Assembly (NCBI GenBank): GCA_020081605.1
Contig: JAHREC010000016.1
Span: forward strand, 434,001-498,000
Length of the DNA: 64,000 bases
Direction: 5' to 3'
Source of the DNA: Albifimbria verrucaria
Taxonomy: Eukaryota; Ascomycota; Sordariomycetes; Hypocreales; Stachybotryaceae
The notes under the pieces were generated by a model. It made no database searches, was not told where the DNA came from, and was given only the letters and a program-made list of their open reading frames with translations. Position numbers and translations under genes: made by a program. How positions within the stretch are numbered: the stretch's first letter is position 1; every line of letters starts with the position of its first letter. Positions 1-64,000 of this stretch are shown here, one piece after another.

Positions 1-613
1 AGTTTGTGTTTGTTTATGCAATCATGCAGAGTGGTGGATTGCCAAAGTTCTGGGCCTTTTGAGGCGTCATCAGAGAGACGTACCTGGTGAATGTATGCTT
101 CCGATTACTGAAGTAACATAATTTCCATTCTAGGCGCTGGGCATTGTTGAAGATCCAAAACGATGCGGTTTCCAGTTTATTTCCTCATCTCGTTGAACAA
201 TGAGCACAATCGGATACTTAGCGATAGACTAAAGGTCAAGAGAAGGAGAAGAATATTAGGCAACAGGTTAAAATACCATGTCTCTCATAAAATATTTAAA
301 GGATTACTATCGTCTCTGCTTCAATATGCACCATTGAACTTGGAAAATGTTCAGGATTTGTCTCCGTCTATTGACTAGATTCCATCACTTATCTCGAACT
401 TCTTTAGTCACTTATTCTAGACTACCGAGCAATCCTGATAAAAGTCTTATGGAGGGGCAATTGAACACTTCAACTATCAAGGGACTAACATGTCGAAACC
501 TGACGGAAAGCAGATAGAGCACCACTCATTCGTCTCAATACACGCCTGTAAAAAGGTATCTGTATATCGCTGTACTAAATATAAATCTCAGGAAACATTA
601 TGCATGTATAATA
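1..613. other. intergenic / 3' flank, nothing recognised
   Basis: AT-rich sequence downstream of the P450. Two short open frames on the plus strand (163-378 and 490-744) have no recognisable domain and look like chance; the second overlaps the P450 3' end. Confidence 0.5.
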
Positions 614-2193
614 TCAATCCGCACGCTTGTGTAATAAGACCCGCACGCCTTTGCTATCGACTTTGGGTCTCGGAACCGTCCTGCCACGCACAAACGCAAC
701 ATCGGTTACATCCGTATCGTGTAAAGATAAGGAGTAAGCACTGAACAAGCTTGCTATTCCCTGGTATAAGATCGCGCGCGCCATGTTCATCCCAATGCAC
801 ATACGAGTGCCCCTGCCAAATACCACCATGAAATTGGTTAGCGAGAGGATTCTTCTCTAGCCACCGTTCTGGTTTAAAAGAGGTCGCATCTTCAAATATC
901 GCACTGTTACTATGCATGTGATATGCGTCCATACTGACTGCTGTGCCTGCTGGTATATGTAAATCGTTGTATTGTAGTGGTGTATCGATCACCCTTGGAA
1001 GCCGCTCCACTATACCATAGGATAGACGAAGAGCTGGGACAACATTAGAAGTGACTTACGTGAATATGCTCAACATACCTTCTAGTATAATAGCTCGTAA
1101 AAAGGCAAACTTTCTAAAGTTATTAAATCGAGAATGTTCTCCCCTTTGGAAGCAGTATCTAGCTCCTTTTGTAATTCAGCTTGTATTCTTGGGTTATCCG
1201 CAATATGGAAACAAGCAAGCACTAGAGCCTGTTTCGTGGACTCGACGCCCGCTGCGATTAAACTGATGGCTTCATCTCGTAATCTGCGGGAGCTTCGCTC
1301 CTCCTGGGGAAGCTCATGGGAAGCTAAGAGGGTGTGAAAAATGGTTGACGGAAAAGCGACATCCTTTTCCAGGTCAATCTGTGAGATCTGACGCTCTATG
1401 TCCTGAGCGAAAATTAGGATTGAATCGTATCATCGGTATCTCACTTACTTTTTGCAAGTTGATCACAGATGCAAATGGTGGAAACAACGATTGTACGAGT
1501 TGCACTGGAAATTGGTCCACAACCCGAACCAACAGAGGAAAATGTGTCGTCCAAGCGCTAAATGAAGCCATATCGTCCATGACTTGAAGAAATGGTGCTT
1601 CAAAATCAGGCTTCATAATATATTCTTTAGAAAATCCAAACGAGTATGAGAATATGATGTCTGCTGTCAGAGCTGCCCAAAGCTTGTTCAGTTCTAATGG
1701 CGAAGAGTCATTGTGTTTTGAGTTGAGACGACTCAACATTTGTTGAAGTGTTGCTTGAATAGTAGTACTGAATTGAGACACCTTTCTCTTCGAAAAGAAT
1801 GGCTCAATCGCTGAACGCCGTTTCGTATGGAGATCTTTTCTAGGTGTACTGAAAGTTGCCCCAGGAATATTGAACCGATACTGCAGACCTTCAAGCTTAT
1901 CGTAAAGTTTTCCTGTTGCATAAAGTCTGCCATAGAACTCCGGATCATCAATATGGACTTCGTTAGGATTGATACGGACAACTGGGCCATATATTTGATG
2001 TAATTTCTTGATCTGGAAGCAAAACTGCCCACCATTGGCAGCAAATAAATCGAAGTACATTTCATATAGATATGTCAATGCAGCAAGTTTTGGTCCTGGA
2101 ATGTGAGACAGGGAGATGCAAAGAGTCTCAGGACTCCTGAACGACAACATAGGCCAAGCATGTCGCTAGGACGAGAACCAAAGTTGCAATCAT
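614..2193 (-). CDS. cytochrome P450, CYP58/trichodiene-oxygenase-like (frame broken)
   Basis: Haem-thiolate monooxygenase, probably anchored in the ER. Start chosen at 2193 because it gives a hydrophobic anchor (MIATLVLVLATCLAYVVV) before the proline hinge SHIPGPKLAALTYLYEMYFD, which resembles CYP58-type fungal P450s. Landmarks in order: hinge near 2090; RRSAIEPFFSKRKV C-helix region; I-helix AAGVESTKQAL near 1240; K-helix E-x-x-R in EALRLSYG near 1025; FKPERW; and the haem loop FGRGTRMCIG near 800. Two introns are visible: 1403-1444 (42 nt) and one starting after ILEG near 1065 and ending before CTCTTCGTC near 1032. The reading breaks in the T-run near 1096 (one base short), near 828 between NQF and MVVFGRG, and twice around 2110-2135. 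All catalytic motifs survive, so I favour base-call errors over decay, but a pseudogene is possible. Confidence 0.8.
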
Positions 2194-3920
2194 CTTAAAT
2201 GATAAGCACGTCAGATTTTCGGACCTCGCCTGCTTAACTGTACGTTTGTAGACGAGGCTTCAGGCATTCATTTATACTAAACCGAACCCCTGTACTGAAT
2301 TTGGCGACTCAAGGAGCTTGCAATCCAACCTGCAACGTCTGGTTGAGAAGCAGCCATTCGCTTCTAGCACTTGCCAATCGAAAGAGGCTACATTCATACA
2401 CCCCAGGCTACATAAGCAGAAGGTGAGTAACGAATCAAACATGTTATCTGTGCATGCGTCGCTTTGACCTAGCGTTACGATGAGCGCAAGATCGCCTGCT
2501 GGGGTGCAAATTCTCGCACTTCGATCTGATTGGGACATAATGTGCTTGTGACAGCGCCACATAATCGACAATTGGTGACAGTGAAAGCACCCAGCATATC
2601 TCGGTGAGCTTGGCCGGGATGCAAGTAGCCTCTTTTGGACAAAAGGGCATTCGTGATTGCCGCGGGCGGCAGTATAATGCTCCAAGACGGTTTTCAGCTT
2701 CACCGGCTGCATTGACAATCCTTGCCCATTTGAACATCCCCAAGCAGAGCACCTCGTCTCAATGTTCCTGACTATTCCCTCCAAATTTCAGCGCAAAATC
2801 CAAGTATAAGATTTCATAGCCAAGGCTTACAATCTGATATCTACTACCTTAACGTAAAGTTGAGAGATATATGCGTTTAAGCTCCTCTAATCAATGGCTT
2901 TGAGATGATATTAAGCCGAACTTAACGGATTTTGTGGTATGCAATGGCTTTTATGCGCGCATGAGAACCTTGATTAGGATATAAGAGATGACAATGGAAA
3001 ACACACTTTTTGCGCACATCAAGGCATGGGAGACGAAGCTGCGGTTCTTATGTGGCTGGCAGTAGCATGCGCGTTTCTTGATCCCTGACTATATCGCTTC
3101 GATTTGCAATTTAACAGATATAGGCCTCACTGAACCATGAAAACTAATCTGATCTTATCTTTCTCTCTGCAGTGGGAGCACCAAGAATGTGGTCATGTTA
3201 GATGAATATGTCGAAATGCTAGAGGTACTCTCAACGCAACAGTAAGCGCCAAATCCTGAACCCTGAGCCTGAATCCCAGCGTATTATTACACACTCTTCG
3301 ACGCTCAAAAAGCTAGACTTCATACAGGATGCTTACGGAAAGTAATGAGACTACACACTGACCTCGCCGGGCGTACGTAATGTTGTGAGTTCCCAATTTT
3401 CTACCCAATATAAAATGCTTTTACCATACACAACGTGGACAGTGGTCCAAGTAGCATTACTAAATACCACTCAATTGATGGTTTCGAGCGCTTTTTAGGA
3501 CCCGTCTGCCCATATTTGCACAGTCTCTCTGATCAAAAGACTCGCCTCCGTTATAGTGGTCGTTCCCAGATCATCGAAATGTTCAGCCTGTGTTCTCCTG
3601 CCAAAGCTTGGCAGATTCCCTTCAAAACTGGAATTTCTACTACAAATTCTACACAGGTACAGCAAGGTGCATATTGATCAATATGCTATGTTTCATTTCT
3701 GCTTCTTGATGTGTCACTTTGCCTATCGCACGCAGTGGCTGTCGCGACTCTATTTCTCTTCCATAATTCTATGTAATCTCATGGCACGCCTTACACTTGC
3801 ATCGAAAGTATCTAAGCTTTCCAACGCAAACCAATATGATATATTATAGGTCTCAGAACTGTCGTCATCAAACTTCTTCATCCTCCATTCGCGTCAGCCC
3901 GAACTCACGACTTCCAATTC
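2194..3920. other. intergenic, no supported gene
   Basis: A 170-codon Cys/His-containing open frame on the minus strand (2272-2784) has no recognisable domain, no start context I trust and no intron pattern. The rest, including 3000-3850, shows only short chance ORFs. It separates the P450 and SDR genes. Confidence 0.4.
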
Positions 3921-5203
3921 TTATCCCCATACTTTCGTCTCAAACGTCTTCAAAACGGATGCTTCGTAAATTGTCTCCGGGGTCAAGTCCCTTGCCATTT
4001 GCCCCAAGAGAGCATCATAGCCTACCGTGTAGTATGGTTGAAGGAAGGGGTCTGTCATGGCATCGTAGATACTATACGCGACCGCCTCTGCTGTTTGAGC
4101 TGCGCCATCTGCAGCGGCTGTAGTTAGATGATACCTATCAAGATTTATTAGCACCATATCCTTTCAAACGACTCGCTGCCAACTGACCATTTCTTCATCA
4201 TTGACTTGTAGATGTCCTTTTCGCTCGCTCCGAATTGTTTATCAGATCTGACGACGTCTCCCAAACTGTCGACTCAATCGCGTTGCTGTGTTGGTCGTTG
4301 AAGCATGTCTCCCAGGCTCCTGAAATTTTTGGTCCAATTCCATGGGTCCTTGCAGGCCAGGTTTTAGCATTATACCAACGATATAGGGCATGCCTACGTA
4401 CCTTGTCCATCCAGGACGGACCGAGGTCATACCCACTCCAAGCGGCAATAGTTCAAACCTCCAAGCTCTCGTCATACCTTCGATAGCAGCTTTAGCTGCT
4501 GAGTAAGGAACCCACATCGGCGGGTTGACGTAGGAGCCATAACTGCAGATATTGATGAACCTCCCTTGATTCTGCTTGATGAGAGGCAGGAAAGCTCGAA
4601 TCACCCTAATGTATGCCCAGAAGTCCAGTTCAAAGAGATCCCGTACTGCCTTATCTGGGGTCAGTTCCATAGGTGAAATCATGCAATACCCTGCATTGTT
4701 AATCACTCCAACAAGGGGAGCTTTTCGCTATTCCCAATAGCACGCGACACTTGGGTAACAGCTGAAGATACCGAGTCCGGTGATAGCACATCCATAACTA
4801 GGGATGGATGGATCCATTCTGCAGTCTGACATCTCTCCTCTTGATTTCGTGCTTGATGTTATCCAACTCTTCCTCATCTTTGACTGAAGCGAACACTGTG
4901 TAACCTTTTGAGGCCAAATAGAGAGCCGTTGCGAGTCCAATACCTGTCTGGTCAGCTAAAGGGTGCTTGAACCTTGATTCCGAAAGTCTCACCTTGGCTG
5001 GAACCGGTTATCAACACAGAGGGACTATATGCGTCTCCACCTCGTCTCTTCGCTGGACGCGTATGGTATTGTGGCTTATGTCCTCCGATCAGATAATATA
5101 GAATATAGCCACTGATGTAGTGAACGCCAAAGTCTATCCATGCCAAGAGACGGTTCAACGGGATGGTAGCGTACGAGAACGCTGAAAGCAGTATATTTAC
5201 CAT
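3921..5203 (-). CDS. membrane-anchored short-chain dehydrogenase/reductase
   Basis: NAD(P)-dependent oxidoreductase of the classical SDR type, closest in layout to retinol-dehydrogenase/11-beta-HSD-like fungal proteins. An N-terminal hydrophobic segment (about residues 1-40) precedes the Rossmann motif ITGSSQ-GIGLATAL, which is split by an intron ending near 4944. NNAG follows near 4700, the serine lies in ICSYGSYV and the catalytic YSAAK near 4500. A second intron starts in PGWTR-gtacgt near 4400 and ends before GACCCATGG near 4350; a third lies near 4150, before YHLTTAAADGAAQTAEAV. The reading needs single-base insertions at C-runs near 4796 and 4713 and an A-run near 4220. The C-terminal part (PYYTVGYDAL) matches the SDR tail. 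Substrate unknown; a steroid, retinoid-like or polyketide substrate is equally possible. Confidence 0.8.
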
Positions 5204-5605
5204 GGCGTTGGTCGATTAGTCTTTGGTAAATGAATTGGAAAACTGCTCAACAAAGAAATGAGATTATCGGCAATAATAAAGCGTTCTGAATAATTTATGC
5301 CGGTACACCCGGCGAGAGGTTGATGAGATCTTTCTCAGACCCTGTCAGGAGTTGGCGTCATAAATCACATGCAAAGGCTATACGTCATGATGATTATGAT
5401 ATGAAGAGCGAAATCATTGGCATATTGGGTACGTGGTGGGTGTTCATCATCCACTTCAATGCATTAGGCAGCGGGTGATGCTTGTTCGTTCGGTAATTTA
5501 CTTCGTAGACTATTTTCACTACATCATGTCGTTATCTTCGAGGTTTTCATGTGGGAATAGATTAATTGAATAATTTATTTCGTTCGATTCATGGTTTGTT
5601 GAGTT
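5204..5605. other. intergenic, nothing recognised
   Basis: Promoter side of the SDR and 3' flank of the Con-6-like gene. No gene or repeat seen. Confidence 0.4.
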
Positions 5606-5862
5606 CTATTTGGCATCGCCCTGCTTTCCGTAAAAAGCCTTCTCACCACCTAGGTCCTTCAATGCCTGCTTTGAATTCTGTTTGGACTCCTCGCTTGTGT
5701 CTGTTCTGTGTCAGACCTATCGTATTTAATCCGAAAAATATTTCTACTTACTTGGGTTGCTCAGGTTGGCCTTGTGTCCACGCGCCTGGTTGCTAATCTC
5801 CTCTGAGTCTCGTGCATGCCCTCCAGGGCTGCGTCCTTCTTGATATCGCGTGCTTGAGGCAT
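5606..5862 (-). CDS. conidiation-specific protein 6 (Con-6)-like small protein
   Basis: Tiny two-exon gene of about 68 residues, too short and interrupted for ordinary ORF calling. Exon 1 starts at 5862 (MPQARDIKKDAALEG). A 51-nt intron spans 5701-5751 (gtaagt...aacag). Exon 2 runs to the TAG at 5606-5608. The central segment, joined across the intron, carries the Con-6 pattern GHKANLSNPN followed by TSEESKQNSKQALKDLGGE. Exon 1 changes frame at the G-run 5819-5821, where one extra G on the coding strand restores HARDSEEISNQAR. Con-6 proteins are small, hydrophilic and accumulate in conidia; their biochemical role is unclear. The family assignment rests on the motif only. Confidence 0.7.
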
Positions 5863-7196
5863 AGTGTAGTGATAATTAATTAAATTGAATTATGCAATTT
5901 TTTGCTGGTGTAGTATCTTGTTATGAAGCAGTCGCGCGGCTTCTCGTCTTAAATCTTCATTTCCCGTGGTGAATGAAGAGGGGCTGGCAAGACAAATCAA
6001 TAACGTCAGTAGACCCTGGGTGACGCATGAAGTCGTCATGGACACAGCATTTACAAGGACGACCTTACTCATAAAAGAAGTTAATCATTTTTGTTCATTT
6101 GCCTAAACTGGCTATTCGACTGATAAATGATTGATTTGGAACAGTTGGACAGTCATGACGCATTGGAATTGGCAGTGAGGCTGAGCTTAACCAACTTCGA
6201 AATGAACAACCCATGAGTCACCACATACCGATACGTTGGATGCATGCTCAATCTCCTATTAACACAACGTATTCGGTGTAAACAGATAGTGCAGGGTTTC
6301 TTGAGAATTTCGCTATCAAAGCCAGAGCGTTTTGCTTGCCAAATGCTGGTGTTTCACCCTCGTGAAATATGCCAACCGGATGATAAGATCTCGTCTGAGA
6401 GGTGATCTAACGCCGACCCTAAATTGGATGGCATAATTGCTTTCCAAACTCTCGTGATTTTAATAACCTCGTGCGAGAAACAATAGCAGTCTTCCTTTTC
6501 TTCAGGAATCTGGTGATCCTGAAATCAGGGATGAGCTTCCGCATCTTTCTCGGCAGAAGACTAAATACCCACGTCGGAAGTGCCATTGAGCTATATTTAG
6601 AATTGAGTCTCTTACAGAGCAGTCTCACTAATGATTGCGAAGGCGATGGACCCGTGGGGCTAGATATGTGTCCTTGGAAAATCGTGGCCGACCTGTGGCT
6701 GTGTACTCCCAGAAATGATTTTATGACTTCAACCTCGTTACAAGATTCTCCGGCTGTGCCTCAGACAAGTTCCAAGAAGAGCAACTGTCCACGAAACCAT
6801 TGCCGTAACATGCTATTCCTTTGATCTTTGTAGATATCTATCCATTGCTTGTCAACTGAGGGAGAGGGGGCCTGCCTCGTAAAGGGCTGGCTAGACATGG
6901 CAGAATACTACCACCTCACCTACGCCATGGCCACGACTAAAATGAAGTAAGAATCAGTCCAGGTTCAAACAGGAATCTATGGATTATAGCACGGGCGAAC
7001 TACTAGGTTATTTCTCATACAAAAATATTCAGCATTCTTGCCCAGACAAGTCTGACAGAAATTCTCTTGTCACAATGACATTATTTCCGTTGTTCAACTC
7101 ATGGTGTCAAGCTTATTCTATATTATTTTCACTGCAACTAACGCCTCACAGTTACATACATAGAGGGCCTTACTTGTCAATTCGAGGTTTGCAATC
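5863..7196. other. intergenic, no supported gene
   Basis: Contains a 60-codon minus-strand frame at 5890-6072 with a hydrophobic start (a possible small secreted peptide, but it lies directly upstream of the Con-6-like start) and overlapping opposite-strand frames at 6419-6824 without any domain. I see no convincing gene. Confidence 0.4.
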
Positions 7197-8949
7197 TCAG
7201 GCTTTATTCCCTTGCCCACGCTTGGGGGCCCGTTGACGACCTCCTCCGCCCTGACCTTGACCCTTTCCCTGTCCATCGTTGTTCTTGGGCCTGTTGCTTC
7301 CTGCTTCGGTGGGGCTGGGACGACTTTCAATCCCTTGACGCCTCTAAGACCCATTTTGCCCACCGTTGTTTTGTAGATGGGAGGCGTCTCTGGGGCCTGG
7401 AGCCCGTCGCGAGCAAAGATGTTGCCTTGAGCGACCAGCTCCTCCGCCGACCACTTGAGGGGCTTGAGGAAGTTCTTGTAATAGCCCAGCCACGCCTGGT
7501 AGACCTTTGCCTGCTGCTCCTCATCCATAGTGGTAGCAATAGCAGCAACCTCGTCGGCGGACGAAAGGTCAGCTTCTTGTGGCTGCAGCTGGAACTCTTT
7601 GAGAGACCACTTGGGGAACCACGACTCGGCCTCGGAAACGATGAAGATTCCACGTCCCTCGGCACCAGCACGTGCAGTTCGGCCCAGACGGTGGATGTAG
7701 GATTCTTTGTCGGCTGGGAGACCGGCTTGAAAGACGGAGGTCACTCCAGGGAAGTCCATGCCACGAGCAATCACATCGGTGGTGACAACAATGGCAGACG
7801 TGGCCTCGCGAAACTCGTTCGTGACTCTAGTGCGCTTGTTCTGGGTTATACGCGAATGGAGCACGGAGACGGGTGGCATGTCTGGCAGTCCTGAAAGAAC
7901 GTGGCCGTAAAAGTCGGCCAGAGCCGCTGTAGGGACGAAGACGATGGCCTTGAACGGAGGGTTGCCTTCGGATTTGCTGACGACAGCAGCTTCCTGACGA
8001 ATGGCTCCCACTGCGGCCGCCGTGGTTAGGGCAAACGTGGGTGCCGTCACGAGAATCTGGGGTACACGTTCATGTGCATTAGCTTCGCCAGGTGGGATAG
8101 TCGAGATGAACTTGTAGCCCGGGGCCAGAACGACGCCAGCGACTTCTTGGACGTGAGGTGGGATAGTGGCCGAGAAAAGCATGCCTTGTCGGTTGGTTGC
8201 CTGTTTATTAGGCAGGGCTGCGACAATCTTCTTCAGGTCAGGCATGAAACCCATGTCGAGCAGTCGATCGGCCTCATCCAGCACGAGGGTATCGAGATGG
8301 CGGAAGACATAGGACATGTCCTCGTCATTCATGTGATCAAGCAAGCGGCCAGGGGTGGCGATAAGGACATCGCAGCCTCGGAGGATCTTGGATGCCTCGT
8401 TCTTCTTGTCGGTACCACCGATGGCGATGCGCACACGGAAGTCCGGGAAGCGCTGGAGCAAACGGGTGGCCTCTGCGTTGATCTGCATGGCCAGCTCACG
8501 GGTGGGTGCGACGACGAGGATGGAAGCACCACGGTCGGTGCGAGGCCTGTTCATGGTGATCATGGTTTGGATGGCGGGCAGAAGGAAGGCAACCGTCTTT
8601 CCAGTGCCCGTCTTGGCCTGGACGAGGCAGTCGGCGCGGCTGGGGGCAGAAGCTCCTTCAAGGTGGCGGCCTGGACGGGCAGCATGTGGTCAAACTTGAG
8701 GTCCTCGGTGATGGTCTGGATGATGGTGGGATGGACGAGATTCTGGCCGGTGAGCTCGGAGAACCTGGGCGTATCGGTAGGCACGGCCATGGTGAGAGGC
8801 GGTGCGGCCGTCGTTTGCGCAGGGGTTGCATCGCGCTCCTGGGGAGGGGCCTTTGGAGCCGATCTCTCAGACGGCGCACCCTTTGAGCGGTTGTTGCCTC
8901 GACCGCGGCCGAAGCGGCGGCCTCCTCTTCCACGATTCTGCTCAGTCAT
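7197..8949 (-). CDS. DEAD-box ATP-dependent RNA helicase (Mss116-like)
   Basis: RNA-dependent ATPase that remodels RNA or RNP. The Arg/Gly-rich N-terminus (MTEQNRGRGGRRFGRGRG) is followed by the Q-motif region (LPVQAATLKELLP), motif I AKTGTGKT, Ia PTRELA, Ib TPGR, motif II DEAD (VLDEADRLLDMGF), motif III SAT, and C-terminal motifs FVPT, TTDVIARGMDFPGV and HRLGRTARAG. The order of motifs and the size of about 580 residues fit Mss116-like fungal helicases, whose known member acts in mitochondrial intron splicing; location here is inferred. The frame breaks at the G-run 8642-8646 (inside motif I, one base short) and near 7294. Restoring the second gives a Gly/Gln/Arg/Lys-rich tail ending at 7197; as read, the frame continues to 7118 with an unlike sequence. 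Confidence 0.9.
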
Positions 8950-9944
8950 GACGATGGTGGTGAGATGAAGAGACGGGGTGGTGGTGGTGGAGTGGCAGCA
9001 AAGAAGAAGCTTATTGTGAGTGGCGGATCAGGAAGGCTGTGGTGTGAGGTTTGAGGGAGAATGGCGGGACCCTGAGCTTCAATACAGGTTATACGAGACG
9101 AGATAAGTATGTGCGCTGTTGCTCTGCATTGTGATCAAGGCACGATGCAAGATTGTGGGTGACGGAGCAGCGCTTGAGGTTGAGATGGTGAATGGAAATC
9201 TCAGATGAAGCTCGCACCGGCCCTTGTGAAACAAGTACAAGTGACAAAGGCCGTGGATTGGTGGGTGCTCGAATACAGTGGATGCTGCACAGGGACAGCA
9301 GATGCAGGTACCGACATTGGCTGGAGGCGTGGGGCTCTGCTGCCCTCGGTGCAGGTATCCGGTACATGCTTCCCTCGAATCGCCCTGCTAGTCGCCGATA
9401 ACGAAAACAAAGGCGCTTTGACGTCTTACCCTTGTTGAAGGTGTATTTTTGAAGCTGGCTATTGTTTTGCATTTTGGGGTTTCAGTATACAGTACTGTAT
9501 GTACTATAAATTGTAAAGTACATGCTGTGCACCACAGTCCAGTACCTACCTACGCAACTGCCCATACCACACACAGTACAGTATTATTTAGGAAATTATT
9601 ACTCTTTGTTTAGGCACAAAGCGGTTGCCTTGGGCTGAAGTGTGCTGCATTCTGCGCTGTACCGTCTGAACTGCCTCCTAAATGTGCAAGACGCCTGAAC
9701 ACTCAGCGAACGTATTAAATAATAGTTTGCACTCCATCATCCAATGCGTCGCAAATGCCTATGTCCTTCCCTGCGGTCGATAATACTTGTAGATTAGGCA
9801 GCACTCTGGTCTATCATTGTGCGCTCCAATTACCAATTCCTCATGGCAATCGGGTGGAAATCGATACAAGCCAAGGTCGTCATCACAACCAGCATGTACT
9901 GCTGTACCAGTCTTGGCTTCACTCCCAAATTTATTGACCAGGTC

Positions 9945-10019
9945 ATTATTTTTACTTTTTATTTTATTTTTATTTTTTTTTTTTTTTTTTTATTTTTTCT
10001 CTTTTCACTTTGTTCCATT
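9945..10019. repeat. low-complexity poly-T tract
   Basis: About 75 bases that are almost pure T with isolated A and C, including an uninterrupted run of about 20 T. Intergenic, with no terminator or transposon context. Run length here is unreliable given the homopolymer errors elsewhere in the window. Confidence 0.85.
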
Positions 10020-11200
10020 TAGCTAATTTCTCTTCGCAAGTCTACACACTGGCCAAAGACTTGGCTGTTATGTCGAACTTCCAAGCGCCTCATCTTTCTG
10101 TTTTAACGTTGGGCAACTTGCAGTTCCTTCCAGCGTCTGAAGCCCAGCACATTCACATCAGTACCCACGGGTATTCCAGCATATCCTGCGGCTCAATCCT
10201 CGGTATGCACATTATCAAACAATGGTTTGATGCATGTCCAACCCCTTGTGTTACTTCAGAGACAATATTACATGACAGCATCAGCGTAGTATAACCTGCA
10301 GAATACTGGCCCTGTTCCACCGTTAGACTCTCCCGAATTAATGTAATAATCACAAAATAACTATCCGATGTGATTGCTTCTCTCTGGATTCTTCGCAACA
10401 AATCCCCTATGGGGGTTGAGAAGGGGTAGCATCACATCATAAGTAACTATGTGGCTGAGCTCATTCAAATCCATTGGCTACTCCTTATCGACCACACTGA
10501 CGAGGCATGTCTGTCTACTCTAGTCTCCAGTTAACGTAGCTGACATGGACGATAATACTGTACTCCCTCGAGAATCCAACCAAAGCTCATGAGTCCATCT
10601 GATGCCCTGACGTCATACCCAGGATGTACAGCTCTTCATCCTTCTATCCGATGTGGATGGCTGAAAACCAGCTTACTCTTTTGGAATAGTCGATCTTCAA
10701 TGATTCACATTCCGCGGCCCACTGCATCTTCTTCACGACTAAGCGGTGCAGCTTCTCCAACCTAGTGCATAATTGCGTTGGCTCGGTGTTTCCCAGTCCC
10801 CGATTGGCAACAGCTCGACATCAGCTGGTCGGGAATAGCAGGATTACCAAGAATGGCTGAATAGTTGCGTCCCGCAAAAGAAAGCAACGACGTGCTGAAA
10901 AGCAGTTATAATCCCATCATTGGATCAGTACACCCTCTCAACCAGCGGGCCGCAGCCATATTCCGACCATCGGCCATGGCGGCTCAGGCATAGAGCTGAT
11001 TCGAGAGAAGATGCCGGAAGCGCAGTTGCCGGCGGCGGTGGAGGCATTCTCTCACAAGCCACCGCGACATAGCCAGCCTATGTCCATGAGCGGGGTTGGC
11101 ATTTGATGATAGCTCAGTGGATTTAGTTCCTGCCGATAGAAAGTGCCCTGGCCGCTAGCTGGAACTTTCCCCTCATGCGGCACGCGCAAGGTGTCCGGCG

Positions 11201-11207
11201 TATAAAA
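11201..11207 (+). promoter_or_regulatory. TATA box of the flavin monooxygenase gene
   Basis: TATAAAA lies 116 bases upstream of the ATG at 11323 and is followed by a pyrimidine-rich leader. A CCCCT stress-element-like core lies just upstream near 11170. Confidence 0.5.
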
Positions 11208-11322
11208 CCGCCTCGAACGATGTTCGCATGGGTATATCTGCTCGAGACTCTTCTGTTTTCAGTGAATTCACTCTTACAAGGCCAATCGGTTTCGCCATTC
11301 TTGCAACAATAAGCTCATCATC

Positions 11323-13263
11323 ATGGGGTCTACTGAAGCGCAACCTTCTTACATGAGGTGTGTCCCAGGGTCGATCAATGTCCCTGTTAGCAAGTTACCA
11401 CACACACCAGGCCTCACCATTGACAAGCCAGAAAACGTTGCCCAGTCTTTCATCGACAGTCTGAACGAGGCCCTGCAACAGAACAATCATCACGTCATAC
11501 CTACGCTTTTCTCTGAGGACGGCATCTGGCGGGATCACCTCGCTTTATCCTGGGAGTTCCAGACAGTTTATCAGAAGGATATTCTATCTTTTTACAAAAT
11601 TGCCAACTGGCTAGGGAGATGCTTCGTTGATCAAATTCGCGTTAGATGAGACTTCCACTGTCGGTGCTCCAGCTCTCCATGCTCTGAATGCCGAAGGAAC
11701 AGCGACTTGTTTACAATTCTTCGTGAAAGTTGAGACCGCTATTGGATCAGGCAAAGGAGTGGTGAGACTTATTCCCATTGACGGGTCCTGGAAGGCTTAT
11801 GCTCTCTACACATCCCTACGCGAGCTCAAAAACCACCCGGAAGCGATCAATGGCCATCGCCCTCAAGGAGCAGAGCATGGGGCAAACTCTAGTAGAAAGA
11901 ATTGGTCGGAAAGACGTCAAGACGAAGTAGACTGGGTCGATGGAGCAGAACCAACAGTTCTCATTTTAGGTATGTTCAGAGCATCTGTAAGTGGCAGGTC
12001 GGACTAACCGGTGTCAGGGGCTGGTCAAGCTGGGCTGTCGATTGCTGCAAGGTTGAAGGCTTTAGGCATTCCATCACTCATGATTGATCAGAATGATCGA
12101 GTGGGCGACAACTGGCGGAAGAGGTACCATCAACTTGTCCTTCATGATCCAGTCTGGTACGACCATATGCCCTACGTGCCTTTCCCGGCAACTTGGCCAA
12201 TCTTCACGCCGAAAGACAAGTTGGCCGACTTTTTCGAGGCTTACGTGAAGATATTGGATCTCAATGTGTGGATGAAATCTACCATTCTCGAATCTGAATA
12301 CCATGACGAGAAAGGTACTTGGGAGATTAAGGTCGAGAGACAGTTTACAGATTCCCTCCGCAAGTAAGAGTTTTTCATCCGAGACACGTAATATACGCAA
12401 CGGGCCATTCCGGTAAGAAATATCTGCCGTCTATCAAAGGGATGGACGATTTTCGAGGAAACCTGCTATGCCACTCATCCGAGTTCCGTGGAGCTCGCGA
12501 AGGACAGCGTGGGCGGAACGCTGTTGTTGTGGGCTCATGCAACTCAGCCCACGACATAGCTCAAGACTTTTACGAAAAGGGCTACAATGTCACAATGGTC
12601 CAACGTTCGAGCACTTGTGTGGTTTCATCTCGCAGCATCACCGAGATTTACTGCAAAGGGGTATATGAAGAGGGCGGCCCTCCAGTGGAGGATGCCGACC
12701 TTATTGTTCAGAGTGTCCCAATGCCTATTTACAAGGCTATCCAAGTTTCTCTGACGAACGCCCAGGCTGTAATGGACCAGGAGTTACTCGCCCGGCTTGA
12801 GAAGCAGGGGTTCAAACTTGACAGAGGCCCGAATGGTGCAGGTCTATTCTTGAAGTATTTCCAGCGCGGCGGAGGTTATTATATCGACGTTGGTGCCTCG
12901 GATTTGATTGCTTCGGGGCAGATCAAGATCAAACAGGGACAAGAAATCACGGAAATCCTTGAGAAAGGATTGAGATTCGCCGACGGAACGGAGCTAGAGG
13001 CTGACGAGGTTGTCTTGGCTACAGGATATCAAAATATGAGAACTCAGACAAGGGAAGTCTTTGGAGATAAGGTTGCAGATCGGGTAGGAGATGTTTGGGG
13101 CTACGACGAAAAGTACGAGATGCGGGCCATTTGGCGAAAGACAGGGCATCCCGGTTTCTGGTTCCACGGTGGAAATCTGGCGCTTTGCAGGTATTACTCC
13201 AGGCTGTTGGCACTGCAAATTAAAGCGCTGGAAGAGGGCCTGTGCCAGTACAATGACGTTTAA
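11323..13263 (+). CDS. FAD/NADPH-dependent monooxygenase with NTF2-like N-domain
   Basis: Class B flavoprotein monooxygenase. The N-terminal 160 or so residues look like the NTF2-like domain of fungal proteins related to YUCCA-type/FMO enzymes. The FAD site ILGAGQAGLSIAARL spans the 48-nt intron 11970-12017 (branch point actaac). The FMO fingerprint FRGNLLCHSSEF, the NADPH motif VVVGSCNSAHDIA and the ATGY/ATGH motifs (IYATGHSG, VLATGYQN) follow in order. The frame breaks at the GGG 11609-11612 (one base too many) and near 12367, where the conserved sequence resumes as RVFHPRHVIYATG. About 610 residues. Substrate unknown; it could act in secondary metabolism, perhaps with the RiPP locus 5 kb away, but no shared signal is visible. 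Confidence 0.85.
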
Positions 13264-14689
13264 TAAAATATCCAAGATATGTCATTGTAATGTTAACTAC
13301 ATCGTCAGAGCGATTGCGACGTGATGATTATACAGCCAGCAGAATCATACTCTGTGCCGTGCTTTAAGAGGTCCGAGCATGAAGATGCTAATTACCTAGT
13401 GGGCAGCGCTAATGTGTTTGCCTTCATATATACGACTTTAAATTAAATTTCAACACATCACTACTGGAGATATGGCTGAATATTGAAGGCGAAAACAGAG
13501 GTTAGAGTCTAGGGTAGTCTAGGCTGTCGACGATGGGTGTAGGCCATATTCCAAGGGACCGAAATGTATTTCGCAGCAAGCATGAACATAAATGTGATGA
13601 CCTTGATGAAGCGACAATAAATGGACTCGGAAGCTGTCGCGGCATTGCCCTGAATGTCTAGGACATTGGTGCCCGGGCTCATCACGAGGACGCGGATTTT
13701 GCTGAGCCATGTTTCACATGCCACCCACTGCCTGGGAAGATTTACTACAGTATGTACAGCACGTAGTAAGCCCAGTGTGCAGGGACCACCCCAAGTCAGA
13801 TAGCCGCTAATCCTTGCTGCGCTGGGACATTTCAACCGTTCAAGTGGAGATGAGTACCAGGTTATGCAAGTTGTGGTTGGTGCCGGTGGACGGGTCGGGG
13901 CCAACAGGGAGGGCTATCCTGGTGTATCCTGCCAGCAAGAAATTCACTGTGTTCCTGGGTTTTAGGCAAGGATTTGGAGGCACGGCTCTACCTGGATCCA
14001 GACTTGTCGTCATCGCGCTGTCAATCTTTGAGGCGCGAAAGAACGCAGATTGCCCGAGTGAACGGCGCAAAGCTTGATGCGGGAATCGACCTGGAGAGAT
14101 GCACTGCTTTTACTTGATCTGCCTTAGAGTGAACTGTTGTTCCCTTACTCTGTACCTGGACCGCATTGAACCTTGGTTGGCCGTCGCTCACTTTCCGGGA
14201 GCCCCGGCGCTGCAGGGTCCGTAACCGAACAGTCGACGGTGAAAGCGATGACGGAAACGGGGCCAGGCGCTGTCCCTTCAGCAACCCGCTATGTTTACTA
14301 TCATTCTGTGTTATTGCGTAAGATTGCCCACACAGCCTACACCCGTCCCCACACCAGAATGAACGGACCCATGGCTGAAATGAAGCATTTGGTGGCTGTA
14401 TCAGGGATGCAAGGCCCAACTTCAGGTTACAGCACGTTGTGCATGTGCCCCGTCAGCTGGCCTTGACAGTGGTTTGATCGGCACAGATACCGCTGTAATA
14501 CCGATCGTCGTTTTGTGCTATTCTTTGCGCCCGGAGCGTGTTTGCCTAAGTAGTGGGTGGTGCCCTCCCATGCAGGTAATCTTGGTTTCTCTTTTCTGCA
14601 CCTTGTTTAACCATATAGCACTGTCAACTCTCTCTGCGTGCCCAGCGACTGTCCATACTGTTTTAACACGGTCCAAATCTGAAGCCATC
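13264..14689. other. intergenic, nothing recognised
   Basis: Only overlapping frames on both strands (13509-14077, 14021-14466), none with a domain or intron structure. Confidence 0.4.
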
Positions 14690-15112
14690 ATGATTCTCAA
14701 CAGACGATCCCACCACTCAGGCTGCCCCTCAGCGATGAGCAGCGAGCCCATCCCAGAGCAGTCTGACGCCTATCCGCCTGTAACTCCTCGGCCTCGCGAT
14801 GGCAAGAGGTCGGCCTCGAAACGAGTCAGCCGGATCATGTCCATGGCGCTTCCATCACGCATCATGGCGCGCTTGTTCCCAGAGTCCAGCGCCCGAAAAT
14901 CCATCAGAGCTTCCAAGATCTCCGACCCCATCTTGATTAACAGCACAAACATTTCGACACCGACTCCTAAGCCGCGTGAGAGGCCTGCCTCCATGTTCGA
15001 CGCCAGATCCAACCGCTTCAGTTCCTACGAGGATTATAACATGGTCCATTTGAGAACTAGCGTCATGGTTTCAGGCAGCCCAAGCACAAATGGAATTACA
15101 AACTTCTTTTGA
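14690..15112 (+). CDS. hypothetical basic, Ser/Pro-rich protein
   Basis: Not recognised. The frame is open from further upstream (14474), but I prefer an ATG near 14690 or the internal MSSEPIPEQSD, because the composition from there on is that of a disordered fungal protein: Ser, Arg, Pro and Lys rich, with SRIMSMALPSRIMARLFP as a possible amphipathic stretch and YEDYNMVHLRTSVMV near the C-terminus. No signal peptide. Length 120-140 residues depending on start. May be a single-exon orphan or chance. Confidence 0.3.
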   Translation: MILNRRSHHSGCPSAMSSEPIPEQSDAYPPVTPRPRDGKRSASKRVSRIMSMALPSRIMARLFPESSARKSIRASKISDPILINSTNISTPTPKPRERPASMFDARSNRFSSYEDYNMVHLRTSVMVSGSPSTNGITNFF

Positions 15113-15798
15113 GCTGCAAGCAGAGATGCACAGGGTATGCACTGGTCCAGCCAATGTATGGATATTGCTTACACTCATTCAGATCAAATGCTTCCCACCA
15201 CCATCCACAATGGATGAAACGTCAGTATCTGCTATGGCACTATACCTATGCAGCTTGACGCTATAGAGCCCGGGAATGCCGAAGCATGGGCGAACTTGAC
15301 GAACCCAAAAATCCCAAGTCCTTTCAACCTTGCATCGGCACGGCCAGACCATAGGCCGATATCCTCGTGGAAAACAGAGAAGGGCTCTACAGGCCTCACT
15401 AGCCGATCCAGCTCTATGCAAGGGGCAGGTCACCTCAGACCAAGCCAGGGCTTAAGACAGTGTCACAAGGAACAGGCCGACCTTTGTCCGACCACCGAGA
15501 CACGCTAAATGGCTTTCAGTCATTGTGTTCTGACTCTCAACGACCTCCAAATGCAGAACGCCAAATTGCGACAACATTGGAGAACGGAGTGCAATATCTT
15601 GTCATTGCTCAGATCTTTGGTCAAAGGAAGACAGAACATTAGCCACGGATGACGTACTTCACTGCGCGCGGTTCTTCAAGGGATGGTAGACCATTCGGTT
15701 AGGGATATAATACGAAATCGAAGCCAAGGAGCTGTATATTCTACCTAATTACAAGGGCATTCATTGGTCATGAATTGGCAGCCCTGCGCTTCTTGCGC
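15113..15798. other. intergenic, nothing recognised
   Basis: Overlapping short frames only; 3' side of the xylanase. Confidence 0.4.
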
Positions 15799-16655
15799 TT
15801 ATATACTTCCATAGGGACTAGAGTCAAGAATAGACAAGTTCCCACACAGCTTACAGCTTCGGGGTACAGGTGGGGAACGGCTCGGACGTTCAGTCCGGAT
15901 TGTCGGTGTCGCAGTCTCCGGCACACTGGTGGAGGGCAGCACGCCCACAGTGAGGTCGGCAGATCCCTTGCCTGCCTGGCCCTCGATGCCAACAATCATG
16001 TCCAAGTGCCTGCCCAGCTTGAGACCCGCCTTTGTGTATGCCTCAAAGTGACGAGTGGTGTTGATAGTACCACCGACGTGGCGTTTGGTACGAACGGACC
16101 AGAACTGGGGAACGTCGCAGTTCCAATAATGGAGGGCGCGTTGACTCTCCACTTCATCCAAACCTCATAGGTACCACCATCGGACTGGAAGGTACCATAG
16201 CAGGTGGAATTGGCATTGTCCGAGGGGTTGTGAATGCCGAATGACTCGATGACATACCACTCAACGAGGGGATCCATGGTCCAGCCGTACAAGGCCATGT
16301 ATGAGTTGCCATCGACCTGGAATTGACCAGTGTAGTTGACCCTCCTAAGAACGAATATTGTCAGCATCTTGAACAAACAGGCAGACAGCACAACAACAAC
16401 TCACGTGGTCTGCCCGGCCCTGTATCCCTTTCCAACAACAAAGTTACCTCCGGGCTTCTGGTCCCAGGTTACTTTGAAGTTGCCACGGGCACCACTGGTC
16501 CAGTTGAGGTTGGCATTCTCATTGGCCCAGTACTGAGTCTGGAAACTGTTCTGGCGGGCAACAATCGCATTCTCAATCTCTTCCTTGGTGGGAAGAGCGC
16601 TGGTTACACCAGCAGTGAGAGAGAGCGCAGAGACGAGAGAGGTGAAGAACTTCAT
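15799..16655 (-). CDS. GH11 endo-1,4-beta-xylanase, secreted, with C-terminal extension
   Basis: Hydrolyses xylan outside the cell. The signal peptide MKFFTSLVSALSLTAGVTSA is followed by a propeptide and the GH11 jelly-roll. Exon 1 ends in GYRAGQTT; a 60-nt intron occupies 16345-16404; exon 2 has RVNYTGQF, the nucleophile in PLVEWYVIE and, near 15980, the acid/base in VGIEGQAGKG. The frame breaks at the C-run (coding strand) 16107-16110, where one extra base links GTATFP to QFWSVRTKRHVGG. The catalytic domain should end at SADLTVG; as read, a Ser/Thr/Pro-rich tail of about 50 residues follows and stops at 15799. In the neighbouring frame the same DNA would encode a hydrophobic stretch and KRKKRR before a stop at 15768, so the true C-terminus is uncertain. 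No CBM1. Confidence 0.9.
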
Positions 16656-16728
16656 CTTCGGTATGGCTTAAGGGCTTGGGATCAGCTTGTTGGCCTGCCG
16701 CACAAACTTTGTGGGCATTCATATTCAA

Positions 16729-16737
16729 CTTATATAC
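16729..16737 (-). promoter_or_regulatory. TATA-like box of the xylanase gene
   Basis: GTATATAAG on the minus strand, about 75 bases before the ATG at 16655, a normal distance for a short fungal leader. Confidence 0.5.
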
Positions 16738-16996
16738 TTGCGCCAGAGGCGCTCATGATGACATGGAGCTGTCAAAATGGAAGCCTGCCAACAAGGCATG
16801 CACGAGCAATACTCTGCCAATATTCCATAACCAGTTAAGATCTTCAGTTCTTTGCCCTACCGAGATTCAGTAACCACAGGTTTTCTGCAACCTTATCTGC
16901 ACTATCGCCTCAGAAAGACGCACATGTCCCCAACATACGCGATTTTGCTACTCAGAAACGTGGTCCAGGGCCTTTGACATGGCGCATCCCAAACAA

Positions 16997-17003
16997 TTTA
17001 GCC
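16997..17003 (-). promoter_or_regulatory. candidate XlnR/Xyr1 binding site
   Basis: GGCTAAA on the xylanase coding strand about 340 bases upstream of its start. GGCTAAA is the published core of the xylanase activator XlnR/Xyr1, and GH11 genes are classical targets. A 7-base match alone is weak. Confidence 0.4.
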
Positions 17004-18437
17004 GGTGGCTGAAGACGTAGCTTTCACTTCTATTCAAGCGACCCTACCAGGTGCGTTCATGATGCCAAGGGTTCAAGTAGTGAGCTGTGCTGAGCCGTGA
17101 GCTGAACGTCCGAAGCTGCAGGAGGGTAGCATTGCTGTAATCCTTCTACAGGCATGCAGCGTAAGCCTCGTATATTTTGCGTACCACTCAAGGTGATTGA
17201 CGCTGTCTGCGCCTGTTCTGGAACGCCTGGGCGGTGTAGATTCTCTAGAAGCTTAAGCCGTTAATGTCCGATTGGACCTCCGCAAAGAGCTGGGGGCAGC
17301 GTGAGGCGCGCTGTTACGGTGGGTGGTTGCAGCAAGGGTCATAGATGGGATGACGGCTGTGGCTAGCGAATGGCATATTCCAGTTTTGTCCAACATGCAT
17401 TCCCGGGTGGCCAGGATTACGTCTTGGTCATGACAAAGCACACATCTACAAGCCTTTGGCTCTGGATATCAGGTTTTGAGACCCATAGTATGCAAGATGG
17501 GCGGCAGCAGCCGTAACTCCAGATGAGGAGTCACTGGCAGCTGCAGTTGAGCGCCTAGAACCGCCCCAGGAGGACAAAAATAGAATCAAATTGCCGCATT
17601 CCCGGCTTTATATGATTCGTCCAATGTCAGTTGCTGCTCTTGGTGGCGAATATTGAATCTATCTGTTTGGGAAATTCCTTGCGAAATTCAGGATTAATGA
17701 TGAGAAAGACATTTGTCATTCTCCTTCGGCAATTGTTGAAATCAAGAGTTGGAAGACACGCTTGCCCAGTTAACACCTTGGCAGATGACGAAGACGTCAG
17801 CCAACAACGCAGCAATGCTCCTCACTATCTCTACAATACAACGCAAAGTTGACGCTCATCTGACATTTGTATGGAGCCATGACGCAATTGGGTATGCCAA
17901 GCGTATGTCTTGAATTCCCAATGGTTATGCCTAGCCAGAACCCGCACGAAGTGGTATCTGAGTTTGTGAAAGGCCCAGAAAATATTACGTCGCATTTTGA
18001 AGGGTCACATCGATTGTAACCATCCAGACTCTCTCTAATTCCTCCCTAGTACCCCTAAGTATATGATGGACCTCATATTGCCTATACAACACATATTATG
18101 CATATGCGACTAGGTACTTTGAACAAATGGGAACTTGAAATGTTTTGCAGATTTCCAACCAGGAGCATAACATAACGTCAAAATTGCAAAGCATTGATGT
18201 ATTTCGATCGCTATCTTTAACATAATTTGAGAGTTCATCTAGTCGTCTTAATATACAGAGATTGGATAGCAAAATTGCATACACTAAGCTTCTACGTTGC
18301 ATCTTGTGAGCTTGAGGTTGCCAACTACTCCTGTTTCCGCAGGGCTGCATATGCCAGTAGCCCCAAAGTAGAGGGCCATAGATTACAATGGTTTCATCCG
18401 GCTTCTAAGTGAGAAGCCAGCCTGAGACGCTGCTTTC

Positions 18438-19287
18438 TTAGTTGCCATTCTTGCGGCCGTTGCCCTTGGCCTTAGCCCCTGGTGGTGGCGGGCATCAAGC
18501 TCATCACGCTTGCCGTTCTTGCGACCGTTACCCTTGGCCTTGGCTCCTGGTGGTGACGGGCTTCAATCTCAGCGTCGTGATCCTCGTCATCCACCTCTCG
18601 CTTGCCATTCTTGCGGCCATTGCCCTTAGCCTTAGCTCCTGATGGTGGCGGGCCTCGAGCTCGACTTCGTCCTCTTCATCCTCATCTTCAGCTCGCTTGC
18701 CGTTCTTACGGCCATTTCCTTAGCCTTGGCTCCCTGATGGTGACGAGCTTCCAGTTCAGCATCGTGCTCCTCGTCATCCTCCTCCTCTCGCTTGCCGTTC
18801 TTGCGTCCATTGCCCTTGGCCTTGGCTCCTTGGTGATGACGGGCCTCGAGCTCAGTGTCGTCTTCTTCAACGGCAACGTCTCTCTTGCCATTCTTGCGGC
18901 CGTTACCCTTGGCCTTGGCACCTTGATGGTGGCGGGCATCAAGTTCGTCACGCTTGCCGTTCTTACGACCATTACCCTTGGCTTTAGCTCCTGGTGATGG
19001 CGGGACTCAAGCTCATGTAGGTACTCCTCCTCCTCATCGTCTATTTCCTCTCGCTTGCCATTTTTACGGCCATTACCCTTAGCCTTGGCACCTTGGTGGT
19101 GGCGGGCATCGAGCTCGTCACGCTTGCCGTTCTTACGGCCATTGCCCTTGGCTTTAGCTCCTTGGTGATGGCGAGTCTCCAGGTCATCACGCTTGATGGC
19201 AATGGTCATGACACCATCATCTTCGACCTCTTCACGCTTTTGGTTGCGGCCATTCTTGCCCTTGGCCTTGGCGCCTTGGTGATGAGG
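18438..19287 (-). repeat. ten imperfect coding repeats with acidic spacers
   Basis: Conserved 54-base blocks encoding the HHQ...GKR unit. Their His-His-Gln ends lie near 19282, 19170, 19100, 18998, 18930, 18840, 18737, 18647, 18556 and 18488. Spacing varies from about 65 to 110 bases because the acidic spacers differ in length. Codon choice differs between copies while the peptide is constant, which points to selection on the protein. Confidence 0.85.
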
Positions 19288-19554
19288 CTAGAAATAATCA
19301 GTCACAACCCATTTGAGCTTTATTAGAGTTCACTAACCTCTCGCTCCTCGATGTCTCCAGACATAGGGAAGGCAATAGTCGGCACCATCATGGCAGCCAG
19401 TGGCGCCTAACAATCTCGTTAATTATTGCATAGGCGTATAGCAAGTATGACTTACGGCATAGCGGCAAATGATGCCACCCGAGGGGGTCACCGTCAATGA
19501 TAGACCCTGAGCGGCAAGGGCGCCAAGAATGAGAGCTGCAGTTGCGGAATGCAT
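18438..19554 (-). CDS. secreted Kex2-processed repeat precursor (candidate RiPP precursor)
   Basis: Secretory precursor built of repeated peptides. Start at 19554 gives a signal peptide (MHSATAALILGALAAQGLS). Two introns, 19407-19455 and 19288-19337, have clean GT-AG ends. The third exon encodes ten copies of a unit RHHQGAKAKGNGRKNGKR (first copy diverged, last copy ending NGN-stop). Each copy but the last is followed by Lys-Arg, the Kex2 protease site, and then a variable acidic spacer (DELDA, or longer Glu/Asp-rich stretches) ending in Leu/Ile-Asp/Glu-Ala/Ser/Thr. This is the architecture of ustiloxin/phomopsin-type precursors and of other Kex2-processed peptides. As deposited, the repeat exon changes frame at about 18990, 18719, 18638, 18546 and 18478; each break is one missing G in a coding-strand G-run, and the repeat resumes unchanged after it. 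Divergent from the UstYa-like gene at 20996. Confidence 0.75.
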
Positions 19555-20995
19555 GGTGAGATTCGGAATGAAAATAGGAAGTAGAAGCGAAAGCAGTCAA
19601 TGCTGTCAAGACGTAAAAGTGAAAGTGAAAGTGTACTGGTCTACCTGAGAACCAATGAGATGAATAGAAACGCGTCAAGCGGTGGAGTAGTGGAAAGGAA
19701 AGTTGACGTTGAATGATAGTGCTCCGTAACTCATCTGAGAGACTGAGCAGGTTTGAGAACTTTATACAGAACGTAGCTGTCAGTCGTCTCATCAGCGGCT
19801 CCTGACTTGCGGCCAGATGACAGGTCGGACATGCTCATGGCGCCTCGTTCGTGACAAGGTAGCATGAAAACAGCCGAAGCGGCAAGGTGGTGAAACTCCA
19901 GGAATACCATATGTCGTCTCAAAATGCCGAAGTGCCGGCACAGTGGAGGTGGGATGAACAAGTTCGGATGTTGCCTGCTATTTCCGTGCCGTTTTATCCA
20001 TAAAACTCCTGACGAAGTTGTTTGAACTAGCTGTGGTGGAGGGTTTGTGGGGCATTGTCTCGCAAATGCCGTTGGCCTGGGAGGAGGGCTCCTGGGTCAG
20101 ACACCAGGCCTGTCTTGCTAGTGATGGGACTGGGCCACAGGCAAGATTCAAAATAGGTGCAAGCGAAATAGTTCAGATTATTCGGTTTCACGCCAGTGTA
20201 GCTTATTGTTATGTCTAAAAACTTTATCAATTAACTACTTATTAGTTGGGGCCGTTGTGGATGAATCCCAACATAGAAATTTCCAATATCTCAACGTGGT
20301 TCCCTATAATGCCAAGCGATCGATGATCTGAGCCCAAAGTCTGGGCATGAAACAGAACGCTCTTCGCGCGCGCAAACTGTTCGCCAATCTGCTCGGATCG
20401 GCACTGCTCATTGGGCTCGCACCTTTGTCTGAACAGGGGCGAAGCTCTCCGCTGCGCTACGGTTATGAGACAAGCTTCAAACCTGGAGCAGGCACACCAG
20501 CCCCTGGTTCTGATTGCACCAACGACCAACTCGGTAAGTCTGTGTCGGTGACAAGCTTCCACTACTGCATTTCGTTAGACCCAGAAGCTTGTCTGCTCTG
20601 AATCGCACTCCCCACAACCCCACGCTCTGGTCTCTATGCGCCAATCAATCCGATAATGTCACTATGTCTGTACTATAACAGGAAATGTGCCGGGTTACTT
20701 CGTTCCATGTTTGTCTGACCATGGTTTGCTCTTGCGCTGTGGATATACAAAGAACAATTAGTTCAATTGTTGGTTGGCCCCGGTTGTTCAAGATTTGTTC
20801 TGGTTTCCTTCAAAGGACCAAGCAGGAAAGCCAAAACCTTTCATCCTACATGCTTGCAAAGCTCAATTCTCTTTACATTCCCACGCGCTGGACGCTCTGT
20901 CTTAATAACCCTTACATTGTTTCTTGTTACTATATTCGCCACCTTCTCTTTCATCATTTGTTTTCTTACGGATTTACTTGTAGCATCGCTTCGAA
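19555..20995. promoter_or_regulatory. shared divergent intergenic region, precursor / UstYa-like gene
   Basis: About 1.4 kb between two head-to-head genes. A TATAAA reading toward the precursor lies at 19761-19766, about 207 bases from its ATG. Short frames inside (19731-19961, 20242-20601) have no domain. A bidirectional promoter is inferred from geometry. Confidence 0.45.
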
Positions 20996-21901
20996 ATGCA
21001 TCAAGCATACGAGCCAATTCCGCTAGACGAAGAGAAGCAGTCCTCCCATCAAGGGTTAATCGCATCGTATGGGAGAAAAGTCAATGTCAACCATGATGGC
21101 AAGCTGTGGAAGGCATTAAGCTGGATCTGCCCGGCTATACTGTTCATAGCCTCCTTGGTCCTCTTCACAGCCTCCTATTGTCTACGATATGGTCAGCCAT
21201 CTGATTTATATTTTACAAGACTCTACTCGCCGTACTGTAAGCGACACAATCCCCAAGGCCTGGGTATGGCGATGTAACTAACTCTTGATAGCACCGGCTG
21301 CTGAGGTGGTTGAATACCAGACAGTGCGATACGATATCACGCCCGAGACAAAGAAGACGGAATATGTTGGTTATGGGCCCGAAGTGGATAAGGCTTGGGA
21401 TCATATCACATATGATGTTGGCGACCAGATGATCTCCAAGGAGGCGCTGGATCGTCTAGGCCTTGACCCCAAATCTCTAAAGATAACAGACCCTAAATCC
21501 GGCAAGGAGGGTTACCGAGTGGGAATTCAAGTCTTTCACCAGTTGCACTGCCTGAATCTTTTGCGTCAATCCACTTACGGAAAATACTACTCCCATCAAG
21601 GAGGCGATATTGAGGTGGAACCGGAAGATTTGAGAGGACATCTGGGTGAGTACAGGACCATTGTCAATGCCACCCCACAGGTTGAGAAAGTGCTAATACA
21701 TTTTTCTTATCAGATCACTGCATCGAGATACTTCGTGTAAGCCTCATGTGTCAAAGTGATATCGGAGTCTTCCCTTTCAAGTACTATGAAGGATATGAAG
21801 GTCATTGGCCCGATTTCAGCACATTGCACACTTGCCGCAACTTCAACGCTATACGAGACTGGGCATTTGAGAATGCCGTGGTATTTGGCGATGAAGAGTA
21901 G
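20996..21901 (+). CDS. UstYa-like oxidase (DUF3328), membrane-anchored
   Basis: UstYa-family proteins catalyse oxidative macrocyclisation or related oxidations of fungal RiPP cores and some non-ribosomal peptides. Three exons with introns 21237-21291 and 21646-21713 read cleanly, with no frame errors. A cytosolic N-terminus of about 40 residues is followed by one transmembrane segment (ALSWICPAILFIASLVLFTASYC) and a luminal domain. The family hallmark HxxHC is present as HQLHCLNLLR near 21541, and the second signature DHCIEILR is formed across the second intron; the conserved downstream HTC follows in exon 3. About 260 residues, the normal size. It lies 1.4 kb from, and divergent to, the repeat precursor and is the best candidate for its modifying enzyme. 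Confidence 0.9.
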
Positions 21902-22941
21902 TCAACTCTCTCTGTAAAAATAGTATATCAAACTCATCGCATAGCGTTTTAATTACACAATTTCAAGGACTTGGCCGGTTGAGGGTAGTGGATCTCTTGG
22001 AATACTCGACCAAGACCAGACTACACACGTAGGCGTCCCTGCCATTCTCATGATTCGTATTATTGTTGTTGTTTATATTCACCAAACCTCACTTGCAATC
22101 CCAAAATTCCTGGTTGAGATCATTAAGGGGCTCAGTTCGCTTAGTGGTAACTTCGTCCTCCAGCTCTTGATACCACGAATCTACTAGCGGTGTTAAGTTA
22201 GAGTCTTCATTCCAGTCTTTTTAAAAAAACGAACCCCTAGCTTACTATTTTAGTATAGAAACAAGGTGTAGTATCATGTTGCCACGCTCATGTGATGAGT
22301 AACTGGAATATAATTCCCAATTCTCAATATCAAAGACTCAGTTTTTGCTTAATGAACATGTGCAGGGTGACTGGCCAATTGCTATAATGGCAACATTAAA
22401 TCACAGCAAAGACTTCACTGGCAGATTTCAGCATATATTTTACAAGCTACCTTCGATCAATGGTTTATTCATCATGAAATCTATATGCAAAAGCATACTG
22501 TTCGAGACATGACCGATTCTTAAATGCGTGGACTCAAGGGTAGGTTAACTTGCAACTGCACCAGCCCCCAATTTGCATAAATTATGGAGACTTCCAAAAC
22601 CACATACTTAGGTGTAAACAATCGACGCAATTGCCAACATATGTAATTCTACTAGATATATTCAAGTTCTAGGAGTCATGTAATATACATGAGAAGCTTG
22701 CATGACTGATGTTTGGCCAAATCATCAGCTGTGTGGATCACTGAGAAGCTGATATGGTCAATGACGCCCTTCAACAGCACTGTGGACCACTTACACCAAA
22801 AGGGGATGGTTTGGCTATGCGTATTATTAATTCCCCGTCGACCTTGATAGTACAAAATCGCTATTACCCCCTTCGCTAACAATTGTCGCATTGAGTAGGC
22901 AATAATTTCATTACTCGGAGTTTTAGTGTTAAGGATACAGA
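21902..22941. other. intergenic, nothing recognised
   Basis: AT-rich kilobase between the UstYa-like gene and the GST. No ORF with a domain. Confidence 0.4.
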
Positions 22942-23792
22942 ATGGCGTCCGACAAAATTACCCTCTATGACATTCCCAGCAAGGACCAGGGTTGTGCCTG
23001 CTGGTCATTGAACCCTTGGAAGAGTATGTGAGGCTTATCTGATCCCAAATAAACTGCCAGCTAACCGGAAAACAAAGTACGGCTGGCTATGAACTACAAA
23101 GGAATTGATTATGAGACACAATGGATAGAATATCCGGATATAGCCCCAACCCTCAAATCATTCGGCATACCTCCAGGAGAGGATGAAGACACACCATACA
23201 CAATTCCTGCAGTTCGCTTTCCAGACGGCTCATATGTTATGAACTCGAAGAATATCATTGAAGAGATCGAAAAGAGATACCCGTCGCCCGATTATCCATC
23301 TCTCTATCTGGACGACCCCAGTACGAAGCGTGCTTTCACTTTTATCGGCGAGTTTTTGGTAAACTGAAAGGCAATCTACTGCCGGCAGTGCCAGTGAAGG
23401 TTCTCACTGACGTGAGCGCTGAGTACTTTGAGAGAACCAGAGCTAGCTGGTTCGGAATGAGTCTTCAAGAACTTGCCAAGAAAACTGGAGGCGAACAGGC
23501 TTGGACTGACAGCCAAGAAGTCTTTCAAAGGCTTGCTGACGCACTGAAAGAGACTGAAGGCCCCTTCTTCCTGGGAAACACAGGCAAGTGATGCTAGATG
23601 TATTTGGGAAACAAGACTTCAGTGAACTAACATTTAGCTCGAATAGTTTCATACGCCGACTTCGTCATTGTGAGTTTCTTACACTTCCTCAGGCGAATGG
23701 TGGGAGACGAAGATTTTAAGAGGATAGAGGTATGGCCCGAGGTTGTTGCTCTTTATGAGGCATGTGGAAAGTGGCTTCAGAATGATAAATGA
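22942..23792 (+). CDS. glutathione S-transferase
   Basis: Conjugates glutathione to electrophiles or acts in thiol chemistry. Start MASDKITLYDIPSK. N-terminal thioredoxin-like fold with GCACWSLNPWK near the active-site position, the TIPAVRFPDGSYVMNSKNIIEEIEKRYP glutathione-binding segment containing the cis-Pro, then an all-helical C-domain ending with YADFVIVSFLHFLRRM and a terminal helix. Introns: 23024-23077 (GT-AG) and 23584-23646, which appears to be GC-AG (gcaagt) with an actaac branch point. The T-run 23352-23356 is one base short; restoring it links FIGEF to GKLKGNLLPAVP. A GST-like protein is also annotated in the ustiloxin cluster (UstS, from memory), so its position next to a UstYa-like gene may be meaningful; a generic detoxification role is equally possible. 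Confidence 0.85.
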
Positions 23793-24638
23793 TCATCCCA
23801 TACAGTACTAAATCCATAGAGCATTAAGAAAAGAATCTTCTAAAATGACCCCCATACAGCCACCAGAGGGATACTGTCAATGAGTTGGTACGGTGACTCC
23901 AGAAGCTTGTTCCTTAACCTGTTGTATAATAAACATGTTACGCAGGACTGGAAATCTTCCCAGACTTGTCAGGAACAATATTTTGAGCTGTGGCAAAAGT
24001 ATTGCCAATCTCTAGAGCTCGAGTACCATCAATCTGCATGCATATTTTTACACGACATGAAACAATGCACAACTCCATAAGTCAATCACATCGGCACGTT
24101 AAGAGATCCATCCTGTAGCGTCAAGAAACTATTGCAATCATTTTCGCGCCAATACTGCTACACATCTTTCCCAACTCGCAAACGTTTTCCCATTACGAAA
24201 ATGAGGGGTAAGACATTGCCACCAACAAGCAGGTTCGTCAAGATCGACATTGCATTTGGGGTCCATGCAACCATACCATGACCAACAGTTCAAGGCAGCA
24301 GTACTTGCTTGTTCGTTGGCACTAGAATAGCCCAAAACAGAGACCCCGCAGCACTTACACGCTGATTGTGGTTTATCGCCGAATATTTGACCCCTCTCTT
24401 TTCCGTTGAAGGTGTGATGGTTTTCCTCTTTGTTACAAGATAGATATTTGTTGTCTGACGAACACGCCTAGTTTCCAATCGCCAAAAGCTCGCCCAGGCC
24501 CAAATCCAGTGTCCTCAAGCTTCCAGTAAGACTCGAATTGCCCACATTACACGTAACCAACACTAGATATACCGTTGCTTACGCCGATTCAGAAAGACAG
24601 TGTTATTCTGCCCCTACTTCCAAATTTGTGATGGAATA
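23793..24638. other. intergenic, nothing recognised
   Basis: Short frames on both strands (23880-24080, 24138-24478) without domains. Confidence 0.4.
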
Positions 24639-25200
24639 ATGGCTTCTCCCCAAAATCGACCAATGAATGGCGCAACGAATCTCCCACCATTAAAGGCGAC
24701 GACACGGATGACGGCCAGAGCGAGGCCTCAGAACCCGCCACGGATGCGTCATCGTCAAATGGGCATGGTTCTTGCGACTGTTGCATAACTGGTCGACACG
24801 AAACTATCCCCTGCGCAGAGTCTACATATCTCATCAAACATAGGGCGTTGGGGCGATTCTTGGTTATCAAGGCAGGGAAACTGAGCCTCCAGTCATCAAT
24901 CGATGGACAAGTGGGCTCGCACTGGACTTGTGTGGAAGAATACGGCTGGCTCGGATTCCAGAACGTCGTGTCAGGCCGTTATCTCAGCTACCGTCCCAAC
25001 TCTAGACAAACTTTCAGCACGGCTGGAGACTTTTCCAGCGATGGTCAATATTTTGTTGCGAAGCCTCACACCTCTGGTGGGTTTGGACTTTATGCGCTGT
25101 GGAGAGACAAATTGAAAAAATGGAACTCAAAGCTACTGTTTCCTCTGGTGACACCAACTCAGAGTCAGAAACGACGTGGAGTTTTGTGACAGTTAACTAA
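24639..25200 (+). CDS. beta-trefoil/fascin-like protein, copy 1
   Basis: Cytosolic single-exon protein of about 185 residues, paralogous to the gene at 26013. Shared motifs in order: STYLIKHRALGRFLVIK, GSHWTCVEEYGWLGFQNVVSGRYLSY, a GGxxLxxL-type segment and a C-terminal WSFVTVN. This pattern matches a fascin/beta-trefoil-type family found in many moulds, whose function is not established. Start at 24639 (MASP) chosen because one extra C at 24648-24651 joins it to the acidic linker before the domain. A second break lies in the A-run 25115-25120; without it the last strands are replaced by an unrelated sequence ending near 25189. A Cys-rich CDCC stretch lies just before the domain. Confidence 0.65.
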
Positions 25201-26012
25201 CCCAGTATTCTGTTTAAAAGGGTAAAATTGGACGGCTTAAACATTCGCTGATGCTCTCTGCCGTCTCATTTTGGAGTCGCAAATGCACTGACAATGCCGA
25301 CATTCTTATTTCCTAGATTCGCGCTTTAGAATCACCAACCAGTATGTTTCTGGGGCGTTTGTATGCTAAGGATCTGATTGTAGTTGTATTGAGTACTTGG
25401 TTTGGGTTCTTGAAGCTCGCACCGCATCAACCTGGACGCATCTCAATTTTTAGAACAAATGCGTGAGTGTAGATTGATATGTGAACCAAGTGAAGCGTGG
25501 GCATACATTCTTAAGAAGGAAATTGCTAGCCAACTACTCTGGATGGTATGAATTGTTAGAGCTACAGGCTTCTAGAGTGGTATCACCTACTTGTAAGGCA
25601 CATACATCATCTAAGATTGAGCGGCCGCTCACGCATGTCAAGAACCTGACAGCTGGCGACTTTCAGAAGCGGCACCTGTAAAGTCCCAACAGTACCAGCA
25701 CCAGCCAGTGGCCAAGGCAAGGCATTCGTGTTTTGTGTTTTTTCTTTCTTCCCTTTCATCCGCCTCGACGCTCTCTCACCTCTCATCTTTTTGTCTTTCG
25801 AAACATCCACGGTCTTTGCACAGTGAACATACTGAGGGCTCATCGCTGGCATCGACTCAGGGCTGCCCTTGCTTACTACTGGTATAACATTTCCTCACAT
25901 GAACAAAGGACTGTGTGTCATTGACGTGAGGATACATAGGCACAAAGTGAACAAAGAGCACCAGCGAGAGCTGCATTGACCCTCCCGAGCACCACGGTAG
26001 GAATCGCCTCAA
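25201..26012. other. intergenic, nothing recognised
   Basis: Spacer between the two trefoil paralogues; only shadow frames. Confidence 0.4.
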
Positions 26013-26651
26013 ATGGCCCAAACACGGGGATCGACCATCGTAAAGACCACCACCAGGCCCAAACGACTATCAATCCGCGTCGTGCCAAGTCGAACGAAGC
26101 GTCGCGTGCTTGACCGGGCAGACGCCGCCGCGAAGGACTCCGTGCGAAGTTCCCCGTACAAAATGACCACGTCCCAAGAAGACGCGTCAAACCACGCTGC
26201 ACAAGCCGACGGTGACGGCGAGAACCAACCGACGTTCCCCTATGCCGGCTCGACCTACTTTATTCGCCACCGGGATACGGGCAAATTGATCGTCGTGGAG
26301 GAAGGCCGACCTTCGCTCAAAGGGCATCTTTCCCAAGTTGGAATCCATTGGGCATGCGTTGAAAGCGACGGGTGGCTCGGCTTCCGCAATACAATTTCAG
26401 GATGTTACCTCGCCCGCAACCACAAGGATGAGCTCGGCACTGATACTCCCACTCACAACGACAAGGGATACTTCGTGGTCAAGCCTGATCCCCGAGGCGG
26501 TCAGGAGGTCATGGTGCTTCAGAATCAGAAGCTCTGGCGCGTGACAGTCGCGGACGACCATGCGACCCTTGTCCTAACGGAAGGGAAGGGAGCAGCTTGG
26601 GACTTTGTGTGGGCCAACCAGACAGCAAGTGAGGCAGCTAGACAAGGCTGA
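26013..26651 (+). CDS. beta-trefoil/fascin-like protein, copy 2
   Basis: Intact paralogue of the preceding gene in the same orientation. The conserved domain begins at STYFIRHRDTGKLIVVEEG and includes HWACVESDGWLGFRNTISGCYLARN and a terminal AAWDFVWAN. The open frame starts at 26013 with a basic, R/K-rich leader; the internal ATG at 26163 (MTTSQEDASNHAAQ) looks like the more natural start because copy 1 has a similar acidic leader. Carbohydrate or actin binding are the usual roles of this fold; neither is shown by the sequence. Confidence 0.7.
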   Translation: MAQTRGSTIVKTTTRPKRLSIRVVPSRTKRRVLDRADAAAKDSVRSSPYKMTTSQEDASNHAAQADGDGENQPTFPYAGSTYFIRHRDTGKLIVVEEGRPSLKGHLSQVGIHWACVESDGWLGFRNTISGCYLARNHKDELGTDTPTHNDKGYFVVKPDPRGGQEVMVLQNQKLWRVTVADDHATLVLTEGKGAAWDFVWANQTASEAARQG

Positions 26652-27310
26652 ATTGTAAAACGCACCAGATGAAGAGCTTTCTACGGGTACTGTGGTGTTA
26701 CAGGATGTACTACTTGGAGAAAGCGACGAGGACAAATGTCAAGAACAAGAGGCAGTCAGCTGTATGCCTGGGCGCGAAGTTGATCAAAGAGGCTTGGTAA
26801 CCTTTGACTGTAATTAATGTAGTCTTCCAATAGAGTGAAACTCCCGACACTTACTCCTGATACTGTAGACTTAATTGTAATAAGCCTTCTGTGACATTCT
26901 CTCATAAAATCCCACTGTGCTGCCCGGTCAAAACTCGACGGCCTGCGCGACGCCTCATCTCTTTCAATGTTACCGCATCTACACAACACGGTTCATACAG
27001 CCTCACAGAACACAGCCCACGGACCGTTCTAAACTGAGCTAAAAAGTCACTCATAATCGGTGCAGAGCGAAAGAGCAAGGCTCACGATCAGCGCCAAAAA
27101 TATTTGCCTGGTACCTTGGATATGGCCCAACCAACAGCGAAAATTCGAGTTACTCTGTAAATGTTCATCGGAGCCGAAGCCTTCGTCCGAGGTAATCCCG
27201 CATGCTCCCTTCTGTGCGTCGTGGCCACGATTCGTGTAAGCATCTCCTCTGTTAACAATACAAGCCAGCTCGAATACTTGGCATGTTTTATGAATGAGGT
27301 AAAGCAGTGA
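26652..27310. other. intergenic, nothing recognised
   Basis: Short minus-strand frames (26756-26989, 27047-27364) without domains. Confidence 0.4.
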
Positions 27311-28237
27311 TTGACCAATGCTTACATTATGGACCAATCTACAAAAGCTAGCCCTGCAAGTCAACTACAACTCCCATACATCGTTGAGCCCACATCCAAA
27401 CACACGCACAGCATCATCCTTCTCCACGGGCTCGGCTCCAACGGGGAGAAGTTTGGAGCCGAGCTTATGAGCACGGCCGTCTGCTCAAGCGGCAAAGGCT
27501 TCGCGAAGCTCCTACCAGGAGCGCGCTTCATCTTCCCCACCTCCAAGAGGCGTCGCTCAAGTGCTTTTAGGCGTGCCAAGCTAACTCAATGGTTCGACAT
27601 GGTCTCTTTGAGTGACCCTTCATACCGCCGACACACACAAGTTCAAGGACTCGAAGAGTCATTTCAAGTGATTTCTGGTCTAGTCAATCAAGAAATTGAC
27701 AAGGTATCTGCCAAGCATGTCGTCCTTGGGGGCATTAGCCAGGGCGCTGCTATGGCTACAATCTGCCTACTCGCCATGAAGTTCCCCATCGGTGGCTTTA
27801 TAGGAATGAGTACTTGGATGCCCTATAGGGAAGACATCCAGAGCCTTTTAAGCGAGGAAATTGACGGAAAAGATGATGACAATCCTTTCGAAAACAGCCA
27901 GGATGATTTTATCGCCTCAGAAGACAGCGAGCAGGTCAACTTAGATCCAATTATTAAAGCCAAGAAGTTTGTCCAAGACCTTGTGTCCCTGGAGGATACA
28001 TACGAACAATCCGTGGCTCATACCTCCATCGCGACACCCGTTTTCTTAGGACATGGAGCTGCTGATGACAAGATTGTAGCAGATCTTGGGAGAGGATCTC
28101 GCGACACTTTGCGAGACATCGGCTTTGATGTTACGTGGGCAGAATATGAGGGCCAGGGCCACTGGTATAAGATTTTCGAAGAGATTGACGACATTGCCAA
28201 GTTCCTACGGGATGACGTGGGATGGCCGCTGAACTAG
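27311..28237 (+). CDS. alpha/beta-hydrolase, phospholipase/carboxylesterase (acyl-protein-thioesterase-like)
   Basis: Serine esterase of about 300 residues in one clean exon. Motifs: HSIILLHGLGSNGEKF (oxyanion region), nucleophile in GGISQGAAMA, the acid in GHGAADDKIV and the catalytic His in GQGHWYKIF. The fold and motif spacing fit the phospholipase/carboxylesterase family that includes acyl-protein thioesterases, but an acidic insert of about 45 residues between the nucleophile and acid motifs makes it longer than the usual 220-230 residues. Alternative start at 27329. Cytosolic, no signal peptide. Confidence 0.85.
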   Translation: MTNAYIMDQSTKASPASQLQLPYIVEPTSKHTHSIILLHGLGSNGEKFGAELMSTAVCSSGKGFAKLLPGARFIFPTSKRRRSSAFRRAKLTQWFDMVSLSDPSYRRHTQVQGLEESFQVISGLVNQEIDKVSAKHVVLGGISQGAAMATICLLAMKFPIGGFIGMSTWMPYREDIQSLLSEEIDGKDDDNPFENSQDDFIASEDSEQVNLDPIIKAKKFVQDLVSLEDTYEQSVAHTSIATPVFLGHGAADDKIVADLGRGSRDTLRDIGFDVTWAEYEGQGHWYKIFEEIDDIAKFLRDDVGWPLN

Positions 28238-28569
28238 TGAGGTGGGCCGCCTCATCGTGGTGGTCAATCGAACAAAGGAGAGGCTATTCATTCTGATTAA
28301 TTCTCTGCTATATTTAAGAGATGTTAATTTAATAGGGGAACGACAAATTGCCCAAATGGCCGTGCGACCTAAACCAGGTGATGGCAGTCTTCCTCTATTC
28401 CCACTGACTGACGAGTGATCAATGTTGCCATGTCGAGTAAGGATACGGAGAGAACTGGTTCACGTTGTTTAGGTAGAGAGCCATCAGCCGAATTCGCAGA
28501 AATAATAAGATAGTTTAAATGGTGCAATTACCCCGAAATCCAGACGTTACATTTCAGTTGGAATGTGCG
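28238..28569. other. intergenic between convergent genes
   Basis: About 330 bases, 3' flanks only; nothing recognised. Confidence 0.4.
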
Positions 28570-30164
28570 TTAAGACACAGCCCTTGATATCTCTTCAAGA
28601 GGATCCAGCACTTGCTGCACAAATTCGGCCTGCTCAATGCCATCGTCTCCCTCGCGATCGAGGCACCACTCAACAACATCACAATACCTTCTACCTACCC
28701 TGGCAGTCAGCCCGGTCGGTTCAGTGGCTAGGTTTTTGAGCTGTGCCTGCCACGTTTCTGGGTTACTGTCTGGCTTTAGCAAGCCTGTTCTGTCGGCGGC
28801 GCCTGAGAGTGGTTCCCACAAGCCGACCTCGAGCAGCACTACTCCAAGACTATATACGTCATGAGCCTTCTCATACTTCCGACTTGCATCCCCCTCAAGC
28901 GCTCTGGGTGCATATAAATCTCTCGGTCCCAGGTAAGTAATAACGATGGCTGGTCATGGCCATTTCCTTGCCGCTGCTGGGGCCATTATCAGGGTGGATG
29001 GCCACGACTCCTCCTTAGATGTTCGCGACTCGACCCCACGGACGAGGTCAAAGCCCATGAGGTAGACCTCATCGAGGGGCAGCGGGGATGGTTTAACACC
29101 CACTGGAGCGGGCCCGCCGCTGAGCCCTGTTGGCTGTCTTTTACCACGCGCCCGGGCTTTGTGTAGCGCTACGGCACTGGACGACGTGATGTTTTTGTGT
29201 AAGAAGCCGGCAGCGTGGAGGAAGACAATAGCCTCAGCGAGCTTATAGGCAAGCTTCAGGCGCTCACCAAGGGATGAATTCGTCTGCGGGAAGCTGTTCT
29301 TGCGTATCATTTGCCCGAGTGTCATCATAGACATTGTGGGGTATGGCAGGATTTGCGCAAGGAGGAACTGGTTGCTAGCTTCGTGATAGAAACAGTACTC
29401 AACCTTGAGGAGCCGCACGCCTGCCGATGGACTCAGGTGGTTAAGGGCAGCGGCAAGAACGCACACGTCGTACTTGATTGTATCGAACGCGGCGGAATTG
29501 GGTGTCACTGCGGAAGGAATCGCTCGCGTGGCGAAGATAACTTGGCCGTCGCCATCCGGAAGCGGTATGAAAGATAAATCCCCCATTGCTCAACCTTCTT
29601 CGCTATATCGACGCTATCTCTGAACATCTCCTTGGCACGATGTTTCTTAGTGTTCGAATTCGAGCTAAGAGAAGTGAAGTCGAGGAGTTGCTGATTGTTC
29701 CGCACCATAGGCGGAGCATCTGGCGTCGTCAACGATGTCTGTATTACGTTCCTGACCTCCTGCGGTAGAGCCAAGACACGGACACCGAACCGATCTGTCC
29801 AGTACTGTAGCTCTGCCTGCATCTTTTCGAGATCCTTCTGCCTCCTTATCCATAGGGTGCGGTTGATGGCAGACGCAACCCAGTTCTCTCTCTCGATCTT
29901 CTTGAAGCTCTTGTGTACCTTATCGGCGAAGCCATCGAGGTACTCTGATGTGGTTTTGAGCAACTCCTCGTGGTCTTCAGATAACCCATTGTCTTCGTTC
30001 TGCAAACCCAACTGGTGAAAATACTCTCTTATTGCCTCGAGTGCCACAAGATCCCACTTAAAACGTGCCGCCAGGGATTTTGCATCCTCGGAGAAGGCGC
30101 TGCACGCGTCTAGGAAGCCATAGATGAGGGTAACAGCAGTGATAGCAGTACCAAACACGTCCAT
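28570..30164 (-). CDS. HeLo-like N-domain fused to a pseudokinase
   Basis: Likely signalling or incompatibility protein. The N-terminal helical domain (MDVFGTAITAVTLIYGFLDAC... to about residue 200, with a hydrophobic N-terminal helix) resembles the HeLo/prion-inhibition type domains that precede kinases in fungi. The C-terminal part is kinase-like: LAYKLAEAIVFLHAAGFLHKNI in the place of the HRD loop (no catalytic Asp), GFDLV in place of DFG, and DVYSLGVVLLEVGLW as the F-helix. Catalytic activity is therefore doubtful. The frame breaks at the C-run 29580-29584 (one base short) and at about 28965 and 28895. Divergent from the kinase-ankyrin gene at 30825, with a shared 660-base upstream region. 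Confidence 0.65.
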
Positions 30165-30824
30165 GACTCCTTATAACTTCTGTGAGATCAGCGTTTGGAG
30201 TACGGGCGCCTGGAGACGATGACCTTAAGGTGTCGAGTCTTTTGTGCTTGAAAAAGCCACTGCCGTCTGTTACTAGGTTGCAACTACAAGGCCTCAGCTG
30301 AAAGCACGACTGCTTCGGGAAGAGGGAAATGGACAAAGGTACTATGATCATCTGCAGATGCAGCAGTTGAGATGCGCCCGAATGTGGAAGAGGCTGAGGG
30401 TTCTTTAACAAGCAACTACCCTCTCTTACATTGATGTGACTCTAGGGGACTCGCCAATATGCATAAAAGCAACCCTACAGCCTGATCCTCCTGTCTTCGC
30501 TACTTACATGAGGCTTCAAATGCTGCCTATGTAACTGCCGGTATGGCTGGTCAGCTTATTAGCTTGCGCCACTGCGGGACTTTTGCTCATGAAGTTATCA
30601 CCACCCTCCAGTTCGTCGGCCAAGAAGCACATCACCTCTTGGTGTGTTACAACGATGACCCTTGATAGGTGGCGTTTTACAGCCTATTTTTCACCGAGGA
30701 GACGGTGTATAAAATAGCTCTGCAGCCTGGTTGCCACACCTGACATCCTGTTGCTCAGGTTGATCCACATCCTAATGTGCTCTGAACCAAACTATATTCT
30801 ACTCTCTCCGTCGTTAACTTAACC
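30165..30824. promoter_or_regulatory. divergent promoter region, pseudokinase / kinase-ankyrin genes
   Basis: Contains TATAAAA at 30708-30714 oriented toward the plus-strand kinase gene, about 117 bases before its ATG. Nothing else recognised. Confidence 0.45.
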
Positions 30825-32640
30825 ATGAGTCAGGGCAACCATGACTTCAAAGATATCATTAAGTTTAAGACTAGGGAGGACGTGCCGTTTGAACAGGCGG
30901 GTGAGATGAACGTGGCATGTATCGACTTAGTCAAAGGCAAATCCGGGAGTAATTTCGAGAACAAAATATTTGTCCGCAAGCGGATCCCCATAAGCGAGTT
31001 CGAGAATCGTAAGCTCGCTTTGGAAGCTTTCACCAACGAAATCAAAGCCCTCCGGGCCGCGCAGCATTTCCATGTCGTTGAGCTCATCACCGAATATTTT
31101 CTAGAGGACGTTGATTTTGTCATCATTATGGAACGCGCTGAAGAGGACATGTCAAAACAGCTGATGACGGAGGTCGACGAAGACAAAATGATGCATTTTG
31201 CAACATGGTTTACGTGCCTGGCTAGAGCTATAGACTATCTCCATGGTCTAGGAATACGCCATAGGGATATCAAACCTGAGAATATATTGATTAAGAACGG
31301 TCGAGTTTTGATTGCTGATTTCGGAATCTCGGCAATTGGTCTCAAGATGACCATGTCTACCACTATCCAAGGGCGTCTGTCCTCCAAAACTGAGGAATAT
31401 GCAGCCCCTGAAGTACTCGAGGGCGGCAGTCGCGACCAACAGGCCGACATTTTTTCTTTAGGAGCCGTTTTTCTGAAAATGATTCACGCGCATTCTTATT
31501 GGTATTACCGGAGTGATCTAACGGAAGCCCTCAAAGCGAATCCGCCTGCTTTTGGTCGCAAACTCTGGGAAGTTCAAAACCACATCTCATTGTTGCTGAA
31601 TACAAAGGAAAGAGACTGGTCAGAGCTGGTTCTCGAACTTTGCCAGAGGATGCTTGACGAGGATCCTTTCAAGCGACCAACGGCTCTTGAAGTCCTTGAA
31701 GGCCTAGAGCAGTTGAACGTACACGAGTGCCAATGCAATAATGACGGCGATCGATCGGCAAGGGAGTTACTCGTCGAGTCTTGCCGAAAAAATGACCCCA
31801 GTATGGTGAAGAAGTGTCTCAATAATGGAGCTGACGCGGGAGCTCGGGGCGTAATACATCAGGCCGCTTCACACAAAGGATCAGATCTCGTGGCTGTCTT
31901 ACTAGACAGCGTGAAACCTGAAGATAAAAAGAACTTGTTAACCAAAAAACTACGGTGGTCAGACACCTCTGCACTCTGCAGTTGGATATGGGGATTTGAA
32001 CACAGTGCAATACCTGGTCAAGGCTGGCATCAATATTACCGCCAGCGACGACGACGCAGACACTGCGCTGCATTGCGCAGCCGCATACGGCAAACAAGAA
32101 ATTCTAGAATATCTCTTGGAGACTTTTCGGAACCAGTCATCAGCCGACATGCAGGATAGTATCAAGGCATACTTGGACCAGAAGGATCGCAGCGGACGAA
32201 CCGCACTGCTTTGTGCAGTTAGACGTGGACACTTGGAGGCCGCCCAGATTTTGCTCAGAGCTGGCGCAACGGCAGATTTGGCCGATACAAAGCAGAGGAC
32301 ACCACTTCATTTGGCCGCTGGATATGGATGCATGCAGACAGTTGACCTTCTCCTTGATCAGAATTTAAGCGCACACGCTACTGATTCCGATGGCAACATG
32401 CCACTCTTCTATGCAGCGGGAGGGAGACGGGAAGGAGGTGACTATGAACAGATTGTCGAGAAGTTTTTGGACTTAGGAGTCCCTGTACGAGGTAAAGATG
32501 TCACGGCCACAGCTGGGTTAGTGGATCCGGATGCCCGGCCCTCACTGCTGAACAGCGCACACCGTAAGTATGTCCAACCTAGGAAACCATCACGTTTCAC
32601 GAAGATAAATTTCAACTTACCACAGGGTCTTTTTATCTAG
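30825..32640 (+). CDS. serine/threonine kinase with ankyrin repeats
   Basis: Active-looking protein kinase: FVRKRIP lysine region, helix C with NEIKALRAAQH, catalytic loop HRDIKPENIL, DFGISAIG, EYAAPEVLEG and DIFSLGAVFL; the kinase ends near RPTALEVLEGL (about residue 300). Ankyrin repeats follow: TALHCAAAYGKQEILEYLL, TALLCAVRRGHLEAAQILL and TPLHLAAGYGCMQTVDLLL are clear, with weaker repeats before. The frame breaks in the A-run 31944-31949 (one base too many): conserved ankyrin sequence (QTPLHSAVGYGDL) continues in the other frame. The frame as read ends at 32640 within what looks like a 3' intron starting gtaagt near 32563, so the gene may extend further. Confidence 0.8.
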
Positions 32641-33668
32641 AACGATATCTCCAAGCATTACGAGTCCAAAACCACAACCTCGGCGGGGCGCGTCAGAGCT
32701 GTCAAGCAACGGGTCCCAAATAGACCGATCACTGCGACCCTCTGGAAAGCGGAACCCGATCTCAAGCAAGGAATGAGAACTGCCTTCCGCCATACCTATC
32801 CAACTATCAGCCCAGAAGAGCTTGTTAGCCGAGACCTAAAATTCTTGGACCACCAGCCGAAGCTTGATACGAATGTGACGCTTGCCGAATATCTCAGCCC
32901 CCTTGGCAGCACATGCTGGACCGGAGGTCAGTGCTCTGTGGCTCCTTCGGCTGCCTTGCCTCGGCACTGCACTACCTGCACCGTGTGGCTGATGTCCCAT
33001 GGTATGAAATTACGCCCGGTAACGTGTTGGTTAGTTGCAGGAGTGGTGCGGATGGGAAATTGCTCTTATCAGATAGGAATGTTCATCATATCCCCTGTAT
33101 GTCAGCTCAGAATGGCACACCGAGGCATCGCAGCTGCCGGGCGGATGAGATGCTCTCTCTTGGTGTCGTCTTTCTTGAGATTGCTAGAGCTCTGGACTGC
33201 CGTAATCCGGACTACGAGCGCCCTAGGCCTGTTAGCAAAGATTGGCCAAGCAACCCAGGAGATTCTAGCAGCCCTCTAATGACACAGCGTTGTATCAATG
33301 TGGATACGAATGTTGGCTTCGAGCCCTACGTTACGAAACCTCTTGACTGGGCGAAGCGAATGATGGTATCGCATTCAGAGGATCGTCCGTCGGCAGAGGA
33401 ATTGTGCCAAATGGTGGCTGAGTCTGACAGCCAGCATGCTGGCACATGTTATTTTGGTACCTGTTGCAGAGCTCGCATGCAGGTAGAAGAGTTAAATGTG
33501 CATCTGGCTGGTCGGGTCGAGCCTTTGGAGGACCATACGCCGGGGTTCGCGCGGCACAAGACAATATGGTCTGAAGGGATGATTTCGGGTGCAACTGCCC
33601 TAGTTTCATGTCTTGTATATATCATCTTCTGCGATTCTTCTACAGGTAGTGTTTCAGTTTACTTTTAA
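32641..33668 (+). CDS. second kinase-like fragment, pseudokinase with C-terminal hydrophobic segment
   Basis: Either the 3' part of the preceding gene or a separate remnant. A readable frame begins right after an AG at 32640 (NDISKHYESKTTTSAGR), breaks at the C-run 32898-32902 (one base short), then continues to 33668. Kinase C-lobe landmarks: CGSFGCLASALHYLH, then WYEITPGNVLV where a kinase has HRDxKPxN, SDRN in place of DFG, DEMLSLGVVFLE and EDRPSAEEL. All three catalytic motifs are degenerate, so it cannot be an ordinary active kinase. A hydrophobic stretch (ATALVSCLVYIIF) lies near the C-terminus. No N-lobe is visible. Confidence 0.5.
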
Positions 33669-34474
33669 CTATCGACATTGTATTATGTATAAATTAAATT
33701 CTCAATATTTTGTTGTGAGAAAACCTCACATACACAGAAACCCCTGAAATCATGTTCGCCTCAGAACGGGCTAATCACATCTGTTACAATATTTTCTTCT
33801 ATTCTTATCATAAGAAATGGAACTCATGTAAAGCAGGCGACAATTGAAGGTACTGTCAATGAGTGTTTTTCCTTTTCGGGATATCTTGGCTGGTAGGGGC
33901 AAGCCACAACTCAGGGAGGCCTCTGAGCCTTCGGTAGAGTTGAGGTTATGCATGCTTGTGTGTATGAACAGTTTGTCTGCTTGGAGTATTGTCTCTTCTG
34001 GAATCATACATAGGCCAACATACACGTGAATTTCCGCGGTATGGCCATGTTCATTGACCAGGGGCTTGACTTAACGGTATAATTCTCTCACACAAGCCCC
34101 TATTCTTGGTACCTTATTTGAGGACTTGACATCAATTCTTGCTCAACGACGTTGCGCGGGACTTCCAGTTGAATAGATGTGAAAGAACCGAAGCGACTTG
34201 TCTGTGTTTAGTTGGATATACAATTGCACTTGTGTACTGAGGTCAGGCTCTGGCAGCTTCAGTCACAGCCCTGGGCTGCTTTGTCAAAGCTCAGGTTGCC
34301 CGCTAAAACTACAGGTCTGAAAGCGGAAATGGACTTTGGTAAGACGGTGTTTTACCGCGCACTCTCTATGGCTAGTATTTAGCACATACATAATTACATC
34401 CAAAATTCATGCTCCATCGCAGTTTTGTCGAGTTTATATTGACTGAATGAAAATAAAGCTGAGTGGCATATTAT
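33669..34474. other. intergenic, nothing recognised
   Basis: Short frames only; 3' flanks of convergent genes. Confidence 0.4.
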
Positions 34475-35764
34475 TTAATCGTGTACATGCCATACTCGGG
34501 GTATTTGTTGTCTATGTTTCGATAAGTTTCTGTCTTTCACTTTGTCAAATTCCGTATGTTTTAAATTCCAGGTCCCCGTGCTGAAGATTTCGCACTTAAT
34601 TCGTCCTCGGTCCACCTCCTGTACGCTCAAAAATCTTGTGATATCCTCCATGAGCGTCTCCGGCCCACAGATGTAGTACTCTGTGCCCCTGTGATCCAAA
34701 TGCAGCCTGTCAACAATACCTGCTAGGTCTAATCGGCCAGTCGAGAATTCAGATTGATCAACGTCGTCCCATGTTGTAACTCTGCTTCGGAAAAATTTCA
34801 CCTGCAGGTTACGGTTCTCTGAAGCCAGTTGTCTAACGTGGTCCTCAAAGGGTGCTTTGCCCGCAGAGCAATGAATCCAACTAATTGGTCGGTTCTGTCT
34901 GCTTTCATGCATGCTATTCAGAATCGGAACCATTGAGTCGCACCGATACCAGCGGATATCAGGACAAGAGGGTGCTCGAGGGAGCCGGGTTCACATGGAA
35001 GTCTCCTGTGGGATGTGAGATCTCCACGATATCCCCTACCTGCCTATCATCTAAGAGGCTTGACACAACTCCTGGCTCCGAGATTTTGTCGCCCTGTACT
35101 CGTTTCACAGTAATGCGATAATGATCGGGATACGGGACGTCCGAAAGCGAGTACTGCCTCAGCTGGAATCGTCCGGTTGTCGGAACCTTCATGCGAAGTG
35201 TCACGTACTGGCCAGGAGGAAGGCAGGTAACCGTTGACCGTCGGCAGGTACTAGATATAGAGAGAAGATGCGATCCCCTTCAATCACCTTGCGATCGATA
35301 CGAAAGTTCCTCCAGCTCTTCCAATTGCCAAATTCACCATACATCTGCTGCTCGCGAGTCATGAGCATCCTAGCCAGCATCGAGTATGCTTTCGACCAGG
35401 CAGCGTGAAGGTTTGGGTTCCATCTTGAACCCAGAATCTGCGCAAAGGCTTGGAGCAAAAACTTTCCAACGACATCGTAGTGCTCTGGACGGATCCCAAG
35501 CGAGCAGTGCTTATTGCACATTCGCTCAAAGCGAGGGATCAACTCGCTGGTGTGATTGATGTTGGCAGCAAAGGCGAGGATGACTGCAGTGAAGGCGCGT
35601 GGCTGTCGACCATTGGCCTGATTGGTTGGGTTGAAGAGGTTATTGAGCTCCGGATGCGCACGGAGTAAGTTGCCGTAGCAGACCTGAGAGACGGTCTCTC
35701 CGTGCTCGCGTAGGATTGGCACGGACGCACGTACGAGTACCGATTCCTTGTATGTGAGAGCCAT
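34475..35764 (-). CDS. flavohemoglobin (nitric oxide dioxygenase)
   Basis: Converts NO plus O2 to nitrate. Start at 35764 (MALTYKESVLVRASVPIL). N-terminal globin domain with HPELNNLFNPTNQANGRQPRAF and the proximal-His segment IRPEHYDVVGKFLL; then the ferredoxin-reductase-like FAD domain, with PPGQYVTLRMKV, FQLRQYSLS (FAD-binding RxYS) and HPTGDFHV; then the NAD domain, with ISAGIGATPMVPIL, WIHCS and YYICGPETLM. Full length of about 420 residues. Breaks near 35229 (G-run), 34975 (C-run) and 34933 (C) all resolve by one extra base. The last dozen residues before the stop differ between frames. Probably cytosolic or mitochondrial. Confidence 0.9.
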
Positions 35765-36867
35765 GATATACGAGGTGTTGAGAGCGATCACTTGAGACCA
35801 AATCACGGTTCTATTTCAAACATATCTTGCAAGCTATATATCCAAATTCACCGGAAAGTTACGGAATGCGTACCACCGAGCAAAATTTTTCTCGCGCTCG
35901 GCATAAACTCCTGCTGTAATACCACTCATGTTATCTTCTGACACTTTGCGGTGAGATGAACGTCTACGCCGGATCGTACGACCCAGCAAGCCTCGTCCGC
36001 AGAATCGTACGGTTAGGTGGGCACGCTAGGGTCGCCGTCTCCAAAGACGCAGCGTTCCGATAATACAAGTGGAGATCAATGGGTCAAGGCCACAGCAGTC
36101 TAGGTTCAAGCTGACAGCTCGTGGCTTAGGTCTTGCAATGTGGCGAGGCACGCCATGAAATAGTGCCTATGTCACTCAGGCTGACAGATACCTCGGCTTG
36201 TGGAATGGGAAAAGCACAAATCTGCATATGTAGCTGGTAATTGTGATGTTTCATGCAAAATGGCGTGTGCTTGTCTGCACTATCCCTGAGCTTTCGTGCA
36301 GTGTGTTTAGGTGGGGGTCGAAACATGTCAGCTCCTTTTGACGGTACTGTGTATCAAGCTTACGATGACATGTGAGACACGTGAATAGGTTGAAGATGGA
36401 AATGTACAATGTGATATTGTTATGCAAAGCTCGCTTATCTGGCCATGTTACAGACCAACATCGTGCCTTCAGACCCAGGCGACAACCGGCTGGAACCCGA
36501 CCATATCAAATAAAAAAAAAGGCTCCAACAAACAGAATCAAGGATAAAAAGATGCAAATAATTTGTACATTCTAGGCAGGCAAGGATATTTCCATAAAAT
36601 TCGCTGCATGCTTCTCGGTAGTGCTTTGAGTTCCGAACCCCGAGTCTTGGTCCTTCATGACTTGCTCCCTAACGCCAGGTATCCCCAGTATTCTTAACAG
36701 TAATGATATAAAAAAATCGCTTTGTCTATGTTGTTTTGCCTAGTAACACACCTGAGTAGCAACGCGAAGGCGCATTGATCGGTATAAAAATTGGCAGCCA
36801 TTTGTTGTATTTGCCAATACACGATTGTTTTGGCGATAGATGGAATGGCTGCCACGAGTTGCTTTTA
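35765..36867. other. intergenic, nothing recognised
   Basis: Upstream region of the flavohemoglobin gene; two short frames (36126-36326, 36372-36575) without domains. Confidence 0.4.
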
Positions 36868-37281
36868 TTAAGCCATGAATGAAGAATTTTGTTGCGGCTT
36901 GGCATCGTTCATGGGTCTCTGCATCCCCATAGTGCTTTCTTGGTAGGATGGGGGTAGCACTTGTGGGCCAGTGTAGGCCTGCGGAGGGGGCCGAGGCTCG
37001 CTTGAATTGAAGCTCTCATTTGTTGTATTTGCGTACCCGTAACCGTTGTTGGAGTAGTAAACTCGTTGGTAAGTGGGTTGCGGGTAAAACTTGGTTTTGG
37101 TCTTCTCCATCATCAATCTTCTGCGCCTATACAAGAAGATGCAGCACATTAAGCTGCAGAGGAAAAGGATAACGCCGATAATAGGCACCACGATGAAGGC
37201 CGCCTTTACGCCCTTCTTGGCGTCTTCGTATTCATCGTGCAGGTCGGAATGGTCTCGTGATAGAAGCATGATGGAAGGCAT
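36868..37281 (-). CDS. single-pass membrane protein with PY motif
   Basis: Not assigned to a named family. An intact 137-codon frame: about 27 residues of short charged N-terminus, a strong transmembrane helix (AAFIVVPIIGVILFLCSLMC), a cluster of positive residues (YRRRRLMMEKTKTK) that would face the cytosol, then a disordered Tyr/Asn/Pro/Ser-rich tail with LPPSYQES. PPxY is the ligand of WW domains of Nedd4/Rsp5 ubiquitin ligases, so it may act as a membrane adaptor for ubiquitination; this is inference from the motif. The layout resembles other small fungal PY-motif tail proteins. Confidence 0.65.
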   Translation of the reverse strand: MPSIMLLSRDHSDLHDEYEDAKKGVKAAFIVVPIIGVILFLCSLMCCIFLYRRRRLMMEKTKTKFYPQPTYQRVYYSNNGYGYANTTNESFNSSEPRPPPQAYTGPQVLPPSYQESTMGMQRPMNDAKPQQNSSFMA

Positions 37282-38353
37282 GGTGTTTTCTGGATGAGTT
37301 TACAGATAGGGAGAGGCTAAGATTGCTTCGATGCACCAGGGAGCGACCTTCATATACGAGAAGCAATTTAGGGACCTCGGGCGAGGCACGGCGAGGCATA
37401 AATTCTGTCATTACGGATTCCCTGTGTGCGGAATCTCACTCAGCAGCAATACAAAAATAACCCCTGCTTAAGATCCCAGCGTGGGTGTCCCGGTAGGACG
37501 TTATGCTCTTTTGGGAAGGCCTCCCTGCGTGTTCAGTCAGCCTGAGCCTCATGGCTGCAAAAATGATGAATTCTTGGGGCTTTGCTCTGGTCACGATGTC
37601 AATTGCAAGGCTGAGCTTTCACCTAGGCAAGGCGCTGCCGGTGAAATATTGAATAGAGTAGACACAAGTGCCCACTTGTCCCGCAATTGAAAAGGCGATT
37701 GATCTTGAACTGGACGAACCCCTAGCAAACGGAACAAGTTTCTGGAAACATGCCGAAGCTAGGATCACCTCCTTTCAGGGGTCTGACCTGGCTGTTTGAT
37801 GTTTGACAATCCTTCCACTCCATCGCCATGCTCGGATCCTTGCAGAATGTGGGAGGTAGATTAAGATGATCAGGTTCAAGACAATCAAGAAGGTGCTTGG
37901 CGATGATCCAGAAATATCATATGGGCCTCAGTCGTCATTGTTGGCCACACGTGATATAGCTCGATCGCATCCTGGAGTTGGGCGATGCTATCGTGTGCTG
38001 CAGTATTGCCACTCATTAGAAGTCAATTCTAGAGCCAAGGCCGTTGCTTCGATTATCTAGATGGATGCGACACGAGAAAAATCATGCACGTGCACTCTAT
38101 GCAGAAATGAAAGTGCACATTCTAGGCCACGAATCGCGCGGTCTGCGGGAATAACTTACTAGTCAATAACGCCCTAACATTGACATGATTTTGACATCGT
38201 GGGATTCATCCAACAAGTTCCAATCAATGATTTAAAAGCCACACTGTGTTTCTGCAATTATTCCAATATCGTTAACGCCTCTTTTTATTTCATCCCGGTT
38301 GCTGATTCAATCAAAATTATTTGTATTTGTTACCTAGGAACCTATCCAGTATA
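37282..38353. other. intergenic, nothing recognised
   Basis: Two short plus-strand frames (37481-37690, 37866-38060) without domains. Confidence 0.4.
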
Positions 38354-38883
38354 ATGGCCATCCAGAATATCAATTTTCGGGTCGCTGTCTCGCAAGATGC
38401 ACCTCAATTAAAAAGCTGATAGAAACAGCATTCCGCGCCGAAGATAGCCGACCGGAGTGGACGGCAGATATGGGTCTTTCAGCGTCGTTCAGTGTCGACA
38501 TCAACGACATATTGTCTCGCATCGACCAGCCTGACAAAGCCTTCATCATTGCTTACAACGACAAAAACCCCTTTATCGCAACTGTATCTGTTGCCAAATT
38601 TGACGACGTTTGTCGTTTGGCATTGCTTGCTGTCGACCCAAATGAACAAAGCGGCGGCATTGGCCGCCAAGTGATTGCGCATGGAGAGCAATACTGTCAG
38701 AAAACATGGAACGTTACCAAGTTTGGGTTAAATGCACTTTGCACTCGAGAGAAGCTCATAGAGTGGTACATTCGCCAAGGTTACCATAAGAATGGGCAAG
38801 TGACGCCATTTCCTCCGGAATTCGTTCCCGAAGGAACAAAACCGGAGGAACTGTTCTTTGTAGAGTTGTCCAAGGAAATATAA
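38354..38883 (+). CDS. GNAT-family N-acetyltransferase
   Basis: Acetyl-CoA-dependent transferase, about 176 residues. Start MAIQNINFRVAV. The beta-4/acetyl-CoA pyrophosphate-binding segment reads LALLAVDPNEQSGGIGRQVIAHGE, with the typical Q/RxxGxG/A loop (QSGGIG), and IEWYIRQGYHKNG is the usual C-terminal motif. The A-run at 38410-38414 is one base short; as read the protein would stop after LKS and restart at 38470. Substrate unknown. Confidence 0.8.
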
Positions 38884-39979
38884 ATCAAGAAAACCTTCTC
38901 ACAAACAAGATCCCCTATTCGTATTCAACGTGACATAAACTATCCAGTGCTGAAGGTTTTAGGTATTCTATGAGAACACCAGAGCCAGACCTAAAGAACT
39001 GCCATCATGTCTGGAACTTAGCTTACTGGTCGACATTCTATCCAGTTAACAAAATCGTAATAATATTTAATGCGTTCTTTTCAAGCAAATGCGTTGCTGT
39101 AAACAGGTTGATTGTCCTTAGAAATATTGAATCTGAGCCATGTTATATCAGACAACTTATGGTTTCCAAGTGTGCTAAATAACTGGACGTGCCTTCATAC
39201 TTGGCCCCCAACGTTTCAAACAATCACATGCTTGCCTCGTGATGATGTTTCAGAAACTAGACAGCTAAGGTACAAACTCGAACGAGTAGATACGTACTAA
39301 CACCAAATGCCGATCCCCGCGTGCCGAATGATGCCAAGTTCGCATGAAGCGGAGACAACATTGGAAATGTATTTCTTCAAGGCGCGCTGAATGAAGATCC
39401 TTCTATCACTGGACACAAAACATTTCCCAAGTGGTGCTGTCCCGACGCGGATAATGGTGGAATTACTGTAACCTCTTTGCGGAGGTGCATGTTCCGTCAT
39501 GCACTAACCGTGATCTTGGTTGGAATTCAGGGCGATGTATGCTATCACATTTCCGATAGGCCGAGGTATATGAACTCTTCCTAACTGGTCTAGAATCGCC
39601 CATGAAACCCAACATGTAAAGAACCCACGGCTGTATGATCTTTGGTACCGCATTTGACTGCCGACAATCAGAAGGCACACGATCGACGTCACAAATCTGG
39701 GGTACTGCTGCCGACTTCCATTGCCGAGTGTAGGATTGGGGAACTGTCAAGTTAAACATAGGACACCATGTTGCCGAATACCAGTGCCGATGATCCGGAA
39801 GGTAGTATCATTCAATTTATACGTATGGGCCTTCTACAAAGCGTTTTGTGACAGCTTCACTGTCCGATATAAGAGAGCTCTCATCGCCGCCATATAAGAC
39901 AGCCTTGGTTCAGCGGTCCTCAGCGATTCCAACAAGTTTGCTTACTCTATACCAAGCCAACGATAGAATTGAACTGAAA
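38884..39979. other. intergenic; esterase promoter at right end
   Basis: No gene seen. Two TATA-like ATATAAG elements (39867 and 39892) precede the esterase start. Confidence 0.4.
39892..39898 (+). promoter_or_regulatory. TATA-like box of the acetyl xylan esterase gene
   Basis: ATATAAG 82 bases before the ATG at 39980; a second copy sits about 25 bases upstream. Confidence 0.4.
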
Positions 39980-40905
39980 ATGCTTCGAAAAATTCTCAGT
40001 TTGGCTGCCACTGCTGCAGTTGGCCTTTGTGCCTCGCTGCAGCAGGTCCAGAACTGGGGCAACAATCCCACTCGGATTCAGATGTACATCTATGTGCCAG
40101 ACAGAGTTGCAACAAGCCCAGCGATCATTGTGGCGGTTAGTGAAATCCGTGCTCAGTTTAAGGCTTGATCCTGACGCAGACATAGATGCATCCCTGCGGC
40201 GGCACTGGCCAGCAGTGGTTCAGTGGCACCAGGCTCCCGTCATATGCCGACTCGAACGGATTCATCTTGATCTACCCGAGCACGCCCAACATGAGCAATT
40301 GCTGGGACGTACACAACGCGGCGAGCTTGACCCATAATGCCGGTGGCGATGCAGCTGGCATCATTGCAATGGTCAACTACACGCTACAGAGATACAATGG
40401 AGATGCCTCCAAGGTCTTCGTCATGGGATCCTCCTCCGGCGCGATGATGACAAACGTCATGGCCGGATCTTACCCCGACGTGTTCGCAGCTGGAGCAGCC
40501 TACTCGGGCACGGCCCACGCCTGCTTTGCCGGTGCTCCCAGCGCAACTCCCTTCTCGCCGAACCAAACCTGCGCCCAGGGTCTACAGCACACGCCGCAGG
40601 AATGGGGCAACTTTGTCCGCAACTCGTATCCTGGCTACACAGGCCGTCGCCCCTGAATGCAAATCTGGCACGGTTATGCCGATTCACTGGTTCGCCCTCA
40701 GTGCGCCCTGGAGGCACTCAAGCAATGGTCCAACGTTCTCAATGTGCAGTCCACCAGAAACGTCACTGGTGTTCCCTCATCCGCCTACACTCAATTTATT
40801 TATGGCGACGGCACTCAGCTGGTTGGATATATTGGTCAGGGCGTCGGACACACGGCCCCGGTGAATGAGGATTACATGCTGCGTTTCTTCGGGCTTATTG
40901 CTTAG
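39980..40905 (+). CDS. CE1 acetyl xylan esterase (feruloyl-esterase-like), secreted, with in-frame stop
   Basis: Removes acetyl groups from xylan. Signal peptide MLRKILSLAATAAVGLCAS. A 50-nt intron (40136-40185) joins SPAIIVA to MHPCGGTGQQWFSGT, the oxyanion region. Nucleophile in VMGSSSGAMMT, acid in WHGYADSLV, His in GQGVGHTAP. Full CE1 length, no CBM. The frame is uninterrupted except for TGA at 40654-40656, directly before MQIWHGYADS; the family normally has a basic residue there (RMQIWHG), so this is most simply a CGA-to-TGA change or a miscall in a C-run. It separates the acid and His from the nucleophile; if real, the enzyme is inactive. With the GH11 gene it would form a xylan-degrading pair. 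Confidence 0.85.
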
Positions 40906-41518
40906 GATCGATATGCAGGCTATCCTGTTCCCGAAACGACTCGCCAAGCTTTAACTGGCTGTCTTTCGTAGTCCCCTACCATGTCTATTTTGTCGGGCTT
41001 TAGCTCATTTCCTTTTGAAACACGGGTCACTGCGCTGGTTTATTTGTTCGTATGTACCTAGCACATGCACTCAAATTACAGGCCCCTTGCTGGTACTCTG
41101 ACCTTCCTCCAAGCTCTCTCTACCCTGGCAAGCGATTACATCACTAGAATGTGGAGTGCTTAAGCATGAATTTTAGATTCTTGCCCCAGCTGTGTGTGGA
41201 GTACTGTGCACAGGAATTCAACTGTGGGCTTGGCCAAAGACAAGCAATTGATTCGTAGGCATTTTGACGTCTAGAACAAGCAAAGCCCAGGGACACGCTG
41301 ATCATGAAAGCTTGTGCTCGGCTTGGACAAATCAGATGGCTTTGTAGCCGAAACAAACCGGTTCAGCTCATGCTGGGTCAGTTTTGGTATTAGCGGTGGC
41401 GCGTCCAGCCCTGCTCCATCTCGACGGCCTCCTCATTCTCTCCACCAACCTCCCATTACTTTCCAACTTCAGGTTCCTCCAATTCCGACTTTGAGCTTGA
41501 ACCAAGTCTTCATTAAGG
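40906..41518. other. intergenic, nothing recognised
   Basis: Upstream region of the cation exchanger; short frames only. Confidence 0.4.
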
Positions 41519-43126
41519 ATGTCTGGTATCGGAGGCGTAATTGGCCATGGCCGCAATGGCCGCAGCAATGGTTCCAACAACAATGAGTCTGCGCCGCTTC
41601 TGTCAACCCGACACCTTGAGGAGCGTGTGAACAACTTCATCGCTCACGAAGGCGAGAGTGGAAGAAGCGGCTTCCACCAAGCCACTTCCTCAAAGTGCTA
41701 TGGCGTAGTTCATGCACCGCATCGATGCTGGTGAACGTGCTCTGGCCGGTCGTGCCCGTCGCCCTTGTGTTGCACTTCTTCCCTGGTCTGAATATCGTCA
41801 AGTTTGTTCTCGCCTATATCGCCGTTATACCCACTGCCAACCTCCTTGGGTTTGCTGGACAAGAATTCGCACGAAAGATGCCAAAGGTTGCTGGTATTCT
41901 GATTGAGACCACCTTTGGTTCCATCGTTGAGATTATTCTGTTCACTGTTCTGATTGTCAAGCATAAAGAAAATGCATCCGGCGACAACGGCGACGAGGGT
42001 AATCTGATACCAATCATCCAGGCTGCGATCCTTGGCAGCATTCTCACGAATCTACTGCTCTGCCTTGGACTCTGCTTCTTTTTGGTGGGCTGCGTCAAGC
42101 TAGCCAGAAGTTCCATGCCATCGTGTCCGAGGTTGGCACAGGCCTGTTGCTAGTAGCAGCATTCGGTTTGCTTATCCCCAGTGCTTTCTACTCAGCTCTG
42201 AAGTCTGAAACAGTGGGTTTGACTATCCCGGGATGCATGTACTACATGAGAAGTTTACCGAGGCCAAGCTACAAGAAGATGTCCTTCGCATCAGTCAGTC
42301 GACATCGATTGCTTTGATTGTTGCCTTTTTCCTGTACATTTGGTACCAAGCAAGCAGCCAGCACAGCATTTTCGACGAAGTCATCGAGATGGACGAGCAC
42401 CGCGATGCCGACCGTGAGAGCGACGAGGAGAAGCCAAAGTTTACCATGACTGAGACCGTCGTGGCACTGATAATTTCTCTAGTGCTGGTGACGTTACTGC
42501 TCATCCTGCTGGTTGAACAAATCGAGCATGTTGTGGAGAGCGGTGTGCCAGACCAATTCCTGGGTCTTATTCTGCTTCCTCTTGTGGAGAAAGCAGCGGA
42601 GCATCTGACTGCCATTGACGAAGCTTGGGGTAAGCAAATTATGAACAAGTTGCTTTATTCTCGAATGTTTGGCTGACCTTCGTCTTATAGATGGAGTCAT
42701 TAACGTTGCGCTCTACCACTGTCTTGGACCTTCCATTCAGACAGCACTTTTCAACGGCCCATTGGTCGTTTTGATCGGATGGGGCCTAGGAAAATCCATG
42801 GACTTGAATTTCGAAATCTTCATGATCGGGCTGCTCGTGCTGTCGATTCTGGTAGTGGGCAACTTCCTGCGCGATGGAGAGTCCAATTGGCTCGAAGGTG
42901 CTCTACTTGTGGTAAGTGGAATCACCTCCTCATCAACAATGAAGCTCGAACCCAGGCTGAACATTTCAAGGTCGTTTATGTGATTATCGCCATTGCCTGC
43001 TGGTACTACCCGAACCCAGACGTTGCTACATCAAATGGGCTGAAAGAGTCCGGCCTCGTCAACGTGACTATGAGTGTTGAAACCCTCCAGGCACTACGAA
43101 AATTACTGCAGGAGAATGGACTGTAA
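41519..43126 (+). CDS. CAX-like Ca2+/H+ exchanger, divergent
   Basis: Polytopic cation/proton exchanger, likely vacuolar. A disordered Gly/Asn-rich N-terminus leads to about 11 hydrophobic segments with a central acidic loop (MDEHRDADRESDEEKP). Introns 42630-42690 and 42912-42970. The two alpha repeats are recognisable but altered: TFGSIVEIILF where CAX proteins have GNAVE, and LVEKAAEHLTAI where they have GNAAEH. The second repeat is followed by GPSIQTALF, as in CAX. Three one-base deletions break the frame: A-run near 41697, G-run near 42090 and G-run near 42232. About 440 residues. The altered ion-binding motifs may indicate a different ion or a regulatory member. Confidence 0.8.
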
Positions 43127-43610
43127 AGGAATTCAAGGCTTGGACCAGGGACGATTCTAGTTGTGGTTGGTTGGTTACAAGTGGTCAACCGCATCATCCA
43201 GAGCTTGCAGGTTTGGAAGCCACTATTTAACCCGCTTCGAAGTTCTGTTTGTGTCTTTTGGTACGTCTGAAAATACTCTTACCTGAATGCGCTATCAGGT
43301 TCAGCTGGACTTTACTAGCGAAGAGGAGCGACCAGATTACTTTGCTGGTGAAGTGTTAATATACGTACAGTAATGTAATTGTTCGCAATAGGAATCCGCA
43401 AAGGACTCTGTAAAGGACTCTACTCTAATAAATGCCAACTTGAACGTAGCTGCCCAGTGTAATTGATTGGCTTTGCAAACATGACGTAAGCCACTTTCGT
43501 AGTCGCAATAGTGGGCCATTGCAGAACGTCTCAACATCATTAGCAGCCGCTGAAGTAGCTCACTCAACTTCTATTCTATTCACCACAACGCCACTCATCA
43601 CAACGAGCGA
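43127..43610. other. intergenic, nothing recognised
   Basis: 3' flank of the exchanger and 5' region of the Nudix gene. Confidence 0.4.
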
Positions 43611-44324
43611 ATGCTTTTATCTCGGTCTCACTCACTCAAAGGCCGCATCTTCAACCGCGTTCGGTTCCCCGTACCGCGCAGCCCCTGTCGCCCGTTCACC
43701 ATGACACAGCACACACAAGAGCCAGTCATCACCAAGGTGACTGACCTCCCCACCAGCGAGGCGAAATGGGTCACTCTGAAGAAGATCGAGTACGTCGATC
43801 AGGTTGGCACCTCGCGCACCTGGGAGGTAGCCACGAGAAAAACTAGAGGCAAGGCCGGTGTCGACGCCGTGGCTATGGGCAACATCCTCCTTCACCCATC
43901 ACGACCACCCTCCACCATGATCGTCATCCAGTACCGCCCACCGCTGGACGCCTACACCGTGGAGTGGCCCGCGGGTCTTATCGACGCCGAGGAGACGGCG
44001 GAGCAGGCCGCCGTGCGCGAGTTCAAGGAGGAAACAGGCTACGATTGCCGCGTCGTCAGCGTGAGTCCGGTGCAGGCCGCCGACCCAGGCATGACAAACG
44101 CCAACATGCAGCTCGTCATGGTGGAGGCGGAGCTGGGCGAGAGCGACCAGCTGCCGGAACAGCGCCTCGACGACGGCGAGCGCATAGAGCGAGTTGTGAT
44201 TCCATTGGCCGAGTTCTACGACCGTTTGGTCGAGTACACGAAGCAGCCAAGGATGATCGTGGCCGCCAAGCTTTTCCACTTTGCTGCCGGCATGCATTTC
44301 GCCCAGACGCAAAAGTACTTCTAG
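43611..44324 (+). CDS. Nudix hydrolase, ADP-ribose pyrophosphatase type
   Basis: Cleaves ADP-ribose to AMP and ribose 5-phosphate. A clean frame with the complete Nudix box (GLIDAEETAEQAAVREFKEE-TGY, pattern GX5EX7REUXEEXGU) near 43974, preceded by the WEVATRKTRGKAGVDAVA strand typical of Ysa1-type enzymes and followed by DPGMTNANMQLV. Two starts are possible. The ATG at 43701 (MTQHTQEP) gives the usual 207-residue cytosolic enzyme. The ATG at 43611 adds 30 residues rich in Arg and Ser with no acidic residue, which looks like a mitochondrial targeting peptide. Confidence 0.9.
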   Translation: MLLSRSHSLKGRIFNRVRFPVPRSPCRPFTMTQHTQEPVITKVTDLPTSEAKWVTLKKIEYVDQVGTSRTWEVATRKTRGKAGVDAVAMGNILLHPSRPPSTMIVIQYRPPLDAYTVEWPAGLIDAEETAEQAAVREFKEETGYDCRVVSVSPVQAADPGMTNANMQLVMVEAELGESDQLPEQRLDDGERIERVVIPLAEFYDRLVEYTKQPRMIVAAKLFHFAAGMHFAQTQKYF

Positions 44325-44585
44325 ACAGACCTCATCTTGTCCAGTCATGACCAAGGACTCAGATTACGACGGGTTCCGACGAATTCTTGAGGCGCATGTT
44401 GAAGAGTTTAGAACGATTTGTAATGAAGCCAAGTCACGAATCGAATGAGAAGCATGTGAATATAGAGGTATTTGGTGATATCAAATGTGTTTAAATAAGT
44501 ATCAAGGCGCTATGATTTGTTTTTCTTTTGTAATTCCAACCCTCCAGTCATGATAATAGACTTGAACTTTTACACGGCACGCACT

Positions 44586-46117
44586 TCATAGTCCTGCGTC
44601 AACATCGTACTCGACATCGCTCCGGATAATGTACTTCGCACCACTCCTTACGCCTGTTCCTCGTGTAGCAGCGCCCCTTGCTGTCACCATGAGGGAACAA
44701 GGCGATCGATCCAGCAATCGGTCGCACAGGATAAGCGTTCATGATGCCTTCACGTGCGCTGGGCGTAAAGAACGTTGTTTCTCCACCCTCGAAATCGTCA
44801 TTTAGATAAACGAGGAATGTGAAAAGACTGGATTGTTTCGCCTCCGGAGGCGAAGAGTCGTACATGTAGGCGCCCGTCTTAGGATGTAGGCCCGAGGGCG
44901 GCCAGGCGCCATCAAAGTGGCACCGATACTCGGCTCCCGGCACATATCGATACACTCTGAAGCGTCGGTTGATGCCACGAGCCTTCTTGCCGGATACTTG
45001 TGCAGGGACAAAGGCCTTGACCCGATCCCAAAGAGAATCGTGGAAAGCCTGATCAATCATCCAGTACACGTTGTGCGCAAGGATGCTCGAGCCGCTACCA
45101 TCATCCCGGAGGGGCAGTCTGGCAGGAAGCCGACCTTTTCCATCGAGGCAACAATGGATGTACATTCATCGGCGGAGAGAACATCCCTCATCAGGGACAG
45201 ATTCGGTACGGACGGATGTTTATGGAAGGTCGTGGCTGGCGGTGTTTGTGAGAGAGGGACGGCATTGTCGTCGCTAAGGTAGAGAACGGCGTCGTGAAGA
45301 TTCGGAGGTTTGCGCTGGGCACCAACAACGGTTTCTAGAACGCGAAACTTCTCCTTGACTCCTCTGGGCACGAGGAGAAGATGCTTCCATCGGTGACTCG
45401 GTCGTGTAGGTTTAGCGCAAGCCGCTCGGTATCGTTTCGGAGATTCCATTCATCGTGAAGTGCAATCGGATCGGTCGCATCGAGGCAAAGGGCGGAGGGG
45501 CGAAGATCGTGCGTCCCGGTAACTCTCAGAACAGAGTCAAGTACTCGTAGCAGCTCGAGCTGTTCTTTTGTGCGAGGAGGCATCGCCAGCTGGCCCGATT
45601 CCAGCAGGACCCGGTCCGATGACAGTCCGCTTGTCACATCCAGGTCGCGCACCCAGCGGCAGAGGGCACCAAGCTTGGGTGCCTCATTGCGAATGCGCAT
45701 CTCGGCCAGCAGGACCAGCGCATCGGTATACTTGCCATCCACCAGCGCTCCAGAGATCCTGGCCGTGAGGTTTCCGGCATCAGCAGATGCTACTGCGCCA
45801 CCGTTGCTGTTGGTGCCGGTGGTGCAGGCCTGGCGAAAATCGTAGACGGCGGACCGCAGCTCCTGCAGGCCTTGGACTTGATGACGGCGGGGTTCCCGGC
45901 GAGGGTCTGAAGGGTCTCGACGGTTACATCGAGTTCTTCGGTGGAGATGACGGCGCTCAAGTTCTTGATCGCAGACCCGTCCTGGGCAGCGGCGTCGGGG
46001 CTATCGGCTTGACCAGCAGCCGTTGGTGGCGAGAGCTTGGTCTTCTTGAGCGCATCGCCTTGGGCGGCCTTGCCCTGGTCGAGCTTTCTCTTGGCGGACT
46101 TCTTCGACTTGGACATG
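44586..46117 (-). CDS. 2-oxoglutarate/Fe(II) dioxygenase, prolyl-4-hydroxylase-like
   Basis: Start at 46117 (MSKSKKSAKRKLDQGK), a basic, likely nuclear N-terminus. A helical middle region (about residues 60-200) precedes a P4H-type jelly-roll: YRYVPGAEYRCHFDGAWPPSG carries the HxD pair, FLVYLNDDFEGGETTFF the core strands, and near 44660 LLHEG and KYIIRSDVEYDV supply the distal His and the 2OG-binding basic residue. At least six one-base gaps occur: near 45865, 45385, 45115, 44680 and 44660 among them. Each is in or next to a short G or C run, and the protein reads on sensibly after each. As deposited, the last iron ligand is out of frame. Confidence 0.8.
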
Positions 46118-46835
46118 ATTAGCAATTGCTAGGCTGATGCAAATGCAGTCCAGATGGTGAAGAGAGAGAAAGTGAAGTGATTGTGGGCTGAGCTTATCGT
46201 GGAGGGAGGGAGGGAGACTTTTGTGGATGGAATGAATTAATTGTTAACAAAAATGTTCCCCGCCACCCGATTGGAGACTAGTTTGGTCGAGACCCCGGAT
46301 TCGCTCGCCTTCAGTCAACAAGGGTCTCTCAGCTTAACAGAAACAACCTGGAGTGTCGTGCCATGTTTGCCTGCTCCCAACGCTACATAAATGGAATTCA
46401 AAATAAAGAACTGATGAAAATGCATTTAAACTCTTTGATACCTTTATTCAATTTAAAACTCTTAGATACATAAAAAATGACACTCTTGTTGCAACATAAA
46501 TTACACTACTAATTGTACTATTTCTTAGCCAGGCCGTCGTTTCTCTAGTCCTGTTCTTCCAGCGACCATCAGGGCCGAACCTGTTGCTTCACGACATCTT
46601 GATGAATGACAACAGTCTTCGCTAACGCAAGTGTTGGGAGTTCATCATTTTTTTAAGACGGTAGAATGAAATCGACTAGTCCATAAGCTCACACCTGGTA
46701 AGTCCGCTATGCACCCGGAAGTATTATTAAAATGCCGACTGTGGCCCGCCGTTAAAATGTCAGATCCCCCTCACAGAGACCTACCTTCGTAACCACTATC
46801 TCGAGCTACTAGACTCGACTATCCAGCTTTCAAAA
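46118..46835. other. intergenic between divergent genes
   Basis: Upstream sequence of the dioxygenase and nitronate monooxygenase genes; GA-rich stretch near 46200; no gene seen. Confidence 0.4.
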
Positions 46836-47892
46836 ATGACTATTCCAACCAGCTATCTCCCATGGGTTGTTACACCTCTAATAGTTAATGCCCCAATGGC
46901 CGGTTTTGCCGGAGGCAATTTGGCTGCAACCGTTACGCTATCCGGAGGCCTAGGCATGATCGGTAGTATGAATGACATGAATGAGCTGCGTAAGGAGTTG
47001 CGCATTGCAAAGAGAAGCTCACAGCCGCCTCAACCGAGGCAAAATTCAGCACCCATGATACCTTAGCACTCGGTGTCGGCTTTCTCCCATTCATCACTAA
47101 GCTTGATGAGGCCCTTCCCGTTCTACGCGAGTACAAGCCGGCTGTGGTTTGGCTCTTTGCGGCCAAAGAGCTCGGGGAGTATGTCGAATGGGCTGAGCAA
47201 ATCCGAGCCGTGACGCCTGACAGTAAAATCTGGGTCCAAGCCGGCAGCGTGTCGGCGGCGTTGACTATCGCTAAAACCGTGCAACCGGCAGCAATCTGTC
47301 TCCAAGGAGCAGATGCAGGCGGACACGGTTTCGAGAAGGGTGCAGGCATCATCACCCTCTTCCCAGAAGCTGAGGATGCTTTCAGCAGGGAAGGAATTAC
47401 CGATGTTGCTCTCCTCGCTAGCGGCGGTATCGTTGATGGTCGTGGTGTGGCAGCGGCTCTCGCCCTTGGAGCACAAGGTGTCATTGTCGGCACGCGCTTC
47501 CTCACCTCCAACGAAGTAAACATTCATCCTAAATATCAAGCTGCCATTCTCGAAGCCCGAGACGGCTCACAGGTTACCACCCGATCCAAGCTTTTGACGA
47601 ACTCAAAGGTCCCAGTATCTGGCCTAAGGAGTACGATGGACGAAGCCTAGTAATCCAGAGTTATGTGGATTACGAAAACGGTTTACCAATAGATGACATT
47701 AGACGACTACATGCAGAAGCACTCAGCAGCGAAGATAAAGGATATGACACTGGCTTAAATGGCAGAGCCGCTATATGGGCTGGAAGTGGAGTTGGCCTTG
47801 CAAATGAACTCCAACCTGCAGCGGACATCGTGGAGAGTTTAAGAAAGGAAGCAACAGTTATTTTGAAGCGAACACACGAAAGGGTCGCCTAA
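46836..47892 (+). CDS. nitronate monooxygenase (2-nitropropane dioxygenase family)
   Basis: FMN-dependent oxidation of alkyl nitronates. The TIM barrel starts at NAPMAGFAGGNLAATVTLSGGLGMIG, then GVGFLPF, CLQGADAGGHGFEKGAG (conserved His of the active site) and the phosphate-binding ASGGIVDGRGVAAALALGAQGVIVGTRFL. C-terminal lid with GLPIDDIRR and AAIWAGSGVG. About 350 residues, normal length. Frame breaks at the A-run near 47015 and the T-run near 47592 each need one extra base. Confidence 0.88.
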
Positions 47893-48104
47893 GTTGGTTA
47901 CAGTGTATAGTTACATACTCTAGGTCATTATCCAGCTATCCATATCCAGCTCATTGCTGGGTGACTTATATATAAGCTGCCATAATCATTACACAACCCT
48001 TGATTTATGGGTTGCGTAAAACTTTACATGCTAATATTACCCATACCAATCCAAACTACTTGTTTTATTAGGCGCTCCTACACAATATATTCGTCTAAAA
48101 GCAT
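47893..48104. other. short intergenic between convergent genes
   Basis: About 210 bases, AT-rich; nothing seen. Confidence 0.4.
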
Positions 48105-51100
48105 CTAAGATTTTAACCCATTTTTCACAATTGCGAGTTCTCCATGCAAGCAGAAGACTATATCATCCTCTGCCGTTTTCACAGGAATCACATCATTTCC
48201 AGTTGTCATATAGTCATCCGGAACGTAGAAATGCTGTTTAGGTTCGTTCATTGCGACATTTTTGACCGCAATTGTAGATACCCAAGAATCCCTTTGCAGA
48301 ACCACAAAACTCTGCATACGCGGCGCATAACCCAAGAACAGCTTGCAAGGGTCAAAGCATTGACGATGAATTGGTGAAACACTTGCCAGCTGCTCTTTTC
48401 TTCGTTCTTTAGGTCGAATAGAAATGTTGCAGAAGAGGTAGCGCATCCCAGCTCATAAATCACTCCTAGTATCAAGACGTGGGTATCATCATTATGGAAA
48501 CCGTCCACATGATAAGTCGTTGCAATACCGCCCTCAGGCAGTACGTAGTCTAGGTTAAAGTTGAAAGAGTCGGTCCTTTCCGGAAAGTCATGCGCACTAT
48601 ATGATCTTATTTTATCGTCGCATATCATCAGAAACTGGTCTTCGGCTGGAAGTGGTAGCCACCGCCAGATCTTGTATTGTTCTCTATCGATGGTCAGGGT
48701 TCCAACGCATTTGACATCTTTCATAGAATAAACTTCAGTCGAAAGTGTCCTTGATATGAGGAGAAAGTTCCCATTTGGTGTAAATGCGAGCTGTCTAATT
48801 GGTGCTCCCGCAGGTCTTTGTAGGAGTACAGTCTCGCTCTCTAACTGTGCTGGCTTTCCACTAGCAAGCTTTCGTACTTGGACAATGCCAAAGACGTCAC
48901 TTGAAGCTATCATATCCTGCTTGCTCACTGCTAATTCCGTAATGAATCTCGCTGATGAATGCGAATATAGTGTCGATATTTCTTGTCCATTGCGGGTGTT
49001 GAAAGCAATGATTTGCCCAGTATATGTACCAGCGAATACCAAAGGGAGTGAAGGATGTGAACAGATGGCAGTAATCCGAGACGTTTTAGAAACTTCATAC
49101 CGGCCCTCTTTTGCCTGCATATAAGGAGCATCGTCGCCAACGCTATGTTCCTCTTCAATATTCTTGCGAACAAGAACAGACGGGGACCATACACGCATGT
49201 TTGAATCCATGACTTCCACGATGCTCGAGCCGTCAGATGCAAAGTTGAGGATCCTAAAGGATGAATGGGGGCACAAAACGTGGTACAAGAGGGTCAGTGA
49301 GCTAAACTCCCAGATCTGCATGTTCCCTCGCATGTCTGTAGTTGCCAAAGTTCGCCCATCCGGCGAACACGACGCTGAAAGCAATCCAACGTGGTTGGGA
49401 GGTTCATGGGTATTTACCAGGCTGCTTGACCATGAATCATAAAGCGATAATTTGTGGTTCGTATAGGCCACCAGAAGTAGCCCAACCTCTGGGTTCGGAT
49501 TGAACAAGAGTGCAGATGCAAGCCGGTCTTTATCGTCCCGGGCCCAACCTATGAGCTCGTTACTACCGAGCTCCCAAAGACACACAACGCCGCCTCGGTA
49601 TGCCAGAGCTAAAACTTCCAAGTCAGGTGATACAGATGCTAGGAACGGTGCCCTGCCCCAGCCCACGTCCTGCATTAGGACACTGTCAAATGGCCGATAC
49701 GGAAACGAATGATTATCAAGTGGAGTTCCATCCTTAATATTCCATCGTAGAAGGAGGCCATGCTGAGCCACGGCAATGACCTGACTGGCGGAACTTGTAA
49801 GAAGAATGCATCTAAATCTTAATCTATGTTCCCAGATAGTGTTTCCATTCAAGTCTCGAAAAGTGATCATTTTGGTCGTACAGGCAACGATCCAGTTCTC
49901 GGCAAGATGAATTAAATCAACTGCATGCTCCAAACGAAGCACCTTTTCTTTATGATAGCTCCAGTTATTGTATATGTTGATATCGCCGGAATCCATACCG
50001 ACTGCAGCTAGACTTTCGCCACAGGAGATACAAGAAGGAGCATCATCTCCGAAGTCAACGGTGGTAACACAATCGTCCCACGCTTCATTTTTAAAGCCTA
50101 CCACAGCTAGATCATCAGGTCGTCTCCCAAATTGTCTGCTGATTGCGGACTGAGAGGGACACATGGGTGGGATGAGAAAATGAATGGAGGACGGGCGTTC
50201 AAGCAAGGCAGAGCCAAACTTGGTGACAAGCCTGCTAAGATCCACAGACCAAGCCTCAACATTTCGGACTTGATCACTTAATGGCAAACGATATTTTGCT
50301 CGTTGGGCTAGGTATGCCTTGAAATTCTTCGCAGCTCTGATCAGGTAATGTAAATTGCCTTTATGGGCGACATGCTCGACCCATGACATAGCATTGCTGT
50401 GAAAGAATTGATCCATTGCCACAAGCAAATCATCTGCTTCTGGAGATACTCCGGAGACGTGTTCAGAAAACTGTGTTATCGCATAGTCCAGGAGTGGGGA
50501 CGGCTCATTATGTTGTTGTCGAGGTGCTAGAAATTTCCTATTCCGCGGCCGCTGCAGTTCTGTAGATGAAAGTAGCTGGAGGCATGTCAAGGCTAGTTGC
50601 TGATCTGCTTGAGACTTTGATATTGCAAATTCTCCAGCAGCTTCGGATAAAAGGAATTCTCTTGCAGTGGGATGAATGATATCAACCACCCCAGTTGCTT
50701 CATCAACAGTGATGAGTTGACCACAGAGTCCGATGACAGCACCCTTGGCACTCGGCAAATGAGTTTTAACGTCCAATTTCAAGGCATTTGATAGCTCTGG
50801 TATTGTAAGCTTTCTGGCGCTCGCAACAATCCAGACAAGCACAGCCTTTGCGATATGCTTTTCTTTCTTATTCTCAGCCATTGTGCGGACTGTTCGCTCA
50901 TAATATGGCATCATTCCCTCAGGAATTCCATCCAAAACTTCCATAATACTTTCTTGTGAGTAAATTTGCTCGAGCTCGTCTAAAACAAGCCGCACCCACA
51001 GGAAGGATGCGTTGCAGCGCTGGAGAATCTTTGTAGCGAGCTCTTCTCTGTCTGCAGTGGAATCGAATGATAGGTTGCCTATTCGGCTCTGGATGTACTT

Positions 51101-53067
51101 TTCGATGTCTTCAATACTATTTTGTTTTGGAATCTCAAATATTGTCATTGAGGCAGTGGTTTCGAGTGGACGGTAAAGTCGCTGCATGTCGGAGATATTA
51201 CGACTCGTAATGAAAATCCTCCAACGGAAACTTGGACTGACCCCTTTCAGCATTGTAAAGAATTCCTGGTAATTGAAACATTCATCGATAGCATCAATTA
51301 CCAGATACTGGGTAGTCATAACACCAGCCTGTGCAACAAGCTACAAGTCAATCTCTGTTAGAGGTATCGAGTGATAGACTCACCTGTAATATTCCTTTCT
51401 TGAAGACCTTGGTCCAGATGGTCAATGCATCATCCATGTCAAAGGAAGAGCCATCCTGACATAGCCTAACTAGCTTCTCGCGAATAGTTGCGTTTGACAA
51501 TGCCATCTGGTAAGATATTGACCTTAAAAAGCCAGCTAATGACCTCGATCCAGTACTACTAAGATGAAAGAAGTGGTAGGCGCACTCCAGTCGAAAAGAT
51601 ATCAGCTCGGATATGACATGTGAGGCAAGATAAGTTTTGCCAGTTCCAGGATTTGCATGAACCCAATAAAGAGACAAGTTATGTTTAAGATCTAAGTCTT
51701 CTGGATCGTCGGTGATGAAGTCAGCTGCAGAGTCTCGCCACTCTTGGAAATCGTCTCTAGAATCTATCCACCGACAAGACCCTCTACCTGGGAGTATTGT
51801 TCATCAGGTTGATCAGCCACACCTAAATATGACCTGAGCGTTTTCATCTGCTCCAACAGTTTGTCCCTTTGCGCCTTAGAGACTGAATACCGTCAGCAAT
51901 GAGAATGACATGCAATCGGGCATGTAATAAGTACCATCTTGAAGTAGGTGTGGACAGCACCTCCAAGTGCGTTTTTCAACGTGATATAGTTAGGATCTTC
52001 CTGGCTCTCAAATTTACAGATATCTTTATGATTCGCATTGAGATATTGGGCTCTCTCATATCTGTATCCAGGTCCTGATATTTCATGGCTTATCAGTTTT
52101 GAGTAGTTCCTAAAATCAGCATTTGAAAGTTCTGCTTACCTAGAATCGCAGAAGCCTTTTTTACTACGATAACAGACGTGATACCTATGCTCATTGGCAA
52201 AGTCTCGTAGAATGAGAATATTGGGATGTTATTGACGCATTTCCCGAAGTCGTCATTCAGCAGCTGTGCAGATACCGAACTTGTGGTGAGATCGGTCAGG
52301 AACTGGTGCGAGGGAACAATCCCAGAAGCACTCAGGATATTTTTGAAGATACCAGCGTAGTCAGAGCCTCTATGAGGTGTGGCTAGGAAGAAGATACATT
52401 TAATGCGTCCGTCCAGTTCCGCTACTTCTTTTGAGAGAATGAACGCCTTGAGTAATACGTAAAGATTTAGTATTGTTTCCAAGTTTTACGGAGAGTCCCT
52501 GACCAACCTTCTTAATTACCAAGCCTCCCATAGAATGGCCAAGTAGGATAATTGGTGCCTGCAAAACGTCAGCCGTGGCCTTGGAATACCAATGACAAAA
52601 CAACTAGAAACTCACGTCTACATTGCTCCTGAGATATGGTGAGTTACGCATTTCCTCTAAAAGCGACTGGCCAAAGTCGTGAACATTTAGGATACTAGCA
52701 TTACTGCTCTTCCAATCCGCGTCATATCCAAAACTGTGTATGTTTACATGGTGGAATTCTTGTTCAACGGGTAGCCAGAACTGAGGCCAGAAGAAACGTG
52801 GGTCGTTTCCTTTTGCCAAGTCTTCACAGAAGCGCCGCGTAACCCGTGTACAAATATCAGGTCTACAAGAGGTTCCGGAGACGAATGTAAGAGTCGTAGC
52901 CCGAGGGGTCCTCGTGATTTAGTACCGTTCTCGTCATCTTTATTGCGACGCCTTTGGGCCCATGAACTGGTGAAACGCTTCATTCTAGAGTTTTGTCGCG
53001 TATGCGTCGATTCCTCACAATTCGCCCAGATCTTACCTGGTTCGTTTCTCAGAGTGGCAGAATTCAC
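48105..53067 (-). CDS. NLR-like protein: alpha/beta-hydrolase, NACHT, WD40 propeller
   Basis: Fungal STAND/NLR architecture. N-terminal lipase-like domain (DUF676/PGAP1-type): LVDLIFVHGLRG, nucleophile GHSMGGLVIKK near 52530, FLATPHRGSDYA. A linker helix region leads to the NACHT: W..DSR..F..W near 51770, P-loop ANPGTGKTYLASHV near 51640, Walker B VIDAIDECF near 51290, sensor ITSRN, and the winged-helix region with HPTAREFLL. From about 50100 to the end, a WD40-like propeller of degenerate blades (for example SPDLEVLALAYRGGVVCLWELG and SPDGRTLATTDMRGNMQIWEF). At least five introns, including ones between VDV and APIILLG, after VIKK, after ASAILG and after KKGILQ. Breaks at about 52818, 51784 and 48356 need one extra base; the last gives an 80-residue C-terminus ending at 48105. 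The start is uncertain; MKRFTSSWAQ near 52983 is an alternative. Confidence 0.85.
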
Positions 53068-53548
53068 TCTGCTGCCTGGGGATACAGATCTTGACGTGCC
53101 TGTGGTTCCCCGCTCAGTTTGAGGCTGCTCAAAGCATCGGTTTTTTTACGTTGGTGGTGTTCAAGTCAGAATACCTATATCCTTCGTCAGAAATTGCCGG
53201 TCTCCTAGGACGTGATTGCAAATCATATTCGTCAACTCGCCGACATCACGACCAAGGGACATAGTGTTGCCTGCAACTAGAGCTTGCGTGATTGCTGTCA
53301 TCGCAATCGGCGCTTAAGTGCTGGCTGTTAGCGAGTTCATTAAGCCCGCAGCCAATCACACACCATTCAGACCTGCAGTTGGTTCCTCCGTTGTCTCAAC
53401 CCTGGGCAGGGTAAGATCTTTAGCCACTGGAGTGGTTTCTCCGCACTTTGTGCCTTGGATAATATGTGGGCTCCTCAACAAACACAATAAATGAAGTAAA
53501 ACTGTATATTGAATACCCTGTGGTTAATAAATTGTTTCAATTTCCAAC
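53068..53548. other. intergenic between divergent genes
   Basis: Promoter side of the NLR-like gene and of the fructosamine-kinase-like gene; nothing recognised. Confidence 0.4.
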
Positions 53549-54956
53549 ATGAGTTTCGAAATCCTGGACCCTGCTATCCTTGCTGGTTAGTCACGATGAT
53601 CCTATCTGGGTTGATATTGCAGCTGCCCTAACCAACTCAATAGCCCTACCTTCGGGAGCCGATATAGTCTCTGTGACGAAGCACGGAAAGACAAACGTAT
53701 GATTTAATTGTCTTTCCTATCCTACAAACTAGTGTCTCTTTGTTGACAAGCCTTCGATATGCATCTGCAGCGTAATGCTATGCAACTGACATCGTGATAC
53801 CAGTGGTCGACAGGATTCCGAGTAAAAACTGATGTCAATGGGGCAGAAAGCGCCTATTTTGTCAAGGTAAGCATCTTGGTTATCATCTCTTCATTTTTAC
53901 CTTTTCTTGTTGACTTTTGTAGATTCTTGAGGGAGACCGAGCCGCTGAATCTGCCGAAGGAGAATATGAGAGTCAAAAAGCCCTCTCGGCGTATATACCC
54001 GATAACGTCGTTCATCCCACAGCCTGGGGCGTATTCGGGGAGGATAATACCAAAGCATTCTTTCTCACAAAGTACCGAGATTTGGAGAGTGTGATACCAC
54101 CATTGGACAAGTTTCTCACGGTTCTTAAGGATCTCCACAAACCCTCAACATCGCCAAATGGGAAATTTGGATTTCATGTCACTACGTTCTTTGGTGCGTC
54201 TCCCATGATCAATGATTGGTGCGATAGCTGGGAAGAGTTCTTTATAAGAGAATTCCGCTCCAACCTTGCATATGCTCAGGATAATCGAGGCCCCGATGAT
54301 GAGCTTGCTGAAGTTGCGGAGAAGTTCATTGCCACTGTTATTCCAAGACTGCTACGGCCTTTGCAATCTGGAGGACGAACTATAAAGCCCACATTATGCC
54401 ATGGAGACCTCTGGGATGGCAACATTCAACTTGATAGCGACACAAAAGCTCCCATCATATTCGATGCTTGTTGCTTCTATGGACACAACGAGAGTATGTT
54501 TTCCCGCTGAAATATCAAGCTAGACTAAAATTTTGAAAGTGGACCTGCAATGCATGAGAAATTCACGTTATGCGATGAGTTTAGGGTTCTTGGCATTATA
54601 TGAGAAGGAAGTGGGTGCTTCTGAGCCAAAGGAAGACTTTGATGATCGAAATGCCCTGTATTCAATGTTAGATCATGGTGTATCCCAATATTTTGAACTT
54701 CGCTAATGCACCAAGGCGTAATGACCTTCTCACAGCAGGCATGTGGTCACAATCGGCATTTCTTCTCCAAAGGTAGCCACAATCCCTTGTTGAAACTATT
54801 TTTACTGAGTTTCGCAGAGTTCGAGATGAAATGCTGCGGCTTCTTGAAAAACATCCGCCAGCAGAATATTTTGAAGACCCGAATATTATCAATCACGCGC
54901 TTGAGTCCAGCAATGGTGAATGCGGAGTGAAGAATGAGAAAAATGAGAAGAATTGA
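53549..54956 (+). CDS. fructosamine/ketosamine-3-kinase family protein
   Basis: Phosphorylates sugar adducts on protein amines, leading to deglycation. Start MSFEILDPAIL. Introns 53586-53622, 53697-53803 and 53867-53922 and one from about 54493 to 54538 join WSTGFRVKTDVNG, the ATP-binding lysine in YFVKILEGD, ALSAYIPDNVVHPTAWG, and the catalytic loop CHGDLWDGNIQLD with the metal-binding IIFDACCFYGHNE. The 3' end reads NALYSM and then, with one or two further breaks near 54670-54780, RNDLLTAGMW and EMLRLLEKHPPAEYFEDPN, ending at TGA 54954-54956. Length fits the family (about 330 residues). Confidence 0.8.
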
Positions 54957-55388
54957 GATGCTAATGAGCTGAAGAATGTTGAAAGAGCCGACTCAGGGAT
55001 TATAAGAAAGCCTGCTGATAAAGACGTTTAAACATGAGATATGAGTTTCACCTTCGGACTTCTTCTAACGTAGTAGAAACATGAAATAGCAACAGATACA
55101 AATACTCGTCTACTATACGTATCACGGGAGATCTGCTCCATGTTGGATTTGTTGTATTTCCAAATCATTGACGGACTGAAAAGGTAAATAATGTCGCATG
55201 TTTCTAAGCACTTGAAATATCTCGCTGTTTGCTAAAAAAAGAAGACCTATCGGATCAAATCCAGGTGGAAACAAGTCCACAACAAGACCCTTTCCCACAA
55301 GCTAATGCATTGCCTGAGCATCTCCAATTAGCGGAGTATCCATTTACCGCCACATAGGTCTAGAGAAGAAATCGATCGAGTTGATTCT
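54957..55388. other. intergenic between convergent genes
   Basis: AT-rich 3' flanks; nothing recognised. Confidence 0.4.
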
Positions 55389-57198
55389 TTACAGAGCATA
55401 CTTGAAAAGAGGGCTCTTCTCGCCCAGCCGGCCCAGCTCCTCTTCTGAGTACCTTTCTCTGATCTCTGTCTCTGACATTTTGGCCTTCTTTGCATTGGAG
55501 CGCTTAAGGAGAAGCTCCAATAAAGTGGCAGCTACGATACCAGCCGAGCCAAAGGCAAGCGATGTACCGTAGCCTGTGGGATATCGAGGCTTTTCGCTTT
55601 CCAGGTAAATGTAGGACCCGATGAGGCCTCCAATATTGCCGATGCACACAAGAAGGCCAATGTTGACAGACCGCTTCGCCGGGTCAGGGGTGTTTGCGAC
55701 GTTCCACGCATTGACGCCAGGAAGAATTGGATACATACTGGCAAATGTTAGCGAAATAACTCTGAACGTCAGTTATGGGATCACTTACCCAAAGCATGCC
55801 AAGCAGACAGCAAAGTAACACACTCCAACATTGCTCTCTATATCGCCAGAAAGAGCAAACAATATAATGAATGCTGTAACAAGGCATATCTGAGGGCCAA
55901 TAATGAACGGGTAACGCCAAGAATACTTATCGGCATAAATAGCAAAAGCAAAAGCAGAGATTGCTCCAACAGCATAGGGAGGAATTGTCATCAACTGCGC
56001 TTCGGAAGCTTGGTAACCCATACCTCGCAAGATACTGGGCATGGTGAATTTCATCGCATAATTCGGTACGGCGTTCGACCAGTTCGCGAATGTAAGAAGA
56101 TAAATCTTATAGTCGCAGAATATGTCCTTGAAAATAGCCCAGTTGAAGTGACTATCATCTTTGTAAGCACCTGGGGTAGTGATGCGACGGGTGAGTTGTC
56201 GCAGTTCCAGATATCGAATCTCATCGGGTTCAAGCCAACTTGAGGAGAGCGCTGGGGAGTCGCAAAGAAGGAAGAAGCACATGACGGCCACAACAACAGT
56301 GAAGATGCCTTCAATGATAAAGATCCAACGCCAACCAGCTAGCCCTGCGACACCATCCATTTTGGCGATGGCAAAAGCAAGTAGTCCAGAAAAGGCACCG
56401 CCGGTAGCAGCCGAAGTATAGAGGATGGCAATTCGAACTTGCGTTTCGTTCGGAAGATACCAGTTCGAGATGATCAAGATCGCACCTGGCAGAAAGCCAG
56501 CTCTGATTCAGTGTTAGCCCTTGCTCAATGACTTTGGATCAACCGCCACTCACTCAAATATGCCCAGCAGGAATCTTATGGCCAAAAGGCCTGCATAATT
56601 CTGAACAACTCCAGTCAGGGTCATAATGGTGCCCCAAGCAAATACGATACTACCAATGTACCATGAAGGCCTCGCGATCTTGTGAAGAATCATGTTCGAA
56701 GGAACCTCTGAAGTTTTATTTAGGCAAGAGTTTCGGTCAAAAATGCGGACTACTCACCACAGAGAACAAAGGGAATGAAGAAGATCGCGACAACGATGTT
56801 GTATTGGATGCCTTTCAGATGAAGGTCGTCCGTCATGCCTTCAATTTTGGCATTTCCTATTGTCATATTAGAAATAATTGCTGTGGGCAATAACAAAACT
56901 ACTCACCAATGTTTGTCTTGTCAAGATAGGCAACCAGGTACAGCAGAACCAGCATGGGCACCAGTCGCCACTGAGAAAAGGTTAGCAATTCTATTCGCAA
57001 GATCGTAAGCACAACCAAGTCGTTGTCTCACATCAACTTTGCGAACAACTTTCTTCCTCCGCTCTTCGGAGAAGTTGTTTAGAAATTCGGCATCTTCGGC
57101 AGGTAGACCACGCTGATTCTCCTGGTGGACGTAGTCGGTTTTTCGTTAGGCCCATCCTCGAGGTCTGCAATCTCTGAGGAGTTGCGATGATGTGCCAT
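55389..57198 (-). CDS. MFS transporter, allantoate/anion:cation symporter (Dal5-like)
   Basis: Plasma-membrane permease of 12 transmembrane helices. The start at 57198 gives a hydrophilic N-terminus ending EERRKKVVRKVD, then WRLVPMLVLLYLVAYLDKTNIG, the helix-1 signature of this family, EVPSNM in helix 2, GAILIISNWY and GWRWIFIIEG in helices 5-6, and a C-terminal half ending KSPLFKYAL. At least six introns. The coding-strand A-run at 57139-57143 is one base short. Substrates of the family are carboxylates, ureides or vitamins. Head-to-head with the aldolase gene (about 800 bases apart), suggesting that the permease imports the aldolase pathway's substrate. Confidence 0.85.
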
Positions 57199-57992
57199 GT
57201 TTGAAGTAGGAAGGAGTCGCAACCTCAATGCAAAAGACTTGAAAACTCGAGATTTTCTCCAGGAGGCTGTGTGGCAAGAACCTGGGTCGCAATGGGATTT
57301 GAGTGGTTCTTATAGCTCCCATCAGGCGAAAGTCGGCTTGGTTATGGATGATGCATAGAACAGGCTACCCCAGAATGACAGTAATTGACGAGTTACCCCG
57401 GATTCCTGGGGAACTGGAGGGCGGGAGAAGAACATGGTTGATGTGGTGACCTCCTTTGCAAAGGCGACACAACGGCTTGAGCCAGCTAGATGCATCTCGA
57501 CCCCCAATTTGCTGGCTGGCTTGAGGCGTGGCTAATCCGAATGACCAATCTTTGCACTAAAGACTCAGCGCACCGGAAAAGTGGGCAAAGGCGTCTCATA
57601 GTGGCGACGCTATTACTCCAGCTTTACACCTGTGGGGATGAATCCGGAAATCCGAACGCCTTTATCCGAACACTCAAGCATCTGAATACTGGCATGCGCA
57701 AAGGATCCCATCATATGAGGGTATTCGTGTGTCGAAAGTGAGCCCATAGGAAGACAGGAATCCGAAAACTCGGGGAATTGAGGATCTGTAAACCGAGAAT
57801 CCGTATCATCTACATAGCCGGAGACACAATGGTAGAGACATCATCAACTTATAAAGATTGAGATCGCATTGCTCGAAGGTTGGAAAAAGAATCATCACAA
57901 TCACAATCACTCACATTCACAGTTACACCAACCAACTTCACAGAAACAACAAGTACTTCTCCCATTAAGCGACATTCACAAACTACAACACA
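57199..57992. promoter_or_regulatory. divergent promoter region, permease / aldolase genes
   Basis: Shared upstream region. TTATAAA at about 57848-57854 lies 139 bases before the aldolase ATG and is followed by a CA/TC-rich leader. CGG-containing elements that a Zn2Cys6 protein might bind are scattered but form no clear pair. Confidence 0.4.
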
Positions 57993-58919
57993 ATGTCTCT
58001 CGATCTCAAAGGCCTTATCCCTGCTCCTGTCACCCCTTTTACCGAGGACGGCAGAGTTGATTACGATGCCATTCAGCGCTTGGGCTCATGGCTTGGCAGC
58101 ATTAAGGGAGTAAAGGGTCTGGTAGTTCTCGGCCATGCCGGCGAGGGTACTTTCCTTACTCCAGAGGAGCAGGTCGACGTCATCAAGGCATTTGTCAAGT
58201 CTGTCAACAACTCCATTCCCATCATTGCTGGAATTACGGGCGAGGGTACGGAGGTCGCCGCTCTGGAGGCCAAGCGCGCTCGGGAAGCTGGTGCACAGGC
58301 AGGCCTTCTGTATCCCTCCCACGGTTGGCTCCGTTTCGGCTACCAGCCTGGCGCACCTCAGGACCGCTACAAGGTTGTATACGAGGTGTCTCAGCTGCCT
58401 CTGATCCTTTTCCAGTACCCCGACAACACCAAGGCCACTTACAACCTGCAAACCCTTCTCGACATTGCCGCCCTTCCCGGTGTTGTGGCGATGAAGAATG
58501 GTGTGCGCAACATGCGACGCTGGGACACGGAGATTCCCGTTTTCCGCCGCGAGCGACCCAATGTTCCTGTGCTGACTTGCCACGACGAGTATCTCTTGCA
58601 CACTACCTTTGACGTGGATGGCATGCTCGTTGGTTATGGAAATATTGCCCCGGAACCTCTGCTGGAGATGATTGAGGCTGGAAAGGCACAGGACTACAAG
58701 AAGGCTCGCCAGATCCATGATCAGCTGCTCCCAGTGACAAAGGCTGTCTACCATCGTGGTTCGCACATGGAGGGTACCGTTGCACTGAAGCACGCCCTTG
58801 TTGCCCGGGGTATCCTGAACCATGCCACAGTCCGTTCGCCTTTGATGCCTCTGCCTGAGGGAGCAGAACAGGAAATCCATGCTGCCATTGCAGCAGCATC
58901 CCTGCCGAGGGTCGCTTAG
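57993..58919 (+). CDS. DapA/N-acetylneuraminate-lyase-family aldolase
   Basis: Class I (Schiff-base) lyase or dehydratase acting on a 2-oxo acid. One clean exon, 308 residues. PAPVTPFTEDGRVDYDAIQR and GHAGEGTFLTPEEQ form the N-terminal barrel with the oxyanion loop; the conserved Tyr is in LFQYPDNTKATYN and the Schiff-base lysine in GVVAMKNGVRN. Family members include dihydrodipicolinate synthase, 2-keto-3-deoxy sugar-acid aldolases and 4-hydroxy-2-oxoglutarate aldolase. Fungi make lysine by another route, so a catabolic sugar-acid or amino-acid role is likely. Its neighbours, a carboxylate-type permease and a Zn2Cys6 regulator, support a catabolic module. Confidence 0.9.
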   Translation: MSLDLKGLIPAPVTPFTEDGRVDYDAIQRLGSWLGSIKGVKGLVVLGHAGEGTFLTPEEQVDVIKAFVKSVNNSIPIIAGITGEGTEVAALEAKRAREAGAQAGLLYPSHGWLRFGYQPGAPQDRYKVVYEVSQLPLILFQYPDNTKATYNLQTLLDIAALPGVVAMKNGVRNMRRWDTEIPVFRRERPNVPVLTCHDEYLLHTTFDVDGMLVGYGNIAPEPLLEMIEAGKAQDYKKARQIHDQLLPVTKAVYHRGSHMEGTVALKHALVARGILNHATVRSPLMPLPEGAEQEIHAAIAAASLPRVA

Positions 58920-59600
58920 TATGTCTCCACCATGGGGAAGCAGAGCCGAGCCGACGAGATCCTTGTTCAGATTGGTTTGCAGGATGATTTAGCTCTTGAT
59001 TGCATCGGATAGCCGGAGGAGCATGGAAGATGATAGATGTATGCTTTGCTATGAATTAGAATACAATTTCGCAATGAAGATTATTTGCTATGATTCCCTT
59101 CTTCCTTTCACTTTAGTGCTATGAATCCGAAAGTTTCCACCTTGTGCTAAATGGGCTGTTATGTGCTCCTAGAGTGCGAAGGCAAACATCACTGTGGCGT
59201 AAATACTACAAGGCCTGAGCATACCGATTCAATGCATGCGACATGTCGTTTCAGCACTCCTTGTCCAACCATTCTTAAATAACTCACTTTTTATCTTGAA
59301 GTCTTCAGCTGGTGCAGATCTTCCGTGCGCAGCGCCACTCAAACCAACATTCGGCCTCTGCCATGAGCAACACAACAATAGTCAATATTAATCTCGTAGA
59401 TGCTGGCCTTCATGCCCAACATGACATGGCAAACAAACAGACTTTTGTGTCCGGGGCTAGACTCGAGTCCGTTGCAACGCCAGGATAGCGAATCCGGCTA
59501 ACACAAGAACTGAACTACGTAACGGTGCCAGCACATTTACGTCCGTCCCCGCATCAACCTGAGACCCGCAATAAGTGGATGGCTGCTCCGGACTTGAATT
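58920..59600. other. intergenic, nothing recognised
   Basis: 3' flank of the aldolase and leader of the regulator gene. Confidence 0.4.
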
Positions 59601-62105
59601 ATGGATTTCCGAGACCCGAGAGTGTCCAGGGCCTTGCCTGCACTCTCGAACCCCATGGGGAACCTCAATTCAACTCGCCCTTCCGAATTTCTTTCCCGGA
59701 AACCCATTATGGCAAGTCCATTTCTTGGACACCGGGACTCCATGATGAGCGTCCCCACGCCTATGTCTGATACATCCTCAACAGCTCCCACAGTTATCAG
59801 TACAGGGTCTGCAGAGGCTAGGAATCCGAAAAGGCCTTCGGATTCATCGCCTTCCCACAGCCAGCCTACGAATCGTCGCAAGAATGCTAAAGTTAGCCGT
59901 GCCTGCGACTATTGCAAAAGCAAAAAGCTGAGATGTAGCGGCACTGCTCCCTGCGATCTTTGTGTCAAGAAGGCCCTCGATTGCCATTATGATGCCTTGT
60001 ACAGACGTGGCCGGCCACCAACGCCTCCGGTTGCTGCTCCTCAGACCAGTAAGCCTACCACCTTCCAGAGTTTGTCTGATTCCACAAAGAAGTGAGTATA
60101 TACAGGTTCATCAAGTCAGATTACGCAGCAAGAACTAACGTCTGCAAGTCAATATCAAGCCGCCGATGACGCTGTGAGGGCTTCTGAGGCCAGCAAGTGG
60201 AACACAGTGTCTGCTCGAGCTTCGCCTGGAATCGGTACAACTGAAATTGAGGGTCAGATTGTTGACTCGACTTCAAATCTCACGTTCATACATCGGGCTT
60301 GGAAGAGGTTGGCGGTGCAGAGCAAAGACGGCATCCCAAGGTTCCGGACAGGCACCGAAAACTTGCAACCACTTGTATCCGCGGGTGACAAGCTATTCTG
60401 CCCTACAAGTCGTACCGGCACAATGTTCTCAGACCACGAATCAGCTATCAGGTTGCTTAACTACTATTTCGACAATTGCGTAGTCACATACCGCATGCTG
60501 AGCCCGTCACATTGTCTCTCATGGCTCTACACGATTCTGCAGAACGTTCAAGACAATCTTTCTTGTGAAACTGGACTGGGACACGGTAAGGCTGCAGTTG
60601 TCGCATGTGTACTTGCCATTGCCAGTCTCAGACAGCACACTACTTGCTTGTCTGCACCTATGGACGGGCAAGAATCTCCTGCCCTAGAGTTGAGCGAGCA
60701 ATACTTCCAGTGTTCCTTAAGCATTACCGCAGCCGAAACAGGTTTACCAAAGCTAGAATCGGTACAAAGTAGGACTCTTCAGGTCCTATATCTCCTTCAA
60801 TCTTCTCGCATGAACCAAGCCTGGTATGCTTTTGGAAGTACTGTACCAATAGTTTTGGCACTAGGGCTTCATCGCAAGGCAGCAAAGAACCGAACGCCAG
60901 GAAATCGGACACCAACAATGGACTACATTACAAGTGAATGTCGTAAACGAACTTTTTGGTCGGTCTACATTATCGATAAGTATCTTGCCGTCGTGTTCGG
61001 CCGGCCAAGATTTTACCATGATGATGACATTGACCAAGAGTATCCTCACCAAGTTAATGAGGAAGACATGACTCCGCATGGACCAGCCCACACTGAGCCG
61101 AAAATGGATTGTCTTGTTGATGCTATGATCTTTCATGCCAAGTACGTGGTCATTTATCTTGAACGAAAATATGCTAACACCACGATGCTCATAGAATAGC
61201 ACAAATTGTCAGCAACATCTCTCGAGAAGTATATTCATCGCAAGACATCAGCAACAGCGATCGATTTGCTGCTGCACAAAAGTTTACCAAACAATTACAC
61301 GAATGGCGCGAAGCCTTACCATATCACCTTGGGTCTGTCCGACCATCAACTCTGATTCCCAGCTTCAGCCGCCAGGCCACAGCATTGAGGCTGGCATATG
61401 ATCACGCGATTATGCATGCTAATCGACCATTTCTATTGGATCATCCTAAAGGAACCGACCCAGTGGCTTTACATGCATGTGTAACTGAGTGTATAAATGC
61501 GGCCAGGGATGCACTTGAGAAAATAGATCGACTATTCCCTGACAAGCTTGCCGTCTTCTACTCCCTTTGGTGGAACCCTTACCTAACCTTCTGCGCGCTA
61601 GCCGTGGTATATGTTTGGGAAATCCAGCAGAAGAAAACAGGCGTGACCGAGGTTGAGGAATCAGCTTTATTTTCTCTAGCCGAGCGATGTCAATGTCATT
61701 TATCGAGAGCTATGGCTTCAGACTCGGCAAGTCGGAGGTACAGTGTGATTATTGAAGAGCTCCGCCTCGAGGCGCGACAACAATTCTCTAATCATCTTCG
61801 CGGTTCTATTGGCTGCTCTGGGTCATCTCAGAACCAGGAACTTGATGAAAGCCAGATGTCTTCCGACCATGGTATTGGTTCGTTATCAAATGACTTGGGT
61901 ATAATCGGTGACGGTGAAGAGTATAGCAGCTTCCCCAACATATTATGGCAAGCCACAGACTGGTTAGATATCGATTCTTCTGTGGGTTTCCCCTTTCAGC
62001 ATGAAATGTATGAGCCTATGACGTTAACTTGCCTCGTGGTAGGCATTCGGTTTGTTTCCCGAGTTTGAGGAGTACACTTTACCTACGGTTCCAGGCGACT
62101 TCTGA
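59601..62105 (+). CDS. Zn2Cys6 transcription factor with fungal-specific middle domain
   Basis: DNA-binding activator or repressor. The binuclear zinc cluster ACDYCKSKKLRCSGTAPCDLC (six cysteines) sits about 100 residues from the start, near 59900, followed by a basic linker. The intron near 60094-60148 leads to the fungal-specific TF domain (LLNYYFDNCVVTYRMLSPSHC, SQGRTLQVL-like segment, CRKRTFWSVYIIDKYLAVVFGRP). A second intron lies at about 61143-61195. The C-terminus as read stops at 62068; one extra base near 62013 and another near 62050 give an acidic tail ending PTVPGDF at 62105, which looks more natural. It probably regulates the adjacent aldolase and permease genes. Confidence 0.85.
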
Positions 62106-62571
62106 CTCAATACGAGGAAGCCTCTAATTTCGAGGATATATGGCAAGCATGCATTTGAAGGACGGCGTTCAAGTGGATGTATTTAGCGACATGTATAAAG
62201 ACAAGCAAGTAAATATGTATGAACAAAACAATTATAACGAATCATTTCATCCCAAATCCATAGTTCATTGCTCTTGCTCTGTCCCATGATAACGGTTTTG
62301 CATTATGAAGATAGACTTGAGGACTTCCGAAGCATTGCCAACAAGGTAGAGTAAATGCTAGAGACCGTGAGAATTCATGATAACTTCGCTACGATGCTCC
62401 ATATTTTAGTTATACTCCTAAGCCTGGGAACTAGATTCGGTTTAAAGTTATGTAGATGATTAAATTGCTAAAGTAACTAATAGATGCAATTCATTATCCT
62501 TTATCCATCAAAGAAATCCGAGCATGGTATCTTCCCTAATCGTCATAGCCGTAAGAGCCTGTCAATGATAA
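62106..62571. other. intergenic between convergent genes
   Basis: AT-rich 3' flanks; nothing recognised. Confidence 0.4.
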
Positions 62572-63837
62572 TCAAGGCTGCCAAACCGTTCCAACAGTCG
62601 AATAATTCGCGTTATTCACCCCTCTAACCAGGTTAATCTCTTGGCATGACGTTCGTACATATATCCGCGGCTCTATTGATATGGGTCGCAGATACACTTG
62701 GACCGCTCTTTTAGAGCCCGATGTATTCTCATCCCAGCAATTCAATGTGAACTTCAAAGTCGTCCTGTTCCTCACAGCCAACCAGATCTGGAAAGGAATT
62801 GCCCCTACCACTGTCAGGCCAGTAAAAACTGCAGTTTTGTAATGTTCCTTTTGGAGATAGGACCACTTATGCCTTGCGGTGTTTTTGTGAAGCCACCTCG
62901 ATGCCGAAGAACTGATTTCCCTTGAATAGTCATTTTCCCACAATGCATATAGCATTTGGGGAGAGGCCAAGAGACCCCATTCATCTGGACCCAGTTCCAC
63001 TGTAGTATTTGACTGTGTCCTGTGAGCGTCTCCTGGACCTTCTGGAGGCATCCTCCACGCGAAGAGAGATTCGTCATTTTTGGAAATGAGAATCTCTTGC
63101 AGCCTCGTAAATGCTGCCGTACCTTCACCATACTGCACGGTCATGGTCGTGTTGAAGATACCCAGCATGCTGTAGGCCATGTCCTCCTCCCGGGTTGTTT
63201 CTCTGCCTGCCATCCAGCTCATCTTGGCTGCTATACAAGCGTTGCGAAAGTCTTCTGTACCATTCAGATACTCTGCTTTGATCCCGGTGATGTGCGCGAG
63301 TGGTACGGCAAATTTCGATTTGGTACCCAGGTACTCCCAGTTGCCGTCATAAAATTGCATGTTCCGAGGAGCGAGAAGTTCCTGCAGTGTCCAGCCCCGT
63401 GTGAACCATACCGACGGTTTGCCAGTCTGAGAGGAGTAGAAAACTTGAGGTTCGATTGTAATGTTGGGGTTTTTTCGGACATCAGACAGGTACGTGATAC
63501 AGCTAGTAGCGTCGCTGTACCATTTGAACATGGAATTGATAGATTCTTGATATTCCTGGCTGCTGGTTTTGTCGATACAACAGCTGTCGATCCACATCCA
63601 CCTACTGCCCTGGTGACGCGCTATGGTGCAGGCACCAAAGATCTTATTCAGTTGTGGTATGCAATGGCTGCCCCTGGTATTCCTCAGTTCTTCCGCATAG
63701 TCTCCGATCTGGTTGAATATAATCTCATTTTCGCTCCATCTATGGGAGAGAATGGCATAGCCCTCCGATCTGAAAACCGTCTGAGGCTTGCTATGCAGCT
63801 CAAAGGTAGCAGTGTCAAGACAACGCATGAGAGACAT
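62572..63837 (-). CDS. HET-domain (heterokaryon incompatibility) protein
   Basis: Cell-death-inducing recognition domain protein of the HET-D/HET-E/HET-R subtype. One clean 421-codon exon. The N-terminal HET domain has AILSHRWSENEIIFNQI, WMWIDSCCIDKTSSQEYQESINSM, ATSCITYLSDV and WFTRGWTLQELLAP, then the subtype extension with REEDMAYSMLGIFNTTMTVQYGEG. After about residue 270 there is a divergent beta-rich region with no NACHT or WD40. HET domains resemble TIR folds and are usually activated by a fused or partner NLR. The NLR-like gene 10 kb away has no HET domain of its own; a functional link is speculative. Confidence 0.9.
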   Translation of the reverse strand: MSLMRCLDTATFELHSKPQTVFRSEGYAILSHRWSENEIIFNQIGDYAEELRNTRGSHCIPQLNKIFGACTIARHQGSRWMWIDSCCIDKTSSQEYQESINSMFKWYSDATSCITYLSDVRKNPNITIEPQVFYSSQTGKPSVWFTRGWTLQELLAPRNMQFYDGNWEYLGTKSKFAVPLAHITGIKAEYLNGTEDFRNACIAAKMSWMAGRETTREEDMAYSMLGIFNTTMTVQYGEGTAAFTRLQEILISKNDESLFAWRMPPEGPGDAHRTQSNTTVELGPDEWGLLASPQMLYALWENDYSREISSSASRWLHKNTARHKWSYLQKEHYKTAVFTGLTVVGAIPFQIWLAVRNRTTLKFTLNCWDENTSGSKRAVQVYLRPISIEPRIYVRTSCQEINLVRGVNNANYSTVGTVWQP

Positions 63838-64000
63838 GATGACTTGAGAATTGTGGTTGTTCCTAACAATGCTTCATTCCGTAGCCTGTCCAAAGATCCG
63901 GGATGTACTGGCTTTATTAATACCATTGACCGCCTCCCTTTGCTGATGGACGGGTTATCAGGCTGAAGGATTGCAACTGCTCAAGCCACTCATCAAGCAA

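Follow-up and report, generated by a model that had tools for sequence, protein, structure and literature searches.

What does a fungus make when a gene for a repeat protein with a signal-like N-terminus stands head-to-head with a gene for a UstYa-family oxidase? The arrangement occurs in a 64,000-nucleotide stretch of one contig (C13:434001-498000; hereafter the window) of the 48.4-Mb, 41-contig genome, and the initial annotation had read it as a candidate undescribed dikaritin-type RiPP locus. Our analysis supports the pairing of a Kex2-type repeat precursor with a UstYa-family enzyme, and leads to another view of its chemistry.

The repeat precursor and its reading frame

The precursor is encoded on the reverse strand by three exons separated by two introns, both with GT..AG ends. 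Exon 1 (19456..19554, 33 codons) supplies an N-terminus, MHSATAALILGALAAQGLS, that is signal-like by eye, similar in the homologues and alignable with all four of them, where the initial annotation saw a signal peptide; exon 2 (19338..19406, 23 codons) ends in GDIEERE, and the spliced reading matches RYAAPLALM and EPHHQG of the Pochonia protein. Exon 3 (18438..19287) holds ten near-identical units, HHQ followed by a GNGRKNG-type tail and ending in ...HHQGAKAKGNGRKNG, set between acidic spacers of variable length. Lys-Arg (KR) follows nine of the ten, and the last unit ends in NGN and a stop codon at 18438; our count thus reproduces the one first given. With tandem-repeat scores of up to 516 the array exceeds what chance would give, and, taken unit by unit in the local frame, its ten units and nine KR sites agree with the description of a KEP as at least three tandem repeats of at least eight residues between Kex2 sites (PMC7329392). 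No second copy of the array was found in the genome, the six matches to the unit all lying within the window array, and the Gaeumannomyces precursor as query detected no other locus, the one further match having E 1.54.

A feature unmentioned by the initial annotation is that the precursor, as assembled, is not one open frame: only units 1-3 share a frame, and shifts fall within units 4, 7, 8, 9 and 10, all five in the same direction. Were these changes real, the precursor would be a decaying gene, a reading that draws on their density (five per 850 bases, dense even for this assembly) and on the intact state of the UstYa gene and several other ORFs in the window. Against decay, a pairwise comparison of nine unit tails, each taken in its own local frame without any joining and unit 1 excluded for its different tail, gave 0, 0 and 110 differences at codon positions 1, 2 and 3, and this third-position-only pattern continues past the frame breaks. 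The one-way direction of the shifts and their placement within units in every case argue likewise, as do other genes of the same assembly: a GH11 xylanase gene is split at profile position 125 into two overlapping frames, a GST gene has its N domain in one frame and its C domain in another, a Kex2 P-domain gene lies in two frames 23 bases apart, and two of three DPPIV_N genes are split (into two and three frames), the third being whole. Because the differences are confined to third positions, the shifts run one way and other genes are split in the same manner, we put the breaks down to assembly noise with considerable confidence and regard decay as improbable. Programmed frameshifting within every broken unit was also weighed and rejected, since it leaves the split GH11, Kex2 and DPPIV genes unexplained.

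The assembly is apparently rich in small indels, so ORF-based calls made on it need care. Split conserved genes were recorded at window positions 15799-16655 and 23089-23591 and at C10:6622671-6622987, C8:1694789-1695911 and C41:359330-360408; a DEAD helicase gene (starting at profile position 13) and a kinase-ankyrin gene also appear split when their ORFs are read by eye.

The UstYa-family enzyme

The two genes share an intergenic stretch of 1441 bases from start codon to start codon (19555..20995) and are transcribed divergently. On the forward strand, the UstYa gene runs intact from an ATG at 20996 to a stop codon at 21901 in three exons: exon 1 (20996..21236) encodes a hydrophobic helix that is probably membrane-embedded, exon 2 (21292..21645) contains HQLHC and, of HLDHC, the initial H and L, and exon 3 (21714..21901) completes HLDHC and continues to the stop codon. 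The spliced product of 260 aa matches PF11807 with E 4.5e-53 over profile positions 14-220 of 220, which bears out the earlier description of an intact three-exon DUF3328 gene. Of the two signatures given there, HxxHC corresponds to HQLHC, and the other, reported only as DHC, is part of a second full HxxHC motif, HLDHC.

The enzyme had further been called divergent, a label that does not hold: a protein search found 257 proteins at E<=1e-5, and the best of the 120 listed, from Stachybotrys elegans, is 75% identical over the full length. Both HxxHC motifs are fully conserved, all six of their residues unchanged, across 35 of 35 aligned relatives; among the 120 listed, some of them short or oddly modelled, 116 carry at least one HxxHC and 103 at least two. 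A FastTree phylogeny of the query, eight paralogue ORFs from its own genome and 105 of the 120 listed hits (the other 15, shorter than 220 aa, were dropped, and long-branch warnings were issued) places the window protein with those of Stachybotrys elegans and Paramyrothecium foliicola with a local support of 100; with the high identity to the Stachybotrys protein, this makes the fungus probably one of the Stachybotryaceae. The listed proteins mostly group by related genera, as judged from names read by eye, which hints at vertical inheritance, and their spread over many genera hints at a role beyond that of strain-specific toxins.

As to mechanism, a guide is CctR, the DUF3328 hydroxylase of cyclochlorotine biosynthesis, described as a membrane-associated binuclear copper enzyme that acts on C(sp3)-H bonds (PMC12435403). 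The window enzyme shares with CctR the DUF3328 domain, two HxxHC motifs and an N-terminal membrane helix; the substrate of CctR is a non-ribosomal cyclic peptide, whereas that of the window enzyme is presumed to be ribosomal. Inert C(sp3)-H bonds are within reach of this family (PMC12435403), so its substrates need not be aromatic. UstYa relatives also serve non-ribosomal-peptide and polyketide pathways (PMC12048977), so membership of the family is in itself no proof of a ribosomal substrate, and it is the pairing that carries the argument. In the predicted model of one relative (mean pLDDT 77.8), a long N-terminal helix spans residues 32-64 and both motifs are helical; Foldseek with this model returned 0 PDB matches at E<=0.001, and the best hit of a structure-related sequence search was a polyamine transport protein at E 0.072.

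The genome contains about 22 UstYa loci, grouped from 35 profile matches, and only about 0.2% of it lies within 1.5 kb of any of these genes, a figure that speaks for the pairing. The Gaeumannomyces relative GGTG_01712 finds the window gene as its best match in this genome (58%) and a gene on C6 as its second (51%); around this nearest paralogue (C6:2366442-2367017) no KEP array was found within about 5 kb. At the C6 locus (about 2.3666-2.3673 Mb) HQLQC replaces the first HxxHC, which reflects either the loss of a metal ligand or an error in the sequence.

Homologous pairs and the conserved di-histidine core

The initial annotation had proposed searching for relatives of the precursor. The open ORF alone retrieved nothing at E<=1 in a search whose length limits would exclude longer relatives, and the query was therefore lengthened. 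It then found four proteins: VFPPC_13284 of Pochonia chlamydosporia (E 3.6e-22), FGADI_5762 of Fusarium gaditjirri (E 4.4e-10), GGTG_01713 of Gaeumannomyces tritici (E 1.4e-8) and, as a partial homologue, F53441_715 of F. austroafricanum (E 7.9e-5). Two of them have locus tags consecutive with those of UstYa relatives (FGADI_5763 and GGTG_01712), an adjacency read from the tags, not from DNA. In F. austroafricanum the UstYa relative F53441_13638 is not adjacent by tag to the precursor, and no Pochonia protein is among the 120 listed UstYa relatives. Co-conservation, which had been put forward as a test of the locus, is thus found in half of the homologues, a mostly favourable outcome. The window genes form a KEP-UstYa pair with an aromatic-free di-histidine core that is seen in three genera, in two of them by consecutive locus tags.

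All 25 units from the five species (10, 3, 6, 4 and 2; those within one protein are not independent) read [LIV]xxR(xP)HH[QR]. HHQG (once HHRG) follows the Arg or xP, the frame-broken window units being read only as far as HHQ, and it is kept far better than the tails, which are unlike across species and either Lys/Ala/Gly-rich or Asn/Ala-rich. Since only HHQG (once HHRG) is kept over five species, we take it to be the conserved core; the earlier equation of the whole unit with the core was too wide. Tyr, Trp and Phe are absent from the window unit and from the 573 residues that the four homologues have beyond their first HH.

The residues that precede HH suggest how the units could be released. 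Kex2 takes Arg at P1 and favours aliphatic residues at P4, and LxxR has served as a broadened form of its motif (PMC8528282). Some window units fit this poorly: three of the ten read LDAR, which puts a disfavoured Asp at P3, and seven of the ten have Ala at P2, a residue outside the five best alternatives named for that position (PMC8528282). Ste13 removes xA and xP dipeptides (PMC7329392), and its signatures occur in KEPs (PMC6339444), so Kex2 at LxxR together with Ste13 at xP would make every unit begin with HHQG. A profile search of the genome located a Kex2-like P-domain gene at one locus and DPPIV_N genes at three.

The putative product and its relation to known systems

We propose that the locus is a RiPP-type KEP-UstYa pair with a di-histidine core in which the window UstYa enzyme modifies the window precursor, a reading to which we give slightly better than an even chance. 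The precursor would enter the secretory pathway, Kex2 would cut after each KR and after the aliphatic-x-x-Arg preceding each HH, a carboxypeptidase would trim the KR, and a Ste13-type dipeptidase would take off xPro where present, so that each unit would yield a small cationic peptide starting with HHQG (here HHQGAKAKGNGRKNG). The neighbouring UstYa protein, probably a membrane-anchored binuclear copper enzyme, may then oxidise this peptide, most likely at the conserved HHQG, by a cross-link, a hydroxylation or another change. The units, the pairing, the consecutive tags in two genera, the conservation of HHQG and the residues before it, the third-position-only variation and the enzyme motifs are observed; on this sequence basis the product is probably a modified secreted peptide, and secretion, each cut, the copper, the modification with its site and any role are suggested. 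Besides the residues that Kex2 disfavours, the service of UstYa relatives in other pathways and the HH contents given below, it weighs against the proposal that two of the four precursor homologues lack an adjacent UstYa gene as far as seen and that the assembled precursor has five breaks in its frame.

The same two homologues speak for a possibility that we consider real and distinctly less probable: that the peptides are secreted unmodified, as linear, cationic, histidine-led molecules for metal binding, antimicrobial action or signalling, and that the UstYa enzyme has another substrate. In the survey of Umemura 2020 (PMC7329392), 1758 of 7878 KEPs, only 22%, count a DUF3328 gene among their 15 nearest neighbours, where it is most often the next gene, and HH content is much alike in KEPs with DUF3328 (5.7%) and without it (3.9%), being only slightly higher in the former. 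The tails, Lys-rich or Asn/Ala-rich and free of aromatic residues, would suit such peptides as well. What argues against them is the head-to-head arrangement in the window together with the consecutive locus tags in two other genera, and the much better conservation of HHQG than of the tails.

How far the term dikaritin applies depends on the definition. In the broad sense a DUF3328 enzyme defines the class (PMC12048977), and here a DUF3328 enzyme with two HxxHC motifs stands beside a repeat precursor with KR sites, as in the ustiloxin, phomopsin and asperipin-2a pathways; the pair is therefore dikaritin-type by class definition, and by chemistry it is not. A tyrosine-ether macrocycle like those three compounds would accord with the repeat precursor and its UstYa partner, one DUF3328 protein being sufficient for asperipin-2a (PMC7329392), and Tyr occurs in 65.6% of repeats of DUF3328-linked KEPs in the same source (PMC7329392). 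The window core, by contrast, has no aromatic residue, which makes the dikaritin chemistry assumed in the initial annotation very improbable: one spacer does hold a Tyr (EEEEYLHELES), in a single unrepeated place, and this reading is contradicted unless that residue is used. The ustiloxin and phomopsin clusters also possess an S41 peptidase gene. A tyrosinase gene belongs to both as well (PMC7329392), and the genome has 69 tyrosinase matches and one S41 match, none of which is on the contig of the window. A further difference from the dikaritins as noted is that homologous pairs occur in other genera.

The precursor resembles those of ascomycete alpha-pheromones in its Kex2-bounded repeats and in the Ste13-suited xP before some units. 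The core of the alpha-pheromone contains Trp, and the window units have none. Pheromone KEPs are almost never near a DUF3328 gene (PMC7329392), and in the window the UstYa gene is 1.4 kb away. Closer in description are the KEP types G-3 and G-8, which are DUF3328-linked and have di-histidine motifs accompanied by P (PMC7329392); the window pair shares with them a signal-like N-terminus, Kex2-bounded repeats, an adjacent DUF3328 gene, HH and a P near some units. Fusarium, Pochonia and Gaeumannomyces are outside the genus lists of these types in the available text, and the comparison is by description only. Genus overlap was dropped as a link to G-8: it was 8 of 18 for G-8, 4 of 20 for G-3 and 8 of 18 for the control type G-7, which lacks DUF3328. 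KEP-UstYa pairs are thus an already recognised kind, di-histidine types included, and the aromatic-free window pair is a variant; the earlier "undescribed" was too strong as to kind, two di-histidine types of KEP-DUF3328 pair having been tabulated in 2020 (PMC7329392). Other conserved KEP motifs are named in the available text of Le Marquer 2019 (PMC6339444), HHQG not among them, and the unit strings, HHQG together with KEX2 and the homologue locus tags had no mention in open-access article texts, a body that excludes supplements and most subscription papers.

The known ribosomal UstYa products are built on an aromatic residue, and a histidine-based pathway, if true, would give the first known product without one. 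The known toxins of this kind start from a tyrosine that these peptides do not have, so the product may be a different, histidine-based one. More speculatively, the HHQG precursor and the widely kept UstYa enzyme might together give an N-terminal His-His that is cross-linked or oxidised by a binuclear copper enzyme, to form a secreted copper-binding or hormone-like peptide. Five species retain the aromatic-free HHQG core, three of them with a UstYa relative next to it, and this makes it a tangible candidate substrate, its likely ends included, for a family of copper enzymes whose chemistry is just beginning to be understood.

Around the pair, the GST gene follows the UstYa gene and the GH11 xylanase gene lies beyond the precursor; a P450, a short-chain dehydrogenase and a flavin monooxygenase-like ORF are farther off. 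Two similar open frames close together (24632-25189 and 26001-26651) have no Pfam match at E<=0.001. Among 30 UstYa loci scanned, several of them overlapping, two others lie within about 1.5 kb of KEP-like arrays unlike the present one. One array, with units like DDVIVADGFKKR, is at about 502.8-503.2 kb of C13, just past the window end, with UstYa matches at C13:501634 and 505275; the other, with Trp-containing units like DADAAWVFTGGNVKREET, is near a UstYa match at about 1.5642-1.5645 Mb of C22. Elsewhere in the genome, at C33:327217-334664 and C8:184829-186888, UstYa and tyrosinase matches are neighbours, an arrangement like that of ustiloxin-like clusters.
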